Shown here one piece after another: positions 1 through 60,878 of a stretch of 60,878 nucleotides of DNA. Position numbers and translations under genes: made by a program. The notes under the pieces were generated by a model. It was not told where the DNA came from, did not search any database, and saw only the letters and a program-made list of their open reading frames with translations. This DNA comes from Clostridia bacterium. GTDB taxonomy: Bacteria; Bacillota; Clostridia; Oscillospirales; CAG-272. Every line of letters starts with the position of its first letter. Position 1 is the first letter of the stretch. The DNA lies in the NCBI GenBank assembly GCA_017472285.1, contig JAFUQQ010000016.1, positions 1-60,878 on the forward strand, in the 5' to 3' direction.

Positions 1-27
1 CACTTAACCTTTAATACCATTGTTTTT

Positions 28-57
28 CAAAAGACTACCTTCGGGTGGTCTGTTTTG
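28..57 (+). terminator. Intrinsic terminator of an upstream gene
   Basis: An 8-bp stem (AGACTACC / GGTGGTCT, one G-U pair) closes a TTCG tetraloop. A-rich sequence precedes it and TGTTTTGT follows. It most likely ends a gene lying left of the window. Confidence 0.6.
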
Positions 58-82
58 TCATGCCTTTTTGGGAATTTTATTT

Positions 83-110
83 GAGTGAAGTTTTTCTTCA
101 CTTTTTTTCT
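83..110. terminator. Second hairpin with T-run
   Basis: GTGAAG and CTTCAC pair across a short T loop and are followed by seven T. Together with the preceding hairpin it forms a double terminator. The rest of positions 1-292 is AT-rich with no credible gene; it holds the leader of the cardiolipin synthase gene. Confidence 0.5.
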
Positions 111-253
111 TTTTCCTATTGACTTTTTTATAGTTGGCTCCAAATTTTATTTCAATAAATAATTTATGATGGAACATTGGAATTATGCCTTTCAAACGGT
201 TTAACAAAATAAAAACATTGCATAAATGTTTGAGAAACATGAAGATGATAAAA

Positions 254-269
254 TGATGATATATCATCA
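254..269. promoter_or_regulatory. Perfect 16-bp palindrome before cls
   Basis: TGATGATATATCATCA is a perfect palindrome about 15 bp before the ribosome site of the cardiolipin synthase gene. It could be an operator for a dimeric repressor in the leader. No matching regulator is identifiable in the window. Confidence 0.35.
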
Positions 270-292
270 AAAACTGTATTCGGAGGTCGGTT

Positions 293-1855
293 ATGAAAAA
301 GACATATCAATATCAGGCAGGCGATAAAACCATTGAGCGTGAATATAATTACATTCCCGTCCGATATATCATTGCCGTTATGATTTCTGTACTTGAAATC
401 GCAGCAATCATTGGACTTATGATCGTCATTTGCTTATATGTACCTTATTTTTATATTTTATGTTATATCACGGCATTTGCCTGTATCATCAGGATCATTG
501 CCTCGGATGATAATCCCGATTATAAAGTTCCGTGGGTGCTTTTTGTACTAACGGTGCCGATTGCGGGCTTTATGCTTTATTTTATGTTTTATTCTCGCAA
601 GCTCCAGAAAAAATATATCCGCCGTCTGAATGAATTGAAGCGTTATCGATATCAGGCGAATGACAAACAGGCACAAGAAGCTCTTGCGAAAGAAAATCCC
701 ATGGCGGCATCACAAGCAAAAATGCTCTGTGAAATTTCGGGTGCAAAGCTTTTCAGCGATACGAAGCAGACGTATTTCCCGCTTGGCGAAGATATGTTTG
801 AAAACATGATCTCCGATCTTGAAAATGCTGAAAAATTCATTTTTATGGAATATTTTATCATAGAAGAAGGAATATTCTGGAATACCATTCTGGACGTTTT
901 AAAGCGAAAAGCGGCATCGGGTATCACGGTGCGTGTCCTTTACGACGATATCGGTTGTATGAATACGCTCCCCGGTGATTATGCGAAAACACTGCGTTCC
1001 TATGGAATGGAAGCGACTCCATTCTCTCGCCTGCGCGGAAATGCGGACAGCGAATTCAATAACCGAAGCCATCGGAAGATTTTAGTCATTGACGGCAAGA
1101 TCGGTTATACGGGCGGGGTCAATATTGCCGATGAATATATCAATGAAGTCAAGCGTTTCGGACATTGGAAGGATACGGCGATCCGTCTGGAAGGCGAAGC
1201 GGTTTTTGAACTGACAAGACTTTTCCTTTCGGATTATGGCATCAACGTCAAAAAGCTTCCCGATGACTCTTATGAATTATATCCGCGCTCCGATATCAAA
1301 GAAGCTGGCTATATGATACCCTTTGGCGACGGACCGAAACCGCTTTACGAGCGGAGAGTCGGCAAAAGCGTGATTCAGAATATGTTGAATTGCGCCACAA
1401 AATACGTATATATGACGACACCGTATCTAATCATTGATAACGATCTGTGTGCAAGCATTGAAAACGCGGCTCTGCGCGGCGTGGACGTTCGTATCATCGT
1501 TCCGCATATTCCCGATAAAAAACTTGTTTTTGAAATGACGAGGAGTTTTTATCCTCGTCTGATGAATACGGGTGTGAAGATTTATGAATACAAGCCCGGT
1601 TTTATTCACGCAAAAAGCTATATTGCCGATGATACGTATGCAATGATTGGTACGATCAATCTGGATTACCGCAGTCTTGTCCATCATTTTGAAAATGGGG
1701 TATGGATGTACAAATGCACTTCTATGACAGATTTAAAAGCCGACATAGAAGATACTTTAGAAAAATCCATCGAAATTACCCCCGATATGCTCAAAACGGG
1801 ACTCATCACGCGCTTTATCCGCTCCGTCGTCAGAATTTTTGCTCCGATGTTATAA
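293..1855 (+). CDS. cls: Cardiolipin synthase (phospholipase D family)
   Basis: Membrane enzyme that condenses two phosphatidylglycerol molecules into cardiolipin and glycerol. The 520-residue product has two N-terminal membrane segments (about residues 25-55 and 80-100). Two HKD motifs follow: HRKILVIDG near residue 262 and HAKSYIADD near residue 441, the active-site pair of the PLD superfamily. Length and order match bacterial Cls. The ATG follows a GGAGG site (CGGAGGTCGGTT). The gene stands alone, with a double terminator upstream and an AT-rich gap downstream. Confidence 0.93.
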   Translation: MKKTYQYQAGDKTIEREYNYIPVRYIIAVMISVLEIAAIIGLMIVICLYVPYFYILCYITAFACIIRIIASDDNPDYKVPWVLFVLTVPIAGFMLYFMFYSRKLQKKYIRRLNELKRYRYQANDKQAQEALAKENPMAASQAKMLCEISGAKLFSDTKQTYFPLGEDMFENMISDLENAEKFIFMEYFIIEEGIFWNTILDVLKRKAASGITVRVLYDDIGCMNTLPGDYAKTLRSYGMEATPFSRLRGNADSEFNNRSHRKILVIDGKIGYTGGVNIADEYINEVKRFGHWKDTAIRLEGEAVFELTRLFLSDYGINVKKLPDDSYELYPRSDIKEAGYMIPFGDGPKPLYERRVGKSVIQNMLNCATKYVYMTTPYLIIDNDLCASIENAALRGVDVRIIVPHIPDKKLVFEMTRSFYPRLMNTGVKIYEYKPGFIHAKSYIADDTYAMIGTINLDYRSLVHHFENGVWMYKCTSMTDLKADIEDTLEKSIEITPDMLKTGLITRFIRSVVRIFAPML

Positions 1856-1958
1856 TTAAAAAAATTTTTATATTAACATTTTAGAAACATTTTATCAATA
1901 AAACGTAAAAAAGACAGGTATAAAATATGTCCATACAATCAAAGGAGTATGAAAATTT

Positions 1959-2333
1959 ATGGAAAATAGCAACGTCTTTACGTATCAATATTCATCTGCA
2001 CGAAATAAAGAAGTGGAAAATATCAGAAAAAAATATCTTCCGAAGGAAGAAAATAAGATGGATGTCCTCAGAAGAATGGATAACCGCATACAAACAGCAG
2101 GCATGATGCAAGGTCTTACGATCGGTGTGATCGGCTGTCTGATTTTCGGTATTGGAATGTGTTTTGGACTTGATGTATTCAGCGGCGCGGATTGGCTTTC
2201 GATTTTATTCGGTGCGCTCGGAATTGCAGTCATGATTCCCGCGTATCCCGTTTATAAACATATCTCCAGAAAAACGAGAGAAAAACTCACACCTGAAATT
2301 TTACGGCTTTCCGATGAAATCATGAAGGCTTAA
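1959..2333 (+). CDS. Small two-TM protein leading the ABC operon
   Basis: Product of 124 residues, function unknown. The N-terminal half is charged and helical (about residues 10-48). Two hydrophobic segments follow (about 52-72 and 78-98), then a basic C-terminal helix. The ribosome site AAAGGAG lies 13 bp upstream. It ends 27 bp before the first ABC ATPase, so it is probably co-transcribed with the two exporters and may be an accessory or regulatory subunit. Confidence 0.6.
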   Translation: MENSNVFTYQYSSARNKEVENIRKKYLPKEENKMDVLRRMDNRIQTAGMMQGLTIGVIGCLIFGIGMCFGLDVFSGADWLSILFGALGIAVMIPAYPVYKHISRKTREKLTPEILRLSDEIMKA

Positions 2334-2360
2334 AAAATCAATCTGTAAAGGAGTCAAAAT

Positions 2361-3263
2361 ATGAACGCTATTGAAATCAGAAATCTTTCAAAAAGTTTTC
2401 GCGGTATGTATGCGGTCGATCATCTGAATATGACTGTTCCTGCGGGTGCGATCTATGGTTTTATCGGTGAAAACGGTTCGGGTAAATCCACAACGATGAA
2501 GCTCATTTGCGGACATCTCATTGCCAATGAGGGAGAGATCAAGCTCTTTGATAGGGATTTTACCGACGCGGGTGTGCGTGTCAGAGTCGGTGCATTGATC
2601 GAAAATGCCGGCTGTTTCCCCGGTTCTTCCATATATCAAAATCTTATGATGCAGTGTATTAACCTCGGAATTGAAAACGCAGATGAAGAGATCCGCCGTG
2701 TGCTTGAGATTGTTCGCATGGAGGATAATGCCAATATCAAATTTAAAAGCTGTTCGCTCGGTATGAAACAGCGTATCGGTATTGCGATGGCACTGCTCGG
2801 CGATCCTGCGCTCCTCATTCTCGATGAGCCGATCAACGGACTTGATACAGACGGTATGCGCATCATGAGAGAAATTCTCGTGGATATTACGCAGAAATAC
2901 GGCTGTACCGTTCTGATTTCCTCGCATATTCTCGGTGAGCTTGAAAAAATTGCGACACATTATGGCATTATCCGCCAAGGTAAAATGATTATGGAGCTTT
3001 CCGCCAAAGAAATGGATAGCCGCGCGCAAGTTTTCGTTTCGCTTAGAACAAAGGATATGCAAGGCGCAAAAGCCGTTCTGAAAGAAAATTATGCAACCGT
3101 AAAGGAAGAAGACGGTTATTTGCGTATTTATGACGCAGATGATACCGCCGCTATTGTCGATCATCTGATGAAAAACGGTCATATTGTTAGCGAGATCAAA
3201 AAGAATAAGATCGGTCTTGAAGAATATTACATAGAATTGATGTCCGAAAAGGAGGGTAAGTAA
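2361..3263 (+). CDS. ABC transporter ATP-binding protein (BcrA-like), copy 1
   Basis: ATPase subunit of an ABC-2 type exporter, likely for a peptide antibiotic or lipid II binder (BcrA/lantibiotic-immunity type). Visible motifs: Walker A GENGSGKST (about residues 36-44), a signature variant CSLGMKQR (about 130), Walker B LLILDEPINGLD (about 152) and the H-loop SSHILGEL. The C-terminal 90 residues are the extension typical of BcrA proteins. It is separated from its permease by one base. The substrate is inferred, not shown. Confidence 0.85.
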   Translation: MNAIEIRNLSKSFRGMYAVDHLNMTVPAGAIYGFIGENGSGKSTTMKLICGHLIANEGEIKLFDRDFTDAGVRVRVGALIENAGCFPGSSIYQNLMMQCINLGIENADEEIRRVLEIVRMEDNANIKFKSCSLGMKQRIGIAMALLGDPALLILDEPINGLDTDGMRIMREILVDITQKYGCTVLISSHILGELEKIATHYGIIRQGKMIMELSAKEMDSRAQVFVSLRTKDMQGAKAVLKENYATVKEEDGYLRIYDADDTAAIVDHLMKNGHIVSEIKKNKIGLEEYYIELMSEKEGK

Positions 3264-3264
3264 A

Positions 3265-4101
3265 ATGACACGAGAACTCAAATTTGAATCTCCGAGCTTT
3301 GCAAAGCGTATCAAAGGAATGCTCGGCGTGGATTTTTACCGTCTGTTCCATACCCCTGTATTTTATATATTTCTTGCCATCGCGGCGATCATTCCCGCAA
3401 TGGTATCAGCAATGACGATGATGCCCGACCAGAACGGCAACACGATGGAGCCTCTGTATTCAAACGTATGGCAGATCATTGCCGCATCCAAATCGCTCTA
3501 CGTCATTGAAACCATTGCCGATTATGCCAATATGAATATGGTCTTTATCTTCGGCGGTATCATGGTTTCCATCTTTATCGGACACGATTATAAATCGGGT
3601 TATGTCAAACAGCTTTTCACCACACACGCAAAAAAGCAGGATTATATGATCTCCAAAAGCCTTGTATGTGCGTTTGCAATGGCTTGCATGTGCCTCACTT
3701 ATCTCATCGGCGGTACGGTCGGCGGCCTGCTCGTCGGTTATGAAACGACCGTCAATGTTGGTGCTCTTATCATTGCCATTCTCGGCAAAATGGTGATGTC
3801 ACTCGGTTGGGCAAGCCTTTATACCTTCCTCAATATCATCTTCAGAAGATATTTCGGGATTTCCATTGCATCCAGCTTTTTCTTCGGTACAGGCATTCTG
3901 ATTATCGGTATTGCGGCAATTGTAGAAAATCTTTCGATCCCGACAGCTTTTCTGAATATTTTCCTTTACGGCGCATCTGTTAATGCCAATCTTTCAAGCG
4001 GTATCGGCGCGCTCATCATCTGCATCGCCGTATCTTTGGCTTGGGCTGTTTTTTATAACGTCCTCGGTACGAAAGTGCTTTCCGGGTGTGACGTATATTA
4101 A
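3265..4101 (+). CDS. ABC-2 type permease, copy 1
   Basis: Membrane partner of the preceding ATPase, 278 residues. About six hydrophobic segments are visible, starting at residues 30-50, and a cytoplasmic N-terminus (TRELKFESPSFAKRIKGML) resembles that of the second permease downstream (EKTVKFEAVSFSKRMKSML). This similarity shows the two transporter units arose by tandem duplication. It is followed after 14 bp by the second ATPase with a GGAGGAA ribosome site. Confidence 0.8.
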   Translation: MTRELKFESPSFAKRIKGMLGVDFYRLFHTPVFYIFLAIAAIIPAMVSAMTMMPDQNGNTMEPLYSNVWQIIAASKSLYVIETIADYANMNMVFIFGGIMVSIFIGHDYKSGYVKQLFTTHAKKQDYMISKSLVCAFAMACMCLTYLIGGTVGGLLVGYETTVNVGALIIAILGKMVMSLGWASLYTFLNIIFRRYFGISIASSFFFGTGILIIGIAAIVENLSIPTAFLNIFLYGASVNANLSSGIGALIICIAVSLAWAVFYNVLGTKVLSGCDVY

Positions 4102-4115
4102 GGAGGAATTGGATT

Positions 4116-5015
4116 ATGAATGCAATAGAGATCAAAAATTTATCCAAAAATTTCGGCGCAAAGCAAGCGGTCTCGGGACTCAATATGACCGTACCGATGG
4201 GCGCGATCTATGGCTTTATCGGTGAAAACGGTTCGGGCAAATCCACAACCGAAAAAATGATCTGCGGTCTCATTCCTAAAAATAGCGGTTCGATTAAAAT
4301 ATACGGCAAGGATCATACCGATGAAACAGTCAGAGCGAAAATGGGTGTGCTGATCGAAGCACCCGGTTGCTTCCCCAGCCTTAGTGTTTGGGATAACATG
4401 ATGCTGCAAGCCGCGAATTTGAGCATTCCCGATGCCCAAAAAGAAGTGATTAAAGTTCTCAAAATGGTGAGAATGGAAGGCGCGGCGGGCAATAAATATA
4501 AAAACTGCTCTCTCGGTATGAAACAGAGAGTCGGTATCGCAATGGCACTTCTCGGCAATCCCACCTTGCTCGTTCTTGATGAACCGCTCAACGGTCTGGA
4601 TGCGGACGGGATGAGAATCATGCGTGAAGTTTTTCTCAATATCGTCAAAGATGGTACCCGTTCGATCGTTGTATCTTCACATCTGCTCGGTGAGCTTCAG
4701 AAGGTCGCGACACATTACGGCATCATCCGTCATGGCAAAATGCTTTGCGAGATGACCGCAGAGGAGCTTGATGCAAGCTGTCGTACATACGTTGCCTTGC
4801 AAAGTGAGGAAATGAACAGAACAAAAATGATTCTCGGCTGTCAATATTCCCGTGTGGAAGAAGATGAAGCGGGATATATCCGCGTTTACGATCTGACCGA
4901 ACCCGAGGAGATCGTGAAATATCTTTATGAAAACAATATCTGCGTGACGGAAATCAAAACCGATAAGATCGGTCTTGAAGAATATTATATCGATCTGATG
5001 AAGGAGGGCAAATGA
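4116..5015 (+). CDS. ABC transporter ATP-binding protein (BcrA-like), copy 2
   Basis: Paralogue of the first ATPase, 299 residues, with Walker A GENGSGKST, signature CSLGMKQR, Walker B LLVLDEPLNGLD and the shared C-terminal motif KIGLEEYYI. The two ATPases share most of their motifs and their length. One base separates it from its permease. Both units probably act in the same export or self-protection role, possibly with different permease specificity. Confidence 0.85.
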   Translation: MNAIEIKNLSKNFGAKQAVSGLNMTVPMGAIYGFIGENGSGKSTTEKMICGLIPKNSGSIKIYGKDHTDETVRAKMGVLIEAPGCFPSLSVWDNMMLQAANLSIPDAQKEVIKVLKMVRMEGAAGNKYKNCSLGMKQRVGIAMALLGNPTLLVLDEPLNGLDADGMRIMREVFLNIVKDGTRSIVVSSHLLGELQKVATHYGIIRHGKMLCEMTAEELDASCRTYVALQSEEMNRTKMILGCQYSRVEEDEAGYIRVYDLTEPEEIVKYLYENNICVTEIKTDKIGLEEYYIDLMKEGK

Positions 5016-5016
5016 T

Positions 5017-5823
5017 ATGGAAAAAACGGTAAAATTTGAAGCCGTAAGCTTTAGCAAACGCATGAAAAGTATGCTTGCGGTTGATTTCAGAAGAATGTTT
5101 CGATCCAAATTATTTTATATCATTCTTGCCTGTGCTTTGATGATGCCCATTCTAATGACGGTTATGATGACGATGATGGACGGTTCCGTTTCCGTTGATC
5201 CCCAAACGGGTGTGGAATCGATCATGGTCGGTCCCGAAAATACGTGGCAGAATATCGGCACGCTTCCCGGTGACCCCTTGGGATGCGATGAAGTATTCGC
5301 TATGTGCAATATCAATATGGCATTTATGGGTGTTTGTGTATTCGTTTGCCTATTCATTTCGGATGATTTCCGAAGCGGTTACGCAAAAAATCTTTTCACC
5401 GTCCGCGCAAAAAAAGGAGAATATGTCATTTCCAAAACGCTTGCCGGTTTCGTTTGCGGCGCATTGATGTTGATTGTATATTTCATCGGTACGGTTCTCG
5501 GTGGCGCGATTTCGGGACTTTCCTTTGATCTTCACGGTCTGACTATCGGAAATCTTATGATGTGTATGCTCGCAAAAATTTTCCTGATGCCCGTATTCGT
5601 ATCGATCTTTACACTCATCAGCGTTGCGGCAAAACAGAGAACATGGCTTTCGATCTGCGGTTCTCTCGGCGGCGGAATGCTCCTCTTTATGATGGTTTCC
5701 ATGATTACGCCTCTCGGCTCGACTTTTATCAACGTTATTCTTTGTCTTGTCGGTGGTATTCTGTTTGCTGTCGGACTCGGCGCGATCAGTAAAGTCGTTT
5801 TGAAAAAGACGAGTCTGGTATAA
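5017..5823 (+). CDS. ABC-2 type permease, copy 2
   Basis: Permease of 268 residues with about six membrane segments, paired with the preceding ATPase. A larger extracytoplasmic loop lies after the first membrane segment (about residues 50-85). It is the last gene of the 1959-5823 operon. Thirty bases later comes the terminator palindrome that is duplicated around the 5.9-kb element. Confidence 0.8.
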   Translation: MEKTVKFEAVSFSKRMKSMLAVDFRRMFRSKLFYIILACALMMPILMTVMMTMMDGSVSVDPQTGVESIMVGPENTWQNIGTLPGDPLGCDEVFAMCNINMAFMGVCVFVCLFISDDFRSGYAKNLFTVRAKKGEYVISKTLAGFVCGALMLIVYFIGTVLGGAISGLSFDLHGLTIGNLMMCMLAKIFLMPVFVSIFTLISVAAKQRTWLSICGSLGGGMLLFMMVSMITPLGSTFINVILCLVGGILFAVGLGAISKVVLKKTSLV

Positions 5824-5855
5824 AAAACTTATTGCAATTTCTATATATCGTTTCA

Positions 5856-5880
5856 GCCCGCCAAGGATTCCTTGGCGGGC
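5856..5880. terminator. ABC-operon terminator palindrome, left copy
   Basis: GCCCGCCAAGG and CCTTGGCGGGC pair across ATT. A near-identical copy (23 of 25 bases) lies at 6142-6166. The pair brackets a MITE-like insert, so it looks like a duplicated target site. Confidence 0.7.
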
Positions 5881-6141
5881 TTCAGACTGTCGAAAAAGGT
5901 ATGTAGAAAAGCCGAAAATAAAAAGTTGCACAAAAAACTCAAAAAGATACCTATTATAAAGGCTCGCCCTTTGGGAGAGCTCCCGACGAAAGTCGGGTGA
6001 GAGGGCGGTAATATATGCTGAAAATGCCCTCTTCGTCAACTACGTTGACACCTCTCCCGAAGTGAGAGGCTTTTAAAAAGTTTTTCTTTTGTTAAAAATG
6101 CCGAAGACAAATTTTGAAACCGACTTTTTCGACACACTGCA
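5881..6141. mobile_element. MITE-like non-autonomous element, about 260 bp
   Basis: The left end reads inward CTTCAGACTGTCGAAAAAG. The right end, read inward on the other strand, is CTGCAGTGTGTCGAAAAAG. These imperfect terminal inverted repeats share TGTCGAAAAAG. The interior has two nested hairpin units (about 5970-6010 and 6028-6072) and no open frame of note. Both ends abut a copy of the same terminator palindrome. The ends resemble the IS1182-type end at 60515-60533, which suggests mobilisation by a related transposase. Confidence 0.55.
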
Positions 6142-6170
6142 GCCCGCCAAGGAATCCTTGTCGGGCTTTT
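6142..6170 (+). terminator. Terminator palindrome, right copy
   Basis: GCCCGCCAAGGA and TCCTTGTCGGGC pair, followed by TTTTTCT. It differs from the copy at 5856-5880 at two positions. It still looks functional in the plus direction. Confidence 0.65.
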
Positions 6171-6231
6171 TCTGTTGCTGATGAGGAGAGGATTTTCTCC
6201 AACGATTAAACGCCTTTGAAATGAGGCATAT

Positions 6232-6313
6232 TATATCATAGAAATTTTGAAAAAATTTTGATAAAATGATATAAAAAGCGGCAAGTCAGATTTGAGTCAT
6301 TTTCTATGATATA
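6232..6313. repeat. 13-bp inverted repeat flanking the recombinase promoter
   Basis: TATATCATAGAAA (6232-6244) and TTTCTATGATATA (6301-6313) are perfect inverted copies, 56 bp apart. They enclose the promoter of the tyrosine recombinase. ATGATATAAAAA also occurs as a direct repeat (about 6266 and 6306). The likeliest role is binding of the recombinase or a regulator for autocontrol. Confidence 0.5.
6247..6275 (+). promoter_or_regulatory. SigA promoter of the tyrosine recombinase
   Basis: TTGAAA, a 17-bp spacer and TATAAA. It lies about 60 bp before the recombinase start and between the two 13-bp inverted repeats. Confidence 0.6.
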
Positions 6314-6332
6314 AAAAAGGAGAATATCTTAT

Positions 6333-7175
6333 ATGGAAAAACAAATTATGGATACGAAAAGAATAGAGAAATTTGCAATATATTTACGGGATGAAGAAAG
6401 AAGTGCGGCGACCATTGAAAAATATATGCGCGATATTCGCTTTTTTGCGACATTTATCGGAGATCAAGAGATTACAAAACAAAACGTAAAAGAATATAAA
6501 GATGTGCTCAGTCGTCGTTATACCGCGACCAGTGCCAATTCTATGATTGCGGCACTGAATTGTTTTCTTCGCTTTTGCGGTTGGCATACCCTTTGTGTCA
6601 AACAACTGAAAATTCAAAGACAAGCATATTGTTCCGAAGAAAAGGAATTGACAAAGGCGGAATATATCCGCTTGCTGACGGTAGCACAGGCAAGACACAA
6701 TGAACGACTGAATTTAATGATACAAACGATATGCGGTACGGGAATCCGTGTGAGCGAATTGCAATATATTACGGTTGAGGCGGCTCGGAAGGGGGAAGCC
6801 TTCGTGAATTGTAAAGGGAAAAACCGACGAATCTTCATCGTTTCCGGATTGAAGAAAAAGTTGCTTCGTTATGCAAAAACAAAAAACATCGTCACGGGAA
6901 TGATATTTGTGACAAAAAGCGGGAAAGCAATCAGCAGAAATAACGTATGGAAAGAAATGAAATCCTTGTGTAAAGAAGCGGGTGTTTCTCCGAGCAAGGT
7001 TTTTCCGCATAATTTAAGACATTTATTCGCACGGACTTTTTATGCAATGGAAAAAGATATCGCAAAGCTTGCGGATATTCTTGGTCACGCAAGCATCAAT
7101 ACGACACGCATTTATATCGTTACAAGCGGCGCGGAACACAAAAGAAAGCTGGAACATATGCGGCTGATTATATAA
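6333..7175 (+). CDS. Tyrosine recombinase (XerC/D-type), probable DNA invertase
   Basis: Site-specific recombinase of 280 residues. Residues 10-95 form the SAM-like core-binding domain. The catalytic domain shows Arg in GTGIRVSEL (about 136), Lys in the GKNRR region (about 168), HNLRH (about 226, the HxxR pair), LGHASINTTRIY with His about 249, and the nucleophile Tyr about 257. The ribosome site AAAGGAG precedes the ATG. The gene lies immediately before a 21-bp inverted repeat pair enclosing a promoter, so it most likely inverts that segment. No tRNA, excisionase or phage gene is nearby, which argues against an integrative element. Confidence 0.88.
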   Translation: MEKQIMDTKRIEKFAIYLRDEERSAATIEKYMRDIRFFATFIGDQEITKQNVKEYKDVLSRRYTATSANSMIAALNCFLRFCGWHTLCVKQLKIQRQAYCSEEKELTKAEYIRLLTVAQARHNERLNLMIQTICGTGIRVSELQYITVEAARKGEAFVNCKGKNRRIFIVSGLKKKLLRYAKTKNIVTGMIFVTKSGKAISRNNVWKEMKSLCKEAGVSPSKVFPHNLRHLFARTFYAMEKDIAKLADILGHASINTTRIYIVTSGAEHKRKLEHMRLII

Positions 7176-7183
7176 CGGATAAT

Positions 7184-7215
7184 AAAAAAATACCCGATGC
7201 AAAAGCACCGAGTAT
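7184..7215 (-). terminator. Minus-strand terminator between recombinase and switch
   Basis: On the minus strand, ATACTCGGTGC and GCATCGGGTAT pair fully (two G-U pairs) around TTTT, followed by seven T. It is placed to stop the leftward transcript from the promoter at 7273-7301 before it runs antisense into the recombinase gene. On the plus strand the same bases give a weaker stem. Confidence 0.6.
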
Positions 7216-7216
7216 C

Positions 7217-7237
7217 ACATAACGGGAATTATGTTAT
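7217..7237. repeat. Left inverted repeat of the promoter switch
   Basis: Perfect 21-bp inverted partner of 7505-7525. The site is built like a tyrosine-recombinase core: arms ACATAA and TTATGT around a 6-bp asymmetric centre CGGGAA, then TAT. Confidence 0.85.
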
Positions 7238-7272
7238 ATCAATATTTATATTTTATTGTTCCATACATATTC

Positions 7273-7301
7273 ATTATAGCGCGTGCAACTGAAAAAATCA
7301 A
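7273..7301 (-). promoter_or_regulatory. Consensus promoter inside the invertible segment
   Basis: Read on the minus strand: TTGATT (7301-7296), a 17-bp spacer and a perfect TATAAT (7278-7273). It points left, away from the matrix operon. In the inverted state it would map to about 7441-7469 on the plus strand, with a start near 7476. Confidence 0.75.
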
Positions 7302-7347
7302 TACTTTTCCAAAATTTTATAGAATATTAAATAAAAATATGCGTGAC

Positions 7348-7393
7348 AAAAACGCCTTTCGTAAATTTTTTTAAAATAGACGAAGGGCTTTTT
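7348..7393. terminator. Central terminator of the invertible segment
   Basis: GCCTTTCGT and ACGAAGGGC pair (one G-U) with A-rich and T-rich flanks on both strands, so it can stop transcription both ways. It lies almost exactly at the centre of the invertible segment, so it remains between the recombinase and the operon in either orientation. Confidence 0.6.
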
Positions 7394-7504
7394 CGTTGCG
7401 CTTTTTCATTATAGGAAATTGCTAAAAATAGCCCTTGCCGTTTCGCTTTATTCCGATACAGGTGAACTTCGATAGGCAAGAAGCTGTCCGCGGCGACACG
7501 CCGC

Positions 7505-7525
7505 ATAACATAATTCCCGTTATGT
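7505..7525. repeat. Right inverted repeat of the promoter switch
   Basis: Perfect reverse complement of 7217-7237 over 21 bases. The match stops on both sides. It lies 36 bp before the first gene of the SipW/TasA cluster. Confidence 0.85.
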
Positions 7526-7560
7526 TTCTTACAAAAAATCCTTTGAAAAGGAGAGCAATT

Positions 7561-8052
7561 ATGACCAGAAACCGATTGATGCGGATTCTTTTGATTTTGA
7601 TGAGCATTCTGATTCTTATCGGTATTGTCTTGATGCGTTGTACGCCAAACAGATTGACGGCAAACGGCGGCATAATCAAGGTTCTCTTATCTGATAGAAA
7701 AACACAAATCATAGAATTTGAAGAGCTTTGTCTGATTCCCGGAGAGGAATGTGAATATCTCGTCAAGCTGGAAAATACATCCGCCGAACAATGCAACGTG
7801 ACGCTTAATTTTCGGGAAATCGAAGAAAAGACATTAAAGAATTTTGTTCGTGTAAAAATGATATCGGACGGAGAACTCCTCTGCGATGAACTTCTTGCTG
7901 ATATGTTTGAGCATGAAAATATCGTTCTTCCCGTTGATTTTACGAAAAATAAAAATACCGAATTGAAAATCGTATATTTTATGCCTTTGGAAACCGGCAA
8001 CGAAGCGAAAAATACCGAAACGGTTTTTGAATTGCGGATTACGGCAAATTAA
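7561..8052 (+). CDS. Membrane-anchored beta-rich protein, first gene of the matrix operon
   Basis: Product of 163 residues: one membrane segment (about residues 7-27) and an extracellular beta-rich domain with alternating polar and hydrophobic residues (VKLENTSAEQCNVTLNF about 75-92), reminiscent of the TasA/camelysin fold. It lacks the TYALFT cleavage motif, so it probably stays anchored. The start at 7561 is set by AAAAGGAGAGCAATT; the longer open frame from 7435 lies in the invertible segment and has no ribosome site. It ends 14 bp before the signal peptidase gene. Confidence 0.65.
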   Translation: MTRNRLMRILLILMSILILIGIVLMRCTPNRLTANGGIIKVLLSDRKTQIIEFEELCLIPGEECEYLVKLENTSAEQCNVTLNFREIEEKTLKNFVRVKMISDGELLCDELLADMFEHENIVLPVDFTKNKNTELKIVYFMPLETGNEAKNTETVFELRITAN

Positions 8053-8066
8053 GGAGTGAGGTAGTT

Positions 8067-8837
8067 ATGAACAAAGACAAACTGAAAAAATTCGGAAATA
8101 TTCTTTCCAATGTGGTGGTATACATATTTCTCGCTGTTTGTATCCTGTCCGTAATTCTCACGGTCTTTTCCAAAAAAGATGCGGACGGTGCGGCGGAAAT
8201 CTTCGGTTATCAGATGAGAGTGGTCACTTCCGACTCCATGGCAGAATGTAAATATACAGACGTATCTGATTTCAAAATCAAATCGATTCCTTCTCGTTCG
8301 ATGGTGTTTGTTCGTGTGAGACCGGATGACCCTGCGGAAGCGAATGAATGGTATCGCAGTCTGCAAGTCGGTGACATTCTGACGTTCCGTTACGTTTATA
8401 CCACGCAGATCACGATCACGCACCGTATCGTTTCCATTACCGAAAAAGAAACGGGCGGATTTATCATCGAGCTTGCGGGAGATAACAAAAACGCCGAGGA
8501 CGGCCAGCTTTTTCAGGTGATCGATACGTCCATTCCCAATAATACCAATTACGTGATCGGTAAAGTGACGGGTCAAATATATTGGCTTGGTGTCGTTATG
8601 AGCTTTCTGATGCAGCCGATCAGCATTGTTCTGCTGATTATATTGCCTTGTCTGCTGATTATTTCGGGAGAGGTGCTCAAAATCGTCAAAGTGCTGACTG
8701 CGGATAAAAAAGCAAAACAGCAGGAGGAAATGAGGGCAAGAGAACGTGAATTGGAAGAATTGAGAAGTAGACTGGCACTTCTTGAAAAAGAAACAAATGC
8801 CGCGAAAACAGAGAACGGAGAGGGAGAACAATCATGA
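8067..8837 (+). CDS. sipW: SipW-type signal peptidase I, copy 1
   Basis: Membrane serine protease that removes signal peptides of TasA/camelysin-type proteins. Membrane segment at about residues 14-34. Catalytic Ser in VVTSDSM (about 52-58). In place of the bacterial Lys there is a His in ITHRIVSI (about 113-120), the Ser-His arrangement of the ER/SipW subclass. A second membrane segment (about 180-210) is followed by a cytoplasmic coiled coil (about 212-250, KAKQQEEMRARERELEEL) that ordinary SipW lacks. The stop overlaps the next start as ATGA. Confidence 0.85.
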   Translation: MNKDKLKKFGNILSNVVVYIFLAVCILSVILTVFSKKDADGAAEIFGYQMRVVTSDSMAECKYTDVSDFKIKSIPSRSMVFVRVRPDDPAEANEWYRSLQVGDILTFRYVYTTQITITHRIVSITEKETGGFIIELAGDNKNAEDGQLFQVIDTSIPNNTNYVIGKVTGQIYWLGVVMSFLMQPISIVLLIILPCLLIISGEVLKIVKVLTADKKAKQQEEMRARERELEELRSRLALLEKETNAAKTENGEGEQS

Positions 8838-9022
8838 GTCCTGTTGTTATTATTTTCATGGTCGTCGCAACGATCTTTGCTTTGGCAACACTCTTATACG
8901 TTGTGATCGATCTTGTTCTTGAAAGACGAAAGAAGAAAGAATCCGAAGAAGAAACGGAAGAAACAGAAGAAACGGAAGACTCCGAAGAAACAAACGAAGC
9001 AGAAAAGACAGTCCAAGATTGA
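8834..9022 (+). CDS. Small membrane protein with acidic tail
   Basis: Product of 62 residues: an N-terminal membrane segment (about 3-26), a basic patch (ERRKKKE) and a very acidic Glu/Thr-rich tail (about 36-60) with repeated EETEE units. It overlaps the signal peptidase gene by four bases (ATGA), so it is translationally coupled. It may be a partner or adaptor of the signal peptidase; no known family is recognised. Confidence 0.6.
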   Translation: MSPVVIIFMVVATIFALATLLYVVIDLVLERRKKKESEEETEETEETEDSEETNEAEKTVQD

Positions 9023-9081
9023 TTTCGTTACAGAAATGCAGCGTTTCAATAAAAAAATTTGTGGTGAAAGGAGGATTGGCT

Positions 9082-9744
9082 ATGAGAAATACGAACAGAA
9101 AAAGAGTTTTGCTTGTTTCAGGTGCAATCATCTTGCTTTGTATCACGATTATTGCGGGCATGACGTTCGCACTCTTTACCGATGAAGAAGCGGTGAATAA
9201 CCATCTGAAAGCGGGCGATTTGGATATTACCCTGATCAGAACAAATCTGAAATCGACGCGTCTGACGGAAAGAGGTTTTCTTGAAACCGTAACGGATGAC
9301 ACGGATAAGGATTTCACCAACAATAAGGATGAAAACGTTTTCGGTCTTGATGGCGAACTGATCGTTCCTTTGAGTGAATACGAAGCAGATTTGACTTTGA
9401 CCAACAAAGGCGACGTGGCTTTCAAATACGGCATTCAGATCGTACTGGGTGAAGATTCCGATCCCGATCTGGCAGAACAACTAGAAGTAACTGTTACAGT
9501 TAACAATGCTGATGGTACAACCGAAACCAAGCGTTTGAACGAAGGCTTGGGTATCGGAAGCAATGCGCAAACGTTCGGCTTATTGGCTGTCGGTGACGAT
9601 TGCGATTTTTCCGTAAAAGTAAAATTCCTTGACGACCGCAAATATGAAGACGAATTTGAAAATAACGACGCGCAAGGCGATGACGTATATTTCGATTTGG
9701 TCGTATATGCCGTTCAGTACACGGAAAAAGATCCCGCAAATTAA
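9082..9744 (+). CDS. TasA/camelysin-like secreted protein 1
   Basis: Secreted or surface fibre-type protein of 220 residues. A SipW-type signal peptide (about 1-30) ends in GMTFALFTDEE, followed by LKAGDLDITL as in TasA, CalY and camelysin. The rest is a beta-rich domain with an Asn/Asp-rich LTNKGDVAFKYGIQIV strand typical of the family (about 118-134). The start at 9082 is supported by AAAGGAGGATTGGCT. It is the first of five likely SipW substrates in the cluster. Confidence 0.78.
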   Translation: MRNTNRKRVLLVSGAIILLCITIIAGMTFALFTDEEAVNNHLKAGDLDITLIRTNLKSTRLTERGFLETVTDDTDKDFTNNKDENVFGLDGELIVPLSEYEADLTLTNKGDVAFKYGIQIVLGEDSDPDLAEQLEVTVTVNNADGTTETKRLNEGLGIGSNAQTFGLLAVGDDCDFSVKVKFLDDRKYEDEFENNDAQGDDVYFDLVVYAVQYTEKDPAN

Positions 9745-9782
9745 GCGTTTCCCACAAAAAACATATCAGGAGAAAAAACACT

Positions 9783-10433
9783 ATGAAAAAGAAAATTTTG
9801 TTGTCCTCGGTTCTGACAATCGCGCTTTGCTTTTGTCTGATCCTTGGCTCTACTTACGCTTTGTTCACAAGCGAAGCGGATTTTGATATCGCTGTTACCG
9901 CAGGTAAAGTTGAAATTTCCGCAACCATCAACAAAGCTCTCCAAGTAAAATCTTTAGAAGATAAGGATTTCCAAGAAGGTAAGGTATTCTCTAACGGCGG
10001 TACTGTTTCCATCAACGAAGGCGAACTTGTTATTGACAAAATGACTCCCGGTGATGAAGTTAAGCTTGCAATTGATGTAACAAATAACAGCAATGTAGCT
10101 GTCAAGTATAGAGTAAAAGCAACCTCCGCCGCAATCATCGGTGATGGAAAAGTCGATCTGACGGATGCTTTGGAATGCAAGGTCTTCATCGACGGTCAAG
10201 ATTTCTATATGACGAAAGATGCAAAAACTTTTGAATCCGGCTGGTTTGAAGTTGATGCAAACGATGCAATTCCTTACATTGCCGTAAAGGTTACGTTCCC
10301 GAACGGAACACCCAAACACGACAATCAGTTCCAAGACGGGACTGCAAACATATCTTTTGTCCTGGAAGCAGTTCAGGCAAACGGTATCGATGGCGAATGC
10401 AATCTGATCCTTCCGGAAACCACTAACCCTTAA
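9783..10433 (+). CDS. TasA/camelysin-like secreted protein 2
   Basis: Product of 216 residues. The signal peptide ends LGSTYALFTSEADF (about 21-34), followed by VTAGKVEISATI. The family strand VTNNSNVAVKYRVKA is at about 99-113. The C-terminal half is beta-rich with FVLEAVQANG, the usual closing strand of the fold. The ribosome site AGGAGAAAAAACACT precedes the ATG. It is probably exported and assembled with its neighbours. Confidence 0.78.
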   Translation: MKKKILLSSVLTIALCFCLILGSTYALFTSEADFDIAVTAGKVEISATINKALQVKSLEDKDFQEGKVFSNGGTVSINEGELVIDKMTPGDEVKLAIDVTNNSNVAVKYRVKATSAAIIGDGKVDLTDALECKVFIDGQDFYMTKDAKTFESGWFEVDANDAIPYIAVKVTFPNGTPKHDNQFQDGTANISFVLEAVQANGIDGECNLILPETTNP

Positions 10434-10461
10434 AATCCAATAAAATAACGGCAAGGAGGTT

Positions 10462-11055
10462 ATGATGTTCCGTTATAAATCGAATAAACAGGCATTGATG
10501 ATAGCGGTCTTGATCATTCTTCTTTGCTTTGTCAGCCTTACGGGCGCGACTTATGCACTTTTTACAAGCAATCTGAATGACGGTACGATTGGTATCATCA
10601 CAACGGCAGGCGAGGTCAAAATCGATATCGTAGATGCTGCCGATGAAACCGTTTCACTCGTTGGGGACGTTCTGGAATTTCAGACGGTATCCGACAAAAA
10701 AGCTGTTTTGTTTGAACCAGGCGCAACTTTTTATACGCAAGGGTTCAAAATCAAAAATGAAGGTAATATCACTGTCAATTTTCATCTCTCCGTCAGTGAA
10801 GATGAAAAAATCGATATGGATGAATTCCACAGGGCTTTTGAAGTCTGGATTTCAACCACCCACGATGGCTCGCATGACGCGGAAAAACTGACCGATTTCA
10901 AAGGACGGTTGACTGCGGAAACCCTCAGCGAAGAAACTTATTATTTGTTTATCCGTATGAGAGAAAATGTTGGCAATGAATTTCAGGGTAAATCTTATAC
11001 GGGTATCGGTGTCACCGTATATGCGGTACAAGGAAACGTAGATATCAAGGAGTAA
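10462..11055 (+). CDS. TasA/camelysin-like secreted protein 3
   Basis: Product of 197 residues. The signal peptide ends TGATYALFTSNLND (about 27-40), then ITTAGEVKIDIVD. Family strands IKNEGNITVNFHLSVS (about 97-112) and GIGVTVYAVQG near the end. The ribosome site CAAGGAGGTTATG supports an ATG at 10462; 10465 is an alternative. It ends 8 bp before the second signal peptidase gene. Confidence 0.78.
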   Translation: MMFRYKSNKQALMIAVLIILLCFVSLTGATYALFTSNLNDGTIGIITTAGEVKIDIVDAADETVSLVGDVLEFQTVSDKKAVLFEPGATFYTQGFKIKNEGNITVNFHLSVSEDEKIDMDEFHRAFEVWISTTHDGSHDAEKLTDFKGRLTAETLSEETYYLFIRMRENVGNEFQGKSYTGIGVTVYAVQGNVDIKE

Positions 11056-11062
11056 TAAACCA

Positions 11063-11785
11063 ATGAACAGCAAAACCAAAAAAATATTGAACATCTCATT
11101 GAAATGTGTAACTTGGCTTCTCGTTGCCTTTACCGTTTTTATGATGATATTTACTGTCGTAACGGTAACGACTGTGGACAGAAATGACCGCAGTATTTTC
11201 GGTATCCGATTTTATATCGTACAGACGGACTCCATGAGTAAGTCTGATAAAAATGCCGATATGGACGTTCATTTTAATGCGGGCGATATTATTATGATTA
11301 AAAACGTCAAGGATCCTACCGCGCTTCAGCCGGGGGATATTATCGCTTTCATGTCTACCAACGCGGAAAGCTACGGACAGACGATCACGCATATGATTCG
11401 TGAAGTCAAAAAGACGGAAAACGGCAGAGTACAAGGCTACGTTACGTTCGGTACCAATACGGGTGTTGACGATGAAGTCCTTGTCGAGCCCTCTTACGTC
11501 ATCGGTCAATATGCCGGAAAACTTCCGAAAGTCGGTATTTTCTTTGCGTTTGTCAAATCCACCCCCGGTTATATCGTTTGTATTCTCGTCCCTTTTATGT
11601 GTCTGATTCTTTATAATGGTGTGAACATGGTTCGTTTATTCCGTAAGTACAAGAAGAAACAGACTAATATTATGGAACAGGAAAAGGCAAAGATTGAAGC
11701 CGAAAGAAAACAAAACGAGGAAATTCTTCGTGAATTACAGGCTTTGAAAGAGGAACTTTCAAAGAAAATCAATACTCCCCAATAA
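11063..11785 (+). CDS. sipW: SipW-type signal peptidase I, copy 2
   Basis: Second Ser-His signal peptidase, 240 residues. Membrane segment about 12-36, Ser in IVQTDSMSKS (about 52-61), His in ITHMIREVKK (about 109-118), second membrane segment about 170-192, then a coiled coil (about 200-238, KIEAERKQNEEILREL). Like the first copy it has a cytoplasmic helical tail. Two paralogous peptidases in one cluster suggest different substrate sets or a heteromeric complex. Confidence 0.83.
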   Translation: MNSKTKKILNISLKCVTWLLVAFTVFMMIFTVVTVTTVDRNDRSIFGIRFYIVQTDSMSKSDKNADMDVHFNAGDIIMIKNVKDPTALQPGDIIAFMSTNAESYGQTITHMIREVKKTENGRVQGYVTFGTNTGVDDEVLVEPSYVIGQYAGKLPKVGIFFAFVKSTPGYIVCILVPFMCLILYNGVNMVRLFRKYKKKQTNIMEQEKAKIEAERKQNEEILRELQALKEELSKKINTPQ

Positions 11786-11859
11786 TTTTTGTTCTATACG
11801 CCAAAGGCGTTTAGATAGATTCGTCTTAAAAAATAATTTTTACAAGGAGGTAAAACACA

Positions 11860-13659
11860 ATGACGAATTTGAAATCCACAAGACGCGCATTGTTTACCAG
11901 CATCATTGCTTTTGTTCTTTGTTTTAGCATGTTGCTCGGTACAACGTATGCGTGGTTTACAGACTCTGTTACCAGCTCGGGTAACATCATTAAAACCGGT
12001 ACGCTCGATATTACAATGGCTTATGCAGACGGCACAGAAGACCCTGCGGCAGCCGATTGGAAAGACGCTGAAAATGCAACCATTTTCAATTATGAAAATT
12101 GGGAACCCGGTTATGTTAACGCAAAACACATCAAGATTGAAAACAAGGGTTCTCTGGCTCTGAAGTATCAGATGAGAATTATTTCCGAAGGCATCGTGAG
12201 TGAACTTGCTGACGTAATCGATGTTTACTATTTCGAAACTGCACAGCAGCTCAATGCCAGAACTACTCTTGAAAACGCAACAAAACTCGGTACACTTACC
12301 GAACTTCTTGGAACAGACGGAAATCTCTCCAAAACAGTAGAGGGTACTCTTGAAGCAGGTGAAGAAGTAACTCCTAAAATGGTTACTTTTGCATTCAAGA
12401 TGCAGGAAACCGCAGGCAATGAATATCAGAATCTTTCTGTTTCTGATGAAGGCTTCACTATTCAACTCATCGCAACACAACTTGCATCTGAAAGCGATAG
12501 CTTTGACAATCAGTATGATGCAAATGTTCCGAATCCTGCAATTCCTGCGGCTCTTGTAAGACCGCTTGAAGATACCACTGTAATGGTTACGGCTGGTATT
12601 GGTGGTGGTAATGCAGCTGAAATGGAATTGGATGCTGCTTATAAATTTGAACCCACCATCTCTGATGAAGATGTTCTGAATTCTGAATATAAGTATTATC
12701 ACGCTGATTTCTATGTCTATGCCGATAAAGCAATTCCGGCAGATAGCATCGCACTTGCTGGTTATTACTCTGTTTGGTGTGATGGTTGTAACAAAGGCAA
12801 TTGGGTAGCACTCACTAATGCTGATACTCCTTTTGCAGCGAATGAGGGTATTCGCCTCGTTCAAGCTATGGGTAACGGTGGTATTGAGGTTACCTACAAA
12901 GACATTTGCGATTACGGCAATGACGGCAAGGGCTTCCAGTGTGGTTTGAAGGCACTTAAGCCTGAGGAACTCGAAGGTACAACTGTTACCGTTGAACTTT
13001 GTATTTACGAAACCGATGTTGAGTGGAATGCATCTACTCACGGTGATTGCACCGAAAGCGGCGAATACATCACTATTGGTACATTCACTCACACTTTCCC
13101 CGGTTACGAAGTTTCCTCTTTGACTGAATTGGATGCTGCAATTAAAGCTGGTCACAAAGTTATTGATGCTAAAGGTGCTAATCTCGGAGATTTTTATTAT
13201 GATGCGAAGTTTACCGATGGCGTAGTTATCCAAAATGCTAAATTCTCTTATTTCTACGGCGGTAATGTTGAAGGCACAGTAACTTTTGAAAATTGTGAAT
13301 TTGTATCCGATCACTCTTACTCCGCAAACTTCGATAGCGGAAACGGCAAGGTTATCTTCAACAACTGTCTGTTTGATGGTTGGAGTTCCTTTGGTACAGC
13401 GATCACAGGTGTTGAAATGAATAATTGCACATTCCAGAAAACTTACCTGTATGGTGTGCTTCGTTTCTATCAGGACGCTGCATTGAACAATTGCACTTTC
13501 GCAGATAGCTTCGAGGGTGTTGACTCCAATGTAACTGGTACAGAAGTACACTTTAATAATTGCACAGGTATTGATAGTAAAATCTACAATAATGGCGACA
13601 ATGTCGGTACATGGATCGTTGATGGCGTTGATATTTCCGATACAGTTACTGCTTGGTAA
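11860..13659 (+). CDS. Large SipW-substrate protein with TasA-like and beta-helix regions
   Basis: Largest product of the cluster, 599 residues. The signal peptide ends LGTTYAWFTDSVT (about 27-39), followed by IIKTGTLDITMAY and a TasA-like domain to about residue 225 (IENKGSLALKYQMRII). A middle domain (about 235-425) has a Cys pair, CDGC. The C-terminal region (about 430-590) carries repeated turns FENCEF, FNNCLF, MNNCTF, LNNCTF, FNNCTG, which look like rungs of a right-handed beta-helix with an Asn-Cys ladder. Codons differ from its neighbours (many gct, act and aac), suggesting high expression. The ribosome site is AAGGAGG. Confidence 0.78.
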   Translation: MTNLKSTRRALFTSIIAFVLCFSMLLGTTYAWFTDSVTSSGNIIKTGTLDITMAYADGTEDPAAADWKDAENATIFNYENWEPGYVNAKHIKIENKGSLALKYQMRIISEGIVSELADVIDVYYFETAQQLNARTTLENATKLGTLTELLGTDGNLSKTVEGTLEAGEEVTPKMVTFAFKMQETAGNEYQNLSVSDEGFTIQLIATQLASESDSFDNQYDANVPNPAIPAALVRPLEDTTVMVTAGIGGGNAAEMELDAAYKFEPTISDEDVLNSEYKYYHADFYVYADKAIPADSIALAGYYSVWCDGCNKGNWVALTNADTPFAANEGIRLVQAMGNGGIEVTYKDICDYGNDGKGFQCGLKALKPEELEGTTVTVELCIYETDVEWNASTHGDCTESGEYITIGTFTHTFPGYEVSSLTELDAAIKAGHKVIDAKGANLGDFYYDAKFTDGVVIQNAKFSYFYGGNVEGTVTFENCEFVSDHSYSANFDSGNGKVIFNNCLFDGWSSFGTAITGVEMNNCTFQKTYLYGVLRFYQDAALNNCTFADSFEGVDSNVTGTEVHFNNCTGIDSKIYNNGDNVGTWIVDGVDISDTVTAW

Positions 13660-13679
13660 ATATTATTGACGGATAATTA

Positions 13680-13870
13680 TATAAGACTCTGCCTAATCCT
13701 TTTAGGACTGGGCGGCAATCAAAGATCATCTATATAGCTTATTCTCCCAAAACATAGAGATTTTCCAAAAGCTGTCCTATCCTCTTCGGAGGATAGGCGG
13801 CAACCCGAGGGCATAAGCATTTGTTTCTGCCTTCCGGCTGCCGAAAAGATAACAAACCTCATAAAATCAG
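13680..13870 (+). promoter_or_regulatory. Leader with two homologous hairpins
   Basis: Two hairpins lie in the 226-bp gap before the last gene: GCCTAATCCT / AGGACTGGGC (13690-13714) and CCTATCCTC / GAGGATAGG around TTCG (13776-13797). Each is followed by GGCAAYC. The second extends by GCTG / CGGC with one bulged base. A third small hairpin (GCC / GGC region near 13830) follows. It could be a structured cis-regulatory RNA; I do not recognise a named riboswitch. Confidence 0.4.
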
Positions 13871-13885
13871 AAAGGAGGTTACAGA

Positions 13886-14401
13886 ATGAAAAAAATATTT
13901 TTTTCGGATGAAGAAAATTTGAGTGAAAAAGCGTTTCTGCAAGGAATTGCAACTTGTGTTTTCAGTATTATATTTTGTTTGATTGCATTATGTTCTGCGA
14001 CATGGGCTTGGTTCCGTACAGATATTTCTTCTGCATCCAATACCATTCAGACAGGTACATATACTTTGAAGATTGATATTGAAAATGTAAAGCCGGAATC
14101 TTCAACGGATACAACATATATATATGAGTTGCCCACCGGAACCTATCGGGTGGGATTGAGCGTTGAACCCTCTTCTGTTGGAAATGGATATTGTAAAATT
14201 AAGGTAGATGATAAATATTATTATACTGCAAATATTTCTGCTTCAGAAGAATCGTTTTCATTTACATTGGATATTCGTAGAAACGAGACGGATGCTTCGA
14301 TTCCTGTAACCTTTGAATTGTGTTGGGGGATTTATAGCGGAGCGGCGGATGTTACTGCCGATGGTACGCTTACAATCAATCATAATACGACCGAATCTTA
14401 A
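13886..14401 (+). CDS. SipW-type signal peptide protein, last gene of the cluster
   Basis: Product of 171 residues. A hydrophobic segment (about 22-45) ends CSATWAWFRTDISS, a variant of the SipW cleavage region, followed by TIQTGTYTLKIDIE. The remainder is a short beta-rich domain with repeated Thr-rich strands. The ribosome site AAAGGAGGTTACAG precedes the ATG. It ends at a bidirectional terminator. Codon use is more AT-rich than in the preceding gene. Confidence 0.7.
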   Translation: MKKIFFSDEENLSEKAFLQGIATCVFSIIFCLIALCSATWAWFRTDISSASNTIQTGTYTLKIDIENVKPESSTDTTYIYELPTGTYRVGLSVEPSSVGNGYCKIKVDDKYYYTANISASEESFSFTLDIRRNETDASIPVTFELCWGIYSGAADVTADGTLTINHNTTES

Positions 14402-14600
14402 TATGAAAAAGCCGAATGGTGACAACCATTCGGCTTTTTTGACATAATCCCATACCGTTCCTTTTTGTACCGTCTGTATGTACGGTTGATTTGCTGACAC
14501 CGAATTTTGCGGCGGCTTTTCGGACGGTATCCTTTGTTTTTATCATATGTTCTGCGAGATTGATTGCTCGCTCTGTGCTGTTTTCTCTCAAAAAAATCAT
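14376..14600 (-). pseudogene. Truncated spoIIID-like regulator fragment
   Basis: The first about 42 residues match the helix-turn-helix half of the sporulation regulator SpoIIID: ERAINLAEHMIKTKDTVRKA followed by AAKFGVSKSTVH. Full SpoIIID continues KDLTERLPEI and is about 80-90 residues; here the similarity stops after STVH and the frame runs into the operon terminator. The gene has therefore lost its C-terminal half. A GGAGG site precedes ATG at 14600. It could still yield a short HTH peptide. Confidence 0.6.
14406..14440. terminator. Bidirectional terminator, 15-bp stem
   Basis: AAAAAGCCGAATGGT and ACCATTCGGCTTTTT pair around GACA, with T-runs on both strands. It ends the matrix operon and also lies within the reading frame of the spoIIID-like fragment, cutting that gene short. 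Confidence 0.85.
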
Positions 14601-14669
14601 TCCTCCGCGCATATTTTTTTATGATGATATATATGACGGAAAAAGATATTTTATGATCGAAAAATCTTG

Positions 14670-14690
14670 AAAAAGGGGAGCGATGCCCCC
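14670..14690 (-). terminator. Terminator of metG-tatD
   Basis: Minus-strand stem GGGGGC...CCCC followed by TTTTTC, just after the tatD stop. It ends the metG-tatD transcript. Confidence 0.55.
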
Positions 14691-14695
14691 TTATT

Positions 14696-15469
14696 TCAGT
14701 TTATATTGAAAAGTTTTTTTGCGTTTTGGACTTCCTGTTCACAGAAAGCATCGTATTCCATTTGCAAAAGCTCAGCGGCTTTTGCGGCGGTATAATGCAT
14801 ATAACCGCTATGATTGGTTTTTCCGCGCATGGGAACGGGTGCGAGATAAGGGCAGTCCGTTTCCACTAAGATGCGGTCTTTCGGCGTTGCCAGCACGCTT
14901 TCGAGCGTTTTCGACGCATTTTTGAATGTGATGACACCCGAAAACGAGATATACCAACCCATTTTGACATATTCTTTGACTTGTTCTGCCGATGCGCTGC
15001 AACTGTGCAGAATACCGATGACACGGTTTTTGTATTCCCGAATGATGTCCATCGTATCGCCGTGCGCTTCACGGTCATGGATGATGACGGGAATATTTTT
15101 TTCTGCCGCAAGCTCCATCTGTGCGCGAAAGACGCGCATCTGGGTTTCTTTGTCGCAGAAATCATAATAATAATCAAGACCGATTTCACCGAGTGCAACG
15201 GTTTTCTCGTGCGCGAGTTTTTGCGCGAGGCTTGCCATCGCATCATCGAGATTTTCCACCTTGCCTGCTTCATGCGGATGGATGCCTGCCGAGGCATAGA
15301 TACCGACGTACTGCTCCGCAAGCGCGATACAGTCATCGGAATCCGTAAGGTTGGTGGCAACGGTCAGAATGTGCGAGATATCCGATGCGAAAAGGGAATC
15401 AAGGAGCTGTGTATTGCCGCGCAGACATTCATCCGTATAATGCGCGTGCGTATCAAAAAGCTTTGCCAT
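14696..15469 (-). CDS. tatD: TatD-family metal-dependent DNase
   Basis: Two-metal hydrolase (257 residues from the chosen start). Metal and catalytic residues are visible: FDTHAHYTD (about 4-12), EIGLDYYYD with Glu, IIHDREAHGD, a His in GILHSCSA and Asp in VETDCPYLAP. Acts as a 3'-5' exonuclease or as a D-aminoacyl-tRNA deacylase-like enzyme in related families. The start at 15469 follows the metG stop by one base, and metG-tatD is a widely conserved pair. The longer frame from 15547 only overlaps metG. Confidence 0.87.
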   Translation of the reverse strand: MAKLFDTHAHYTDECLRGNTQLLDSLFASDISHILTVATNLTDSDDCIALAEQYVGIYASAGIHPHEAGKVENLDDAMASLAQKLAHEKTVALGEIGLDYYYDFCDKETQMRVFRAQMELAAEKNIPVIIHDREAHGDTMDIIREYKNRVIGILHSCSASAEQVKEYVKMGWYISFSGVITFKNASKTLESVLATPKDRILVETDCPYLAPVPMRGKTNHSGYMHYTAAKAAELLQMEYDAFCEQEVQNAKKLFNIN

Positions 15470-15470
15470 A

Positions 15471-17456
15471 TCAATGGATTCTGCTGCCGACGGTATCATC
15501 GGGGAAGAAAGCGATGGATGCTTTGCCGTCAATGGTATCAGCCGCAAAGATCATACCTTCGCTGACATACTTACCGCCCATCATTGCACGGGGAGCAAGG
15601 TTCATGACGATACCGACGTTCTTGCCGATGAGCATATCGGGTTTATACCATTTTGCGATGCCCGACATAATGCATCTTTCTCGTTCGCCGTCGAATACGG
15701 TCAGTTTCAGGAGTTTTTTGCTTTCCTTGATATTTTCGCAAGCGACAATTTTCGCAACGCGGAGCTCAACTTTACAGAAATCATCAAAGCTGATTTCTTC
15801 TTCATGGTCTGTAATTTCACGAACGGGAAGCTCGGGTTTCTTTTCTTCTTTGGTTTCAGCTTCTGCTTTTTTTGCCGCAGAAATGGCTTCGAGTTCAGCA
15901 ATTTCTTTTGCCGCATCGATTCTGGGGAAAAGATTTTCACCCTTGACGAGTTTAGCGGTTGCGGGAAGTGTGCCGAAGTTTTTCGCGCTTTCCCATGTGC
16001 GAGCGTTTTCATCTGCGCCGATCTTTTCAAAGATCTTTACACAAGTTTCGGGCATAACGGGAGAGAGAAGAATACTGCATACACGGATGGTTTCTGCGAG
16101 GTTATAAAGAACACGCGCAAGACGGGGCATCGTTTCTTCTTTCTTTGCAAGTACCCACGGTGCTGTTTCATCGATATATTTGTTTGCACGTGCGATGACG
16201 GCGAACACATCGGCAAGGGCAGACTGGAATGCATATTTTTCCATCTGTGCTTCGTATTTGTCGCGAAGACCGCTTACCATTTCGATGAGTTCTTTGTCTT
16301 CTGCACCTTCAACCTGATTTTCGGGAAGTGTGCCGCCGAAATATTTTTCAGCCATAGCGGTGGTACGGGAGAGAAGATTACCGATGTCGTTTGCAAGGTC
16401 GGTATTGATTCTGTTAATGAGAAGTTCATTGGAGAAGTTACCGTCGGAGCCGAACGGAAAATCGCGGAGGAGGAAATAACGGAGGGCATCTGCGCTGTAA
16501 CGCTCTGCAAGGAGATAGGGGTCAACGACGTTACCCTTGGATTTACTCATCTTACCGCCGTCAAGAAGCAACCAACCGTGACCGAAAACGTGTTTCGGGA
16601 GGGGCATATTCATACTCATGAGCATTGCGGGCCAGATAATAGAGTGGAAACGAACGATTTCCTTACCGACGAAATGAACGTCTGCGGGCCAATATTTTTC
16701 GTAGTCGCTGTCATCGTAACGGTCGTTGAGGAAACCGAGCGCGGTGGTATAGTTGAAGAGCGCGTCGATCCAAACGTAAACGACGTGTTTATCATCAAAA
16801 TCAACGGGAACGCCCCATTTGAAGCTCGTTCTGGAAACGCAAAGGTCTTCCAGACCGGGTTCGATAAAGTTGTGGATCATTTCGTTCACACGGGAACGGG
16901 GAAGGAGGAAGTCTGTGTTTTCAAGAAGATCGCGGATGCGGTCTGCGTATTTGGAAAGACGGAAGAAGTATGCTTCTTCTTCTGCGTCAACAACAGGTCT
17001 GCCGCAGTCGGGACAGCAACCGTCCTTGAGCTGGCTTTCCGTCCAGAAGCTTTCGCAAGGAGTGCAATATTTGCCTGTATATTTGCTCTTATAAATATCG
17101 CCGTTTTCATACATTTTTTTGAAAATGCGCTGAATAGCGGCAACGTGGTAATCGTCTGTCGTGCGGATGAAACGGTCATAGCTGATGTTCATGAGCTTCC
17201 AGAGGTCTTTAACACCTTTTTCACCTTCAACGATATTATCAACGAATGCCTGAGGAGTAACACCTGCTTCTGCGGCTTTGTTTTCGATCTTCTGACCGTG
17301 TTCGTCTGTACCTGTCAGAAACATAACGTCATAACCTGTCAGACGTTTGTAACGTGCCATCATATCGGTCGCTACGGTGCAATAGCTGTGTCCGATATGG
17401 AGTTTATCACTCGGATAATAAATCGGAGTTGTGATATAAAATTTTTTGTTTTCCAT
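15471..17456 (-). CDS. metG: Methionyl-tRNA synthetase
   Basis: Charges initiator and elongator tRNA-Met. Class I motifs: HIGHSY (about 20-25) and GKMSKSKG (about 300). A Cys4 zinc knuckle CTPC...CPDC at about 126-145. An anticodon-binding helical domain follows. The C-terminal 110 residues form the tRNA-binding OB fold (ELRVAKIVACENIKESKKLL). Start at 17456 is set by GAAAGGA 12 bp upstream; a GTG at 17483 has no site. No T-box leader is seen upstream. Confidence 0.96.
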   Translation of the reverse strand: MENKKFYITTPIYYPSDKLHIGHSYCTVATDMMARYKRLTGYDVMFLTGTDEHGQKIENKAAEAGVTPQAFVDNIVEGEKGVKDLWKLMNISYDRFIRTTDDYHVAAIQRIFKKMYENGDIYKSKYTGKYCTPCESFWTESQLKDGCCPDCGRPVVDAEEEAYFFRLSKYADRIRDLLENTDFLLPRSRVNEMIHNFIEPGLEDLCVSRTSFKWGVPVDFDDKHVVYVWIDALFNYTTALGFLNDRYDDSDYEKYWPADVHFVGKEIVRFHSIIWPAMLMSMNMPLPKHVFGHGWLLLDGGKMSKSKGNVVDPYLLAERYSADALRYFLLRDFPFGSDGNFSNELLINRINTDLANDIGNLLSRTTAMAEKYFGGTLPENQVEGAEDKELIEMVSGLRDKYEAQMEKYAFQSALADVFAVIARANKYIDETAPWVLAKKEETMPRLARVLYNLAETIRVCSILLSPVMPETCVKIFEKIGADENARTWESAKNFGTLPATAKLVKGENLFPRIDAAKEIAELEAISAAKKAEAETKEEKKPELPVREITDHEEEISFDDFCKVELRVAKIVACENIKESKKLLKLTVFDGERERCIMSGIAKWYKPDMLIGKNVGIVMNLAPRAMMGGKYVSEGMIFAADTIDGKASIAFFPDDTVGSRIH

Positions 17457-17526
17457 TGGAGTTATATATCCTTTCGATGACACCTCTGCGAATGGGCAGG
17501 GGTGGTATTTTTGTTTCTTCTTTCAG

Positions 17527-17686
17527 AGAAACCTTTTTTGAAAAAAGTTTTCTCCGAACCTCTTTCAAAAAACTTTTCTTTGTGGTGGAAGGACTTTATT
17601 GCAAAATAAACCGTGATTGCCCATAAGGAAAGTTTTTGCGGAGGGGTTCGGGGAGATGCTTTTTTCAAAAAGCACTTCTCCGAGGG
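17527..17686. repeat. Dispersed hairpin repeats between nagA and metG
   Basis: Two units of a dispersed family: a hairpin with CTTTTTT / AAAAAAG-type stem flanked by CCGAACCTC or GGGGTTCGGGGAG and an AAAACTTT tract. Related units occur near 21361, 26160, 45896 and 51027. They probably act as bidirectional terminators. Confidence 0.5.
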
Positions 17687-17688
17687 TC

Positions 17689-18828
17689 TTAATTATAAAC
17701 CGGCGTACCGGCGCAGTAAACTTCGCGGATATTCATATGCTTATCGCAAAGAATGAGGTCAGCGCGTTTGCCGACGGCGATCGAACCGCGTGTTTCATAA
17801 AGTCCAACCATTTCAGCGGGCGTTTTGGTCGCGCAGATGAGCGCGTCTTCAAAACGGATCTCCGCAAATTCCACGAGATTTTTAACGGCAGTCATCATAT
17901 CGAGCGCACTGCCGACGATGGTATCGTCAGCCGTTGCGGCTTTGCCGTCCTTGAGCGTGAAAGCGATACCGTTCATTTCATAATCACCGTTGGGAAGTCC
18001 CGCGGGGGGGATCGAGTCGGTAACGAGTACGAATTTATCATCATATGCAGTTTTTGCGTGATATGCCATATGAATGATGGCGGGGCAAACGTGGATGCCG
18101 TCGCAAATAAGTTCGGCATAACCGTCCGTTGCGAGTGCCGCGCCTGCAACACCGGGTTCACGGTGACCGATCGCACTCATGGCATTGAAGGTATGCGTAT
18201 AGGAATTTGCACCGTCTTCCAACGCTTTGACGCAAATGTCATAGGTCGCGTTGGAATGTCCGATGCCGACCGTACCGCCGCATTTGGCAAAGCGCGTCAT
18301 AAATTCCGCGATCACGTCGTCCGTGTCTTCTTCGGGGGCGATGGTCAGATGAGTACGCATCGGAAGGATGGATTCCGTCAGTGCAAAGATTTCTTCTTTA
18401 CTCGGTTTGCGGATGTCGGGGATGTTATGACAACCGGGTTTTTTCGCGCTGATATACGGACCTTCGATATGAATACCTGCGAAATCGGCGGTCGTATTGG
18501 CTTTTTTGATATTGGCGATGGCATTTTTCAATTTATCGAGAGGTGCTGTCATGATGGTCGGGAAAACCGTGGTCACACCCGATTTCGCATAGGCAAGTGA
18601 AAGCTCGGAAAGTGTTTTTGCATCGGCTTCCATGATATCCATACCGCATCTGCCGTGTGTATGCACGTCAATGAATCCGGGGAGGATATAACCACCCGCC
18701 GCATCGATTACGGCATCGGGGAAAAGAACTCTTTTGGTGATGGTTTGATTTTCAAAGCAGACCGAGCCGTATTCAAAACAGCGTTTTTCTGTGTTGAAAA
18801 TATAAGCGTTTTCAATTTTGATGGTCAT
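17689..18828 (-). CDS. nagA: N-acetylglucosamine-6-phosphate deacetylase
   Basis: Cytoplasmic amidohydrolase converting GlcNAc-6-phosphate to glucosamine-6-phosphate, used for amino-sugar catabolism and wall recycling. 379 residues. Metal and active-site motifs: DVHTHGRCGMD (about 54-64), HIEGPYIS (about 128), GIGHSNAT, HTFNAMSAIGHREPG and VTDSIPPAG with the catalytic Asp. Start at 18828 follows AAAGGAGTTTCCC. No nagB lies in the window. The leader includes a short TTCATNATTCAT tandem tract (about 18850-18882). Confidence 0.92.
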   Translation of the reverse strand: MTIKIENAYIFNTEKRCFEYGSVCFENQTITKRVLFPDAVIDAAGGYILPGFIDVHTHGRCGMDIMEADAKTLSELSLAYAKSGVTTVFPTIMTAPLDKLKNAIANIKKANTTADFAGIHIEGPYISAKKPGCHNIPDIRKPSKEEIFALTESILPMRTHLTIAPEEDTDDVIAEFMTRFAKCGGTVGIGHSNATYDICVKALEDGANSYTHTFNAMSAIGHREPGVAGAALATDGYAELICDGIHVCPAIIHMAYHAKTAYDDKFVLVTDSIPPAGLPNGDYEMNGIAFTLKDGKAATADDTIVGSALDMMTAVKNLVEFAEIRFEDALICATKTPAEMVGLYETRGSIAVGKRADLILCDKHMNIREVYCAGTPVYN

Positions 18829-18918
18829 AGGGAAACTCCTTTCTATATAATGAATAATGAATGATGAATAGTGAATCATGAAAAATTGAGGAAGAATTTA
18901 TCAAAAACGATCTCGCTG

Positions 18919-19815
18919 CTATTTTTTCATAACTTTATTATAAATATCGCTTTTGCCGACACCGCGATCTTTTGCCGCGGCTTTGATGGCATCGTTTTTC
19001 ATCATGCCGAGGGAAACGTAATGTTCAACGTGTTCCGCTTCGGTCATATTTGCCCAGAAAGCATTTGCTTTTTGTTCTTCCTTGGATGCGCCTTCGAGAA
19101 TGAGAACGTATTCGCCGCGGGGTTGATTTTCTTCATAATAAGCGATGGCTTCTTCAAGGGGCATGCGGAGGACTTCTTCATTGAGCTTTGTGATCTCACG
19201 GCAAAGGGAAATTTTTCGGTTTCCGAAGGCTTTATGAAGATCGGCAAGCGTTCCCTTGAGTTTATGGGGTGCTTCATAGAAGATGATCGTTTTTCTTTCG
19301 TTTCGGAGGGCTTCGAGGGCTTCGCGGCGTTCGTTATTCGCTGTGGAAAGAAAGCCTTCAAAGGTAAATTTGCCTGTGAAAAGTCCCGACATGGCAAGTG
19401 CAGAAACCGCCGCGCAAGGACCCGGAACGACAGAAACGGGAACACCTTTTTCCGCGCAGATTTTTACGATATCTTCACCCGGATCGCTGATGGCGGGCAT
19501 ACCCGCATCTGTAATCAGCGCACAGGCTTCGCCTGCTTCGATACGTGCGACGATGACCTCACCGCGTTCTCTTTTATTATGTTCAAAATAACTCACCATT
19601 GGCTTTTTGATGCCGAAATAGGAGAGGAGTTTGCCCGAATTCCGCGTATCTTCGGCGGCAATGAAATCCACTTCGGAAAGCACTTTCAGCGCGCGTTCGG
19701 AAATATCGGCAAGGTTGCCGATGGGTGTACCGACGAGATAGAGCGTACCTTTTTGTGTCTGGTTTTTCTGTGTGTCGGGGGTGTACGTTTTTTCAAAGTC
19801 TTTGATATAGCTCAT
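18919..19815 (-). CDS. rsmI: 16S rRNA (cytidine-1402-2'-O)-methyltransferase
   Basis: Modifies C1402 in the ribosomal decoding centre. 298 residues. SAM-binding motifs LVGTPIGNLADIS (about 26-38), AAEDTRNSGKLL and the glycine-rich VPGPCAAVSAL fit the tetrapyrrole-methylase family member RsmI. The C-terminal tail (KDRGVGKSDIYNKVMK) is typical. The start at 19815 overlaps the end of the preceding methyltransferase gene by 23 bp and has GGAG 6 bp upstream; 19833 is an alternative. Confidence 0.93.
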   Translation of the reverse strand: MSYIKDFEKTYTPDTQKNQTQKGTLYLVGTPIGNLADISERALKVLSEVDFIAAEDTRNSGKLLSYFGIKKPMVSYFEHNKRERGEVIVARIEAGEACALITDAGMPAISDPGEDIVKICAEKGVPVSVVPGPCAAVSALAMSGLFTGKFTFEGFLSTANNERREALEALRNERKTIIFYEAPHKLKGTLADLHKAFGNRKISLCREITKLNEEVLRMPLEEAIAYYEENQPRGEYVLILEGASKEEQKANAFWANMTEAEHVEHYVSLGMMKNDAIKAAAKDRGVGKSDIYNKVMKK

Positions 19816-20545
19816 GGAAAGCTCCGTTTTCATAAATATATTTCATATCGTCCGTATAATTTTCATTCGTCTGCGGTTTTCCGCTCTGATAGATGATGAG
19901 CGGTTTTGTGACGAAAATACCGGGCGCACCGTTCTTTTTTGCTTCCAGCAGGACAAGACAGGGGACGTGTTTTTCCGTGGGATAAACAAGGGTCATGCGT
20001 TTGGGTTCAAGATCATTTTGGGCGCAAGCGCAAAGTAATTCGGAAAGTCTGTCGGGACGGTAGACCACATAGAAAAGACCGCCGTATTTTAAAAGTCTGG
20101 AAGCGGATGCGGCAAAATCCGCGATACCGCCATTGAGTTCGTGACGGGATGCGCTGTCAGCTTCATTTTGATTTAATTTTCCGCTTGTTGCGGTCATATA
20201 GGGAGGATTGGAAAAAACTGCGCCGAATGTGCCGTTATAGGTATGGTGTAGTTTTCGGATATCAGAATCACAGACGGCGATTTTCTCCGAAAATCCATTG
20301 ATTTCGACATTTTTTTCGGCAATGGATGCGATATTTTTTTGAATCTCAAACGCTGTGACGTGCGAAAATTTGCCTCTTGCCATGGCAAGCAGGGAAATGA
20401 CACCGCTTCCCGCACCAAATTCCGCGGCGCGCTCTTTTGCCTGACGGCGCATATATGCGGAAAGCAAAAAAGCATCCGTGCCGTAAGCGAGCGAGCCCGT
20501 ATTCTGATAGAGCGTTATATTTTCATTGATGTATTCGGGTGCCAT
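19793..20545 (-). CDS. tRNA1(Val) (adenine37-N6)-methyltransferase-like protein
   Basis: N6-adenine methyltransferase of the YfiC/TrmN6 group, 250 residues. SAM motif AAEFGAGSGVISLLA (about 38-52) and the catalytic NPPYMT (about 114-119) are visible. It sits in the usual Firmicute order methyltransferase-rsmI. One base separates it from the SpoU methylase upstream, so the three RNA-modification genes form one operon. Confidence 0.85.
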   Translation of the reverse strand: MAPEYINENITLYQNTGSLAYGTDAFLLSAYMRRQAKERAAEFGAGSGVISLLAMARGKFSHVTAFEIQKNIASIAEKNVEINGFSEKIAVCDSDIRKLHHTYNGTFGAVFSNPPYMTATSGKLNQNEADSASRHELNGGIADFAASASRLLKYGGLFYVVYRPDRLSELLCACAQNDLEPKRMTLVYPTEKHVPCLVLLEAKKNGAPGIFVTKPLIIYQSGKPQTNENYTDDMKYIYENGAFHELYQRL

Positions 20546-20546
20546 A

Positions 20547-21332
20547 TCATTCGCCTTTCACGCGGTTTTGTCTGTAAATTTCAAAGGCGAGAATGGAAGC
20601 TGCGGATGCAGCCGAAAGGGCAGCGCCGAAGCGTCTGCCGTAATCCAGACATACCACTTTATCACATTCGGAAAGCACAGCGCGCGTGATTCCTCTTTTT
20701 TCTCCGCCGACAACGAGCAGAACGGGCGTTCTGATTTCAGTATCGTATACGGGTACGGCATCATCCGTTTTATCGGCGGCGATGACCGTATACCCCTTTT
20801 CCTTGAAACAGCGCACAATCTCCGTCGTATCTCCGGCAGCGATCTCAAAAAGCTCGGATGCGCCCGCGGACGCACGGCAGACAACACCTGCGGCAGAGAA
20901 CCAGTTACGTTCTCCCACAAGGATACCGTCCACGCCGGCAGCGTAAAGCGAACGAAGGCAATAACCGAAGTTATAAGGATCCTCAATGCCTTCCAGCATC
21001 ACGTAGAAGCCGTTTTCTTTGATCTGCATTTCTTCCGCCTTCGGAACGGTTCGTTCGGTACAGAGCGCAATGATACCGCCGTGAGAAGAACCGATGGTCA
21101 TTTCATCGATCTTTTCGGCATCGATGTATTCGATCTCAAAACCGTATTTATAAGACATGGCGCGCAGATAGGAGAGCTCTTTTGCCTTGCTACGCATTTT
21201 TGCCTTGTCAAAAAGGATGGTTTTGATCGTGCGGTCGTTGATACCGTCTTCATAGGCGCGTAAAATAGCGCGGATGGAGAACATTCCTTCCATCAGGGAA
21301 GAATCTATAAATTTTTCGGCTTCTTTTTGCAT
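20547..21332 (-). CDS. SpoU/TrmH-family RNA 2'-O-methyltransferase
   Basis: Ribose methylase for rRNA or tRNA, 261 residues. SPOUT trefoil-knot motifs: LEGIEDPYNFGYCLRSL (motif 1, about 106-122), LVVGGEKRGITRAVL (motif 2) and AALSAASAASILAFEI (motif 3). The N-terminal substrate-binding half differs from typical RlmB, so the target is uncertain. Start at 21332 is set by AAAGGACACC; the longer frame from 21368 has no site. Upstream lies an A/T hairpin repeat (about 21361-21418). Confidence 0.85.
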   Translation of the reverse strand: MQKEAEKFIDSSLMEGMFSIRAILRAYEDGINDRTIKTILFDKAKMRSKAKELSYLRAMSYKYGFEIEYIDAEKIDEMTIGSSHGGIIALCTERTVPKAEEMQIKENGFYVMLEGIEDPYNFGYCLRSLYAAGVDGILVGERNWFSAAGVVCRASAGASELFEIAAGDTTEIVRCFKEKGYTVIAADKTDDAVPVYDTEIRTPVLLVVGGEKRGITRAVLSECDKVVCLDYGRRFGAALSAASAASILAFEIYRQNRVKGE

Positions 21333-21468
21333 GGTGTCCTTTAGTCCTTTCTTGGAATGGTTTGCCAAAGGGCTGCTTTTAAAAAAGCACCCTTTGGAAT
21401 CCCACCAAAACTTTTTGTGTGGGGTATGGTGATAATGGCAATGTCGTTAACCTGACGGCATTGATATC

Positions 21469-22152
21469 TCAGGGAATCTCACTGTCCGCATTGTATTTGA
21501 GCAGGCGGTGGAGGATGAGCGCGAGCTGTTCACGGGTAAGATTGGTTTTGGGACGGAAGGTATCGTCCGGATAACCGATCATGATTTCAAGATCAATGAT
21601 CTTTCTTGCGCTTCTTTCAAAGTGCGGACTGACTTCTTTGAAATCGGAGAATTTTTCGCTTTTGCCTGCCGATACGGCGAGCGTACAGACGGAAGAAAAG
21701 ATGTCTGCCGTTTCTTCTCGGGATATCGCGGCATCTGCGCGGAACGTATAATCGCTATTCAGCTTTATGTAGCCTGTTGAGAGCGCTGCTCTGATATACG
21801 CCAGATATTCTTTTGCGATCTGCGCTTCATCGGCAAAACCGAGCGCGGTATTCTCATAAGCTTTGGTATCGATCTCAAGATAGTTTGCGAGTACCTTGGC
21901 GATCTCGCCTCGTGTGACTTCCTGTTCCGGATGAAAATAAATTTTGCCGTCCTCTGTTTTTGTCGTCATCAAGCCTTTTTCCGTTACGGTCAAAATGGCT
22001 TCTCTTGCGTAGCTGTCATCAATATCGCAGGGAGGATCATTCTTTTCTGCGGATACGGAAGAACTTGTGATTACCGCGTAAACGACCGCGAGCACGATCA
22101 TCAGTGTCAGAACGGAGATACCGGCAATCAGGGAACTTTTTTTGGTTTTCAT
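21469..22152 (-). CDS. SLH-domain membrane-anchored protein
   Basis: Product of 227 residues with an uncleaved-looking N-terminal membrane segment (about 10-30). Two to three S-layer homology units follow: REAILTVTEKGLMTT...TRGEIAKVLANYL, YLAYIRAALSTGYI...SREETADIFSSV and ARKIIDLEIMIGYPDDTFRP...TREQLALILHRLL. SLH units bind pyruvylated wall polymers. No other domain is present, so it may be a wall tether. Confidence 0.85.
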   Translation of the reverse strand: MKTKKSSLIAGISVLTLMIVLAVVYAVITSSSVSAEKNDPPCDIDDSYAREAILTVTEKGLMTTKTEDGKIYFHPEQEVTRGEIAKVLANYLEIDTKAYENTALGFADEAQIAKEYLAYIRAALSTGYIKLNSDYTFRADAAISREETADIFSSVCTLAVSAGKSEKFSDFKEVSPHFERSARKIIDLEIMIGYPDDTFRPKTNLTREQLALILHRLLKYNADSEIP

Positions 22153-22175
22153 AGTTCGTCATCCTTTCGCATATG

Positions 22176-22196
22176 ATGGTATCTTTACTATACCAT
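22176..22196. promoter_or_regulatory. Inverted repeat before the SLH gene
   Basis: ATGGTAT and ATACCAT separated by seven bases, about 24 bp upstream of the SLH start. A TATAGT -10-like box on the minus strand overlaps it. It may be an operator. Confidence 0.3.
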
Positions 22197-22243
22197 ATCG
22201 ACCGCGAAAAAAAGCACGAAGCGTGGACGGAAAACCGTGTTTT

Positions 22244-22963
22244 TTATTTCTTATTTTGTCGTAAAGCGTTGATTTTGGCGATTGCCTTCGCACGAGAGAG
22301 GGAGTAGCGGCGGAAAATACGCAAAATACTTTCCGTATCCTGTTTCAAAGCGCGTCTGACTTGCTTTGTTTTTTTCTTATCCGTATGTTTTTTGGGGAAG
22401 GACGCATGGATATATTGCAATGCTTCGGGTAAGATACCGATGCCTTGCTGCTCGGGATCGTCAAGCTTATGCTGTTTTGCTGTCAGGATGGCGAGAGGTT
22501 CGACGGATACGGGAAAGGGAAGATTTGCCGTTTCCAATAACGCGCGGATTACGTCTGCCTGTTGTTCGGCGGCTTTGACGGGGTTTTTGACCGCGATCGT
22601 TTTCTTGGTTCCGTTTTGCATTGCGAGAGATATGCGCCACGTTTCTTCCTCCGTATTATATATGATACCGGAGGCGGGACAGACGGTGCAGACGAACACC
22701 TTTCTACCGAGCACGAGGATCAGCGGAATTTCCGTATAAAGCGTTCCGCGCGGAGAACGCACGGGAAACCAGCGGGAAAGATAGAGATTTCCCGTACCGA
22801 ATTCGAGAGAAAGCAATGCTGCGACGGAATCTCTGTCCAAAACGGGAGAACGGCGCAGGGAACGCACGGTCAGGCGGTCGCTGATATAAAGGCTAACGGT
22901 ACATAACAACGCGCATCCGCAAAGAAAAACGATGCACATGAATATGGGCGTTAAATATTCCAT
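22244..22963 (-). CDS. Unknown protein with one N-terminal membrane segment
   Basis: Product of 239 residues. A hydrophobic segment (about 5-28) is followed by a soluble domain with IPLILVLGRKVFVCTVCPAS (about 84-103), a nuclease-related-domain-like stretch, and a very basic C-terminus (KKHTDKKKTKQVRRALK). The domain could be a NERD-like nuclease fold, but no catalytic set is clear. It ends 92 bp before the SLH start and is independent in codon use. Confidence 0.6.
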   Translation of the reverse strand: MEYLTPIFMCIVFLCGCALLCTVSLYISDRLTVRSLRRSPVLDRDSVAALLSLEFGTGNLYLSRWFPVRSPRGTLYTEIPLILVLGRKVFVCTVCPASGIIYNTEEETWRISLAMQNGTKKTIAVKNPVKAAEQQADVIRALLETANLPFPVSVEPLAILTAKQHKLDDPEQQGIGILPEALQYIHASFPKKHTDKKKTKQVRRALKQDTESILRIFRRYSLSRAKAIAKINALRQNKK

Positions 22964-23064
22964 GAAAAGGTTCCTTTCGGGGTATATTACTGTGTTTTCA
23001 AATTACATTATAGCATATAATATAGGATAACGCAAGAAGAAGACGGAAAAAAATGCTTTTTTTA

Positions 23065-23093
23065 TTGCCTTTTGAAAGGAAGTATGGTATACT
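23065..23093 (+). promoter_or_regulatory. SigA promoter of the CDF gene
   Basis: TTGCCT, a 17-bp spacer and TATACT, about 60 bp before the start at 23157. Confidence 0.5.
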
Positions 23094-23156
23094 GTAATGC
23101 AAACACCCGATTATTTATTTTTTAATCAAAGGGAAAATATAAAGAGGTATAGCTTC

Positions 23157-24323
23157 ATGGTTTCATTATTGTCTAAAATTTTCATAAAAAAACCCGAATC
23201 GCTGACAGCGGAAGCCAAACGTGAAAAATACGGTGTTCTTTGCGGAACGCTCGGTATTGCACTCAATCTTTTTCTGTTTGCCGTCAAGATTTTTGCGGGA
23301 CTTCTTTCGGGCGCGATCTCGATCGTTGCGGACGCGCTCAATAATCTTTCCGATGCGGGTTCCTCGCTCGTGACGATGCTCGGTTTCAAGCTTGCCGCGA
23401 AAAAACCCGATGTACATCATCCTTTCGGTCACGGTCGTTTTGAATACGTTTCGGGTCTTTTCGTTTCCATGCTGATCTTACTGGTCGGTTTTGAACTCGG
23501 AAAAACTTCGATTGAAAAAATTTTTTCCCCCGAGGAAATCGTTTTCTCATGGCTTTCCATTGCGATCCTTGCCATTTCCATTGCGGTAAAGCTTTATATG
23601 GCATATTATAACCGTATTTTCGGCAAGAAACTCGCTTCCACGGCGATGGAAGCAACGGCTGTCGATGCGCTTTCCGATTCCGTTGCAACAAGCGTGGTCC
23701 TTATCTGTATGCTGATCTCCCGTTTCACCGATGCCAATCTTGACGCATGGTGCGGTCTTGCGGTTTCCGCATTTATTCTTTATTCGGGTATCCGTTCCGT
23801 CAAAGAAACGATGGACCCGCTTCTCGGTGAGCCGCCTACGGAAGAATTTGTGAAACAGATCGAAAACATTGTCAAGGAATGTCCTCACGTTTGCGGTATT
23901 CACGACCTGATGGTTCATGATTACGGTCCCGGCCGACGCGTGATCTCTCTCCATGCCGAAGTTCCCGCGAACAGCGATCTTCTGGAAATCCACGATGCGA
24001 TCGACAACACGGAAAAGCGTTTGCATGAGTCTTTGCATTGCGATGCGGTCATTCACATGGACCCCATTCAGACGGATAACGCGCTCGTTGCCGAAACACG
24101 CGCCAAGGTGGAAACCCTTCTCAAAATCCTTGACGAACGCATCAGTATCCACGATTTCCGCATGGTAACGGGTAACACACATACCAACGTCATTTTTGAT
24201 GCGGTGCTTCCCTATGATCTGCCGTATTCCGATAAGGAGGCGCACCGCAAGATCACCGAGCTTGTCCGCACGCTGGATGGCAATTATTTCGCCGTCGTGG
24301 AGATCGATAAGGGGTATATATAA
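23157..24323 (+). CDS. Cation diffusion facilitator family transporter
   Basis: Metal/proton antiporter, 388 residues, likely exporting Zn, Mn or Fe. Six membrane segments lie in the first 215 residues. The metal site is visible as VADALNNLSDAGSS (about 58-71) and the HHPFGHGRFEYVSG loop (about 89-102), with AVDALSDSVATS in TM5. A ZT dimer domain follows (about 225-300). A further 85-residue C-terminal region makes it longer than basic CDFs. ATG at 23157 follows AGAGGTATAGCTTC. Confidence 0.9.
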   Translation: MVSLLSKIFIKKPESLTAEAKREKYGVLCGTLGIALNLFLFAVKIFAGLLSGAISIVADALNNLSDAGSSLVTMLGFKLAAKKPDVHHPFGHGRFEYVSGLFVSMLILLVGFELGKTSIEKIFSPEEIVFSWLSIAILAISIAVKLYMAYYNRIFGKKLASTAMEATAVDALSDSVATSVVLICMLISRFTDANLDAWCGLAVSAFILYSGIRSVKETMDPLLGEPPTEEFVKQIENIVKECPHVCGIHDLMVHDYGPGRRVISLHAEVPANSDLLEIHDAIDNTEKRLHESLHCDAVIHMDPIQTDNALVAETRAKVETLLKILDERISIHDFRMVTGNTHTNVIFDAVLPYDLPYSDKEAHRKITELVRTLDGNYFAVVEIDKGYI

Positions 24324-24453
24324 GTTAAATGTTAAAAAATTGTGAACAATTCGCGAGTTATGAAGAAAATCACGGAATTTTGAGAGCTCTAATAATAAAA
24401 CATTGCTGATAATGCAATGATATGATGTTTGCAAGGTTGAAAGGCGGTGGCTT

Positions 24454-24528
24454 ATGAGAATCATGGGAGAATTTTATATTTTGAGGAGGTATCTTCTTTT
24501 ACGGATAATAAATATCAAAATTCAATAA
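24454..24528 (+). CDS. Possible 24-residue leader peptide
   Basis: A short frame with AAAGGCGGTGG upstream encodes a basic, Ile/Leu/Arg-rich peptide (MRIMGEFYILRRYLLLRI...). It ends in an inverted repeat (AAATATCAAA / TTTGATATTTT, about 24509-24541) 47 bp before the protease start. It may be a leader or chance; the surrounding 24324-24574 is AT-rich. Confidence 0.25.
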   Translation: MRIMGEFYILRRYLLLRIINIKIQ

Positions 24529-24574
24529 TATTTGATATTTTAATAATGGATATTTTATATAGGAGGATTCTTTC

Positions 24575-25525
24575 ATGAAAAAATTTAAAAGAATAATAGC
24601 TATAAGTTTTGTTTGTATTTTTTTGAGTAATCTGTTCTCGATTTATGCTGTGGATACTAACGATACAGAATCAATTTCTTTGCTTACATATGATTGTGTT
24701 GAGGGTAAAGTTGTTGAAACGACACGTACTTTTATATATGATGATAGCATATATTCCACACCTGCTGAATATATTCCAAATACACGAGCGATTGTGTCAG
24801 GTGACGGCGAAGGGGACAATAGATTTAAAGTTAATGCAGAATTAGAACCCTATTCAAAAACGGGAGACATTTATCTCGATTGGGATTTTGATCATGATGG
24901 AACGATTGACCGGACTACCCACTCAGGGACGGGTTTTATGGTTGGACCGGATATTATGTTGACTGCGGCGCATGTGGTTTATTGGAAAAATTCAACAGAG
25001 TGGGATGCTGATGCGGTAGCATCATTAGATTATTATGCGGATAAAGTATACTATGTTACTAAAAGAAATGGACAATATGATTATGAAGAAATATCAGAAA
25101 GTGTGACTGTGGCGGTGCCAACTGATTACATAACCTCAGTGGATAATGAAACTCACGATTGGGCTGTGGTGCAACTGAACACCAATGTAGGAGACCGTAC
25201 GGGGTGGTTTGATATAGGTATTACAAGTGGCTCGCTAAATGACAACTATTTCATTGTTTCGGGTTATCCGGATGATGCAGATAAACAATATTCACAATGG
25301 GCATCTACGGGATTTGTTGAAATAACCTATTCTAGTTCGTTCGCATATGCTATAGATACTTCAGGGGGTCAAAGCGGAGCACCTGTTTCGGATAGTTTAG
25401 GTACTGTTTGGGGTATTCATGTTGCTGGTGGAACTAATTATAATTATGCGTATCGCTTTTCATCTAGTGTTTACAGTTTGATACAAGAAAAAATTACTGA
25501 AAGTTTAGAACGATATTCTAGGTAA
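24575..25525 (+). CDS. Secreted trypsin-like (V8/glutamyl endopeptidase-type) serine protease
   Basis: Exported protease of 316 residues. Signal peptide about 1-26. The catalytic triad is visible: His in TAAHVVYWK (about 130-138), Asp in THDWAVVQL (about 190-198) and Ser in SGGQSGAPVS (about 267-276). A long N-terminal pro-region lies between signal and catalytic domain. Codon use is clearly more AT-rich (aga, tta, agt) than in its neighbours, which suggests recent acquisition. The ribosome site is AGGAGGATTCTTTC. Confidence 0.85.
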   Translation: MKKFKRIIAISFVCIFLSNLFSIYAVDTNDTESISLLTYDCVEGKVVETTRTFIYDDSIYSTPAEYIPNTRAIVSGDGEGDNRFKVNAELEPYSKTGDIYLDWDFDHDGTIDRTTHSGTGFMVGPDIMLTAAHVVYWKNSTEWDADAVASLDYYADKVYYVTKRNGQYDYEEISESVTVAVPTDYITSVDNETHDWAVVQLNTNVGDRTGWFDIGITSGSLNDNYFIVSGYPDDADKQYSQWASTGFVEITYSSSFAYAIDTSGGQSGAPVSDSLGTVWGIHVAGGTNYNYAYRFSSSVYSLIQEKITESLERYSR

Positions 25526-25551
25526 TGTTATTTTGAAAGAGAGGTATTTGT

Positions 25552-26094
25552 ATGAAAAAATTCATTTTAATTTCATTGTGTTTTGTATTGCTTTTGAGCG
25601 CTTGCTCGACATCTATTGATGAGGAGGCTTCTTCCGATCCCATAGCAACGACAGAAACATCGGATGAAAGCACGGTAACAACGGAAGCCTCAAGCGGAGA
25701 CAGCTTTTTTGAGCAAATGTATGGAGATATTCAGGAAAACCCGACCAATTTGGAGCTTTATATCGAAGCAGAACGATATTCCCTTGATACAAAGGCGATT
25801 CCGTTTCATGTCATAAATCTTGATAACCGTAATTTCCTTTTGGATTGGGATGTCAAATTTGAATATTACGATGACGGCGAGTGGATAACACTTTCGTATA
25901 AAGATCCTGCTTATGCGGAAAACAATAGTAAATCGGGTCAGTTTTTGGCGCATGCACAGCCGGAGGGAGGCTTTGCAAAATCGTGGGAATCGATTACTTT
26001 CGATGATTATGATTTCACTTTTGTTGCGGGAAAATACCGCATTACCAAAACGGTGGGCTCTGTGACGCTGACTCGGGAATTTGAACTCTATTAA
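25552..26094 (+). CDS. Lipoprotein of unknown function
   Basis: Product of 180 residues. The lipobox LLLSACST puts the lipidated Cys at about residue 19. A Ser/Thr/Glu linker (about 23-55) precedes a beta-sandwich-like domain with FEYYDDGEWITLSYKDPAY and KYRITKTVGSVTLTREFELY, similar to intracellular-proteinase-inhibitor or Ig-like folds that sense or inhibit proteases. It lies 27 bp after the protease gene, so it may modulate it; codons are less AT-rich. Confidence 0.75.
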   Translation: MKKFILISLCFVLLLSACSTSIDEEASSDPIATTETSDESTVTTEASSGDSFFEQMYGDIQENPTNLELYIEAERYSLDTKAIPFHVINLDNRNFLLDWDVKFEYYDDGEWITLSYKDPAYAENNSKSGQFLAHAQPEGGFAKSWESITFDDYDFTFVAGKYRITKTVGSVTLTREFELY

Positions 26095-26105
26095 ATTAAG
26101 ACAAG

Positions 26106-26137
26106 AAAAGCGACCGTGCAAATGGTCGCTTTTTTTG
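26106..26137 (+). terminator. Terminator after the lipoprotein gene
   Basis: AAAAGCGACC and GGTCGCTTTTTTT pair across GTGCAAAT. A dispersed hairpin-type repeat follows at about 26155-26215. Confidence 0.85.
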
Positions 26138-26219
26138 TACCCAATGAATACAGAAGGACACAAGGAAAGTTTTTGGGGTGCGTGGGGGTGTTTTTACAAA
26201 AACATCTCCGAAAGAAAAA

Positions 26220-26248
26220 TTGACAAGCGAGCATATTTTGGCTATAAT
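26220..26248 (+). promoter_or_regulatory. Perfect consensus promoter of the ATPase cassette
   Basis: TTGACA, a 17-bp spacer and TATAAT, all consensus, 38 bp before the start of the AAA ATPase gene. It implies strong constitutive transcription unless repressed. Confidence 0.8.
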
Positions 26249-26285
26249 AAAAATATAAGATCAAAAACGGAAGGAATGATGATTC

Positions 26286-27692
26286 ATGATGCAAAAAAAC
26301 GTAAGACTCTGTTCTGTGGAGCTTTCTGACTATAAAAACGTCGCACATGGCAAAATTGAGATGCCTTGTGCCGCAAAACGTGATTTTTCCTGTGACCGCT
26401 CGGAGATACTCGGTATTTACGGGCAGAACGGTTCGGGTAAGACGACGGTGATCGAAGCACTTTCGCTTGCGAAATTTTTGCTTTCTGGGATGCCGCTTCC
26501 GAGGGATGCTGCGGATGATATCGCAAAAAATTCGGATACGGCTTCCTGTGCGGTCACGTTTTTTATCGGAGATGAAAACGCGGGAATCTGCGCGGAATAT
26601 TTCTTTATGATGCGGCGCGCGGATTCTGTCGAACATACGGTATATATTGCCGAAGAAAAGCTTTCGTATCGCACAGTTTCCGATGGGAAACTTTCGGCTC
26701 TCAAATTGCTTTTGCATTATGAAGCGGATAAAACGGGAAGATTTCTTTCTCCGAAATACCGTTACGACGCGATGGTGAAAAACGGCGAAGATGCCGTGGA
26801 GCTTGCCGTTGCGAAAAAGCTCGCGGCAAGGGGTGGTACGTCATTTTTGTTTTCCGCGGATGCGAAGCCTTTTTTGCAAAAAGCAGCGGAAGAAACCGTG
26901 ACGGACGGCGAGGTGCTTTCTCTTGTTATGAAAATGTTGACGAAATATGCGGCGCAAGGCTTTTTCGTTGTGGATTCCAATCATTCGGGTACGATCGCCA
27001 TTGGTGCTGTCATGCCGCTTGCGCTCCAATTTGACGGCGATGAAAATACCCCAGAAAATATGATGCTTTCCCTGACGGAGCCTTCCGTACAGGCGGTTTC
27101 CACGTATACCTTTGTGAAACGCTCCGTTCATGCGATCAATCATGTGCTGGGCGTTCTGATTTCCGATATGCAGCTTGCCGTAAAGGAATACGGCGGACAG
27201 GTGACGGCAGACGGTCGTGACGGGATGCGCTTTGAGATCCTTTCTGTGCGCGGAGAAACACAGATTCCGCTCAAATGTGAATCGGAAGGTATCAAAAAAT
27301 TGATCTCTGTGCTGAATATTCTGATCGCGATGTACAATCATCCGTCCGTTTTGGTTGCGGTGGATGAATTTGATGCGGGTGTTTATGAGTATTTGCTCGG
27401 TGAGATCCTCGGTATTTTAGAGGAGAATGGCAGAGGTCAGCTTCTTTTTACCTCGCATAATCTAAGACCTTTGGAAATGATCGACCGTCGAGCACTCGTT
27501 TTCACGACAACCAATCCTGAAAATCGTTATATCCGACTTAGTGGTGTGAAAGGCAATCTGCGCGACGGTTATATCCGCAGTATTCATATCGGCGGTCAAA
27601 AAGAAGAGCTTTACGGATATTCCAATCCTTTGGAGATCGCACGCGCATTTCGTCTTGCGGGCAGAATGCATGAGGAAAGTGAGGAGATATAA
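26286..27692 (+). CDS. AAA/ABC-type ATPase (AAA_15/21, OLD/RloA-like)
   Basis: ATPase of 468 residues. Walker A GQNGSGKTT (about 45-53), a signature-like ESEGIKKLISVLN (about 336-348), Walker B VLVAVDEFDAG (about 353-363) and a switch His in LLFTSHNLRPLEM (about 387-399). This is the layout of SMC/RecF-like ATPases found in OLD, RloA, PARIS and abortive-infection systems. The stop overlaps the next start (TAATG), so the partner is translationally coupled. Function is unproven; defence is the leading guess. Confidence 0.8.
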   Translation: MMQKNVRLCSVELSDYKNVAHGKIEMPCAAKRDFSCDRSEILGIYGQNGSGKTTVIEALSLAKFLLSGMPLPRDAADDIAKNSDTASCAVTFFIGDENAGICAEYFFMMRRADSVEHTVYIAEEKLSYRTVSDGKLSALKLLLHYEADKTGRFLSPKYRYDAMVKNGEDAVELAVAKKLAARGGTSFLFSADAKPFLQKAAEETVTDGEVLSLVMKMLTKYAAQGFFVVDSNHSGTIAIGAVMPLALQFDGDENTPENMMLSLTEPSVQAVSTYTFVKRSVHAINHVLGVLISDMQLAVKEYGGQVTADGRDGMRFEILSVRGETQIPLKCESEGIKKLISVLNILIAMYNHPSVLVAVDEFDAGVYEYLLGEILGILEENGRGQLLFTSHNLRPLEMIDRRALVFTTTNPENRYIRLSGVKGNLRDGYIRSIHIGGQKEELYGYSNPLEIARAFRLAGRMHEESEEI

Positions 27693-28405
27693 TGTCGACA
27701 AATCAAAAAAAGATCATTCTTTTTCTCGTTGAGGGGTCAACGGACAGCACCTCGCTTGGTCTTGTGATGTCAAGAATTTTGGAAACGGCAGACGTTCGTT
27801 TTTATGTTCTTGGCGGCGATCTTTGCTATCGTTACCGCATTACCGAAGAAAATGCCGCAAGATCTGTGATGCGTCCCGTGAATGGATTTTTACAGAGATA
27901 CCGTTTGAAAAAGACGGATATCCTGCGTATCGTGCATATCATTGATACGGATGGGGCGTTTATTCCTCCCGAACGTGTGATTCGCGGCGGTACGGAAAAC
28001 GCGCATTATAAAGATACTTGCATCGAAACGCTTTCCGTGGATTCGCTCCGTTCGCGTAATGAATTCAAAACGATGGCGGCAAACGCACTTTCCAAATTGT
28101 CTTACGTGGATAAAATTCCATATGCTTTTTATTATTTTTCACGCAATATCGAACACGTTCTGCATGACCGCGCGGATAACCTTTCGAGCAGGGAAAAACG
28201 CATCTTTTCTGAAAATTTTGAAAATCGTTATGCCGACCGTCCCGAAGATTTTATTGCATTTATGAAATCCCGCGAGGTTGCTGTCAGAGGCAGTTACCGC
28301 AAAACGTGGGAATACATTTTCCGCGGAACGAATTCTCTGAAAAGAGGCAGCAATTTCGGACTTTTCTTTGATTGGAATCCGAAAGAAGAAGGAGAAACGG
28401 TATGA
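27692..28405 (+). CDS. Toprim-like partner protein (RloB/DUF4435-like)
   Basis: Product of 237 residues. The N-terminus IILFLVEGSTDSTSLG (about 8-23) and IVHIIDTDGAF (about 80-90) give the Glu and Asp-x-Asp pattern of a Toprim metal site. A Phe/Tyr-rich segment with RNIEHVLH (about 150) follows, as in RloB/AriB-type nucleases. The gene overlaps the ATPase upstream by one base and the kinase-like gene downstream by four (ATGA). It is likely the effector of the ATPase. Confidence 0.6.
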   Translation: MSTNQKKIILFLVEGSTDSTSLGLVMSRILETADVRFYVLGGDLCYRYRITEENAARSVMRPVNGFLQRYRLKKTDILRIVHIIDTDGAFIPPERVIRGGTENAHYKDTCIETLSVDSLRSRNEFKTMAANALSKLSYVDKIPYAFYYFSRNIEHVLHDRADNLSSREKRIFSENFENRYADRPEDFIAFMKSREVAVRGSYRKTWEYIFRGTNSLKRGSNFGLFFDWNPKEEGETV

Positions 28406-28911
28406 AAACTTTATATCTGATTGGCGGTACGATGGGCGTTGGAAAAACGACGGTTTCACAAATTCTGAAAAAATGTTTGCCGAATGCTGTTTATCTGGAC
28501 GGGGATTGGTGCTGGGATGCCTCGCCCTTTCAGGTGACGGAGGAAACGAAAACGATGGTTCTCGACAATATATGCTATCTTCTCGGAAATTTTTTAAGCT
28601 GTTCTGCTTATGAAAATATTGTCTTTTCTTGGGTGATGCATGAACAGAGCATTATCGACAGTATTCTTACAAAATTGCCGCTTTCCAATTGCAAAATACG
28701 CTCTATTTCACTTGTTTGCAATGCGGAAACCTTGAAATCGAGATTGCAAAAAGATATTTCGACAGGAATCCGCACGGCAGATATTGTCGAACGCAGTATC
28801 GCGAGAATTCCGCTTTATTCCCGTTTGAATACGGAAAAAGTCGATACGAACGGAAAAAACGCAGAGGAGATCGCGCAGGAAATTATAACGGCAACGGAAC
28901 GAAATTTTTGA
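28402..28911 (+). CDS. P-loop nucleoside/nucleotide kinase-like ATPase
   Basis: Product of 169 residues. P-loop GGTMGVGKTTV (about 7-17), a DGDWCWD stretch (about 34-40) as a candidate catalytic or lid acid, and an Arg-rich helix RLQKDISTGIRTADIVERS near 115. It resembles AAA_33/AAA_18 kinases. The start at 28402 is fixed by GAAGGAGAAACGGT and the ATGA overlap. As third member of the cassette it could modify a nucleotide, RNA end or protein; this is inference. Confidence 0.7.
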   Translation: MKTLYLIGGTMGVGKTTVSQILKKCLPNAVYLDGDWCWDASPFQVTEETKTMVLDNICYLLGNFLSCSAYENIVFSWVMHEQSIIDSILTKLPLSNCKIRSISLVCNAETLKSRLQKDISTGIRTADIVERSIARIPLYSRLNTEKVDTNGKNAEEIAQEIITATERNF

Positions 28912-28932
28912 ATTAAAAAATGATATGATCCG

Positions 28933-28965
28933 AAAAGCTCTCTTTGAAAAATGAAGGGAGCTTTT
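28933..28965 (+). terminator. Terminator of the ATPase cassette
   Basis: AAAAGCTC...GAGCTTTT hairpin with an internal G-U-containing extension and a T-rich tail, just after the third gene. Confidence 0.65.
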
Positions 28966-28982
28966 ATTTGTAAACAAATTTT

Positions 28983-29040
28983 AAACTTGCAAGCAAAATT
29001 ATATAAACTGCTTGACAAGTTATGGATGGCGATGTATAAT
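28983..29040 (+). promoter_or_regulatory. Consensus promoter with overlapping inverted repeat
   Basis: TTGACA (29012-29017), 17-bp spacer, TATAAT (29035-29040). An inverted repeat AACTTGCAAGC...GCTTGACAAGTT overlaps the -35 box. The next gene encodes a ribbon-helix-helix protein, so this may be its own operator. Confidence 0.6.
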
Positions 29041-29078
29041 AAAAACGTAATCAAAAAAGGAAAAGGAAGTGATGTGAG

Positions 29079-29717
29079 ATGAAAAATGTATATTCTATCG
29101 TGCTTTCCCAAGACGTTGTGGAAAAAGTGGATAGGCTTGCTTATGAAAACGGGACAAACCGCTCCAATATGATCAATCAGATCCTTGCGGAATACGTTTC
29201 TTATGTAACGCCCGAAAAGCGTTTCCGTGAGATATTCAGACATATGGAGGAAATCCTTTCGGAAAATGCTTTCAAGGCGCTGGAACCTTCCGATACGATG
29301 CTTTCTTTGCGTTCCGCGCTTGCATATAAATATAATCCCACGGTAAAATATAATGTTGAGCTCTATCGGGGGGAAAAAGCCGAGATCGGAGAATTGCGTG
29401 TTTCCATGAGAACGCAAAATGTGGGACTTATCTTATATATGACGGAATTCTATCGCATTTGGACAAAGATCGAAGCCGCTCACCGAGGAGATATTGCTTG
29501 TACTGCCGTTGACGGAAAATATTCGCGTAAACTTGTGCTTCTCAATCGGAGCGGCGCGAGAGAAATTGATCTTGGTCATGCGATTGCCGTTTACGTCAAT
29601 ACTTTCGATCAGGCTTTGAAAACGCATTTTTATTATCTTGAAAATCCGGCACGGGCGGCGGCAGAGGTGGAAGCGATCTATCGGAATTATATCAACGGTA
29701 ATTTGATTTTGGTCTGA
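29079..29717 (+). CDS. Ribbon-helix-helix (CopG/Arc-type) protein with unknown C-terminal domain
   Basis: Product of 212 residues. Residues 1-45 (MKNVYSIVLSQDVVEKVDRL, NGTNRSNMINQILAEYV) form a ribbon-helix-helix DNA-binding domain. The remaining 160 residues are a mixed domain with VSMRTQNVGLILYMTEFY and RSGARE, not recognised. It precedes clpB, separated by repeat DNA. It probably regulates its own promoter, and possibly clpB. Confidence 0.7.
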   Translation: MKNVYSIVLSQDVVEKVDRLAYENGTNRSNMINQILAEYVSYVTPEKRFREIFRHMEEILSENAFKALEPSDTMLSLRSALAYKYNPTVKYNVELYRGEKAEIGELRVSMRTQNVGLILYMTEFYRIWTKIEAAHRGDIACTAVDGKYSRKLVLLNRSGAREIDLGHAIAVYVNTFDQALKTHFYYLENPARAAAEVEAIYRNYINGNLILV

Positions 29718-29839
29718 CAAGGAGAAAAGGGGGGAAAAACGGGATGTCGAGGGCGCCATCCCCTACCGAAATGAAAATTTAATCAGGATAAAGACAGAGA
29801 CGGCATAGGGGTGCTTGCACCAAAATAAAAAATCCGAAC

Positions 29840-29909
29840 AAAATAAAGACAGAGAAACCACAGAGCGTTTCTTTTTGCCAAGCTTTTTCTTTTCGTAAAG
29901 AAAAAGCGG
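29840..29909. repeat. AAAGACAGAG dispersed repeat before clpB
   Basis: Unit AAATAAAGACAGAGAAACCA then a GCTTTTTCTTT / AAAGAAAAAGC hairpin (29882-29907). The hairpin ends 1-2 bp before the GGAAAGGAG ribosome site of clpB. Two more units lie at 35838-35928 and 35958-36022 before dut, and a partial one at about 29776. Confidence 0.6.
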
Positions 29910-29921
29910 AAAGGAGTAGAT

Positions 29922-32513
29922 ATGAATTTGCAGAAATTTACACAGAAAAGTATGGAAGCACTTCAGGATGCGAGAACATTGATGGCATCCAAGGGCAACA
30001 GCCAGATCACAGAGGAGCATCTGATGCTCGCTCTGATCGATAAAGAAGAGGGCATTGCGGCGGAACTTGTGAAAAGAGCGGGCGCTTCGCTTGAGCTTTT
30101 GCGTTCCGAGCTTGAAAACGCCGTCAATGCGTTGCCTGGTATGAAAGGTGGCGCGGTGGAAGCCGATAAAATCTATATTGACAGAACGCTGGAAAGCGCA
30201 CTTGCCGAAGCGGAAACGATCGCGGAACGCATGAAGGATGAATACGTTTCCGTTGAACATCTGATGCTTGGTATGATCGAAAAACCGAGCGATACGATCA
30301 AAAAAATATTCAAAAAATGCGGACTTGATAAGCATACGCTTGAAAAAGCCATCAAGGATATCCGCGGCAATCAGCGTGTGACCAATGACAATCCCGAAGA
30401 AACCTATGATGTGCTGAAAAAATATGGACAGGATCTGACGGAAATGGCACGCGCACAAAAACTCGATCCCGTGATCGGCAGAGATGATGAGATCCGTCAC
30501 GCGATCCGTATCTTGTCGAGAAAAACAAAAAACAATCCTTGCCTGATCGGTGAACCCGGCGTTGGTAAAACGGCGATCGCGGAAGGTCTTGCGCTTCGTA
30601 TCGTGCGCGGGGACGTTCCCGAAAATCTGAAAAACAGAACGCTTTTCTCTTTGGATATGGGCGCGCTCGTTGCGGGTGCGAAATTCAGAGGGGAATTTGA
30701 AGAAAGACTCAAGGCGGTACTTGCGGAAGTCAAGGCAAGCGATGGCAGAATCATTCTTTTTATCGATGAACTTCATACCATTGTCGGCGCGGGTAAGACC
30801 GATGGCGCGATGGATGCGGGCAATCTTCTCAAACCGATGCTTGCAAGAGGAGAACTTCATTGTATCGGCGCGACAACTCTCAATGAATACCGTAAATATA
30901 TCGAAAAAGATCCCGCGCTCGAACGCCGTTTTCAGCCTGTGCTGATCGCGGAACCGACCGTTGAAGATACGATTTCTATTTTGCGCGGACTCAAGGAACG
31001 CTATGAGGTTTATCACGGTGTCAAGATTCATGACGGTGCACTGATCGCTGCCGCAACACTTTCCGACCGTTATATTTCCGATCGATTTTTGCCCGATAAA
31101 GCCATTGACCTTGTGGATGAGGCTTGCGCGTTAATTAAAACGGAGATGGATTCCATGCCGACCGAAATGGATGAAATTTCTCATAAGATCATGCAGCTTG
31201 AAATTGAAGAAGCCGCACTCATCAAAGAAACCGATAAACTTTCCATCGCACATCTTTCCGAAATCCGTGAAGAACTTGCGGCATTGCGTGAGCAATTTTC
31301 CGAAATGAAAGTCAAATGGGAAAATGAAAAAGATGCGATCGGTAAGGTACAGAAAATCCGTGAAGAAATCGAAAAGACGAACGCTATGATCGAAAAAGCA
31401 CAGGCGGATTATGATCTGGCAAAAGCGGCGGAACTCAAATACGGCAAGCTGCCCGAACTGCAAAAAACGCTTGCCGAAGAAGAAGATAAGGCTGAAAACG
31501 CGAAAAATACCTTGCTCCGCGATCGTGTCAGTGAGGAAGAAATCGCAAAGATCATTTCTCGTTGGACAGGGATTCCCGTTTCCAAACTCATGGAAGGTGA
31601 GAGAGAAAAATTGCTCCATCTTGACGATATCCTTCATCAGCGTGTGATCGGTCAGGATGAAGCGGTCGAAAAGGTTTGTGATGCGATTCTGCGCTCCAGA
31701 GCGGGTATCCGTGATCCGCGCCGTCCGATCGGTTCTTTCCTTTTCCTCGGTCCGACCGGTGTCGGTAAAACCGAGCTTGCCAAAGCACTTGCCGAAGCAC
31801 TTTTTGATGATGAACACAATATGATCCGTATCGATATGAGTGAATATATGGAAAAATATTCTGTTTCCCGTCTGATTGGTGCGCCTCCCGGTTACGTCGG
31901 TTATGACGAAGGCGGTCAGCTTACCGAAGCGGTTCGCCGTAAACCCTATGCCGTCGTTCTTTTTGATGAGATCGAAAAAGCACATTCCGACGTTTTCAAC
32001 GTACTTTTGCAAGTTCTTGATGATGGTCGTATCACAGACAGCCAGGGTCGGACCGTGGATTTCAAAAATACCATCATTATCATGACTTCCAATCTCGGTT
32101 CGGATATTATTCTTGACGGTATCGATGACAATGGTGAAATCTCCGATGATGCAAGAAATGCCGTCACACAGATTCTTCGCCATTCGTTCCGTCCCGAATT
32201 TCTTAACCGTATCGATGAAACCGTTTTCTACCGTCCTCTGACCAAAGATAATATTTACGGTATCGTTGATCTTTTGACGGCAGATCTTGCAAAACGTCTT
32301 GCGGAACGTCATATCGGTCTTTTCGTGACGGATGCCGCAAAGGATCTCATCATTGAAAACGCTTATGAACCGACTTACGGCGCAAGACCGCTCAAACGGT
32401 TCTTACAATCCCGTGTCGAAACGCTGATCGCAAGAAAGATCATTGCGGAAGATATTGCGCCCGATACCGTAATTACCGTGGATGCGCGTGACGGTATGCT
32501 GTTTGCGAAATAA
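29922..32513 (+). CDS. clpB: ATP-dependent protein disaggregase ClpB
   Basis: Hsp100 that, with DnaK, threads proteins out of aggregates. 863 residues, full length. Clp N domain (about 1-145), NBD1 with GEPGVGKTA (about 206-214) and the Walker B LFIDELHT, the coiled-coil M domain (about 405-525), and NBD2 with GPTGVGKTE (about 611-619), Walker [11 protein letters not shown] and the C-terminal [10 protein letters not shown]. No CtsR or CIRCE site is seen upstream. Confidence 0.96.
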
Positions 32514-32515
32514 AC

Positions 32516-32548
32516 GAAAAAAAGAAGCACTTGGTGCTTCTTTTTTTG
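32516..32548 (+). terminator. clpB terminator
   Basis: AAAAAAAGAAGCAC and GTGCTTCTTTTTTT pair around TTG. T-run on both strands. Confidence 0.9.
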
Positions 32549-32609
32549 CAAATTGATGTTGAAAAATCCCAATAAAGATGATATACTTATTATGTATTGA
32601 TTAAAAAAG

Positions 32610-32700
32610 CGGGCGGTGCCCGCCGCCAATTTCTCGCCTTTTTATAACTTTACCGCATCGGATTGAAGTAAAACGGCGAGGTCGGTTCCCCGCAATTTCC
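32610..32700. repeat. GGGCRGTGCCC dispersed repeat, copy 1
   Basis: About 90 bp: GGGCGGTGCCC hairpin, CCAATTTCTCGCCTTTTT, then AAAACGGCGAGGTCGGTTCC and CCGCAATTTC. A second copy with the same order lies at 52611-52700. Confidence 0.65.
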
Positions 32701-32729
32701 TATGACATAAAAATGGAGATGAAAAAATT

Positions 32730-34127
32730 ATGCTGGCTTTTACGCCGATCACGGAAGCAGACATTCAGATGTTGGCTTCTCTTTATCAGAATTGCAATTA
32801 CAAGATCAGTGATTATTCCCTTGGAATCAAATGGATGTGGAAAGATTTGCTTGCGCCCGAATATACCGTTGCGAAAGGCTGTCTTGTCGTTCGCAGTAAG
32901 ATTCGCGGACGGTATGCTTTTGATTTCCCTTTGCCTTTGGAAGACGACGCGGATATACAAGGCGCGCTTTTGGAAATGGCAGACTTCTGTTCCGAAAAAT
33001 TTTTGCCTTTTGAAATGAATGCTGTGCTTTGCGACCGTGTTCCCGACGTGTTTTCGCTTTTTCCCAATGTGGAGACCAGACGTTACCGTAATCTTTCCGA
33101 TTATCTTTATCTCGCTTCCGATTTCCGCGATTTTACGGGAAAACGCTTTGCGGGGCAACGGAACCATATCCGTAAATTCCATACGAATTATCCTCAGGCG
33201 GTCTTTCGCCGTTTTGATGAAAATGATGCGGAAAAATTGCATATATTCCGTGAAAAATTTGAATCTTCGTTTGAAAAAACAGCTTACGGTGCAAAAAATG
33301 AATTGAACCGCGCCTTTAAAATGCTGAAGTACGTCGGTTCTCCGTTTTTCCGTTGCGGTGGCTTTGAACTTGACGGTGAAATCATTTCTTTTTGTCTTGC
33401 CGAAAAATGCGGCGATACCCTGATCGATCATATCGAAAAAGCACTCCCCGATTATGAAGGAATCTATCCTGCGATGGTACAGGAATTTGCGAAAACGTTT
33501 ACCGATGACGTACTTTATATCAATCGTGAGGATGATGCGGGGGACAGAGGTCTTCGTACCTCAAAAACACAATATCATCCGACGGAAATTCTGGAAAAAA
33601 TACAGATACGGCTGAAAAATGAACTTTATTATATCGAAAAAATACCCAAACTCCGTTCGCTCCGTCTGACGATGGATGCCATCAAGGAAGAAGATATTCC
33701 CGATTATAACCGTCTTTGTCTGGATGATGAACGCAACCGTTTCTGGGGTTATGATTACAGGGAAGACTGTGAAAACCCCGATGAAGATTATTTTTATCTC
33801 GATCAGAAAAAAGATTTCGGCGCAAGTACAGCCATGAATTTTGCGATCCGTCTGAACGGTAAATTCATCGGCGAGATCTTGCTTTATCATTTCGATTTCC
33901 GCGGCGGCGCGGAGATAGGTATCCGTATCTTTGCCGAATATGAGGGAGAGGGGTATGCCACGGAAGCGTTTACCGTGGTCTGCAATTATGCACTTTATCA
34001 GATCGGTATGTATGAGATTCGTGCAAAATGCATGAAGGAAAATCTTCCGTCGAAAAAAATGCTTTCTGCGATTATGCGTCTCGATGGAGAAGACGATACT
34101 TATTTTTATTTCAGAAAAAATGTCTGA
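32730..34127 (+). CDS. DUF2156-GNAT fusion protein
   Basis: Product of 465 residues with two acyltransferase-fold domains. Residues 1-290 resemble DUF2156, the catalytic half of phosphatidylglycerol lysyltransferases (FTGKRFAGQRNHIRKFHTNY about 130-149, FCLAEKCGDTLIDHIEKA about 218). Residues 305-465 form a GNAT acetyltransferase with the acetyl-CoA loop EYEGEGYATEAF (about 402-413). The ribosome site is TGGAGATG. The order suggests an aminoacyl-lipid or peptidoglycan modification, but no substrate can be read. Confidence 0.75.
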   Translation: MLAFTPITEADIQMLASLYQNCNYKISDYSLGIKWMWKDLLAPEYTVAKGCLVVRSKIRGRYAFDFPLPLEDDADIQGALLEMADFCSEKFLPFEMNAVLCDRVPDVFSLFPNVETRRYRNLSDYLYLASDFRDFTGKRFAGQRNHIRKFHTNYPQAVFRRFDENDAEKLHIFREKFESSFEKTAYGAKNELNRAFKMLKYVGSPFFRCGGFELDGEIISFCLAEKCGDTLIDHIEKALPDYEGIYPAMVQEFAKTFTDDVLYINREDDAGDRGLRTSKTQYHPTEILEKIQIRLKNELYYIEKIPKLRSLRLTMDAIKEEDIPDYNRLCLDDERNRFWGYDYREDCENPDEDYFYLDQKKDFGASTAMNFAIRLNGKFIGEILLYHFDFRGGAEIGIRIFAEYEGEGYATEAFTVVCNYALYQIGMYEIRAKCMKENLPSKKMLSAIMRLDGEDDTYFYFRKNV

Positions 34128-34186
34128 CGGCGGGTACTATCATAAAAAATAATTTATATATCATTTGTTGAAAGGAAGACAGAAAT

Positions 34187-35779
34187 TTGGAAACTTTTGA
34201 AAAAGAGATTAACAGACGGCGCACGTTTGCGATCATTTCGCATCCTGACGCCGGTAAAACGACATTGACAGAAAAACTCCTTCTTTACGGAGGTGCGATC
34301 CTTCAGGCCGGTGCCGTCAAAGGCAAAGCTGCAGACAGACACGCCGTTTCCGACTGGATGGAGCTTGAAAAACAGAGAGGTATCTCTATCACTTCTTCCG
34401 TTATGCAGTTCCAATATAACGGCTATTGTATCAACATCCTCGATACGCCTGGACACCAGGACTTCTCGGAAGATACTTACCGTACACTGATGGCGGCAGA
34501 CAGCGCCGTGATGGTCATTGACGCGGCAAAAGGTATCGAACCGCAGACCCGCAAGCTCTTTAAAGTTTGTGCGATGCGCGGAATCCCGATCTTTACTTTT
34601 ATCAATAAACTTGACCGTGAAGCACGTGATCCTTTCGACCTGCTTGATGAACTCGAAAAAGAATTCGGTATCGGTACGTATCCGATGAACTGGCCCATCG
34701 GTTGCGGTAAGGATTTCAAAGGTGTTTACGACCGCAACAAACATTGCATCATGGCATTCAGTGCGAAAAACAGAGGTCAGAGCAAGCTTGATTCCATCGA
34801 ATGTGATATCACCGATACGGACAAGCTTGATGCCATCATCGGTGAGATGAGCCGTGAAGAACTTTGTGAACAGATCGAGCTTCTGGATGGCGCAAGCTTT
34901 GATTTTGATATCGAAGCCGTTCGCGCGGGTAAACTTTCTCCCGTATTCTTTGGCTCGGCTTTGACAAACTTCGGTGTCGAACCCTTCCTTGCATATTTCC
35001 TTGAAATGACAACATCCCCTCTGCCCAGAAAAACAGCGGATACCGTTGTCGATCCTTTCTGCGGTGAATTTTCCGCTTTTGTTTTCAAGATTCAGGCGAA
35101 TATGAATAAGGCACACCGCGACCGTCTGGCATTCATGCGTATCTGCTCCGGTAAATTTGAACGCGGCGCGGAATACCGTCATGTACAGGGCGGCAAAAAT
35201 CTCAAGCTTTCTCAGCCCCAGCAAATGATGGCACAGGAGCGTGAAATCATTGATGAAGCTTATGCGGGCGACATCATCGGTGTATTTGACCCCGGTATCT
35301 TCTCCATCGGTGACACGGTTTGCGCGCCCAAAATGAAGATTCAATATGAAGGTATCCCAACGTTTGCGCCTGAACATTTCGCAACGGTTGAACAGACGGA
35401 CAGCATGAAACGTAAACAGTTCGTCAAGGGTATGAACCAAATTGCGCAGGAAGGTGCAATCCAAATCTTCTTTGAACCCGGCGGCGGTATGGAAAGAGTC
35501 GTTGTCGGCGTTGTCGGTGTGCTTCAGTTTGAAGTTCTGGAATACCGTCTGAAAAATGAATACGGTGTTGACGTGCGCCGCTCCAATCTTTCTTATCAGC
35601 ATATCCGTTGGATCGAAAATGAAAATCTCAATCCTTCCACACTCAATATCACTTCCGACACCAAATGGGTTCAGGATTTCCGCGGTAAAAATCTCCTGAT
35701 CTTTACGAGCGAATGGAATATCCGTTGGGCTCTCGAAAAAAATCCCGGACTTGAGCTTTCCGAGTTCTCCAAGAATTAA
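34187..35779 (+). CDS. prfC: Peptide chain release factor 3
   Basis: GTPase that recycles RF1/RF2 from the ribosome. 530 residues, standard length. G motifs: SHPDAGKTTLTEK (G1, about 18-30), GISITSSV (G2), LDTPGHQDFSE (G3, about 87) and NKLDREARD (G4, about 141). The start is a TTG at 34187, 8 bp after GAAAGGAAGAC; no ATG in frame is better placed. It is followed by a 250-bp repeat-rich gap. Confidence 0.95.
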   Translation: METFEKEINRRRTFAIISHPDAGKTTLTEKLLLYGGAILQAGAVKGKAADRHAVSDWMELEKQRGISITSSVMQFQYNGYCINILDTPGHQDFSEDTYRTLMAADSAVMVIDAAKGIEPQTRKLFKVCAMRGIPIFTFINKLDREARDPFDLLDELEKEFGIGTYPMNWPIGCGKDFKGVYDRNKHCIMAFSAKNRGQSKLDSIECDITDTDKLDAIIGEMSREELCEQIELLDGASFDFDIEAVRAGKLSPVFFGSALTNFGVEPFLAYFLEMTTSPLPRKTADTVVDPFCGEFSAFVFKIQANMNKAHRDRLAFMRICSGKFERGAEYRHVQGGKNLKLSQPQQMMAQEREIIDEAYAGDIIGVFDPGIFSIGDTVCAPKMKIQYEGIPTFAPEHFATVEQTDSMKRKQFVKGMNQIAQEGAIQIFFEPGGGMERVVVGVVGVLQFEVLEYRLKNEYGVDVRRSNLSYQHIRWIENENLNPSTLNITSDTKWVQDFRGKNLLIFTSEWNIRWALEKNPGLELSEFSKN

Positions 35780-35837
35780 GCGGCAAGGTTCTGCGGAAAG
35801 TCGGGGACGCCGCTCCCTACAAAATACAAATTTGCAC

Positions 35838-36022
35838 AAAATTAAAGACAGAGGCACCACGGATGGTTTCATTTCGTACTGTATTGCTAAAGCAATACAG
35901 TGAGCCTTTCTTTTTCTAAAGAAAGGCGGTGCCTGCACCCAAATGAAAATTTTTATCAAAATAAAGTCAGAGGAACCACAGAGGGTTTCTTTTGCCAAGC
36001 TTTTCTTTTTCTAAAGAAAAGC
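35838..36022. repeat. Two AAAGACAGAG repeat units before dut
   Basis: Unit 1 (35838-35928): AAATTAAAGACAGAGGCACC, an inner hairpin TGTATTGCT / AGCAATACA, then CCTTTCTTT / AAAGAAAGG. Unit 2 (35958-36022): AAATAAAGTCAGAGGAACCA then GCTTTTCTTT / AAAGAAAAGC. The last hairpin ends next to the GGGAGG ribosome site of dut, the same arrangement as at clpB. Confidence 0.6.
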
Positions 36023-36032
36023 GGGAGGATAT

Positions 36033-36467
36033 ATGAAAATTCAGATTAAAAAATTAAAAGAAAACGCGGTCATTCCCACGAGAGGCTCTGCCTATGCGGC
36101 GGGATATGATCTTTACGCTTGTCTTGATGCGGCGATCGAAATTCCTGCGGGCAAAACCGTCAAGGTCGGAACGGGGCTTTCCGTTGCTGTTCCCGAAGGT
36201 TATTTCGGTGCGGTATTCGCGAGAAGCGGTCTTGCCGCAAAGGAAGGTCTTCGCCCCGCAAACTGCGTCGGTGTTTGCGATTCCGATTACAGAGGCGAAT
36301 ATATTGTGGCACTTCACAACGATTCCGCTGTTACACGCACCGTGACACCCGGAGAACGTATTGCGCAGCTTGTCATTATGCCGTTCCTTTCCGTTGAATT
36401 TGAAGAAGCGAAGGCACTTTCCGAAACGGAACGCGGTGCTGGAGGCTTCGGCAGTACGGGCGTTTAA
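36033..36467 (+). CDS. dut: dUTP diphosphatase
   Basis: Hydrolyses dUTP to dUMP and pyrophosphate, protecting DNA from uracil and feeding thymidylate synthesis. 144 residues. All five trimeric dUTPase motifs are visible: AAGYDLYA (about 22-29), RSGLAAKEGL (about 66), GVCDSDYRGEY (about 79-89), GERIAQLVI (about 108) and RGAGGFGSTG (about 134). Ribosome site GGGAGG is adjacent to a repeat-borne hairpin. Confidence 0.96.
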   Translation: MKIQIKKLKENAVIPTRGSAYAAGYDLYACLDAAIEIPAGKTVKVGTGLSVAVPEGYFGAVFARSGLAAKEGLRPANCVGVCDSDYRGEYIVALHNDSAVTRTVTPGERIAQLVIMPFLSVEFEEAKALSETERGAGGFGSTGV

Positions 36468-36520
36468 AGAAAATTACAGTCGATTTTTGCAAAAAAATTA
36501 CGATGTTTTTCAAAGTGATA

Positions 36521-36549
36521 TTTACAAATGCAATTTTTTGTTGTATAAT
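36521..36549 (+). promoter_or_regulatory. SigA promoter of the PfkB-type kinase gene
   Basis: TTTACA, 17-bp spacer, TATAAT, about 40 bp before the start. Confidence 0.65.
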
Positions 36550-36590
36550 ATATAAAATTTAAACGTAAAAATAAGATTGGGAATTTGAAA

Positions 36591-37781
36591 ATGAGCTTGA
36601 AACGAAAACTTCTCGTCATCGGCGGCAGTTATATGAATCTGCAAATGAAGATCAGCCCCAAAAACCAGGAAGGCGCGGTAACATCCGGCGGTGAATACCG
36701 TTATCATCCTTACGGCAGTTCTGCGATCGCGGCGATTGCGGCAGCAAAAATGGGCGGCGAATGTGTTTTTGCAACACGCTTCGGCGATGATATGAACGGT
36801 AAAAGACTATACGAATATTATAAAGATTGCGGCATTTCCAAACGTTTGATGCGTAAAGATGAAAGCGCGCAGACGGGTATGTGTATCACGGTCTACGGCG
36901 ATCACGGCGCATATGAAAGCTATCTTTCCGAAGGCGCGTCCATCCGCTTTGGCAGAGAGGAGATCGACGAGGCGTTCACCGTGACACCCGACCTTTTTCT
37001 TGCGCCTCTTGAAGAAATCGGTTATGAGGAGCATATGGTTGTCGTTCCGGCGGAACAGACACCCGAGGATGCCATCGATGAAGCGACTGCGCAGGCGCTG
37101 ATGCCTGAACTGATGATCGAAACTTCCGATTTTCCTGTTTCCCATCCCGCAGATATTTCTGTTGAGGATGAAACAAAGGAACAGTCTGAAGAAGCCCCCG
37201 CTGACTTGGAAAAGATCATTTCCTCTGAAACCGTTTCTTCTTATATCGAACAGAAGAGCCTTGCGCGGTATGCCGTTGAGCTTGCCGATGCGCAGAATAT
37301 CGATCTTCTGATCCCATATACACCTTTTACGGCAAAATATCCTTTGAATGTTTTGAAAAATATCAAGATGCTCGTGATCTCTGATGAGATGCTCTATGAA
37401 CTGACGGGCTTTTTCCCCAATGAAAAGGAAAAAGCACTTCGCGCACTCGTGGCACTCTCCCGTCAAATCAAGGCAAAATATTATATCGTTCAGCAAGGCG
37501 ATGACAGCGTTTTCGTTTATGACGGCAACCGTTACGAGATCGTTTCCGCACCTGAAGTCCTTCGCGGAGAAACAAGACGCATTGGTGCCAATATGCAGGA
37601 TACCTTTATTGGTGCACTTGCGGCGGAATATCTCGAAACGAAAAATATCATCCGCGCTTGCCGTCTTGCCATTGTCGTCAGTATGCTGACAAGGGCAAAA
37701 TTCGGTAATCTTGAAAAGATGATGTCCCGCGCAGAGCTGGAACAGTATCTCACGGAAAAAGAGATCGATCTCAATAAATAA
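36591..37781 (+). CDS. PfkB-family carbohydrate kinase with an acidic insert
   Basis: Ribokinase-fold sugar kinase of 396 residues. N-terminal GGSYMNLQMK and HPYGSSAIAAIAAAKMGGEC (about 41-61) give the sugar-binding di-Gly region. The C-terminal MQDTFIGALAAEYL (about 332-345) is PfkB signature 2, but the usual GAGD is altered (GANMQDTF). An insert of about 75 residues (about 140-215) is Pro/Glu/Ser-rich (PAEQTPEDAIDE, ETKEQSEEAPAD) and interrupts the fold. The changed catalytic loop and insert leave activity uncertain. Followed 14 bp later by ruvX. Confidence 0.75.
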   Translation: MSLKRKLLVIGGSYMNLQMKISPKNQEGAVTSGGEYRYHPYGSSAIAAIAAAKMGGECVFATRFGDDMNGKRLYEYYKDCGISKRLMRKDESAQTGMCITVYGDHGAYESYLSEGASIRFGREEIDEAFTVTPDLFLAPLEEIGYEEHMVVVPAEQTPEDAIDEATAQALMPELMIETSDFPVSHPADISVEDETKEQSEEAPADLEKIISSETVSSYIEQKSLARYAVELADAQNIDLLIPYTPFTAKYPLNVLKNIKMLVISDEMLYELTGFFPNEKEKALRALVALSRQIKAKYYIVQQGDDSVFVYDGNRYEIVSAPEVLRGETRRIGANMQDTFIGALAAEYLETKNIIRACRLAIVVSMLTRAKFGNLEKMMSRAELEQYLTEKEIDLNK

Positions 37782-37795
37782 AACGGTGGTTTTTT

Positions 37796-38224
37796 ATGGC
37801 AAATATCAAAATGCTCGGTGTTGACTACGGCGAAGCGAGAACAGGACTGGCATATTCTGATGCGCTTGGTCTTTATGCCGTCGGTATGGGCAATATCAAA
37901 AGTTATAACATAGAAAAAGCGGCGGAAGATATCGCCGCAAAAGCAAAAGAGATCGGCGCGGAGCTGATCGTCATCGGTAAGCCCGTCAATATGAACGGGA
38001 CATTCGGTGAAAAGGTCGAAAAGGTGACGAAACTCGGAGAACTTATCCGTTTACATATCGATATTCCGATCGATTATTACGACGAGCGTCTGACGACCGT
38101 TTCCGCACATCAGATCTTGCAGACGAGCGGTGTGCGCGCGAAAAACAGAAAACAGATCATAGATTCTCTTGCGGCAGAACTCATTTTGCAAGGATATATG
38201 GATAAATGCAGAAACACAAAATAA
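37796..38224 (+). CDS. ruvX: Putative pre-16S rRNA nuclease / Holliday junction resolvase YqgF
   Basis: RNase H-fold nuclease, 142 residues. LGVDYGEARTGLAYS (about 6-20) carries the first catalytic Asp, VIGKPVNMNGTFGEKVE the central motif, and YDERLTTVSAHQIL (about 95-108) the conserved Glu. Matures the 5' end of 16S rRNA in studied bacteria. No strong ribosome site (GGTGG); likely coupled to the upstream kinase. Confidence 0.92.
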   Translation: MANIKMLGVDYGEARTGLAYSDALGLYAVGMGNIKSYNIEKAAEDIAAKAKEIGAELIVIGKPVNMNGTFGEKVEKVTKLGELIRLHIDIPIDYYDERLTTVSAHQILQTSGVRAKNRKQIIDSLAAELILQGYMDKCRNTK

Positions 38225-38268
38225 ATATTGAAAAACAATATAGATATGTCCGATAATCTTAAAATCTA

Positions 38269-38327
38269 TTTGTAGGAGAGTCCCTATGTGGACTCCCGCG
38301 GGCGACCACATAGGGTCGCCCTACAAA
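38269..38327. repeat. Intergenic hairpin repeat before glyS
   Basis: TTTGTAGG and CCTACAAA close a structure with inner pairs GGAC/GTCC-type and CTATGTGG / CCACATAG. This unit shape is common as a dispersed intergenic repeat. No T-box is visible between ruvX and glyS. Confidence 0.55.
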
Positions 38328-38403
38328 AACCATGATGTTTTATTTAAAATTTTTAGTTATCGAGCAAGTCTAATATATAAACATATGAAAGGGTAACTTT
38401 AAA

Positions 38404-39795
38404 ATGGAACAGACAAAAAAGACAATGGAAAAGATCGTTGCGCTTTGTAAAAACCGCGGCATCGTTTATCCGGGTTCCGAAATTTACGGCGGTCTTGCAA
38501 ATAGCTGGGATTTCGGTCCTCTCGGTGTTGAACTCAAAAACAATATCAAAAAAGCATGGTGGAAGAAATTCGTTCAGGAATCCAAATACAACGTGGGTCT
38601 TGACAGTGCCATCATCATGAATAAGGAAACATGGGTGGCTTCCGGTCACCTCAAGGGCTTTGCAGATCCTCTGATGGACTGTAAATCCTGTAAGACTCGT
38701 CACAGAGCTGACAAGCTCATCGAAGATTATGCGGCTGCAAACGGTCTTTCCGATAATCCCGGCGGCTGGACAAACGCACAGCTCATGGATTACATCAAAG
38801 AACATAACATTGCTTGCCCCGATTGCGGTAGCCATGATTTTACCGATATCCGTCAGTTCAACCTCATGTTCAAGACCTTCCAGGGTGTTACTGAGGACTC
38901 CACAAGCGAACTTTATCTCCGTCCCGAAACCGCTCAGGGTATCTTCGTAAACTTCAAGAACGTAGCGCGCACAACCAGAAAGAAAATGCCTTTCGGTGTT
39001 GCACAGATCGGTAAATCTTTCCGTAACGAGATCACGCCCGGTAACTTCATTTTCCGTATCCGTGAATTTGAACAGATGGAGCTTGAATTCTTCTGCCGTC
39101 CCGGCACAGACCTTGAATGGTTTGCATACTGGAAAGATTATTGTGCAAACTTCCTCTATTCTCTCGGCATGAACAAAGAATATCTCCGTCTTCGCGATCA
39201 CAGCGCAGAGGAGCTTTGCTTCTATTCCAAGGCAACCACAGACTTTGAATATCTTTTCCCGTTTGGTTGGGGCGAACTTTGGGGTATTGCTGACCGTACC
39301 GACTACGACTTGACACAGCATCAGAACCACAGCGGCGAATCCATGGAATTCTTCGACGACGTAACCGGTGAAAAATACGTTCCTTACGTTATTGAACCTT
39401 CTCTCGGTGCTGACCGCGTGACTCTCGCATTCCTCGTTGATGCTTACGATGAAGAACAGATCGGTGAAAAGGATGTTCGTACCGTTATGCACTTCCATCC
39501 CGCTCTTGCGCCCATCAAGGCTGCCGTTCTTCCTCTTTCCAAGAAGCTCGGTGACAAGGCGGAAGAAGTTCGCGCGATGCTCGCTAAACACTTCATGGTG
39601 GATTACGATGAATCCGGTTCTATCGGTAAGCGTTATCGTCGTCAGGATGAGATCGGTACACCCTTCTGTATCACTTATGACTTTGATTCCGTTGAAGACG
39701 GTTGTGTAACCGTGCGTGACCGCGACACGATGGAACAGGAAAGAATCAAGATTGAAGATATTGTTTCCTACATCGAAAAGAGAATGGAATTTTAA
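38404..39795 (+). CDS. glyS: Glycyl-tRNA synthetase (homodimeric type)
   Basis: Class II synthetase of the alpha-2 type, 463 residues. [20 protein letters not shown] at about 28-47, motif 2 [20 protein letters not shown] (about 206-225), motif 3 [13 protein letters not shown] (about 331) and the C-terminal anticodon-binding domain (about 365-460). Cys pairs CKSC and CPDC mark the zinc-like insertion. Weak ribosome site GAAAGGGTAACTTTAAA. Codons are strongly biased, as expected for a highly expressed gene. Confidence 0.95.
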
Positions 39796-39889
39796 GCGGC
39801 AAGTTGCCGCTGCCGATTGCCGCCGTATCTGCGCTTTGCGTAGACTTGACGCTTTGCACGACGGCGGAACGGAATTTGATACATGACTA

Positions 39890-39921
39890 TAAAAAATCCC
39901 ATCGCTGTGGTGGGATTTTTT
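39890..39921. terminator. glyS terminator
   Basis: AAAAAATCCCA and TGGGATTTTTT pair around TCGCTGTGG. The preceding 39796-39860 holds a GC-rich palindromic repeat (AAGCGGCAAGTTGCCGCTG region). Confidence 0.85.
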
Positions 39922-39984
39922 GATTTTATAAACGGAGGCGGCGACACGCCGCAAAACTTTTTACAAAAAATTTTCTCTGACACC

Positions 39985-40013
39985 TTGTAATTTCCCGCAA
40001 AAAGAGATAATAT
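39985..40013 (+). promoter_or_regulatory. SigA promoter of the DUF368 gene
   Basis: TTGTAA, 17-bp spacer, TAATAT, 35 bp before the start. Confidence 0.5.
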
Positions 40014-40047
40014 GTATAAAGTAATATTTTCTGAAAGGATATCAATT

Positions 40048-40896
40048 ATGGAGAAAAAACAGATCAAAGACACGGTCTATACGGCGGCTTGCGGCGCATG
40101 GATCGGCGGTACGATGACGGTTCCCGGTGTTTCGGGCGGTTCAATGGCAATGATCCTCGGTATTTATGACCGATTGATCTCATCTGTCAACGGTATTTTT
40201 CAAAAAGGGAAGTTTAAGGAAAGTTTGTTTTTCCTTTTGAAATTCGTTCTCGGTTCGGGTGTCGGTCTTTTCCTTTTTGCAAAGCTCATTACGCTTGCAC
40301 TTACGCATTTTCCGATGGCGACGGGGTATTTCTTTCTCGGTGCGGTCGCGGGTGGTGCGCCGATGATCTTTCGTTCCGCGCAGATCAAAAAGGTCGGTAT
40401 TCCCGTTTTTATTTATCCGATATTAGGTATCGCATCGGCACTTCTGATTTCGCTGATTCCCGAAGGTTTGCTTGAAATCAACGGTACGGGGACCCTTGCG
40501 ATTATTGGCGGTATTTTTATTCAGCTCATCGGCGGTATCGTCGTTGCTGTGGCACTCGTACTCCCCGGTATCAGCGTTTCTCAGATGCTTCTTGTTCTCG
40601 GTGTTTATGAAAAGATTACGGCAGCGGTGGATGCGCTGGATATCATGACGCTTTTTTCCTTTGCGCCTCTTGTGATCGGCACGGTCGGCGGAATCCTGCT
40701 TACGACCAATCTCATTGAAAAAGCGATGAAAAAACAGCCGACGGCAACCTATCTGATTGTTTTCGGTTTCATTCTCGGTTCGCTTCCCGAACTTTTCCCG
40801 GGTTTGCCGACGGGTTGGAATCTGCTCGTTTGCCCTGTCCTCGCCGCGCTGGGTTTTATTGCGGTTTTTATGATCTCAAAAAAGGAAAATGCTTGA
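40048..40896 (+). CDS. DUF368 (PopT-type) polyprenyl-phosphate transporter
   Basis: Membrane protein of 282 residues with about eight membrane segments. The family motif TVPGVSGGSMAMILGIYDRLI (about 22-42) and its inverted-repeat counterpart VLPGISVSQMLLVLGVYEKI (about 171-190) are clear. DUF368 proteins were shown to flip undecaprenyl phosphate back to the cytoplasm for wall synthesis. Start at 40048 is set by GAAAGGATATCAATT; the longer frame overlaps the promoter. Confidence 0.9.
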   Translation: MEKKQIKDTVYTAACGAWIGGTMTVPGVSGGSMAMILGIYDRLISSVNGIFQKGKFKESLFFLLKFVLGSGVGLFLFAKLITLALTHFPMATGYFFLGAVAGGAPMIFRSAQIKKVGIPVFIYPILGIASALLISLIPEGLLEINGTGTLAIIGGIFIQLIGGIVVAVALVLPGISVSQMLLVLGVYEKITAAVDALDIMTLFSFAPLVIGTVGGILLTTNLIEKAMKKQPTATYLIVFGFILGSLPELFPGLPTGWNLLVCPVLAALGFIAVFMISKKENA

Positions 40897-40914
40897 AAAC
40901 AGTTGAAATTGCAA

Positions 40915-40946
40915 ATAAAAACAGGACAAAATCAAGTCCTGTTTTT
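40915..40946 (+). terminator. Terminator of the DUF368 gene
   Basis: AAAACAGGAC and GTCCTGTTTTT pair around AAAATCAA. Confidence 0.85.
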
Positions 40947-40955
40947 ATTTTTCCC

Positions 40956-40984
40956 TTGACAAATGCAGGAAAATGTAGTAAAAT
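40956..40984 (+). promoter_or_regulatory. Strong promoter of the small HTH gene
   Basis: TTGACA, 17-bp spacer, TAAAAT. A perfect inverted repeat GTTCGCA-ATG-TGCGAAC lies 17 bp downstream (41001-41017), where a repressor would block elongation. Confidence 0.7.
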
Positions 40985-41000
40985 ACAAACAAAAACAAAT

Positions 41001-41017
41001 GTTCGCAATGTGCGAAC
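41001..41017. promoter_or_regulatory. GTTCGCA/TGCGAAC operator-like palindrome
   Basis: Perfect 7-bp arms around ATG just past the transcription start of the next gene. A related GTTCGCGAAC palindrome (41453-41462) follows the gene, overlapping a LexA-like CGAACGGATGTTTG. Confidence 0.45.
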
Positions 41018-41046
41018 GAAAGTGCATAATGAAAGGATGATACTGC

Positions 41047-41433
41047 ATGGTAAAAAACGAACTCAAAGGAAAAGCATTTTTAAACTGTCTTCTCAAATAT
41101 GAAACGGAGATCAATGAAAAGACCGCCGAGCTTGCGTATTGGAAAGAACAAAGTGCTCTGCAAGGCAATGAAACGCTCGCGGAAGATATCCGCATGAGAG
41201 AAATGGAATTGCAAAATCTCATTGCTTCCATGACCGAGAAAAAATTGACGGCTACCCGTCTGATCGACAGCATGAGCGATCCCGTCGGACGCGCCGTTTT
41301 GCGCCGCCGTTATATTCTTTGTGATACTTGGGCGAAGATCGCAAGTGCTTGCGGCAGAATGAGCGAGCGGAACGCACATTATATCCACGATCAGGCTTTG
41401 CTTGATTTTGAAAAGATCTTTTGCGGCGGCTGA
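41047..41433 (+). CDS. Small helical protein with sigma-70 region 4-like HTH
   Basis: Product of 128 residues. An N-terminal coiled coil (about 5-70, YETEINEKTAELAYWKEQ) precedes SDPVGRAVLRRRYILCDTWA and KIASACGRMSERNAHYIHDQAL (about 78-119), a helix-turn-helix like that of DUF1492/ArpU-type phage-late regulators. It may be a domesticated phage regulator. The ribosome site is GAAAGGATGATACTGC. Confidence 0.65.
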   Translation: MVKNELKGKAFLNCLLKYETEINEKTAELAYWKEQSALQGNETLAEDIRMREMELQNLIASMTEKKLTATRLIDSMSDPVGRAVLRRRYILCDTWAKIASACGRMSERNAHYIHDQALLDFEKIFCGG

Positions 41434-41452
41434 GCCGTTTTTATTAAACCTT

Positions 41453-41471
41453 GTTCGCGAACGGATGTTTG
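41453..41471. promoter_or_regulatory. Palindrome with LexA-box-like sequence
   Basis: GTTCGCGAAC overlaps CGAACGGATGTTTG, which matches the Gram-positive SOS box CGAACRNRYGTTYC at 13 of 14 positions. It lies about 57 bp before the -35 box of the next gene. SOS control is only a possibility. Confidence 0.35.
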
Positions 41472-41527
41472 AGTTTTGCTCTGTTTGAAAAAAATTACAA
41501 AATTTTAAAAAACTTTCCAAAAACCTA

Positions 41528-41556
41528 TTGACTTTTATGAGTGAGTGTGATATTAT
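41528..41556 (+). promoter_or_regulatory. SigA promoter of the SLC13-type gene
   Basis: TTGACT, 17-bp spacer, TATTAT, about 35 bp before the start. Confidence 0.6.
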
Positions 41557-41594
41557 ATATTCGTTTGTGAGTCTAAATTCGGAGGGTTTTTAAA

Positions 41595-42806
41595 ATGGCA
41601 CATTCGATCAGAACGAAGCATATTCACGTAAGCCCGAAAAAATCGGGTCGCTTCTCCATTGCTCCCGGCGCACTCCTTCACACGGCTGCTTCCGCTGTCC
41701 GTACGTTCGTACGTCAGAATACCGTCCTTGCGATTGCTCTGGCGGTGGCATTTGTCACGTCCATCGTGATTCCACCCGATGCCGAGTATCTCGGTTATTT
41801 TGACCCCAAGACACTCACTTGTCTTTTCTGTACGCTCGCTTGCATCTGCGCTCTCCGAAACATTCGCTTTTTCGTTACACTCGCAAGACGCATCATCATG
41901 CTTTGTAAAAATGCAAAGCTCTGCGTCCTTACTCTTGTGTACATCACCTTTATCGGTTCGATGTTTCTTGCTAACGATATGGCCCTTCTCACTTTTTTGC
42001 CGCTTGGATTTATGGTTTTGCAGTCGGCAAAGCAAGAGAAGTATATGGCATTCACGTTCGTTATGCAAAATATTGCCGCCAACCTCGGCGGTATGCTGAC
42101 ACCGTTCGGCAATCCTCAAAACCTTTATATACATTCTTACTTTGATATCCCCACAGGCGAATTTATGAGCATCATGGCGCTTCCTTTCGTGGTTTCGATC
42201 GCGGTCATCACGCTTTGTTGCCTGATTTTCGTCAAAAAAGAGCCTTTGACTATTGAAAACGATGACGTTACGATCAATCGTCCCCGCGCTTTGATCTATC
42301 TTGTGCTTTTCGCACTTTCCATTGTCATCGTATTTGAAACCGTTCCTTATTGGGTCGGTTTGGTAATCGTACCGCTTGTGCTCATGTTCCTTGACAGAGA
42401 TGCGCTGAAAAAGGTCGATTATCCGCTTCTTCTTACATTCTGCGCGTTCTTTATTTTCGCGGGCAATATGGCAAGAATTCCTATGGTTAAAGAGTTGTTT
42501 AGCTGGCTTCTTGAGAAAAATACACTTCTCGTCAGCGCGTTCTCCTGCCAATTCATTAGTAATGTGCCAAGTGCCGTTCTGCTTTCGCAATTCACAGATA
42601 ATTACAGAGAATTGCTTCTCGGCGTGAATATCGGCGGCGCGGGTACGCTCATTGCGTCCCTTGCAAGTTTGATCACATTCCGCGAATATACGAAGCATTA
42701 TCCCGAAAAAACAGGAAAATATATCGCCCTTTTCTCTGTTTGCAATTTCGGTATGCTTGCGCTCCTTCTCGGCGTTGAAAGCCTTTGGCTTGCTTTGATG
42801 GGCTGA
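41595..42806 (+). CDS. SLC13/ion-transporter superfamily permease
   Basis: Membrane permease of 403 residues with about ten membrane segments. Superfamily motifs: ANDMALLTFLPLGF (about 124-137), LTPFGNPQNLYIHS (about 170-183) and the second-repeat SNVPSAVLLSQF (about 320-331), the paired SNT-type hairpins of Na-dicarboxylate, citrate and ArsB-like carriers. Substrate cannot be read. A basic cytoplasmic N-terminus of about 45 residues precedes the first segment. The ribosome site is CGGAGGGTTTTTAAA. Confidence 0.82.
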   Translation: MAHSIRTKHIHVSPKKSGRFSIAPGALLHTAASAVRTFVRQNTVLAIALAVAFVTSIVIPPDAEYLGYFDPKTLTCLFCTLACICALRNIRFFVTLARRIIMLCKNAKLCVLTLVYITFIGSMFLANDMALLTFLPLGFMVLQSAKQEKYMAFTFVMQNIAANLGGMLTPFGNPQNLYIHSYFDIPTGEFMSIMALPFVVSIAVITLCCLIFVKKEPLTIENDDVTINRPRALIYLVLFALSIVIVFETVPYWVGLVIVPLVLMFLDRDALKKVDYPLLLTFCAFFIFAGNMARIPMVKELFSWLLEKNTLLVSAFSCQFISNVPSAVLLSQFTDNYRELLLGVNIGGAGTLIASLASLITFREYTKHYPEKTGKYIALFSVCNFGMLALLLGVESLWLALMG

Positions 42807-42876
42807 TTTTTTATAGATCGCAGGATTTCCTGCTTCAGTTCCGCCGTTGTATAACTGCGGATGCATATAGATAGTG

Positions 42877-42905
42877 AAAAACACCGTCTTTCCGACGGTG
42901 TTTTT
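42877..42905. terminator. Bidirectional terminator between permease and lacZ
   Basis: AAAAACACCGTC and GACGGTGTTTTT pair around TTTCC, between two convergent genes. Confidence 0.9.
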
Positions 42906-42948
42906 GCGTTTTACGGCATTTGCAGGGCTGACTGCCCCTGTGCCTCGA

Positions 42949-45870
42949 TTATTTGATGTTTAGATCAAATGCAAAGAGAAATTCCTTTTCCGTGAAGGCA
43001 AAGGGCGCTTTCGCGCGGTGACCGCAGCTATTTGAGCCGAGACCGCAGACCTTATAGTTAATGAGAAGATAGGTATGTGTGGAGGGAGTCAGTTCCCAAT
43101 TGTGATTTGCTTTTTCGAGGTCTTCGATGCTGTAATGCAATGCGGAGAATTCAAAGCTGTCGCCGTCAATGCGGAGGGTATCGTTTTCAGAAGAAAGGGA
43201 AACGTATTTTGCGTCAACGTGGTTTCCGCATTCCTGAGGCATGATCATATAGCCGAGTTCTTCCGCTTCGTCTGTAACGGTCGTGCGGAAAATGCTGTGA
43301 TATGCGTGATTTTGGATATCCGTATAGCAGGAACGGGGGCCTTTTGCGAAATATTCGAGGTTTTCAAAGCCGTCCACGGTTTCGAGCTGCATTGCAAAAC
43401 GGGGAATTTGTTCGATCCATGCCTGTTCGGGCTGTTTGGCATCGACAAAAACGTGCAGACCGTTTGCATCGATGGTATATCTGATGGTGAGTTCAAAGAG
43501 TGGAACGAGTGCTTTGGAAGCAAAGATTCCCGTCATGGCAACCGTGAGGGTGTCACTCTGCTGTTCGACCGTGTAATTGAACGTATACATTCTTGCGCGG
43601 GGAATATCGAATTGGGTACGCCAACGGTTTTTGATATTCATATCGTTATCTGTCGGTGCGCGCCATGCTGTCCATTTTGTCGGTGCGGAAAGGAGCTCTT
43701 TACCGTCTTTTTTCATAGAGAGGAATGCCGCGTCGGTCAGGCGGAGGGTATATTCGTTTGCACCGCAAGTGATAAAAAGGATTCCGTTTTCTTCTGTGCA
43801 AGTAACGATTGCGCGTGGGACTGCCTTTTGTTCAGAAACGATCTCCGTTTCGATGGGAAGCTCTGTAAAGGATGCTTCATAGCCTGATTCGGCATACCAC
43901 GTTGCATTTTGATAAGTCGTATGGATGACGATATAGCAAGGCAATTTGGATGTTTTCGGGAGTTCGGGGAGCTTGACGGTCATTTCCGCATGGGGTGTAA
44001 GGTCGATATCAAGCGAGCCTGTCATGAGAACAGTATCGCCGTCCTTGACTTCATAAGAAAGGTCGTACATATCTTTGATATTTGTGAAATCCGTACGGTT
44101 GATGAGGCGGATGATACCGTTTTCAGCATCAGCCCAAAAGATCTGAACGGGTTCCATTGCTTTTTTCAAGGAATAGAGAGAAGTATGGGGGATAAGATCG
44201 GGAGAGCAAAGTCCGTCGCAGCAGAAATTGCTGTCGTGCGGATATTCGCCGTGGTCACCGCCATAGGTGTAACCTTCTTTTTCGAGGATCGCATGATCTT
44301 TCCATTCCCAGACGCAACCGCCGCAAAGACGAGGGTATTTATAGAAAAGTTCCCAATATTCTTCGATGGAACCGGGACCCATACCCATTGCGTGTGCGTA
44401 TTCGCAGAGATAATAGGGGCGTTTATCGCTTTTTTCGTTAATACCTTGTTTTTCAACGGTTTCAAGCGTTGCGTACATTTCGCTTTCAACGTCAACGCAA
44501 GGATGCGCAGAAATAAATTCTTCTTCTGTCCAACGCTGAACACCGCTGTACGTGCCTTCATAATGAATCAGACGTTCGGTATCACGGGAACGGATATAAT
44601 CGGACATTAGGACGTGATTTTCACCGAAATGGCTTTCATTGCCGAGCGACCAGAAGATGATGGACGGGCTGTTTTTATCACGTTCCAAAGTGCGTACCAT
44701 ACGGTCGAGATAAGAATTTTTCCAGAGAGGATTGCCGGAAATGAGTGTGGAGGGATTCATATTGCGAACGACACGTTCCGTACCGTGTACTTCAAGGTCA
44801 CATTCATCAACGACGTAGAAGCCGTATTCGTCGCAAAGCTCATAGAAGCGGGGATCGTTCGGATAATGCGAGGTGCGGATGCAGTTGATATTATGCTTTT
44901 TCATCTGTGTGAGATCTGCCATCATATCGTCCATTGTGACGGTATAACCTGTTGTTGCGCTTGTATCGTGGCGGTTGACACCTTTGAGCTTGACGGGAAC
45001 ACTGTTGATGAGAAGTTCACACTGATTGCTGACGGAAATGCTACGGAAACCGATTTTTTTGCGGATGTATTCGCCGTTCGCTTCGATCACGAGGGTATAG
45101 AGGTTTGGTGTTTCCGCGGTCCAGAGGCGCGGATTTTCGACCTTCAGAGAGGGAAGTGCGGTATCGCCGTCATAGAGTGTCGCTTTGATTTCTTGGGGTT
45201 TGCCGACATAGGAACAGGTATAAGAAACTTCGCCGTTTACGTTTGTACGGATATCGAGGTCAAAGATATGATCTTCGGGACGGGAGATCAGCCATACGGA
45301 ACGGAAGATGCCGTTATAACGGAAGCAGTCCTGGTCTTCAAGATAGGTTGCGTCGCTATATGTGAAAACAACGACGGTGATCTCATTATTGCCTTCCTTA
45401 ACAAAATCAGTCAGTTCAAATTCCGCGGCAAGACGGGAACCTTTTGACATACCGACATATGTGTCGTTTACATACAAAAGGAACATGGAGCAAACACCGT
45501 CAAACATGATATAAGTACGTTCATCGGTATTTGTTACCGTGAAATTTCTGTGATAGACACCGACGGGGGAATCCATCGGGACGTGTGGCGGCATAAAAGG
45601 AATCGGATAAGCGACGTTTGTATATTGCTTCTGTCCAAAGCCGTGGCATTGCCAGCAGGCAGGGACGGGCATGGTGTCGGGATAAGTGATCTCTGCTACA
45701 TTCTCGGGGACTTCGGGAATCGTTTCATAATAACGGAAATCCCATGTGCCGTCAAGGCTTGTCATACGGTTTTCGGTAAAAATCCCATCAGCGTAAGGAA
45801 CGTAATACGCGCGGGCAGTCAAGCGGTTTTCGCACGGTAATTCGGGATTCATCCATCTTTTTGCGTTCAT
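42949..45870 (-). CDS. lacZ: Beta-galactosidase, glycoside hydrolase family 2
   Basis: Cytoplasmic enzyme (no signal peptide) hydrolysing beta-galactosides. 973 residues, LacZ length. N-terminal jelly roll (about 45-170), the GH2 TIM barrel with GVNRHDTS (about 290) and acid/base Glu in IIFWSLGNESHFG (about 400), nucleophile Glu in RPYYLCEYAHAMG (about 480), and the C-terminal beta-gal small chain domain (about 715-965). Start at 45870 follows AAAGGACAACTTATC; the longer frame has no site. Likely used on milk or host glycans. Confidence 0.95.
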   Translation of the reverse strand: MNAKRWMNPELPCENRLTARAYYVPYADGIFTENRMTSLDGTWDFRYYETIPEVPENVAEITYPDTMPVPACWQCHGFGQKQYTNVAYPIPFMPPHVPMDSPVGVYHRNFTVTNTDERTYIMFDGVCSMFLLYVNDTYVGMSKGSRLAAEFELTDFVKEGNNEITVVVFTYSDATYLEDQDCFRYNGIFRSVWLISRPEDHIFDLDIRTNVNGEVSYTCSYVGKPQEIKATLYDGDTALPSLKVENPRLWTAETPNLYTLVIEANGEYIRKKIGFRSISVSNQCELLINSVPVKLKGVNRHDTSATTGYTVTMDDMMADLTQMKKHNINCIRTSHYPNDPRFYELCDEYGFYVVDECDLEVHGTERVVRNMNPSTLISGNPLWKNSYLDRMVRTLERDKNSPSIIFWSLGNESHFGENHVLMSDYIRSRDTERLIHYEGTYSGVQRWTEEEFISAHPCVDVESEMYATLETVEKQGINEKSDKRPYYLCEYAHAMGMGPGSIEEYWELFYKYPRLCGGCVWEWKDHAILEKEGYTYGGDHGEYPHDSNFCCDGLCSPDLIPHTSLYSLKKAMEPVQIFWADAENGIIRLINRTDFTNIKDMYDLSYEVKDGDTVLMTGSLDIDLTPHAEMTVKLPELPKTSKLPCYIVIHTTYQNATWYAESGYEASFTELPIETEIVSEQKAVPRAIVTCTEENGILFITCGANEYTLRLTDAAFLSMKKDGKELLSAPTKWTAWRAPTDNDMNIKNRWRTQFDIPRARMYTFNYTVEQQSDTLTVAMTGIFASKALVPLFELTIRYTIDANGLHVFVDAKQPEQAWIEQIPRFAMQLETVDGFENLEYFAKGPRSCYTDIQNHAYHSIFRTTVTDEAEELGYMIMPQECGNHVDAKYVSLSSENDTLRIDGDSFEFSALHYSIEDLEKANHNWELTPSTHTYLLINYKVCGLGSNSCGHRAKAPFAFTEKEFLFAFDLNIK

Positions 45871-45895
45871 GATAAGTTGTCCTTTCTTTGTTTTA

Positions 45896-45952
45896 TTGGG
45901 GAGGCTCTTTTTGAAAAAAGAACCTCCCCAAACCCCTCCGCAAAAACTTTTA
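45896..45952. repeat. A/T hairpin dispersed repeat before lacZ
   Basis: GGGGAGGCTCTTTTT and AAAAAAGAACCTCCCC pair, followed by AACCCCTCCGCAAAAACTTT. Same family as at 17527-17686, 21361, 26155 and 51027. It lies in the lacZ leader. Confidence 0.6.
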
Positions 45953-45976
45953 TAGAGGATAGGGAGTTCAATGTAT

Positions 45977-46005
45977 ATTATAAATTTTTTTCGTCTTTGT
46001 GTCAA
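45977..46005 (-). promoter_or_regulatory. Perfect consensus promoter of lacZ
   Basis: Minus strand TTGACA, 17-bp spacer, TATAAT. The hairpin repeat lies between it and the lacZ start. Confidence 0.75.
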
Positions 46006-46020
46006 CATCTTTCGCATTTA

Positions 46021-46049
46021 TTGCAATTCGGATTTTTTTATGATATAAT
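46021..46049 (+). promoter_or_regulatory. Promoter of the membrane-TPR gene pair
   Basis: TTGCAA, 17-bp spacer, TATAAT, diverging from the lacZ promoter. Confidence 0.7.
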
Positions 46050-46077
46050 CGTTATATGAGAAATATGGAGGTATGGT

Positions 46078-46911
46078 ATGAGCAGAAAAAAGAAACGTGG
46101 GGCACAAAAGCCGCCGCTTTCGGCGCTTGATAAAAATATTTATTGGATTCTCATTTGGTTGAATCTGGGAATTGCTATCCTGTTTTGGATTGGCTTCGGT
46201 TTTTGGATTCCTCGTGAGGTCGGTTTTTCCGAGGCAGGTGTGGTTGCTTGTTCGGAACAATGGGGTGTGCTTGCATCGCTGTACGTTGCACTCTTTGGGT
46301 GGCTGACATTCACGATCATTCTCTCGTCGGGACTTGATAAAAAGCAACCGATTTTCGGAAATAAAGCGGCAAAGCCTTTGGTGCTTCAGCCGATGCTGAC
46401 GGTTTATCCGCTTATTTCAAAAGAATTCTGGCAGAAGATGACGAGAAGGACGAAAGAGAAAATAATCACCATCGGTATCGTACTTGCGGTGTTGCTTTGC
46501 GTTTGCATTACGATTCTGTGGCTTAGTTTTTATCCTCGTACGGTGCTTTATGAGGATATGCATATGGAACGCTACGGCATTACCAATCAGATGACGGATA
46601 TCAGACATCTCGATACAGCAGATTCGATTACAATAGCAATCGAACGACACACAAGCGGGGGAAAAAGTCACAGAACGTATTACGATTTATATTTGCGTGC
46701 TTCTTTCGGAGAGGAATCGTATGATTTTGAGACAGATGAATTTGAAAAAATGAGCGATGTGGGTGCGTTACGCTTTCTGATTTCTGTCAGGGAACGCTAT
46801 GGTTCTCGTATAAATATCACAGGTGCAGATATGGCACAGACATTGATTCGCACTAAAAAGTGGGGTTCAGAGGAAAAGGCGTTGCTTTATGAACTTTTTG
46901 ATTTAAAATGA
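46078..46911 (+). CDS. Unknown three-TM membrane protein
   Basis: Product of 277 residues. A basic N-terminus (SRKKKRGAQK) is followed by membrane segments at about 20-45, 68-88 and 122-145, then a C-terminal soluble domain of about 120 residues with TNQMTDIRHLDTADSITIAI and YDLYLRASFGEESYDF, probably beta-rich. No family is recognised. It is 9 bp from the TPR gene, so they may form a pair. Confidence 0.65.
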   Translation: MSRKKKRGAQKPPLSALDKNIYWILIWLNLGIAILFWIGFGFWIPREVGFSEAGVVACSEQWGVLASLYVALFGWLTFTIILSSGLDKKQPIFGNKAAKPLVLQPMLTVYPLISKEFWQKMTRRTKEKIITIGIVLAVLLCVCITILWLSFYPRTVLYEDMHMERYGITNQMTDIRHLDTADSITIAIERHTSGGKSHRTYYDLYLRASFGEESYDFETDEFEKMSDVGALRFLISVRERYGSRINITGADMAQTLIRTKKWGSEEKALLYELFDLK

Positions 46912-46920
46912 GGTGATTTT

Positions 46921-47751
46921 ATGAAAAAATTGGGAAAGATTTTATATTACATATTGGCAGGCGGACTTGCGCTTTTTGCCATTGGTTATTTGGTTTATGA
47001 GATTGTATGGAAGGGTATTTTGGATGTCAGCAATATTATGAGAACGCTTCTGATCGTCGCGACGATGATTCTTGCGATTTACCGTGTGGCAAGCGGAACG
47101 GGCAGAGGAAAAAAGAAACATTCCGAGCAGTTTTTCAGAGATCATTACGGTCAGCATATCGGCAGAGCGTTTATTATTCCTTCAAAAGCAAGCAAAAAGT
47201 TTTTTGCGGCACTTGAATATTATCAGTATAATCAGCCGTCAAAGCTCGTGGATGCGATGCGTGAGCTGGAATCAGCTTGTACGAACAATGACGAGCGTTT
47301 TGCCGTTGTGTTTTTCAAGGCATTGGGTTATGATGCAATGAAATCGTATGCGAATGCGGCAGCGGCTTACGAAAAGGCTTTGCTTTATCGTGAAGATTCC
47401 ACAGCGGCTTCCAATGCGGGGAGTTGTTATCAGAATCTCGAAGATTATGATCGGGCAATCGATACGTATCTTTTTGCGATCAAGATTGAGCCTGATAATG
47501 CGTATCCTTATAACAATCTCGCACAGCTTTATAACCGTAAAGCAGAATATGAGAAAGCACTTTTTTATGCGGAAACGGCAATTGAAAAGAAAGAAAATTT
47601 CCGTCAGGCTTATTCCGCAAAAGCGGTCGCTTCCGCTATGCTTGGAGATTATGAAGAATTTGAAGATGCCGCACGTAAATACGTTCTTTACGGCGGTGAC
47701 AGAAATGCGCTGACCGTGCATCTGAAACAATTGGGGTCGGATATGGTATAA
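46921..47751 (+). CDS. Membrane-anchored TPR protein
   Basis: Product of 276 residues with two N-terminal membrane segments (about 7-27 and 35-55). From about residue 100 it has four tetratricopeptide-like repeats, clearest as SYANAAAAYEKALLYREDST, ASNAGSCYQNLEDYDRAIDT and PYNNLAQLYNRKAEYEKALF. TPR proteins are scaffolds. It is probably co-transcribed with the preceding membrane protein. Confidence 0.8.
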   Translation: MKKLGKILYYILAGGLALFAIGYLVYEIVWKGILDVSNIMRTLLIVATMILAIYRVASGTGRGKKKHSEQFFRDHYGQHIGRAFIIPSKASKKFFAALEYYQYNQPSKLVDAMRELESACTNNDERFAVVFFKALGYDAMKSYANAAAAYEKALLYREDSTAASNAGSCYQNLEDYDRAIDTYLFAIKIEPDNAYPYNNLAQLYNRKAEYEKALFYAETAIEKKENFRQAYSAKAVASAMLGDYEEFEDAARKYVLYGGDRNALTVHLKQLGSDMV

Positions 47752-47752
47752 T

Positions 47753-47782
47753 AAAAAACGCAAGCGGCTGCTTGCGTTTTTT
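47753..47782. terminator. Bidirectional terminator
   Basis: AAAAAACGCAAGC and GCTTGCGTTTTTT pair around GGCT, between convergent genes. Confidence 0.9.
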
Positions 47783-47783
47783 G

Positions 47784-48707
47784 TTATTGGTTTAATAAAT
47801 GATCTGCCCGCTCTGCATAAAGGCGCGTGGTTTCGGTCATTTGAATGGCTTCCGTATTGGGATCATCCGATTTGGTATCAAGGAAAGTGAATGAGCCGAA
47901 CAGGCACAATATGAGGGAGATCAGGATACCGATCACGATATTTTTGACGCAGTTTTCTTTTTTGGAAGAAAGATAAAGTCCGTAAACAAACGATGCGATC
48001 GGGAAGATCAAAAATGCGAAAAACGTCCACATATTCTGAAAGGATGCGCCGTTCATTTTCCCGAGAAGCGACGTACAAAGATAGGCACCGATCGGCGCAA
48101 GCAATGCCGCGAAGAACAAAAGCCATGCGATCACGGGCGATGTTTTCGGTTGTTTACGAGGAGCTGTTTTCTGAGCGGGAACGGTATTTTCAAAAATTTT
48201 GGGAATCAGGGAATCTTTTTTTAAATATTTTTTGAAGATGATATGTTGTTCATTGGCATGGATAAAGCTATAATGATCGGGAAAAATCTGAACGGATTTG
48301 ATATCGGAATATTTTATTCTTCTCAGATAGTACAGTTTATCATCGCGGATTAAACGCAGAATGATGCAATCTCCATAGATTTCGTAATGACATTCAGTCA
48401 TGAGGCGAATTTCTTTCATGGTTCCCCATGATTTTTTATGGCGGCGCAAAGTTGCAAAATAAATGATTGTCAATGTGAATGACATTCCGAATGCGAAATA
48501 GACAAAAGGCTCGATCTCATCGTGTATGACAAATTTCAGGATCGTTATCTGAATGATGAAAAGCAAAGAGAATGCAAGCCATACAAAAAAATTGAGTCGG
48601 ATAGGTTTTCTGACTTTTTTATATAATATTTCGATATCATTTTCCGAAAAACGAAAGCTATGTATTTCTGCAGGGATCTCTTCATTATGGATTTTTTCTT
48701 CTTCCAT
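47784..48707 (-). CDS. YcxB-like membrane protein
   Basis: Product of 307 residues from ATG at 48707 (AAAGGAGTGTAAAAAA). Two membrane segments at about 35-60 and 70-95 are followed by a YcxB-like domain (YEIYGDCIILRLIRDDKLYY about 125-144, IFKKYLKKDSLIPKIFEN about 180). Three more membrane segments lie near the C-terminus. YcxB proteins are bacteriocin-immunity-like or stress-linked membrane proteins of unproven function. Confidence 0.7.
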   Translation of the reverse strand: MEEEKIHNEEIPAEIHSFRFSENDIEILYKKVRKPIRLNFFVWLAFSLLFIIQITILKFVIHDEIEPFVYFAFGMSFTLTIIYFATLRRHKKSWGTMKEIRLMTECHYEIYGDCIILRLIRDDKLYYLRRIKYSDIKSVQIFPDHYSFIHANEQHIIFKKYLKKDSLIPKIFENTVPAQKTAPRKQPKTSPVIAWLLFFAALLAPIGAYLCTSLLGKMNGASFQNMWTFFAFLIFPIASFVYGLYLSSKKENCVKNIVIGILISLILCLFGSFTFLDTKSDDPNTEAIQMTETTRLYAERADHLLNQ

Positions 48708-48854
48708 TTTTTTACACTCCTTTTGAAAATGACAACGCGCTAACATATCCATTATATCATAAAAATATCTGTTTTGTAAATAGCTTTTAAAAATTGTTTA
48801 CAAAGTTCTCCCATTTATACAAAAAAATTTTGTGAACTTCTGATAGATTGCCTA

Positions 48855-48883
48855 TTGAAAAAGCACAAAATATATGCTATAAT
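48855..48883 (+). promoter_or_regulatory. Consensus promoter of the putative structured RNA
   Basis: TTGAAA, 17-bp spacer, TATAAT. It drives a region with no ordinary gene. A start near 48890 is expected. Confidence 0.75.
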
Positions 48884-48911
48884 GAAATCACAAACAAGGA
48901 GGTACAGACCA

Positions 48912-48923
48912 ATGAAACTCTAA
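48912..48923 (+). CDS. Three-codon micro-ORF MKL-stop
   Basis: ATG AAA CTC TAA after a strong AAGGAGG site 9 bp upstream. It is the first of two near-identical units. A start-stop this short could stall or bind ribosomes rather than make a product. Confidence 0.35.
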   Translation: MKL

Positions 48924-48963
48924 ACCTTCCGTCCAACAAATTTTTTATAAGAGGTACGGACCA

Positions 48964-48975
48964 ATGAAATTCTAA
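48964..48975 (+). CDS. Three-codon micro-ORF MKF-stop
   Basis: ATG AAA TTC TAA after AAGAGG, a repeat of the preceding unit with conservative changes (CTC to TTC). The preserved frame and stop suggest selection on the start-stop module. Confidence 0.35.
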   Translation: MKF

Positions 48976-49336
48976 GTTTTTACCCCACGTTCTGATCCTT
49001 ATTAAAAAAAGCATATTTCTTTCAAAATCAATTTGAACAAATAAAAAACCTGAACAAACACGGCGGTGTAACGCTTTACATAGATGGATTGTACGGATTT
49101 TGAATTTGTAAAAATAGATGGAACCTTTAAAAATTTTGGAGCTGTTCAAATTTATTTCTGAAAGATGTATTCGCTTAAAACCGGTTTTGGATCAGCCAAA
49201 ATTTCGCCTTTTATAACGGAAAAACAAACCGAAAAACAAGTGGACTCTCATTAGAGAGAAAAAAGAAAGAAAAAGAGTGTTTAAGACGTTGTTGATGATG
49301 TGAAAAAAGGCAGACTACGAAAGAGAGGATAACCAA

Positions 49337-49369
49337 ATGACGTTAGATATCAAAATCGAGCAGAAATGA
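49337..49369 (+). CDS. Ten-residue ORF ending in the terminator stem
   Basis: MTLDIKIEQK-stop preceded by AGAGAGGATAACCAA. Its stop codon lies inside the 5' arm of the terminator, so a ribosome here would disturb the hairpin. It may be a leader-type peptide or chance. Confidence 0.3.
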   Translation: MTLDIKIEQK

Positions 49370-49410
49370 CCCTTGATTGCAAGAAAGAAAAGCAGTCAAG
49401 GGTCATTTCT
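49362..49410 (+). terminator. Very strong terminator, 19-bp stem
   Basis: AGAAATGACCCTTGATTGC and GCAGTCAAGGGTCATTTCT pair (one G-U) around AAGAAAGAAAA, followed by a T-rich tail. Confidence 0.9.
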
Positions 49411-49545
49411 ATTTTGTTTTGATTTTTTTGTACGATCGGGAAAATATTACCCGCTTTGTTGAAATTTCAACATACTTTTTTGAATAAACGTGTTATGATA
49501 TAGACAAAGAATAAAGCAAGTATTTCACATGGGAGGAAATATAAA

Positions 49546-50154
49546 ATGACAAGAAATATGAAAGCTCTTTTTAATCTCGGTTACGGTCTTTACGTTGTAA
49601 CTTCTCACGACGGCAAAAAAGATAACGGTTTGATCGTGAATACCGTCATTCAGGTGACAAGCACACCCGAGCGTGTGGCGGTGACGATCAATAAACAGAA
49701 TTATTCGCATGATATCATCAAAGAAACCGGTAAAATGAATGTCAACTGTCTGACGGTGGAAGCACCATTCAAGGTTTTTGAAGCGTTTGGTTTTGTCAGC
49801 GGCAGGGATGTTGATAAATTTAAAGATTGCAGTCCGCTCCGCTCGGAAAACGGTCTTGTGATTCTGCCGAAATATATCAATGCATATATGTCGCTCACGG
49901 TGGAACAGTATATCGATCTCGATACACACGGTATGTTTATTTGTTCCGTAACGGAAGCGGATGTTGTTTCCGATAAAGAAACGATGACTTACACATATTA
50001 TCATAAAAACGTGAAACCAAAACCCGAAACCAAACGTGTCAAAGGTTACGTTTGCAAGATCTGCGGTTACGTTCATGAAGGTGAAACGCTTCCCGATGAT
50101 TTCATTTGTCCGCTTTGCAAACACGGCGCAATCGATTTTGAACCGATTCAATAA
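49546..50154 (+). CDS. Flavoredoxin-rubredoxin fusion (high-molecular-weight rubredoxin)
   Basis: Product of 202 residues. Residues 1-160 form a flavin-reductase-like FMN-binding domain (NLGYGLYVVTSHDGKKDNGL about 8-27, VTINKQNYSHDII about 46). Residues 166-202 form a rubredoxin, with CKICG and CPLCK holding one iron. Such Hrb proteins pass electrons to oxygen- or NO-reducing flavoproteins in anaerobes. The ribosome site is GGAGGAAATATAAA. It supports an anaerobic host. Confidence 0.92.
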   Translation: MTRNMKALFNLGYGLYVVTSHDGKKDNGLIVNTVIQVTSTPERVAVTINKQNYSHDIIKETGKMNVNCLTVEAPFKVFEAFGFVSGRDVDKFKDCSPLRSENGLVILPKYINAYMSLTVEQYIDLDTHGMFICSVTEADVVSDKETMTYTYYHKNVKPKPETKRVKGYVCKICGYVHEGETLPDDFICPLCKHGAIDFEPIQ

Positions 50155-50193
50155 AGTTAATAAAAGAATAAAGACTTTGAAAGGAGAATGATT

Positions 50194-50994
50194 ATGACAT
50201 ATTGGAAAAATAAAACCGTTTTGATCACAGGCGGCGGTTATTCCGTACTTTCCGACGGCAGATGCGGTTCGATCGGTTACGGTATCGCAACGGCATATGC
50301 AAAAGAAGGCGCAAATCTCGTGATTACGGGACGCAACGTATCCAAACTTGAAAAAGCCAAAGAGGAATTGGAACGTCTTTACGGTATTCAAGTTCTTGCG
50401 ATTCCTGCGGATGTATCTGCGGGCGCAGATAATGAAACAGTCGTGAAGAACGTCGTGGAAAAGGCGATCGAGACTTTTGGTGCGCTCCACGTTCTCATCA
50501 ACGTTGCACAGGCTTCCGCTTCGGGTGTGCCGATTCAGGACCATACGACCGCACAATTTGATCTTGCGATGTATTCGGGACTTTACGCGACGTTCTATTA
50601 TATGAAGGCTTGCTATCCTTATCTCAAGGAAACAAAGGGTAGTATCATCAATTTTGCATCGGGTGCGGGACTTTTCGGTAATTACGGTCAATGCTCCTAT
50701 GCGGCAGCAAAAGAAGGTATCCGAGGTCTTTCCCGTGTTGCCGCAACCGAATGGGCAAAAGAGGGTATCAATACGAATGTAATTTGTCCTCTTGCATGGA
50801 CGGCACAGCTTGAAAATTTTGAGAAGGCATATCCCGAAGCATTCAAGGCAAACGTAGAAGTGCCGCCGGCGGGTCATTTCGGCGATCCCGAAACGGAGAT
50901 CGGCAGAGTTTGCGTTCAGATCGCTTCTCCCGATTTCAAATATATGAACGGTGAAACACTCACGCTGGAAGGCGGTATGGGTCTTCGTCCGTAA
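50194..50994 (+). CDS. Short-chain dehydrogenase/reductase
   Basis: Classical SDR of 266 residues. The cofactor motif is unusually long (TGGGYSVLSDGRCGSIGYG, about 10-28, instead of TGxxxGxG). The active site shows the catalytic Ser in INFASGAG and Tyr-x-x-x-Lys in SYAAAKEG (about 155-162). Start at 50194 is 7 bp after GGAG; 50188 is too close. It lies 39 bp after the rubredoxin gene, so the redox partners may be co-expressed. Confidence 0.88.
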   Translation: MTYWKNKTVLITGGGYSVLSDGRCGSIGYGIATAYAKEGANLVITGRNVSKLEKAKEELERLYGIQVLAIPADVSAGADNETVVKNVVEKAIETFGALHVLINVAQASASGVPIQDHTTAQFDLAMYSGLYATFYYMKACYPYLKETKGSIINFASGAGLFGNYGQCSYAAAKEGIRGLSRVAATEWAKEGINTNVICPLAWTAQLENFEKAYPEAFKANVEVPPAGHFGDPETEIGRVCVQIASPDFKYMNGETLTLEGGMGLRP

Positions 50995-51026
50995 CGAAGG
51001 TCGGGCGGCTGCCCGAACCTGCTTTA

Positions 51027-51078
51027 AGGGGACTTTTTGAAAAAAGTCCCCTTAAAAATTCCTCAAAAACTTTTTATG
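51027..51078. repeat. A/T hairpin dispersed repeat
   Basis: AAGGGGACTTTTT and AAAAAAGTCCCCTT pair, followed by AATTCCTCAAAAACTTTTTA. It serves as the terminator of the SDR gene. Confidence 0.65.
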
Positions 51079-51122
51079 TGGTGCGTTTCAGTTTATTTTG
51101 TGCGGAAATGCGGGTGTGTGGC

Positions 51123-51151
51123 TTGACCGAGGGAAAAAAGGGTGTTATAAT
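51123..51151 (+). promoter_or_regulatory. SigA promoter of glnA
   Basis: TTGACC, 17-bp spacer, TATAAT, 33 bp before the start. No glutamine riboswitch or TnrA-type site was recognised. Confidence 0.7.
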
Positions 51152-51183
51152 AAAAATATATTCATTTGTTAAGGAGAATTTTT

Positions 51184-52608
51184 ATGGCGAAAACTATTCA
51201 GGAGATTATGGATCTCATCAAGGAAAAAGGCATTAAGATGTTGGATTTCAAGATGGTCGATATCAACGGCGGTTACAGACACGTTACCATTCTTGCCGAA
51301 AATTTTTCGGAAGAAACCATGAAGAACGGTATCGGTTTTGATGCTTCCAATTATGGTTATGCTGTGGTGGAAAAGAGCGATATGGTCTTCATTCCCGATC
51401 CCGATACGGCGGTGATCGATCCTTTCTGTGAGATTCCGACGCTTTCTATGACGGGTAACGCGATGCTCATTGACAATCCTGAAAACCGTCCGCTTCCGCA
51501 ATATCCGCGTAATATCGTGCTTGCCGCGGAAAAATATATGAACGATCTCGGCATTGCCGATACGATGCTCATTTTGCCTGAATTTGAATTTTATCTTTTC
51601 GATCAGGTCGGTTGGGAAGTCAGCGGCAGACACATCGGTGTGACGATGGATGCGAAACAATCGTATTGGAATAGCGGCACGGAAGGTAAGGGTGTCGTCG
51701 TTCCGAAGCAGAAGAATTATCACATCGCAAAACCGTTTGACGTGGCGTATGAATGCCGCAGCGAAATGTGTCTTCTGATGAAGGAAATGGGCATTGAGAT
51801 CAATTATCATCATCCCGAGGTTGCCGCTTCGGGACAGTTTGAGATCGAACCCCAGCTCGGCAAGATGTCCACGATGGCAGATGCGACGATGATGATTAAA
51901 TATATTATTCATAATACCGCGCTTAAGCATGGGCTGACAGCGACTTTTATGCCAAAACCCATCTATGGTGAAGCGGGCAGCGGTATGCACGTTCACATTC
52001 AACTTTTCAAGGATGGCGAGCCTGTTTTCTCCGATGACAACGGTTACGCGCATCTCAGCGAAACGGCGCATTATTTTATGGGTGGCTTGCTGAAGCATAT
52101 TGCATCTCTTTGCGCGCTGACGAATCCCAGCACGAACTCCTTCAAACGTCTGGTTCCCGGTTTTGAAGCGCCCGTTACGGTTGGTTATGCAACGTCCAAT
52201 CGTTCTGCGGTTATCCGTATTCCTGCGTACGCAAAATCGCCCGATAAGCGCCGTTTTGAGCTTCGCAATCCCGATGCGACTTGTAATCCTTACTTCTGTT
52301 ATGCGGCGATTCTGATGGCAGGTCTTGACGGTATCAAAAATAAGATCGATCCGCACGCAAACGGATGGGGTCCTTACGATATGAATCTTTATCACCTCAG
52401 CGATGAGGAAAAAGCAAAGCTTCATCATTTGCCCACGTCGCTTCCCGAAGCTTTGGATGCTCTCGAAGCCGATCATGATTATCTCACCGCGGGCGGTGTT
52501 TTCCCTGAAGAACTTCTCAAAAACTTTATCAAGGCAAAACGCGAGGAATGTGCGGAGCTTTCCAAGATTCCGCATCCCGCTGAATTTGAAAAATATTATA
52601 ATCTTTAA
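51184..52608 (+). CDS. glnA: Glutamine synthetase, type I
   Basis: Forms glutamine from glutamate, ammonia and ATP. 474 residues. LPEFEFYLFD (about 126-135) and ASGQFEIEPQLG give metal-binding Glu residues, GSGMHVHIQL (about 264-273) the ATP/glutamate site, NRSAVIRIPAY the substrate Arg. Length and motifs fit GS-I rather than GlnN. Start at 51184 follows AAGGAGAATTTTT. It is monocistronic. Confidence 0.95.
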   Translation: MAKTIQEIMDLIKEKGIKMLDFKMVDINGGYRHVTILAENFSEETMKNGIGFDASNYGYAVVEKSDMVFIPDPDTAVIDPFCEIPTLSMTGNAMLIDNPENRPLPQYPRNIVLAAEKYMNDLGIADTMLILPEFEFYLFDQVGWEVSGRHIGVTMDAKQSYWNSGTEGKGVVVPKQKNYHIAKPFDVAYECRSEMCLLMKEMGIEINYHHPEVAASGQFEIEPQLGKMSTMADATMMIKYIIHNTALKHGLTATFMPKPIYGEAGSGMHVHIQLFKDGEPVFSDDNGYAHLSETAHYFMGGLLKHIASLCALTNPSTNSFKRLVPGFEAPVTVGYATSNRSAVIRIPAYAKSPDKRRFELRNPDATCNPYFCYAAILMAGLDGIKNKIDPHANGWGPYDMNLYHLSDEEKAKLHHLPTSLPEALDALEADHDYLTAGGVFPEELLKNFIKAKREECAELSKIPHPAEFEKYYNL

Positions 52609-52610
52609 GT

Positions 52611-52738
52611 GGGCAGTGCCCACACCCCAATTCTCGCCTTTTTGAAGTTTTTCCGCATCCGACCACAGCAAAACGGCGAGGTCGATTCCCCGCAATTTCT
52701 TGTGCAATAAAAAAGAGGGCAGTGCCCACACCCCAATT
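52611..52738. repeat. GGGCRGTGCCC dispersed repeat, copies 2 and 3
   Basis: Full copy at 52611-52700 (GGGCAGTGCCCACACCCCAA, TTCTCGCCTTTTTGAAG, AAAACGGCGAGGTCGATTCC, CCGCAATTTC) and the first 23 bp again at 52716-52738. Matches 32610-32700. Confidence 0.65.
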
Positions 52739-52765
52739 TGTGGAGAATAAAAATTTACACAAATA

Positions 52766-52865
52766 AGCCTTCTCCTTTGGAGAAGGTGCCGAGTTTACGA
52801 GTCGGATGAGGAGAGCATTTTTTTAGCTAAAATCAGATTTTGCTCCCCTCATCCGTCTTTTTGCT
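52766..52865. repeat. CCTTCTCC hairpin repeat
   Basis: GCCTTCTCC / GGAGAAGG around TTT, then CCGA / TCGG, then CTCATCCG at the far end pairing with CGGATGAG. The unit resembles the interior of the MITE at 5881-6141 and the palindrome at 53472. The rest of 52609-52983 carries no gene; the region 52866-52983 is the leader of the XRE gene. Confidence 0.5.
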
Positions 52866-52983
52866 CCGCAAAAATCCACTGTCTTGTTGCAACTCGGGTA
52901 CATTCCACTCAAATTCTCTTTTTAAGGGATGGAAAATCAGAGGCATATCTGGTATCATTTTGGCAAGAAAGGTGGTGAACACA

Positions 52984-53436
52984 ATGATGAATAATTACGA
53001 TATCGGCAATTTTATCGGAATGAAGCGGAGAGAAAAAAATCTGACACAGGAGCAGCTTGCAGAACAGTTGGGTGTATCCAATAAGACGGTTTCAAAATGG
53101 GAAACAGGAAAATGTCTGCCTGATTATGCAGTGATTGATTTGCTGTGTAAAGAATTAGACATTAGTATATCGGAACTGCTTGAAGGCAAAAAATCTGATT
53201 GCGTAAGCGTGATCGATAATGAACAATATCGGTTATTATTATATAAAACGCAACAGATGGAGAATAAGATGCATAAAATGGAAAAAGAAAAATCCGCAAG
53301 TGTTGCAACGGGAATTACATTTGGTAGCGCATTGGCAATGGTCATCAGTTATGTAAATTGGCATTCAGTCGGCTGGGCGATCCTTCACGGTATATTAAGT
53401 TGGGGATATGTGCTTTATTATATTATCAGATATTAA
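52984..53436 (+). CDS. XRE-family transcriptional regulator
   Basis: Product of 150 residues. Residues 8-60 form a Cro/C1-type helix-turn-helix (IGMKRREKNLTQEQLAEQLG, VSNKTVSKWETGKCLPD). A short linker and a hydrophobic C-terminus (ATGITFGSALAMVISYV, WAILHGILSWGYVLYYIIRY) give two membrane segments, so it is membrane-tethered. The ATG at 52984 follows AAAGGTGGTGAACACA; the longer frame lies in repeat DNA. Confidence 0.85.
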   Translation: MMNNYDIGNFIGMKRREKNLTQEQLAEQLGVSNKTVSKWETGKCLPDYAVIDLLCKELDISISELLEGKKSDCVSVIDNEQYRLLLYKTQQMENKMHKMEKEKSASVATGITFGSALAMVISYVNWHSVGWAILHGILSWGYVLYYIIRY

Positions 53437-53471
53437 AATCAGAAAGATAAAAAGTTTCAAGAATAAGCCTG

Positions 53472-53497
53472 AAGCCTTCTCCTGCAGGAGAAGGCTT
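53472..53497. terminator. Perfect palindromic terminator between convergent genes
   Basis: AAGCCTTCTCCTG and CAGGAGAAGGCTT form an uninterrupted 26-nt palindrome between the XRE gene and the esterase gene. Confidence 0.75.
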
Positions 53498-53508
53498 AAA
53501 AACTGATT

Positions 53509-54531
53509 TTAGTTCTTGCAGATCTTATCGAAAATAGGTTCAAGGGTTTTGCGGATTTCTTTTGTCATGTGATAAAAGCCGCAATCGTTTGGATGGATAT
53601 TATCAACGGTGCAGGCGAAGGGGTCGCTTTCGACATAGAAATTTTCTCCGCTGATGAGGTATACGTTTTTATCGCCGTTTCGGAGCGCATTTTCGTAAGT
53701 TGCACGGATGACGGCGAGGCGTTTTTCGCTGTCCTCACGTTTGATTTTATAATTGGGATTGGACATCATGATGATGGGCAGATCGGGATTTTTTTCGCGG
53801 ATGATCTTGAAGAATGGCTCATGGGTCTGTGCGAGATATTCGGCATCGGGTGCGTTATAGTCATAGTCCATAACGAAAATGCTCATCGGTACAGATGCGA
53901 TAAATTCCGCCATTTCGGGCTCGCCCTTAGCACTTCCTGAAAAACCGAAATTGATATAATCCATATTGAGCTGACGGGAAAGTGCGGCGTTATACGCATT
54001 ACCGACACGGCTCGCGCAACCGCCTTCTGTGATGGAGGAACCGTAAAAAATAACGGGTTTTTCGTTTCTGTATGGTGTGGGCGCTTCGATATCTGCGTCA
54101 TCATCGATGCCGATATAGACGTTATCGAGTATCTCGTTTTTCGGCATATAGATCGTGAAATCCTTCATTTCGCCGTCAAGTTCAAAGGTCTTTTCGGAAC
54201 GGTTGGGGTCTGAACCTCGCCAGCCTGTCGGAAATACACTTCCGAGATAATTGCCTTCCGTGCGGTCACCGATATAGATATCAAGTCCCGAGGATGCGAT
54301 CTGTGTTGCCGCATAGTCACGGATAAAGGTTTTGGAAATGAGCTTGACATAAAGATTTTTCGTATTGGTACGGAAACATACTCTGCCGCCCGTGCTTCTG
54401 CTTCCGAACTGGCGAAGCTGGGGCATTTTTTCCATCACTTCTTCGGGAAGGCGCATCATACTGCCGTTTTGATAAAAATTTATCAGTCCGAAGACGCGGA
54501 TGGGGCTGTCTTTACATTCAAAATTTTTCAT
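53509..54531 (-). CDS. SGNH/GDSL-type esterase with N-terminal beta domain
   Basis: Product of 340 residues. The N-terminal half (about 1-150) is a jelly-roll domain. The C-terminal half has the GDSL block IFYGSSITEGG (about 163-173) with nucleophile Ser, a Gly-x-SGSAKGEPEM block, a FVMDYDYN block and the catalytic Asp-His in DNIHPND (about 310-316). Such two-domain esterases deacetylate sugars. No signal peptide is seen. Start at 54531 follows AAGGAGTGCTATCC. Confidence 0.82.
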   Translation of the reverse strand: MKNFECKDSPIRVFGLINFYQNGSMMRLPEEVMEKMPQLRQFGSRSTGGRVCFRTNTKNLYVKLISKTFIRDYAATQIASSGLDIYIGDRTEGNYLGSVFPTGWRGSDPNRSEKTFELDGEMKDFTIYMPKNEILDNVYIGIDDDADIEAPTPYRNEKPVIFYGSSITEGGCASRVGNAYNAALSRQLNMDYINFGFSGSAKGEPEMAEFIASVPMSIFVMDYDYNAPDAEYLAQTHEPFFKIIREKNPDLPIIMMSNPNYKIKREDSEKRLAVIRATYENALRNGDKNVYLISGENFYVESDPFACTVDNIHPNDCGFYHMTKEIRKTLEPIFDKICKN

Positions 54532-54647
54532 GGATAGCACTCCTTACAAAAAAATTCTTTGCTTACAGTATAAAGGGATTTGAACGGAAAATCAATTGAA
54601 TTTATCAAATTTTTCGCTTTTTTACAAAAAATAGGATAGATGTTTGA

Positions 54648-54676
54648 TTGACAAAGAAAAAAACGGATGTTATCAT
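54648..54676 (+). promoter_or_regulatory. SigA promoter of the fucosidase gene
   Basis: TTGACA, 17-bp spacer, TATCAT, 33 bp before the start. Confidence 0.6.
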
Positions 54677-54708
54677 GAAAGCATAAAAATTGATTATGGA
54701 GGAAGCTT

Positions 54709-55980
54709 ATGAACGGTTATCAAAGACAAGTGGATTTTCTGGATTGGGAATTCGGTGTATTTTTTCATTTCGGTATTCGCTCTTTTTATCCTGGTCACAG
54801 GGATTGGGACGGTATTGAAATGCCTGCAGAGGGATTTAATCCCGCTTCACTTGATTGCGAACAATGGATTCGGATTTCCAAAGAGGCGGGTGCAACGTAT
54901 GCCATTATGACTTGCAAACATCACGACGGTTTTGCTCTTTGGCCTTCGGCGCAATCCCGTTATAGCGTGGCAAATACGCCTTGGAAAGATGGTAAAGGGG
55001 ATGTTGTGCGTGAATTTACGGATGCTTGCCGAAAATACGGGATGAAGATCGGTCTTTATTATTCGCCGGCGCAATGGGGCAGTCATGCGATTCCTTTTTC
55101 CAACGCAAAAGAATATGATGATTATTTCATTTCGCAAATTACGGAGCTTTTGTCGAACTATGGAAAGATTGATTATCTTTGGTTTGACGGTTGCGGTTCG
55201 GAAGGGCATGAATATGATAAAAAACGTATCGTTGCGGAAATGGAACGCTTACAGCCTGCGCTTCTGACCTTCTGCGATCCCGAGTGGGCACAAGGGATCC
55301 GTTGGGTCGGTAATGAGGATGGTTATGCTTCGCTCAATAATCCTCTCGTGGTTTCGGGGGTGGATTATTCCGAGCTTTCCAAGGAAGAACAGAAGCTCTC
55401 TCACGCGCTCTTTTTGCCGAGCGAATGTGATTGCAAGATCAGAGCGACTTGGTTTTATGATCTGAATGAAGATACGCTCAAGAGTGTGGATGAGCTTTTC
55501 GGTATGTATGAAATGTCTGTCGGTCGAGGTTCCAATTTCCTTTTGAATATCGGTCCCGATAACAGAGGTCTTTTGCCCGATGCGGATGCAAAACGACTTC
55601 TGGAGCTTGGAGAAAAAATCCGCGCTTCGTTCGGTACGCCGCTTGCATATACAGAACCTCAGAGAGATGGTGATATTTATACGATAGTACATACGGAGAA
55701 GGATGATCGCGATTGGCGTTTGCCCAAGGAAAGCAGGCTTTCCAACTGTCTGATGTTAAAAGAAGATCTGACGAACGGTCAATCGATCTGTTCTTTCAGA
55801 ATTTACGGTTATTTGCCGCATTATCAGCATAAAAAGGTCCTTCTTTTTGAGGGAAGGACGGTCGGTCATAAGGTTTATTGCCGTTTCGGTGCGATTCGTT
55901 GCTCCAAATTTGAGGTGGAAATTACCGATCATGACGGTGATTATGCTTTGACGGATATCAAGGCTTTCTATATCCGTTAA
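54709..55980 (+). CDS. Alpha-L-fucosidase, glycoside hydrolase family 29
   Basis: Intracellular exo-fucosidase (no signal peptide), 423 residues. The GH29 barrel begins FGVFFHFGIRSFYPG (about 16-30); the CKHHDGFALWPS block (about 70-81) and the nucleophile Asp in IDYLWFDGCGSEG (about 157-169) are visible. NFLLNIGPDNRGLLPD (about 279-294) closes the domain. The C-terminus holds a small beta domain. Consistent with use of host-mucin or milk fucose. Confidence 0.92.
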   Translation: MNGYQRQVDFLDWEFGVFFHFGIRSFYPGHRDWDGIEMPAEGFNPASLDCEQWIRISKEAGATYAIMTCKHHDGFALWPSAQSRYSVANTPWKDGKGDVVREFTDACRKYGMKIGLYYSPAQWGSHAIPFSNAKEYDDYFISQITELLSNYGKIDYLWFDGCGSEGHEYDKKRIVAEMERLQPALLTFCDPEWAQGIRWVGNEDGYASLNNPLVVSGVDYSELSKEEQKLSHALFLPSECDCKIRATWFYDLNEDTLKSVDELFGMYEMSVGRGSNFLLNIGPDNRGLLPDADAKRLLELGEKIRASFGTPLAYTEPQRDGDIYTIVHTEKDDRDWRLPKESRLSNCLMLKEDLTNGQSICSFRIYGYLPHYQHKKVLLFEGRTVGHKVYCRFGAIRCSKFEVEITDHDGDYALTDIKAFYIR

Positions 55981-55993
55981 AAAAGGGGGTATT

Positions 55994-56350
55994 ATGTTAA
56001 ATCAATTATTCAAAAGTATCATCGACAGCGACCGTGCGCCGATCGTGGTCTGCGATATGGATTCCGTCGTTGTTTATATGAATCCTGCATCGATCGCAAG
56101 ATATCACGTTGACCTGACGGGGAAGAACATTCAGTTATGTCATAATGCCGAATCTAACGCAAAGATCGAAAAGGTGCTTTCATGGTTTGCGAAAAGCAAA
56201 GAGAATAACGTCGTTTATACATCGCGCAACAATAAGGAAAATAAGGACGTTTATATGGTTGCGCTTCGCGATGCGGACGGCAAGTTGATCGGCTATTATG
56301 AAAAACATGAGTACCGTAACAGAGAAACAAGGGGGCTTTACGAAATGTAG
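55994..56350 (+). CDS. Stand-alone PAS-domain protein
   Basis: Product of 118 residues, a single PAS fold: IVVCDMDSVVVYMNPASI (about 17-34) and a glycine/charged C-terminal strand YMVALRDADGKLIGYYEKHE. PAS_4-type domains of this length sense ligands or bind fatty acids. It has no output domain. Fourteen bp after the fucosidase gene, so it is probably co-transcribed. Confidence 0.75.
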   Translation: MLNQLFKSIIDSDRAPIVVCDMDSVVVYMNPASIARYHVDLTGKNIQLCHNAESNAKIEKVLSWFAKSKENNVVYTSRNNKENKDVYMVALRDADGKLIGYYEKHEYRNRETRGLYEM

Positions 56351-56380
56351 AAAAACGCAAGGATTTTTCCTTGCGTTTTA
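56351..56380. terminator. Bidirectional terminator
   Basis: AAAACGCAAGG and CCTTGCGTTTT pair around ATTTTT, between convergent genes. Confidence 0.85.
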
Positions 56381-56391
56381 AGCTGTTTATA

Positions 56392-57054
56392 TTAGAATCC
56401 TTGAATTTCTCGGCGCAGCTTCATGGCGAGGACGGGATTGCGCGTTGTGATATTGGCAACACCCATGCGAAGAAAAAGACGGAGAAAATATTCTTTATCC
56501 ACCGTCCATGCGGAAAAAGCAAGACCGTTTTCGATGAGTTCACGGTTATTTTCTTCTGTAATCATACAGTAAGCGACGTTAAGGAATGGGCTTCCGTCTT
56601 TCTTGTTGTCAGCGATACCGTCCGGAATTTCCATGCCGGGCCACATACTGCGCCACATATCTGCACCGAATGAAAGCGCGAGCGCACGGTCATTGTTGCA
56701 AGCCCCCGTGAAGATGATGCGGTTTTCCAAAGGAAATTCCTTTGCGAGCGACATGACGGGTTCAATGAGTCCTTCCGTTTTAACGTCGATATTCATATGC
56801 AGATTTTCTTCGGGGGCGATCATTTCAAAACATTCGCGGAGCGTGATGCAAGTGCTCGGGTCTTCGGGTTCATCATGGGATAAAAGAAGCACGCCGTCAA
56901 TCATACGCACGTCAAATTCAATCATTTCAGACCCCGATGCGATGGCTGCAAGAATGTGTTCTCGGCTGTTTGGCGACGTTTTTTCACAGCCCGAATGTGC
57001 GGTGATGACCGTTTTTCCTTGTTTCCAGACTTCAGATGGTGCAAATCGTTTCAT
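56392..57054 (-). CDS. Glycerophosphodiester phosphodiesterase-family protein
   Basis: Product of 220 residues, GDPD type. ITAHSGCEKTSPNSREHILA (about 17-36) holds the first His and NS; EFDVRMIDGVLLLSHDEP (about 45-62) holds Glu, Asp and the second His. NIDVKTEG supplies a third acid, and FSAWTVDK the typical C-terminal Trp-Thr-Val. The usual HRG is HSG here. It is likely cytoplasmic and frees glycerol-3-phosphate. Confidence 0.85.
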   Translation of the reverse strand: MKRFAPSEVWKQGKTVITAHSGCEKTSPNSREHILAAIASGSEMIEFDVRMIDGVLLLSHDEPEDPSTCITLRECFEMIAPEENLHMNIDVKTEGLIEPVMSLAKEFPLENRIIFTGACNNDRALALSFGADMWRSMWPGMEIPDGIADNKKDGSPFLNVAYCMITEENNRELIENGLAFSAWTVDKEYFLRLFLRMGVANITTRNPVLAMKLRREIQGF

Positions 57055-57072
57055 ATTCAGATATCTCCTTTA

Positions 57073-57855
57073 TCATTCTTCGTCCTCGATCACGAGGCAA
57101 TTGATCGTTCCCGAATAGGCGGTGCAAGCATCAATGGCAATGATACCATCGGCAAAATAAGGCGAAACATCTGCATCCGGACCGAACGGTGCGCTTTTTC
57201 CTTCATATACAGCATGACCGAAAGAAGAATGCCAATGTCCGCAGACGATTGTTTTGCCTTCCTCAATGATGCCCGCATGGGCAGCTTCCATACCGTTTGT
57301 CCAGCGCGCTTCATTCCATGCTTCAGGGGAGGCATTTCTCCAGGCTTCCATTGGAATATATTGTTGATAATCCGAAAAAACGCGGACCGTCCTGCAAGGG
57401 ATCCAGCCGTGAACGAAGATGTAATTCTTTGTTTCAAAATAATCGATCATGGAGGGAATGATTCTTGTCAGATAAGGGGTATTTTTCATTTGTTTGATTA
57501 CGGGATCGGGAATGGAATCAAACCAACGGGTATCTTTACGGATCAATTGTTTTGCGGTGTCAACGGTGCCGTTGCTTCGGTGATACGAATACAGAACGGG
57601 TTTGCCGTATTCCATATCTTCCAGCATTTTCAGCATCAGATCTTCATGATTGCCGCGTATCAGAATGACTTCATCTTTTCGCATCAATTCAAGAATAAAA
57701 TCCTGTAGTTCACGAGCTTCTTCTCCGCGGTCGAAAAGATCGCCGCAGATGATGAGTTTATGCGGTTCGGTATCGGTGAAAAATCCTTTTTCCGTCAGCG
57801 TTTGTTTTAAGATCGAACAGAATCCGTGTGTGTCCGATACGACGTAATATTTCAT
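57073..57855 (-). CDS. Metallophosphatase (symmetrical Ap4A hydrolase / PPP-type)
   Basis: Product of 260 residues. Phosphoesterase motifs: VSDTHGF (about 6-12), CGDLFDRGEE (about 37-46), RGNHEDLML (about 68-76) and GHWHSSFG (about 210-217). These bind a di-metal centre. Relatives are Ser/Thr protein phosphatases and ApaH. It lies 18 bp before the GDPD gene and shares its promoter. Confidence 0.88.
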   Translation of the reverse strand: MKYYVVSDTHGFCSILKQTLTEKGFFTDTEPHKLIICGDLFDRGEEARELQDFILELMRKDEVILIRGNHEDLMLKMLEDMEYGKPVLYSYHRSNGTVDTAKQLIRKDTRWFDSIPDPVIKQMKNTPYLTRIIPSMIDYFETKNYIFVHGWIPCRTVRVFSDYQQYIPMEAWRNASPEAWNEARWTNGMEAAHAGIIEEGKTIVCGHWHSSFGHAVYEGKSAPFGPDADVSPYFADGIIAIDACTAYSGTINCLVIEDEE

Positions 57856-57891
57856 CTTTGATCATCTCCGTTTGCTGATATCCTTATTTTT

Positions 57892-57920
57892 ATTATACCG
57901 CAATATGTGGAATTTTGCAA
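57892..57920 (-). promoter_or_regulatory. Promoter of the phosphatase-GDPD pair
   Basis: Minus strand TTGCAA, 17-bp spacer, TATAAT, divergent from the promoter at 57932-57960. Confidence 0.7.
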
Positions 57921-57931
57921 GGGGGATATAC

Positions 57932-57960
57932 TTGATTTCATAGATCGGATATGGTAAAAT
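57932..57960 (+). promoter_or_regulatory. Promoter of the SDR-GNAT-glycosidase operon
   Basis: TTGATT, 17-bp spacer, TAAAAT, 41 bp before the start at 58002. Confidence 0.6.
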
Positions 57961-58001
57961 AAAGGTGTTTTATCGGAATCTCTTGAAAAGGGGTGGAGTT
58001 T

Positions 58002-58805
58002 ATGAAAGAAAACGCAAGGGCGGTATTGATTACGGGGGCATTCGGTGGTATGGGACGCGCTACGGCGGAATTTCTTAAAGAAAATGGATTTCTCGTATTT
58101 GCTCTGGACAAAACGGTTGGAAATGCGGATGAAAATATCATTCCGATCGAAGCGGATATCACTTCGGAAGAAAGTATCCGGGCGGCTTTGGAAACGGTAC
58201 GGAAATATACGGACAAATTATATGCCGTGATACACTTTTCGGGCATTTATATGCTCGATTCTCTGATCGAAATGGAAGATGAGGATTTTTGCCGTATCTT
58301 CAACGTCAATCTGCGCGGGGCGTTTCTGGTCAATCAAATATTTTTGCCGCTTTTGTCCGATGGAAGTCGTATCATCATCACGACGAGCGAGCTTGCACCG
58401 CTCGATCCGCTTCCGTTTACGGGGATTTATGCCGTGACAAAAAGTGCGCTTGATAAGTATGCATATTCGCTTCGGATGGAATTGCAATTGCTTGGAATTT
58501 CGGTTTCCGTACTTCGTGCGGGGGCGGTACAGACAAAAATGCTTGGGGTTTCCACGGATGCCCTTACCCGTTTTTGTGAAAAAACAAAGTTATATACCTG
58601 CAATGCGGAACGCTTCCGACAGATCGTTGAACATGTGGAAGCAAGATGTATTTCGACGGAAAAAATCGCGGAAAAAGTTGGACGGATATTGGTGCGGAAA
58701 CATCCCTCGTTTGTTTACAACGTCAATCGCAATCCTTTGTTGCTTCTTCTGAACGTATTGCCGAAACGGTTGCAGCTTTGGATCATCAAAATGATTTTGA
58801 AATAA
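58002..58805 (+). CDS. Short-chain dehydrogenase/reductase
   Basis: SDR of 267 residues. TGAFGGMGRA (about 11-20) is the cofactor loop, YTDKLYAVIHFSGIY holds the core strand, and YAVTKSALDKYAYSLR (about 146-161) supplies the catalytic Tyr and Lys. A basic C-terminus resembles short-chain enzymes on lipid or sterol substrates; the substrate is unknown. ATG at 58002 follows GGTGGAGTTT. Confidence 0.88.
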   Translation: MKENARAVLITGAFGGMGRATAEFLKENGFLVFALDKTVGNADENIIPIEADITSEESIRAALETVRKYTDKLYAVIHFSGIYMLDSLIEMEDEDFCRIFNVNLRGAFLVNQIFLPLLSDGSRIIITTSELAPLDPLPFTGIYAVTKSALDKYAYSLRMELQLLGISVSVLRAGAVQTKMLGVSTDALTRFCEKTKLYTCNAERFRQIVEHVEARCISTEKIAEKVGRILVRKHPSFVYNVNRNPLLLLLNVLPKRLQLWIIKMILK

Positions 58806-58818
58806 TGGAGAGATCGAT

Positions 58819-59307
58819 ATGGAATTTTTAAAAGCGACGGCGGCGGATATTGCGGCGGTGGTGACGATCTACGATGCCGTCAGAAACAGTGAATTTTGCG
58901 CGTGGAACGAATATTATCCGACGCAGGAACACGCGGTACAGGATATGGAAACGGGCTGTTTATATGTTCTCAAAGAGGATGGGGAAGTGATCACTTGTGC
59001 TTCTGTCGAACCCATCGCCGAAGATGACGACCTGCCGTTCTGGAAGATCAATGACGGTACACACAGGGAGATCTCACGTGTTGCCGTTGCGCCCGGACAT
59101 CAGGGGAAACGGCTTGCGGGGAAGATCGTCGGAATGCTTTTAGAGGAATTGAAACGAAACGGTGTTTCTTCCATCCATTTACTTGCCTCGAAGACCAATC
59201 CGCCCGCATTTCGTACCTATCGCGCGCTTGGTTTTGATTTTATCGGGGAATGTTATCGATATGGCACGGATTATTTCGTTTGTGAAAAAATATTGACGGA
59301 TCGATGA
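58819..59307 (+). CDS. GNAT-family N-acetyltransferase
   Basis: Product of 162 residues. ISRVAVAPGHQGKRLAGKIV (about 90-109) is the acetyl-CoA-binding motif A, followed by LLASKTNPPAFRTYRALGF. Substrate unknown. It lies 13 bp after the SDR gene. Confidence 0.88.
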   Translation: MEFLKATAADIAAVVTIYDAVRNSEFCAWNEYYPTQEHAVQDMETGCLYVLKEDGEVITCASVEPIAEDDDLPFWKINDGTHREISRVAVAPGHQGKRLAGKIVGMLLEELKRNGVSSIHLLASKTNPPAFRTYRALGFDFIGECYRYGTDYFVCEKILTDR

Positions 59308-59322
59308 AAAATGGAGGTATTT

Positions 59323-60483
59323 ATGGAAACGGAAGAAAAGGATATGATTTTTGAAACGTGGTTTGCGGAAAATGAATTTTCTTCGGAAAGAGATCGTGAT
59401 CTCGCAAAGCGGGCATATCATATGCTGATGGGGAATGTATATACGGAAGAACATTATTTATGGAGTCCTTTCCGTTGTCTTTCTCCCGGAAAGAAACATT
59501 TCTGCGGTATCTGGAATTGGGATTCGGCTTTTCATGCGGTCGGGCTTTCCCGTTGGGATACCGAGCTTGCAAAAGAAAGTATTCTTGGTTTTATACAATT
59601 TCAACGTGAGAATGGACTATTTCCCGATGTGATCTGTACGGATGGCAGAATCATTTCCGGTTTTTCCAAACCGCCTGTTTTAGCTTGGGCGACAACGCTT
59701 ATTTATGAACGGGACGGACAGAAAGATTTTCTTGCAAAGACGTATCCCGTTTTCGTGAAGAACGTGAAATATTGGGAAGAAAACCGTGCGGACCGCGGTC
59801 TTTATCATTACGATGCGGATGATAAAGATTCTGACGATTATCTGCTTCACGTAAAATATGAATCGGGTTGGGATAATTCAGTGCGTTGGGACAAAGGTAT
59901 CACGGAATATTATGCGATCGATCTCAATTGTTTTATGGTCATGTTTTATCGTGCGCTTGCCTTGATGGCTGACGTGCTCGGTCATTGCGAAGAAAAAAAG
60001 AGTTGGGAAGAAAAAGAATGTGCTTTGATCTCCCGTATCAATGAGGTCATGTGGGATGAAAAACACCGTTATTATGCCGATGCGAATCGCTTGACGGGTG
60101 AGGTTTCCGACGTTTTATCGCCTGCATCGTTCATGCCTCTTTATATCGGTATCGCGTCTGATGAACGCGCGGATGCGATGCGTATCATTGCCGAAGAACG
60201 CTTCAAAGGAAAAATGCCGACGGTCACGTTCGATCATCCTGCATATTCCAATGATTATTGGCGCGGTCCGACTTGGCTCAATGTTGCGTATTTTGCCGCG
60301 AAAGGTTTGAAAAATTACGACTTTTCCGTTGCCGATACGATCAGGGAATCGATACTGGATATGTGTTTTGCGGATAAGGACGGTATTTTTGAAAATTATG
60401 ACTCTGTCACGGGCAAGGGGCTTTATTGCAATCATTTCAGTTGGAGCTCTGTTTTTATTCTGGAATTTATTTTTAATTTTTAA
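59323..60483 (+). CDS. GH63/GH37-like (alpha/alpha)6 glycosidase
   Basis: Cytoplasmic glycosidase of 386 residues. GIWNWDSAFHAVGLSRWDTE (about 63-82) opens the barrel; YESGWDNSVRWD (about 184-195) carries the acid Asp; WRGPTWLNVAY (about 306-316) and ENYDSVTG (about 363-370) match the mannosylglycerate hydrolase and YgjK relatives, with the Glu as base. Substrate cannot be read; glucosyl or mannosyl glycerates, or trehalose, are possible. Start 59323 follows GGAGGTATTT. Confidence 0.82.
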   Translation: METEEKDMIFETWFAENEFSSERDRDLAKRAYHMLMGNVYTEEHYLWSPFRCLSPGKKHFCGIWNWDSAFHAVGLSRWDTELAKESILGFIQFQRENGLFPDVICTDGRIISGFSKPPVLAWATTLIYERDGQKDFLAKTYPVFVKNVKYWEENRADRGLYHYDADDKDSDDYLLHVKYESGWDNSVRWDKGITEYYAIDLNCFMVMFYRALALMADVLGHCEEKKSWEEKECALISRINEVMWDEKHRYYADANRLTGEVSDVLSPASFMPLYIGIASDERADAMRIIAEERFKGKMPTVTFDHPAYSNDYWRGPTWLNVAYFAAKGLKNYDFSVADTIRESILDMCFADKDGIFENYDSVTGKGLYCNHFSWSSVFILEFIFNF

Positions 60484-60878
60484 ATGTGGTAAAAAGGCAA
60501 TGCGGACCGCATTGCCTCAGCCTGTCCAAAAACCCCGTTTCGATTTTAGAAACGGGGTAAAATAATGCCCAGAAGATGAAGAAAGAGTCTCCGGTCTTGA
60601 TGTGGAGAGCTAATTTTTTCAAATTCATGGCAGCAAATTTAAGCTTGACCCATTTTGTAACTTGGAGCAAGCCTCTGTGTTGAGTATAACGCATAGCGTG
60701 TTTTTCTTTGGCATCTGCAAAAACGCGCTCAATCGTTTCTTTGCGAAGTTCGTAGAGAGCAGCATATTTTGGAGTATGTCTGAAATCCTCAGCCATTTCC
60801 AAATAGTTTGACCATATGTGCCGAGCAACTGTTTTTTGGCAATTTTGGCTATGGGTACAATGGTCTTTTGAGGGGCAA
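60473..60878 (-). CDS. IS1182-family-type transposase, C-terminal part (runs off the window)
   Basis: The frame is open to the right edge and gives CPSKDHCTHSQNCQKTVARH, IWSNYLEMAEDFRHTP, LRKETIERVFADAKEKHAMR and KLKFAAMNLKKLALH. This is the DDE-end and tail of the IS1182 (DDE_Tnp_1_6) family. The last about 14 residues are read from host sequence past the presumed end CCTCAGCCTGTCCAAAAAC (60515-60533). The 5' part lies outside the window, so intactness is unknown. Confidence 0.75.
   Translation of the reverse strand, partial: CPSKDHCTHSQNCQKTVARHIWSNYLEMAEDFRHTPKYAALYELRKETIERVFADAKEKHAMRYTQHRGLLQVTKWVKLKFAAMNLKKLALHIKTGDSFFIFWALFYPVSKIETGFLDRLRQCGPHCLFTTFKN
60496..60516 (-). terminator. 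Palindromic hairpin next to the transposon end
   Basis: GGCAATGCG and CGCATTGCC pair around GAC, with a T-run on the minus strand. It abuts the presumed IS end at 60515-60533, just as terminator palindromes abut both ends of the MITE at 5.9 kb. Confidence 0.55.

Follow-up and report, generated by a model that had tools for sequence, protein, structure and literature searches.

A 309-bp DNA segment at positions 7217-7525 is very probably inverted by the tyrosine recombinase encoded beside it, and this inversion would switch a SipW/TasA-type operon on and off. The segment lies in a contig from a clostridial genome; the window, as the term is used here, is the whole stretch of DNA analysed (60,878 nucleotides). 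The evidence comes from the repeats that bound the segment, from the recombinase, from a promoter-like match and terminator-like hairpins, and from related loci in which the same kind of arrangement occurs in both orientations.

The segment is bounded by two predicted recombination sites: a left site at 7217-7237 on the plus strand, with the core ACATAA-CGGGAA-TTATGT, and a right site at 7505-7525 on the minus strand, which is the inverted copy of the left arm. The arms are 21 nt long, 100% complementary and separated by 267 nt. When their coordinates and complementarity were measured anew, they bore out an earlier reading made from the sequence only, which had placed a perfect 21-bp repeat pair between a tyrosine recombinase gene and a nine-gene cluster: the left arm begins 41 bp past the stop codon of the recombinase gene, and the nine-gene operon lies downstream of the segment. 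The organization at 7217-7525 is that of an inverton, in which near-perfect inverted repeats of 10-40 nt enclose a short segment. Among perfect inverted repeats with arms within 700 bp of each other, the pair is the longest in the 60.9-kb window; the runner-up measures 20 nt (5862-6160), and in 30 dinucleotide-preserving shuffles of the whole window the longest perfect repeats were 12-15 nt. These shuffles, together with the zero site pairs found in background sequence (described below), rule out a chance origin of the 21-bp repeat.

The gene preceding the left site (6333-7175, plus strand) encodes a 280-aa tyrosine recombinase, the predicted invertase of the switch, with a match to Pfam Phage_integrase (2.3e-25) and an N-terminal SAM-like domain. 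Alignment to solved Xer-type proteins reveals a complete catalytic set (R139, K163, H226, R229, H252 and Y261). The catalytic columns are kept in 57-58 of 58 aligned recombinases, and the single gap (R139, K163) is due to unaligned sequence in one row. The protein does not belong to the conserved Xer system, since it scores 116.8 against a cut-off of 329.6 for XerD and 112.2 against 335.15 for XerC; its scores with the tyrosine-type DNA invertase models are also below cut-off (NF007370, 26.4 versus 221; NF007371, 27.0 versus 222). We infer that this 280-aa protein inverts the adjoining segment. Matches to it at E <= 1e-90 are present in 47 of 295 sampled genomes of the order, the recombinases of its relatives are 43-74% identical to it, and the named relatives of the locus are uncultured Clostridia, mostly from animal guts.

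Other repeats are found upstream of the recombinase gene. The interval between the recombinase and a gene whose end is at 5823 contains, at 5855-6167, an inverted repeat pair (44 nt, 91%) that surrounds further short inverted repeats and resembles a small repeat element. A perfect 14-bp inverted repeat, TTATATCATAGAAA / TTTCTATGATATAA, lies at 6231-6314 just 5′ of the recombinase start and is perhaps an operator for recombinase expression.

The best promoter-like match in the segment is TTGATT-17-TATAAT at 7273-7301 on the minus strand, which agrees with the consensus at 10 of 12 positions. It faces the recombinase gene and points away from the operon, so that the sequenced copy is OFF, as the sequence-only reading had proposed. 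A weaker match (9 of 12) at 7349-7321 has the same direction, and there is no plus-strand match at the same threshold between 6268 and 9295. Because the region as a whole contains six promoter-like matches against 8.7 expected from shuffles, and hence no excess, the promoter call rests on position and conserved layout and not on the match alone. When the segment is inverted in silico, both repeats are regenerated and the -35 and -10 elements move to 7441-7446 and 7464-7469, respectively. The end of the -10 element then lies 91 nt from the ATG at 7561, giving a leader of about 85 nt, and the AAAAGGAG site at 7546-7553 stays intact. The promoter position of 7441-7469, the 85-nt leader and the preserved AAAAGGAG site had all been anticipated by the earlier reading, and each was reproduced. 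The predicted promoter, a consensus match, thus has the behaviour of an inverton promoter in that it faces the operon in one orientation only.

Two terminator-like hairpins accompany the promoter. One lies immediately beyond the left arm (7189-7216, minus strand) and has 12 pairs followed by a T-rich tail; the other, inside the segment (7354-7388), has T-rich tails on either side and reads as a terminator on both strands. A minus-strand hairpin between the recombinase and the left site is found at 25 of 36 loci in which this gap is at least 25 bp, the window included, in a count that used looser criteria and had no shuffle control. Hairpins on both strands are present in 51% of 57 segments, compared with 1% of plainly shuffled segments at equal score. 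The segment is thus predicted to carry built-in insulation against transcription both ways. In the OFF state, a transcript from the promoter would meet the hairpin at 7216-7189 and end there immediately, before it could run antisense into the recombinase gene, and transcription reading through from the recombinase gene would be halted by the hairpin at 7354-7388 and would not reach the operon. In a separate search for structured RNAs or riboswitches, there was no Rfam match in the window at the gathering score, and none up to an E value of 1 within 6000-14700.

Relatives of the locus were gathered by protein similarity to the recombinase alone. After four duplicate loci had been removed and one recombinase remnant (in L125) dropped, 86 loci remained, of which 66 have at least 400 bp of sequence after the gene; the other 20 were left out of the 66. 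Site pairs were picked solely on the 12 positions of the arms, at most 3 mismatches being allowed per site, and the 6-bp centre was not used. An inverted site pair (arms ACATAA/TTATGT) was found within 600 bp of the recombinase at 58 of these 66 loci; the repeats and the layout, which the sequence-only reading had proposed to look for in related genomes, are therefore carried by the relatives. The pair is farther off at two more loci, L047, where it is 2.3 kb long, and L049, where it lies about 3 kb away. No matched pair was found at the remaining six of the 66 (L125, L133, L149, L051, L145 and L143, three of them from genus g33), which indicates that the recombinase is not always accompanied by a switch. 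Several loci are variants of the common organization: the invertible segment of L047 is 2.3 kb long, L049 has a trio of sites, L045 and L053 carry an extra direct copy of the left site, and in L125 the recombinase remnant lies in inverted orientation beyond a single site.

The 6-bp centre is the same in both sites in 56 of the 58 pairs picked by arms alone, and in 57 of 58 after correction of L065, where the arms-only choice was wrong and the right pair is identical. The exception is L136, with one centre mismatch. There are 43 distinct centres among the 58 loci, and the consensus of 114 sites from 57 loci is about TAC-N-ACATAAT-N4-ATTATGT-N-GTA. L065 is retained in the 58 and is left out of the orientation, hairpin and 114-site counts because the arms-only choice took the wrong pair there. 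A pair with at most 4 arm mismatches and at most 1 centre mismatch is present in 56 of 59 switch regions, a set that includes L120, which has a spurious pair at a contig end and was kept out of every other switch count. By the same definition, there is no pair at any of nine distant recombinase loci, and none in 469,281 bases farther downstream in the loci themselves.

Conserved arms combined with a centre that is matched within each pair are a requirement of strand exchange by tyrosine recombinases. Each site would accordingly be a dyad, in which the recombinase binds conserved arms on either side of a 6-bp centre where crossover takes place. Since an arm is a palindrome in its own right, it could also fold or be bound by a protein, as it would if the inverted repeats were a regulatory hairpin or an operator for the operon or the recombinase and not recombination sites. 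This second reading can be given almost no weight, because the pairs span 220-371 bp across loci, natural inversions are seen among relatives, and the centre differs from locus to locus but is the same at both sites of almost every pair, a property that crossover sites need and operators do not.

In the genome to which the window belongs, the site pattern occurs six times and a reversed control pattern does not occur. Five of the six sites are found beside three recombinase genes, with a different centre at each, on contigs C56 (OFF), C62 (ON) and C34 (OFF). A single site on contig C2 has no matched partner within 2 kb and was taken as a chance occurrence. The 6-bp centre thus appears to be private to each locus of the genome, and with private centres several switches could work side by side without cross-recombination. 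We note also that on C62 (G000, 8130-12950, partly L038), where a second recombinase and switch (ON) are located, three SipW-type matches (one weak) lie a short distance upstream of the recombinase, encoded on the other strand.

If the segment is invertible, both orientations should occur among related loci, as they do for invertons, and this is what is found. Judged by the direction of the promoter, 42 loci are OFF and 15 are ON (57 loci), and of 117 informative pairs, orientation inferred from alignment alone is consistent with promoter direction in 109 and conflicts with it in 8. For example, along the 1,846 bp that precede the left site L139 and L147 are collinear and 87% identical, and beyond it the segment (81%) is alignable solely in the turned orientation; L141 and L147 are collinear right across the segment. 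The window is collinear through the recombinase with L073, a Clostridia MAG from sheep colon that has its switch ON and contains SipW and TasA-type genes, and the interiors of the two segments align in the turned orientation only (78% over 105 bp, E 2.9e-14). The relatives are therefore not fixed in one orientation; a fixed orientation is what the earlier reading had named as counting against it. In the pair L076 and L078, which also have collinear left flanks, the segment is 98.9% identical, again in the turned orientation only. Here the segments (L076 10873-11151 and L078 10872-11150) are far more alike than the recombinase regions, which are only 83% identical, and either cassettes may have swapped segments or the end of the L078 contig may be a chimera. 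Of the 86 recombinase genes, 20 have a contig end within the gene or in the 400 bp that follow it, and 7 have one in the 400 bp preceding it; such breaks were not relied on as a sign of mixed orientation, given that six of the 20 come from one many-copy genome.

Natural inversion among relatives bears on two further scenarios. In the first, the window holds a decayed or locked switch, whose sites and recombinase were inherited but which no longer flips, leaving the operon silent or under the control of a promoter elsewhere. The inverted left junction is indeed absent from the genome's own assembly in a search allowing up to 3 mismatches, so that the second orientation was not found there, and some relatives show signs of decay: L143 has an unmatched second site, L136 the centre mismatch, and L068 (G004 C124) an internal stop codon in the recombinase gene beside its ON switch, which may be locked as a result. 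However, the 21-bp repeats of the window are perfect, its recombinase is intact with the full set of catalytic residues, the interior of its segment is inverted relative to L073, and no plus-strand promoter match lies anywhere from the recombinase start to the fourth operon gene. A locked switch is on these grounds unlikely. In the second scenario, the sites serve for the attachment, or mark the ends, of a small mobile cassette, consisting of the recombinase and a promoter, that inserts before surface genes, with inversion as a side product. Such a cassette would be consistent with a recombinase-plus-segment module that is conserved and right flanks that differ between relatives; we nevertheless consider it very unlikely, because the recombinase gene is not enclosed by the sites (both lie to one side of it), the sites are inverted rather than direct, a promoter match and terminator-like hairpins lie between them, and both orientations are found beside collinear left flanks. 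The reading of the segment as a working inversion switch is retained in what follows.

Behind the segment are nine genes on the same, plus strand, extending from 7561 to 14401. The first (7561-8052) matches no Pfam or NCBIfam family over cut-off; its product is membrane-anchored with a predicted TasA fold, the model's structural match to TasA being clear of others. It is followed by a SipW-type signal peptidase (8067-8837; NF046067 3.2e-19 and TIGR02228 5.1e-13, both below the curated cut-off), a small membrane protein of 62 aa by translation with no family over cut-off (8834-9022), and two TasA/camelysin-type secreted proteins that exceed the PF12389 cut-off of 22.5 bits (9082-9744, 28.2 bits; 9783-10433, 36.1 bits), the second of which had 134 proteins in its similarity search, its own included. 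A third, weak TasA-type secreted protein (10462-11055) has no family over cut-off and is similar by phmmer to the neighbouring TasA-type proteins. The second SipW-type signal peptidase (11063-11785; TIGR02228 58.2 bits, cut-off 51.85) is 26% identical to the first. Next is a large TasA-type protein of 599 aa (11860-13659; PF12389 38.2 bits, cut-off 22.5) with a TIGR04088 SipW-type signal (23.1 bits, cut-off 19) and, at its C-terminus, a weak beta-helix match below cut-off. The last gene (13886-14401) encodes a protein with a SipW-type signal peptide (TIGR04088 19.2 bits, cut-off 19). A plus-strand hairpin with A/T flanks at 14406-14440, seen by eye and not in the terminator scan, probably marks where the operon ends. 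Two similar short stem-like units with no Rfam match are visible by eye in the gap (13660-13885) that precedes the last gene.

The SipW/TasA-type assignment made by the sequence-only reading is therefore upheld by PF12389, TIGR02228 and TIGR04088 matches over cut-off, at the level of these families; the Bacillus equivalogs are not reached (TasA, NF046066, best 21.9 versus 450; SipW, NF046067, 77.8 versus 190). All three Pfam TasA-type matches of the genome are located in the operon of the window. To judge by these families, the operon would probably form a matrix or fibre.

The relatives indicate that such genes are a recurrent target of the switch, and not the sole one. Within 8 kb downstream, both SipW and TasA-type genes are present at 9 of 58 loci (5 OFF, 4 ON), SipW without TasA-type genes at 6 more (SipW in total at 15 of 58), and a TasA-type signature without SipW at 2 more; the TasA-type signature is an ad hoc pattern and not a curated model, and the SipW profile was built from the second SipW of the window. 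Because short contigs hide downstream genes (L078, for example, has no ORF there), 9/58 and 15/58 are lower bounds. As a background, 137 SipW-type matches at E <= 0.001 were counted in 59 genomes, or about 2.3 per genome, so that 15 of 58 is far above random placement; the comparison is rough, with no statistical test and with a background model that differs from the one behind the count of 15. The order of first gene, SipW and TasA seen in the window recurs behind an ON switch in L079, also from sheep colon. Since both SipW and TasA-type genes occur at just 9 of the 58 loci, the switch is not dedicated to matrix genes, and the other targets, judged by eye from the starts of first ORFs, resemble lipoproteins and other secreted or membrane proteins.

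Taken together, these properties suggest the following mechanism. In the OFF state the promoter faces the recombinase gene, and the operon would receive neither its transcript nor read-through from the recombinase gene. Once the sites recombined, the segment would lie the other way round, with the promoter some 85 nt ahead of the first gene, and transcription of the operon would start. Alongside two SipW-type peptidases, the operon would yield a TasA-fold protein anchored in the membrane and several secreted proteins of TasA type, which probably give a surface fibre or matrix made by only part of the population. On this view the promoter would fire, and individual cells of the organism would be in different states. 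In a broader proposal, for which we see the case as evenly balanced, the recombinase, the sites with private centres, the promoter and the two-way terminator make up a portable, self-insulated module that is used across an order of Clostridia before surface or matrix operons. The centres would serve as addresses, and a genome would hold a panel of independently flipping programmes, among which a TasA/SipW matrix is recurrent.

In Bacillus subtilis, regulatory circuits are the known route by which populations split into matrix and non-matrix cells. In Clostridium perfringens, the split into matrix makers and non-makers has been attributed to a two-component system and pili (PMC7395162). If the switch described here operates as predicted, the matrix split would instead be written in DNA, heritable and readable from metagenomic reads, and matrix bistability in uncultured Clostridia would become countable, for example as the share of ON copies in each animal, at each gut site or at each time point. 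The pair-matched centres, private to each locus, also form a naturally occurring collection of candidate sites for orthogonal recombination, and from them it could be learned how several switches are kept separate by tyrosine recombinases within one cell.

In the fim switch of Escherichia coli, an invertible promoter precedes surface fibre genes and the tyrosine recombinases are encoded next door. The window is similar in that a predicted invertible promoter lies before surface genes with a tyrosine recombinase gene adjacent; it is unlike fim in that its 280-aa recombinase falls below the tyrosine-type DNA invertase cut-offs, its lineage is Gram-positive, and the fibre would be of TasA type and not chaperone-usher. 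The fim switch is also named in PMC11868660. Closer in lineage are two switches of C. difficile: Cdi2, the pdcB switch, in which a 174-bp segment with 19-bp imperfect repeats contains a promoter active in one orientation (PMC9286219), and the RecV flagellar switch, in which the segment is turned by site-specific recombination (PMC7446863). Both share with the window a segment flanked by inverted repeats. As described in the first of these sources, the target of Cdi2 is a c-di-GMP phosphodiesterase gene 840 bp away, whereas the switch of the window would act on a structural operon that follows it directly, and has a recombinase gene alongside.

With regard to the operon, a SipW-type peptidase is combined with TasA-type fibre or matrix proteins in one operon, of a kind known to make matrix, in both B. 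subtilis (tapA-sipW-tasA; PMC4551309) and C. perfringens (sipW-bsaA; PMC7395162), and the operon of the window shares this combination. It differs from the B. subtilis operon in having two SipW genes and no tapA recognised by Pfam/NCBIfam models. Expression of sipW-bsaA is bimodal and needs the BsaRS two-component system and PilA2 (PMC7395162); the words 'inversion' and 'recombinase' do not occur in the text of that paper as available, whereas the predicted on/off step in the window is a DNA rearrangement.

Finally, the sequence-only reading had held that a SipW/TasA operon under such a switch is not a described system. For the SipW/TasA target this stands within the literature searched, the main texts of open-access journal articles: by title, opening of the abstract or term counts, none of the matches listed connects an invertible promoter with a SipW/TasA operon, and no article covered uses the phrase 'invertible promoter' together with SipW and TasA. 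It does not stand for the switch as such, because a recombinase-linked group of clostridial invertons has been published. In a 2025 study of the gut community hCom2, inverton group 139 comprises 33 invertons, 32 of them from Clostridia, and is statistically linked to a nearby tyrosine recombinase group, invertase group 35; one of its members, in Clostridium sp. D5, shifts orientation over passages by read counts (PMC11892184). The main text of that source contains no occurrence of 'SipW', 'TasA' or 'camelysin'. As far as that source describes it, this group and the predicted switch of the window are alike in being clostridial and in having a tyrosine recombinase nearby; the comparison made here extends this picture with private centres that match within the pair, hairpins that are part of the module and a SipW/TasA target found repeatedly.
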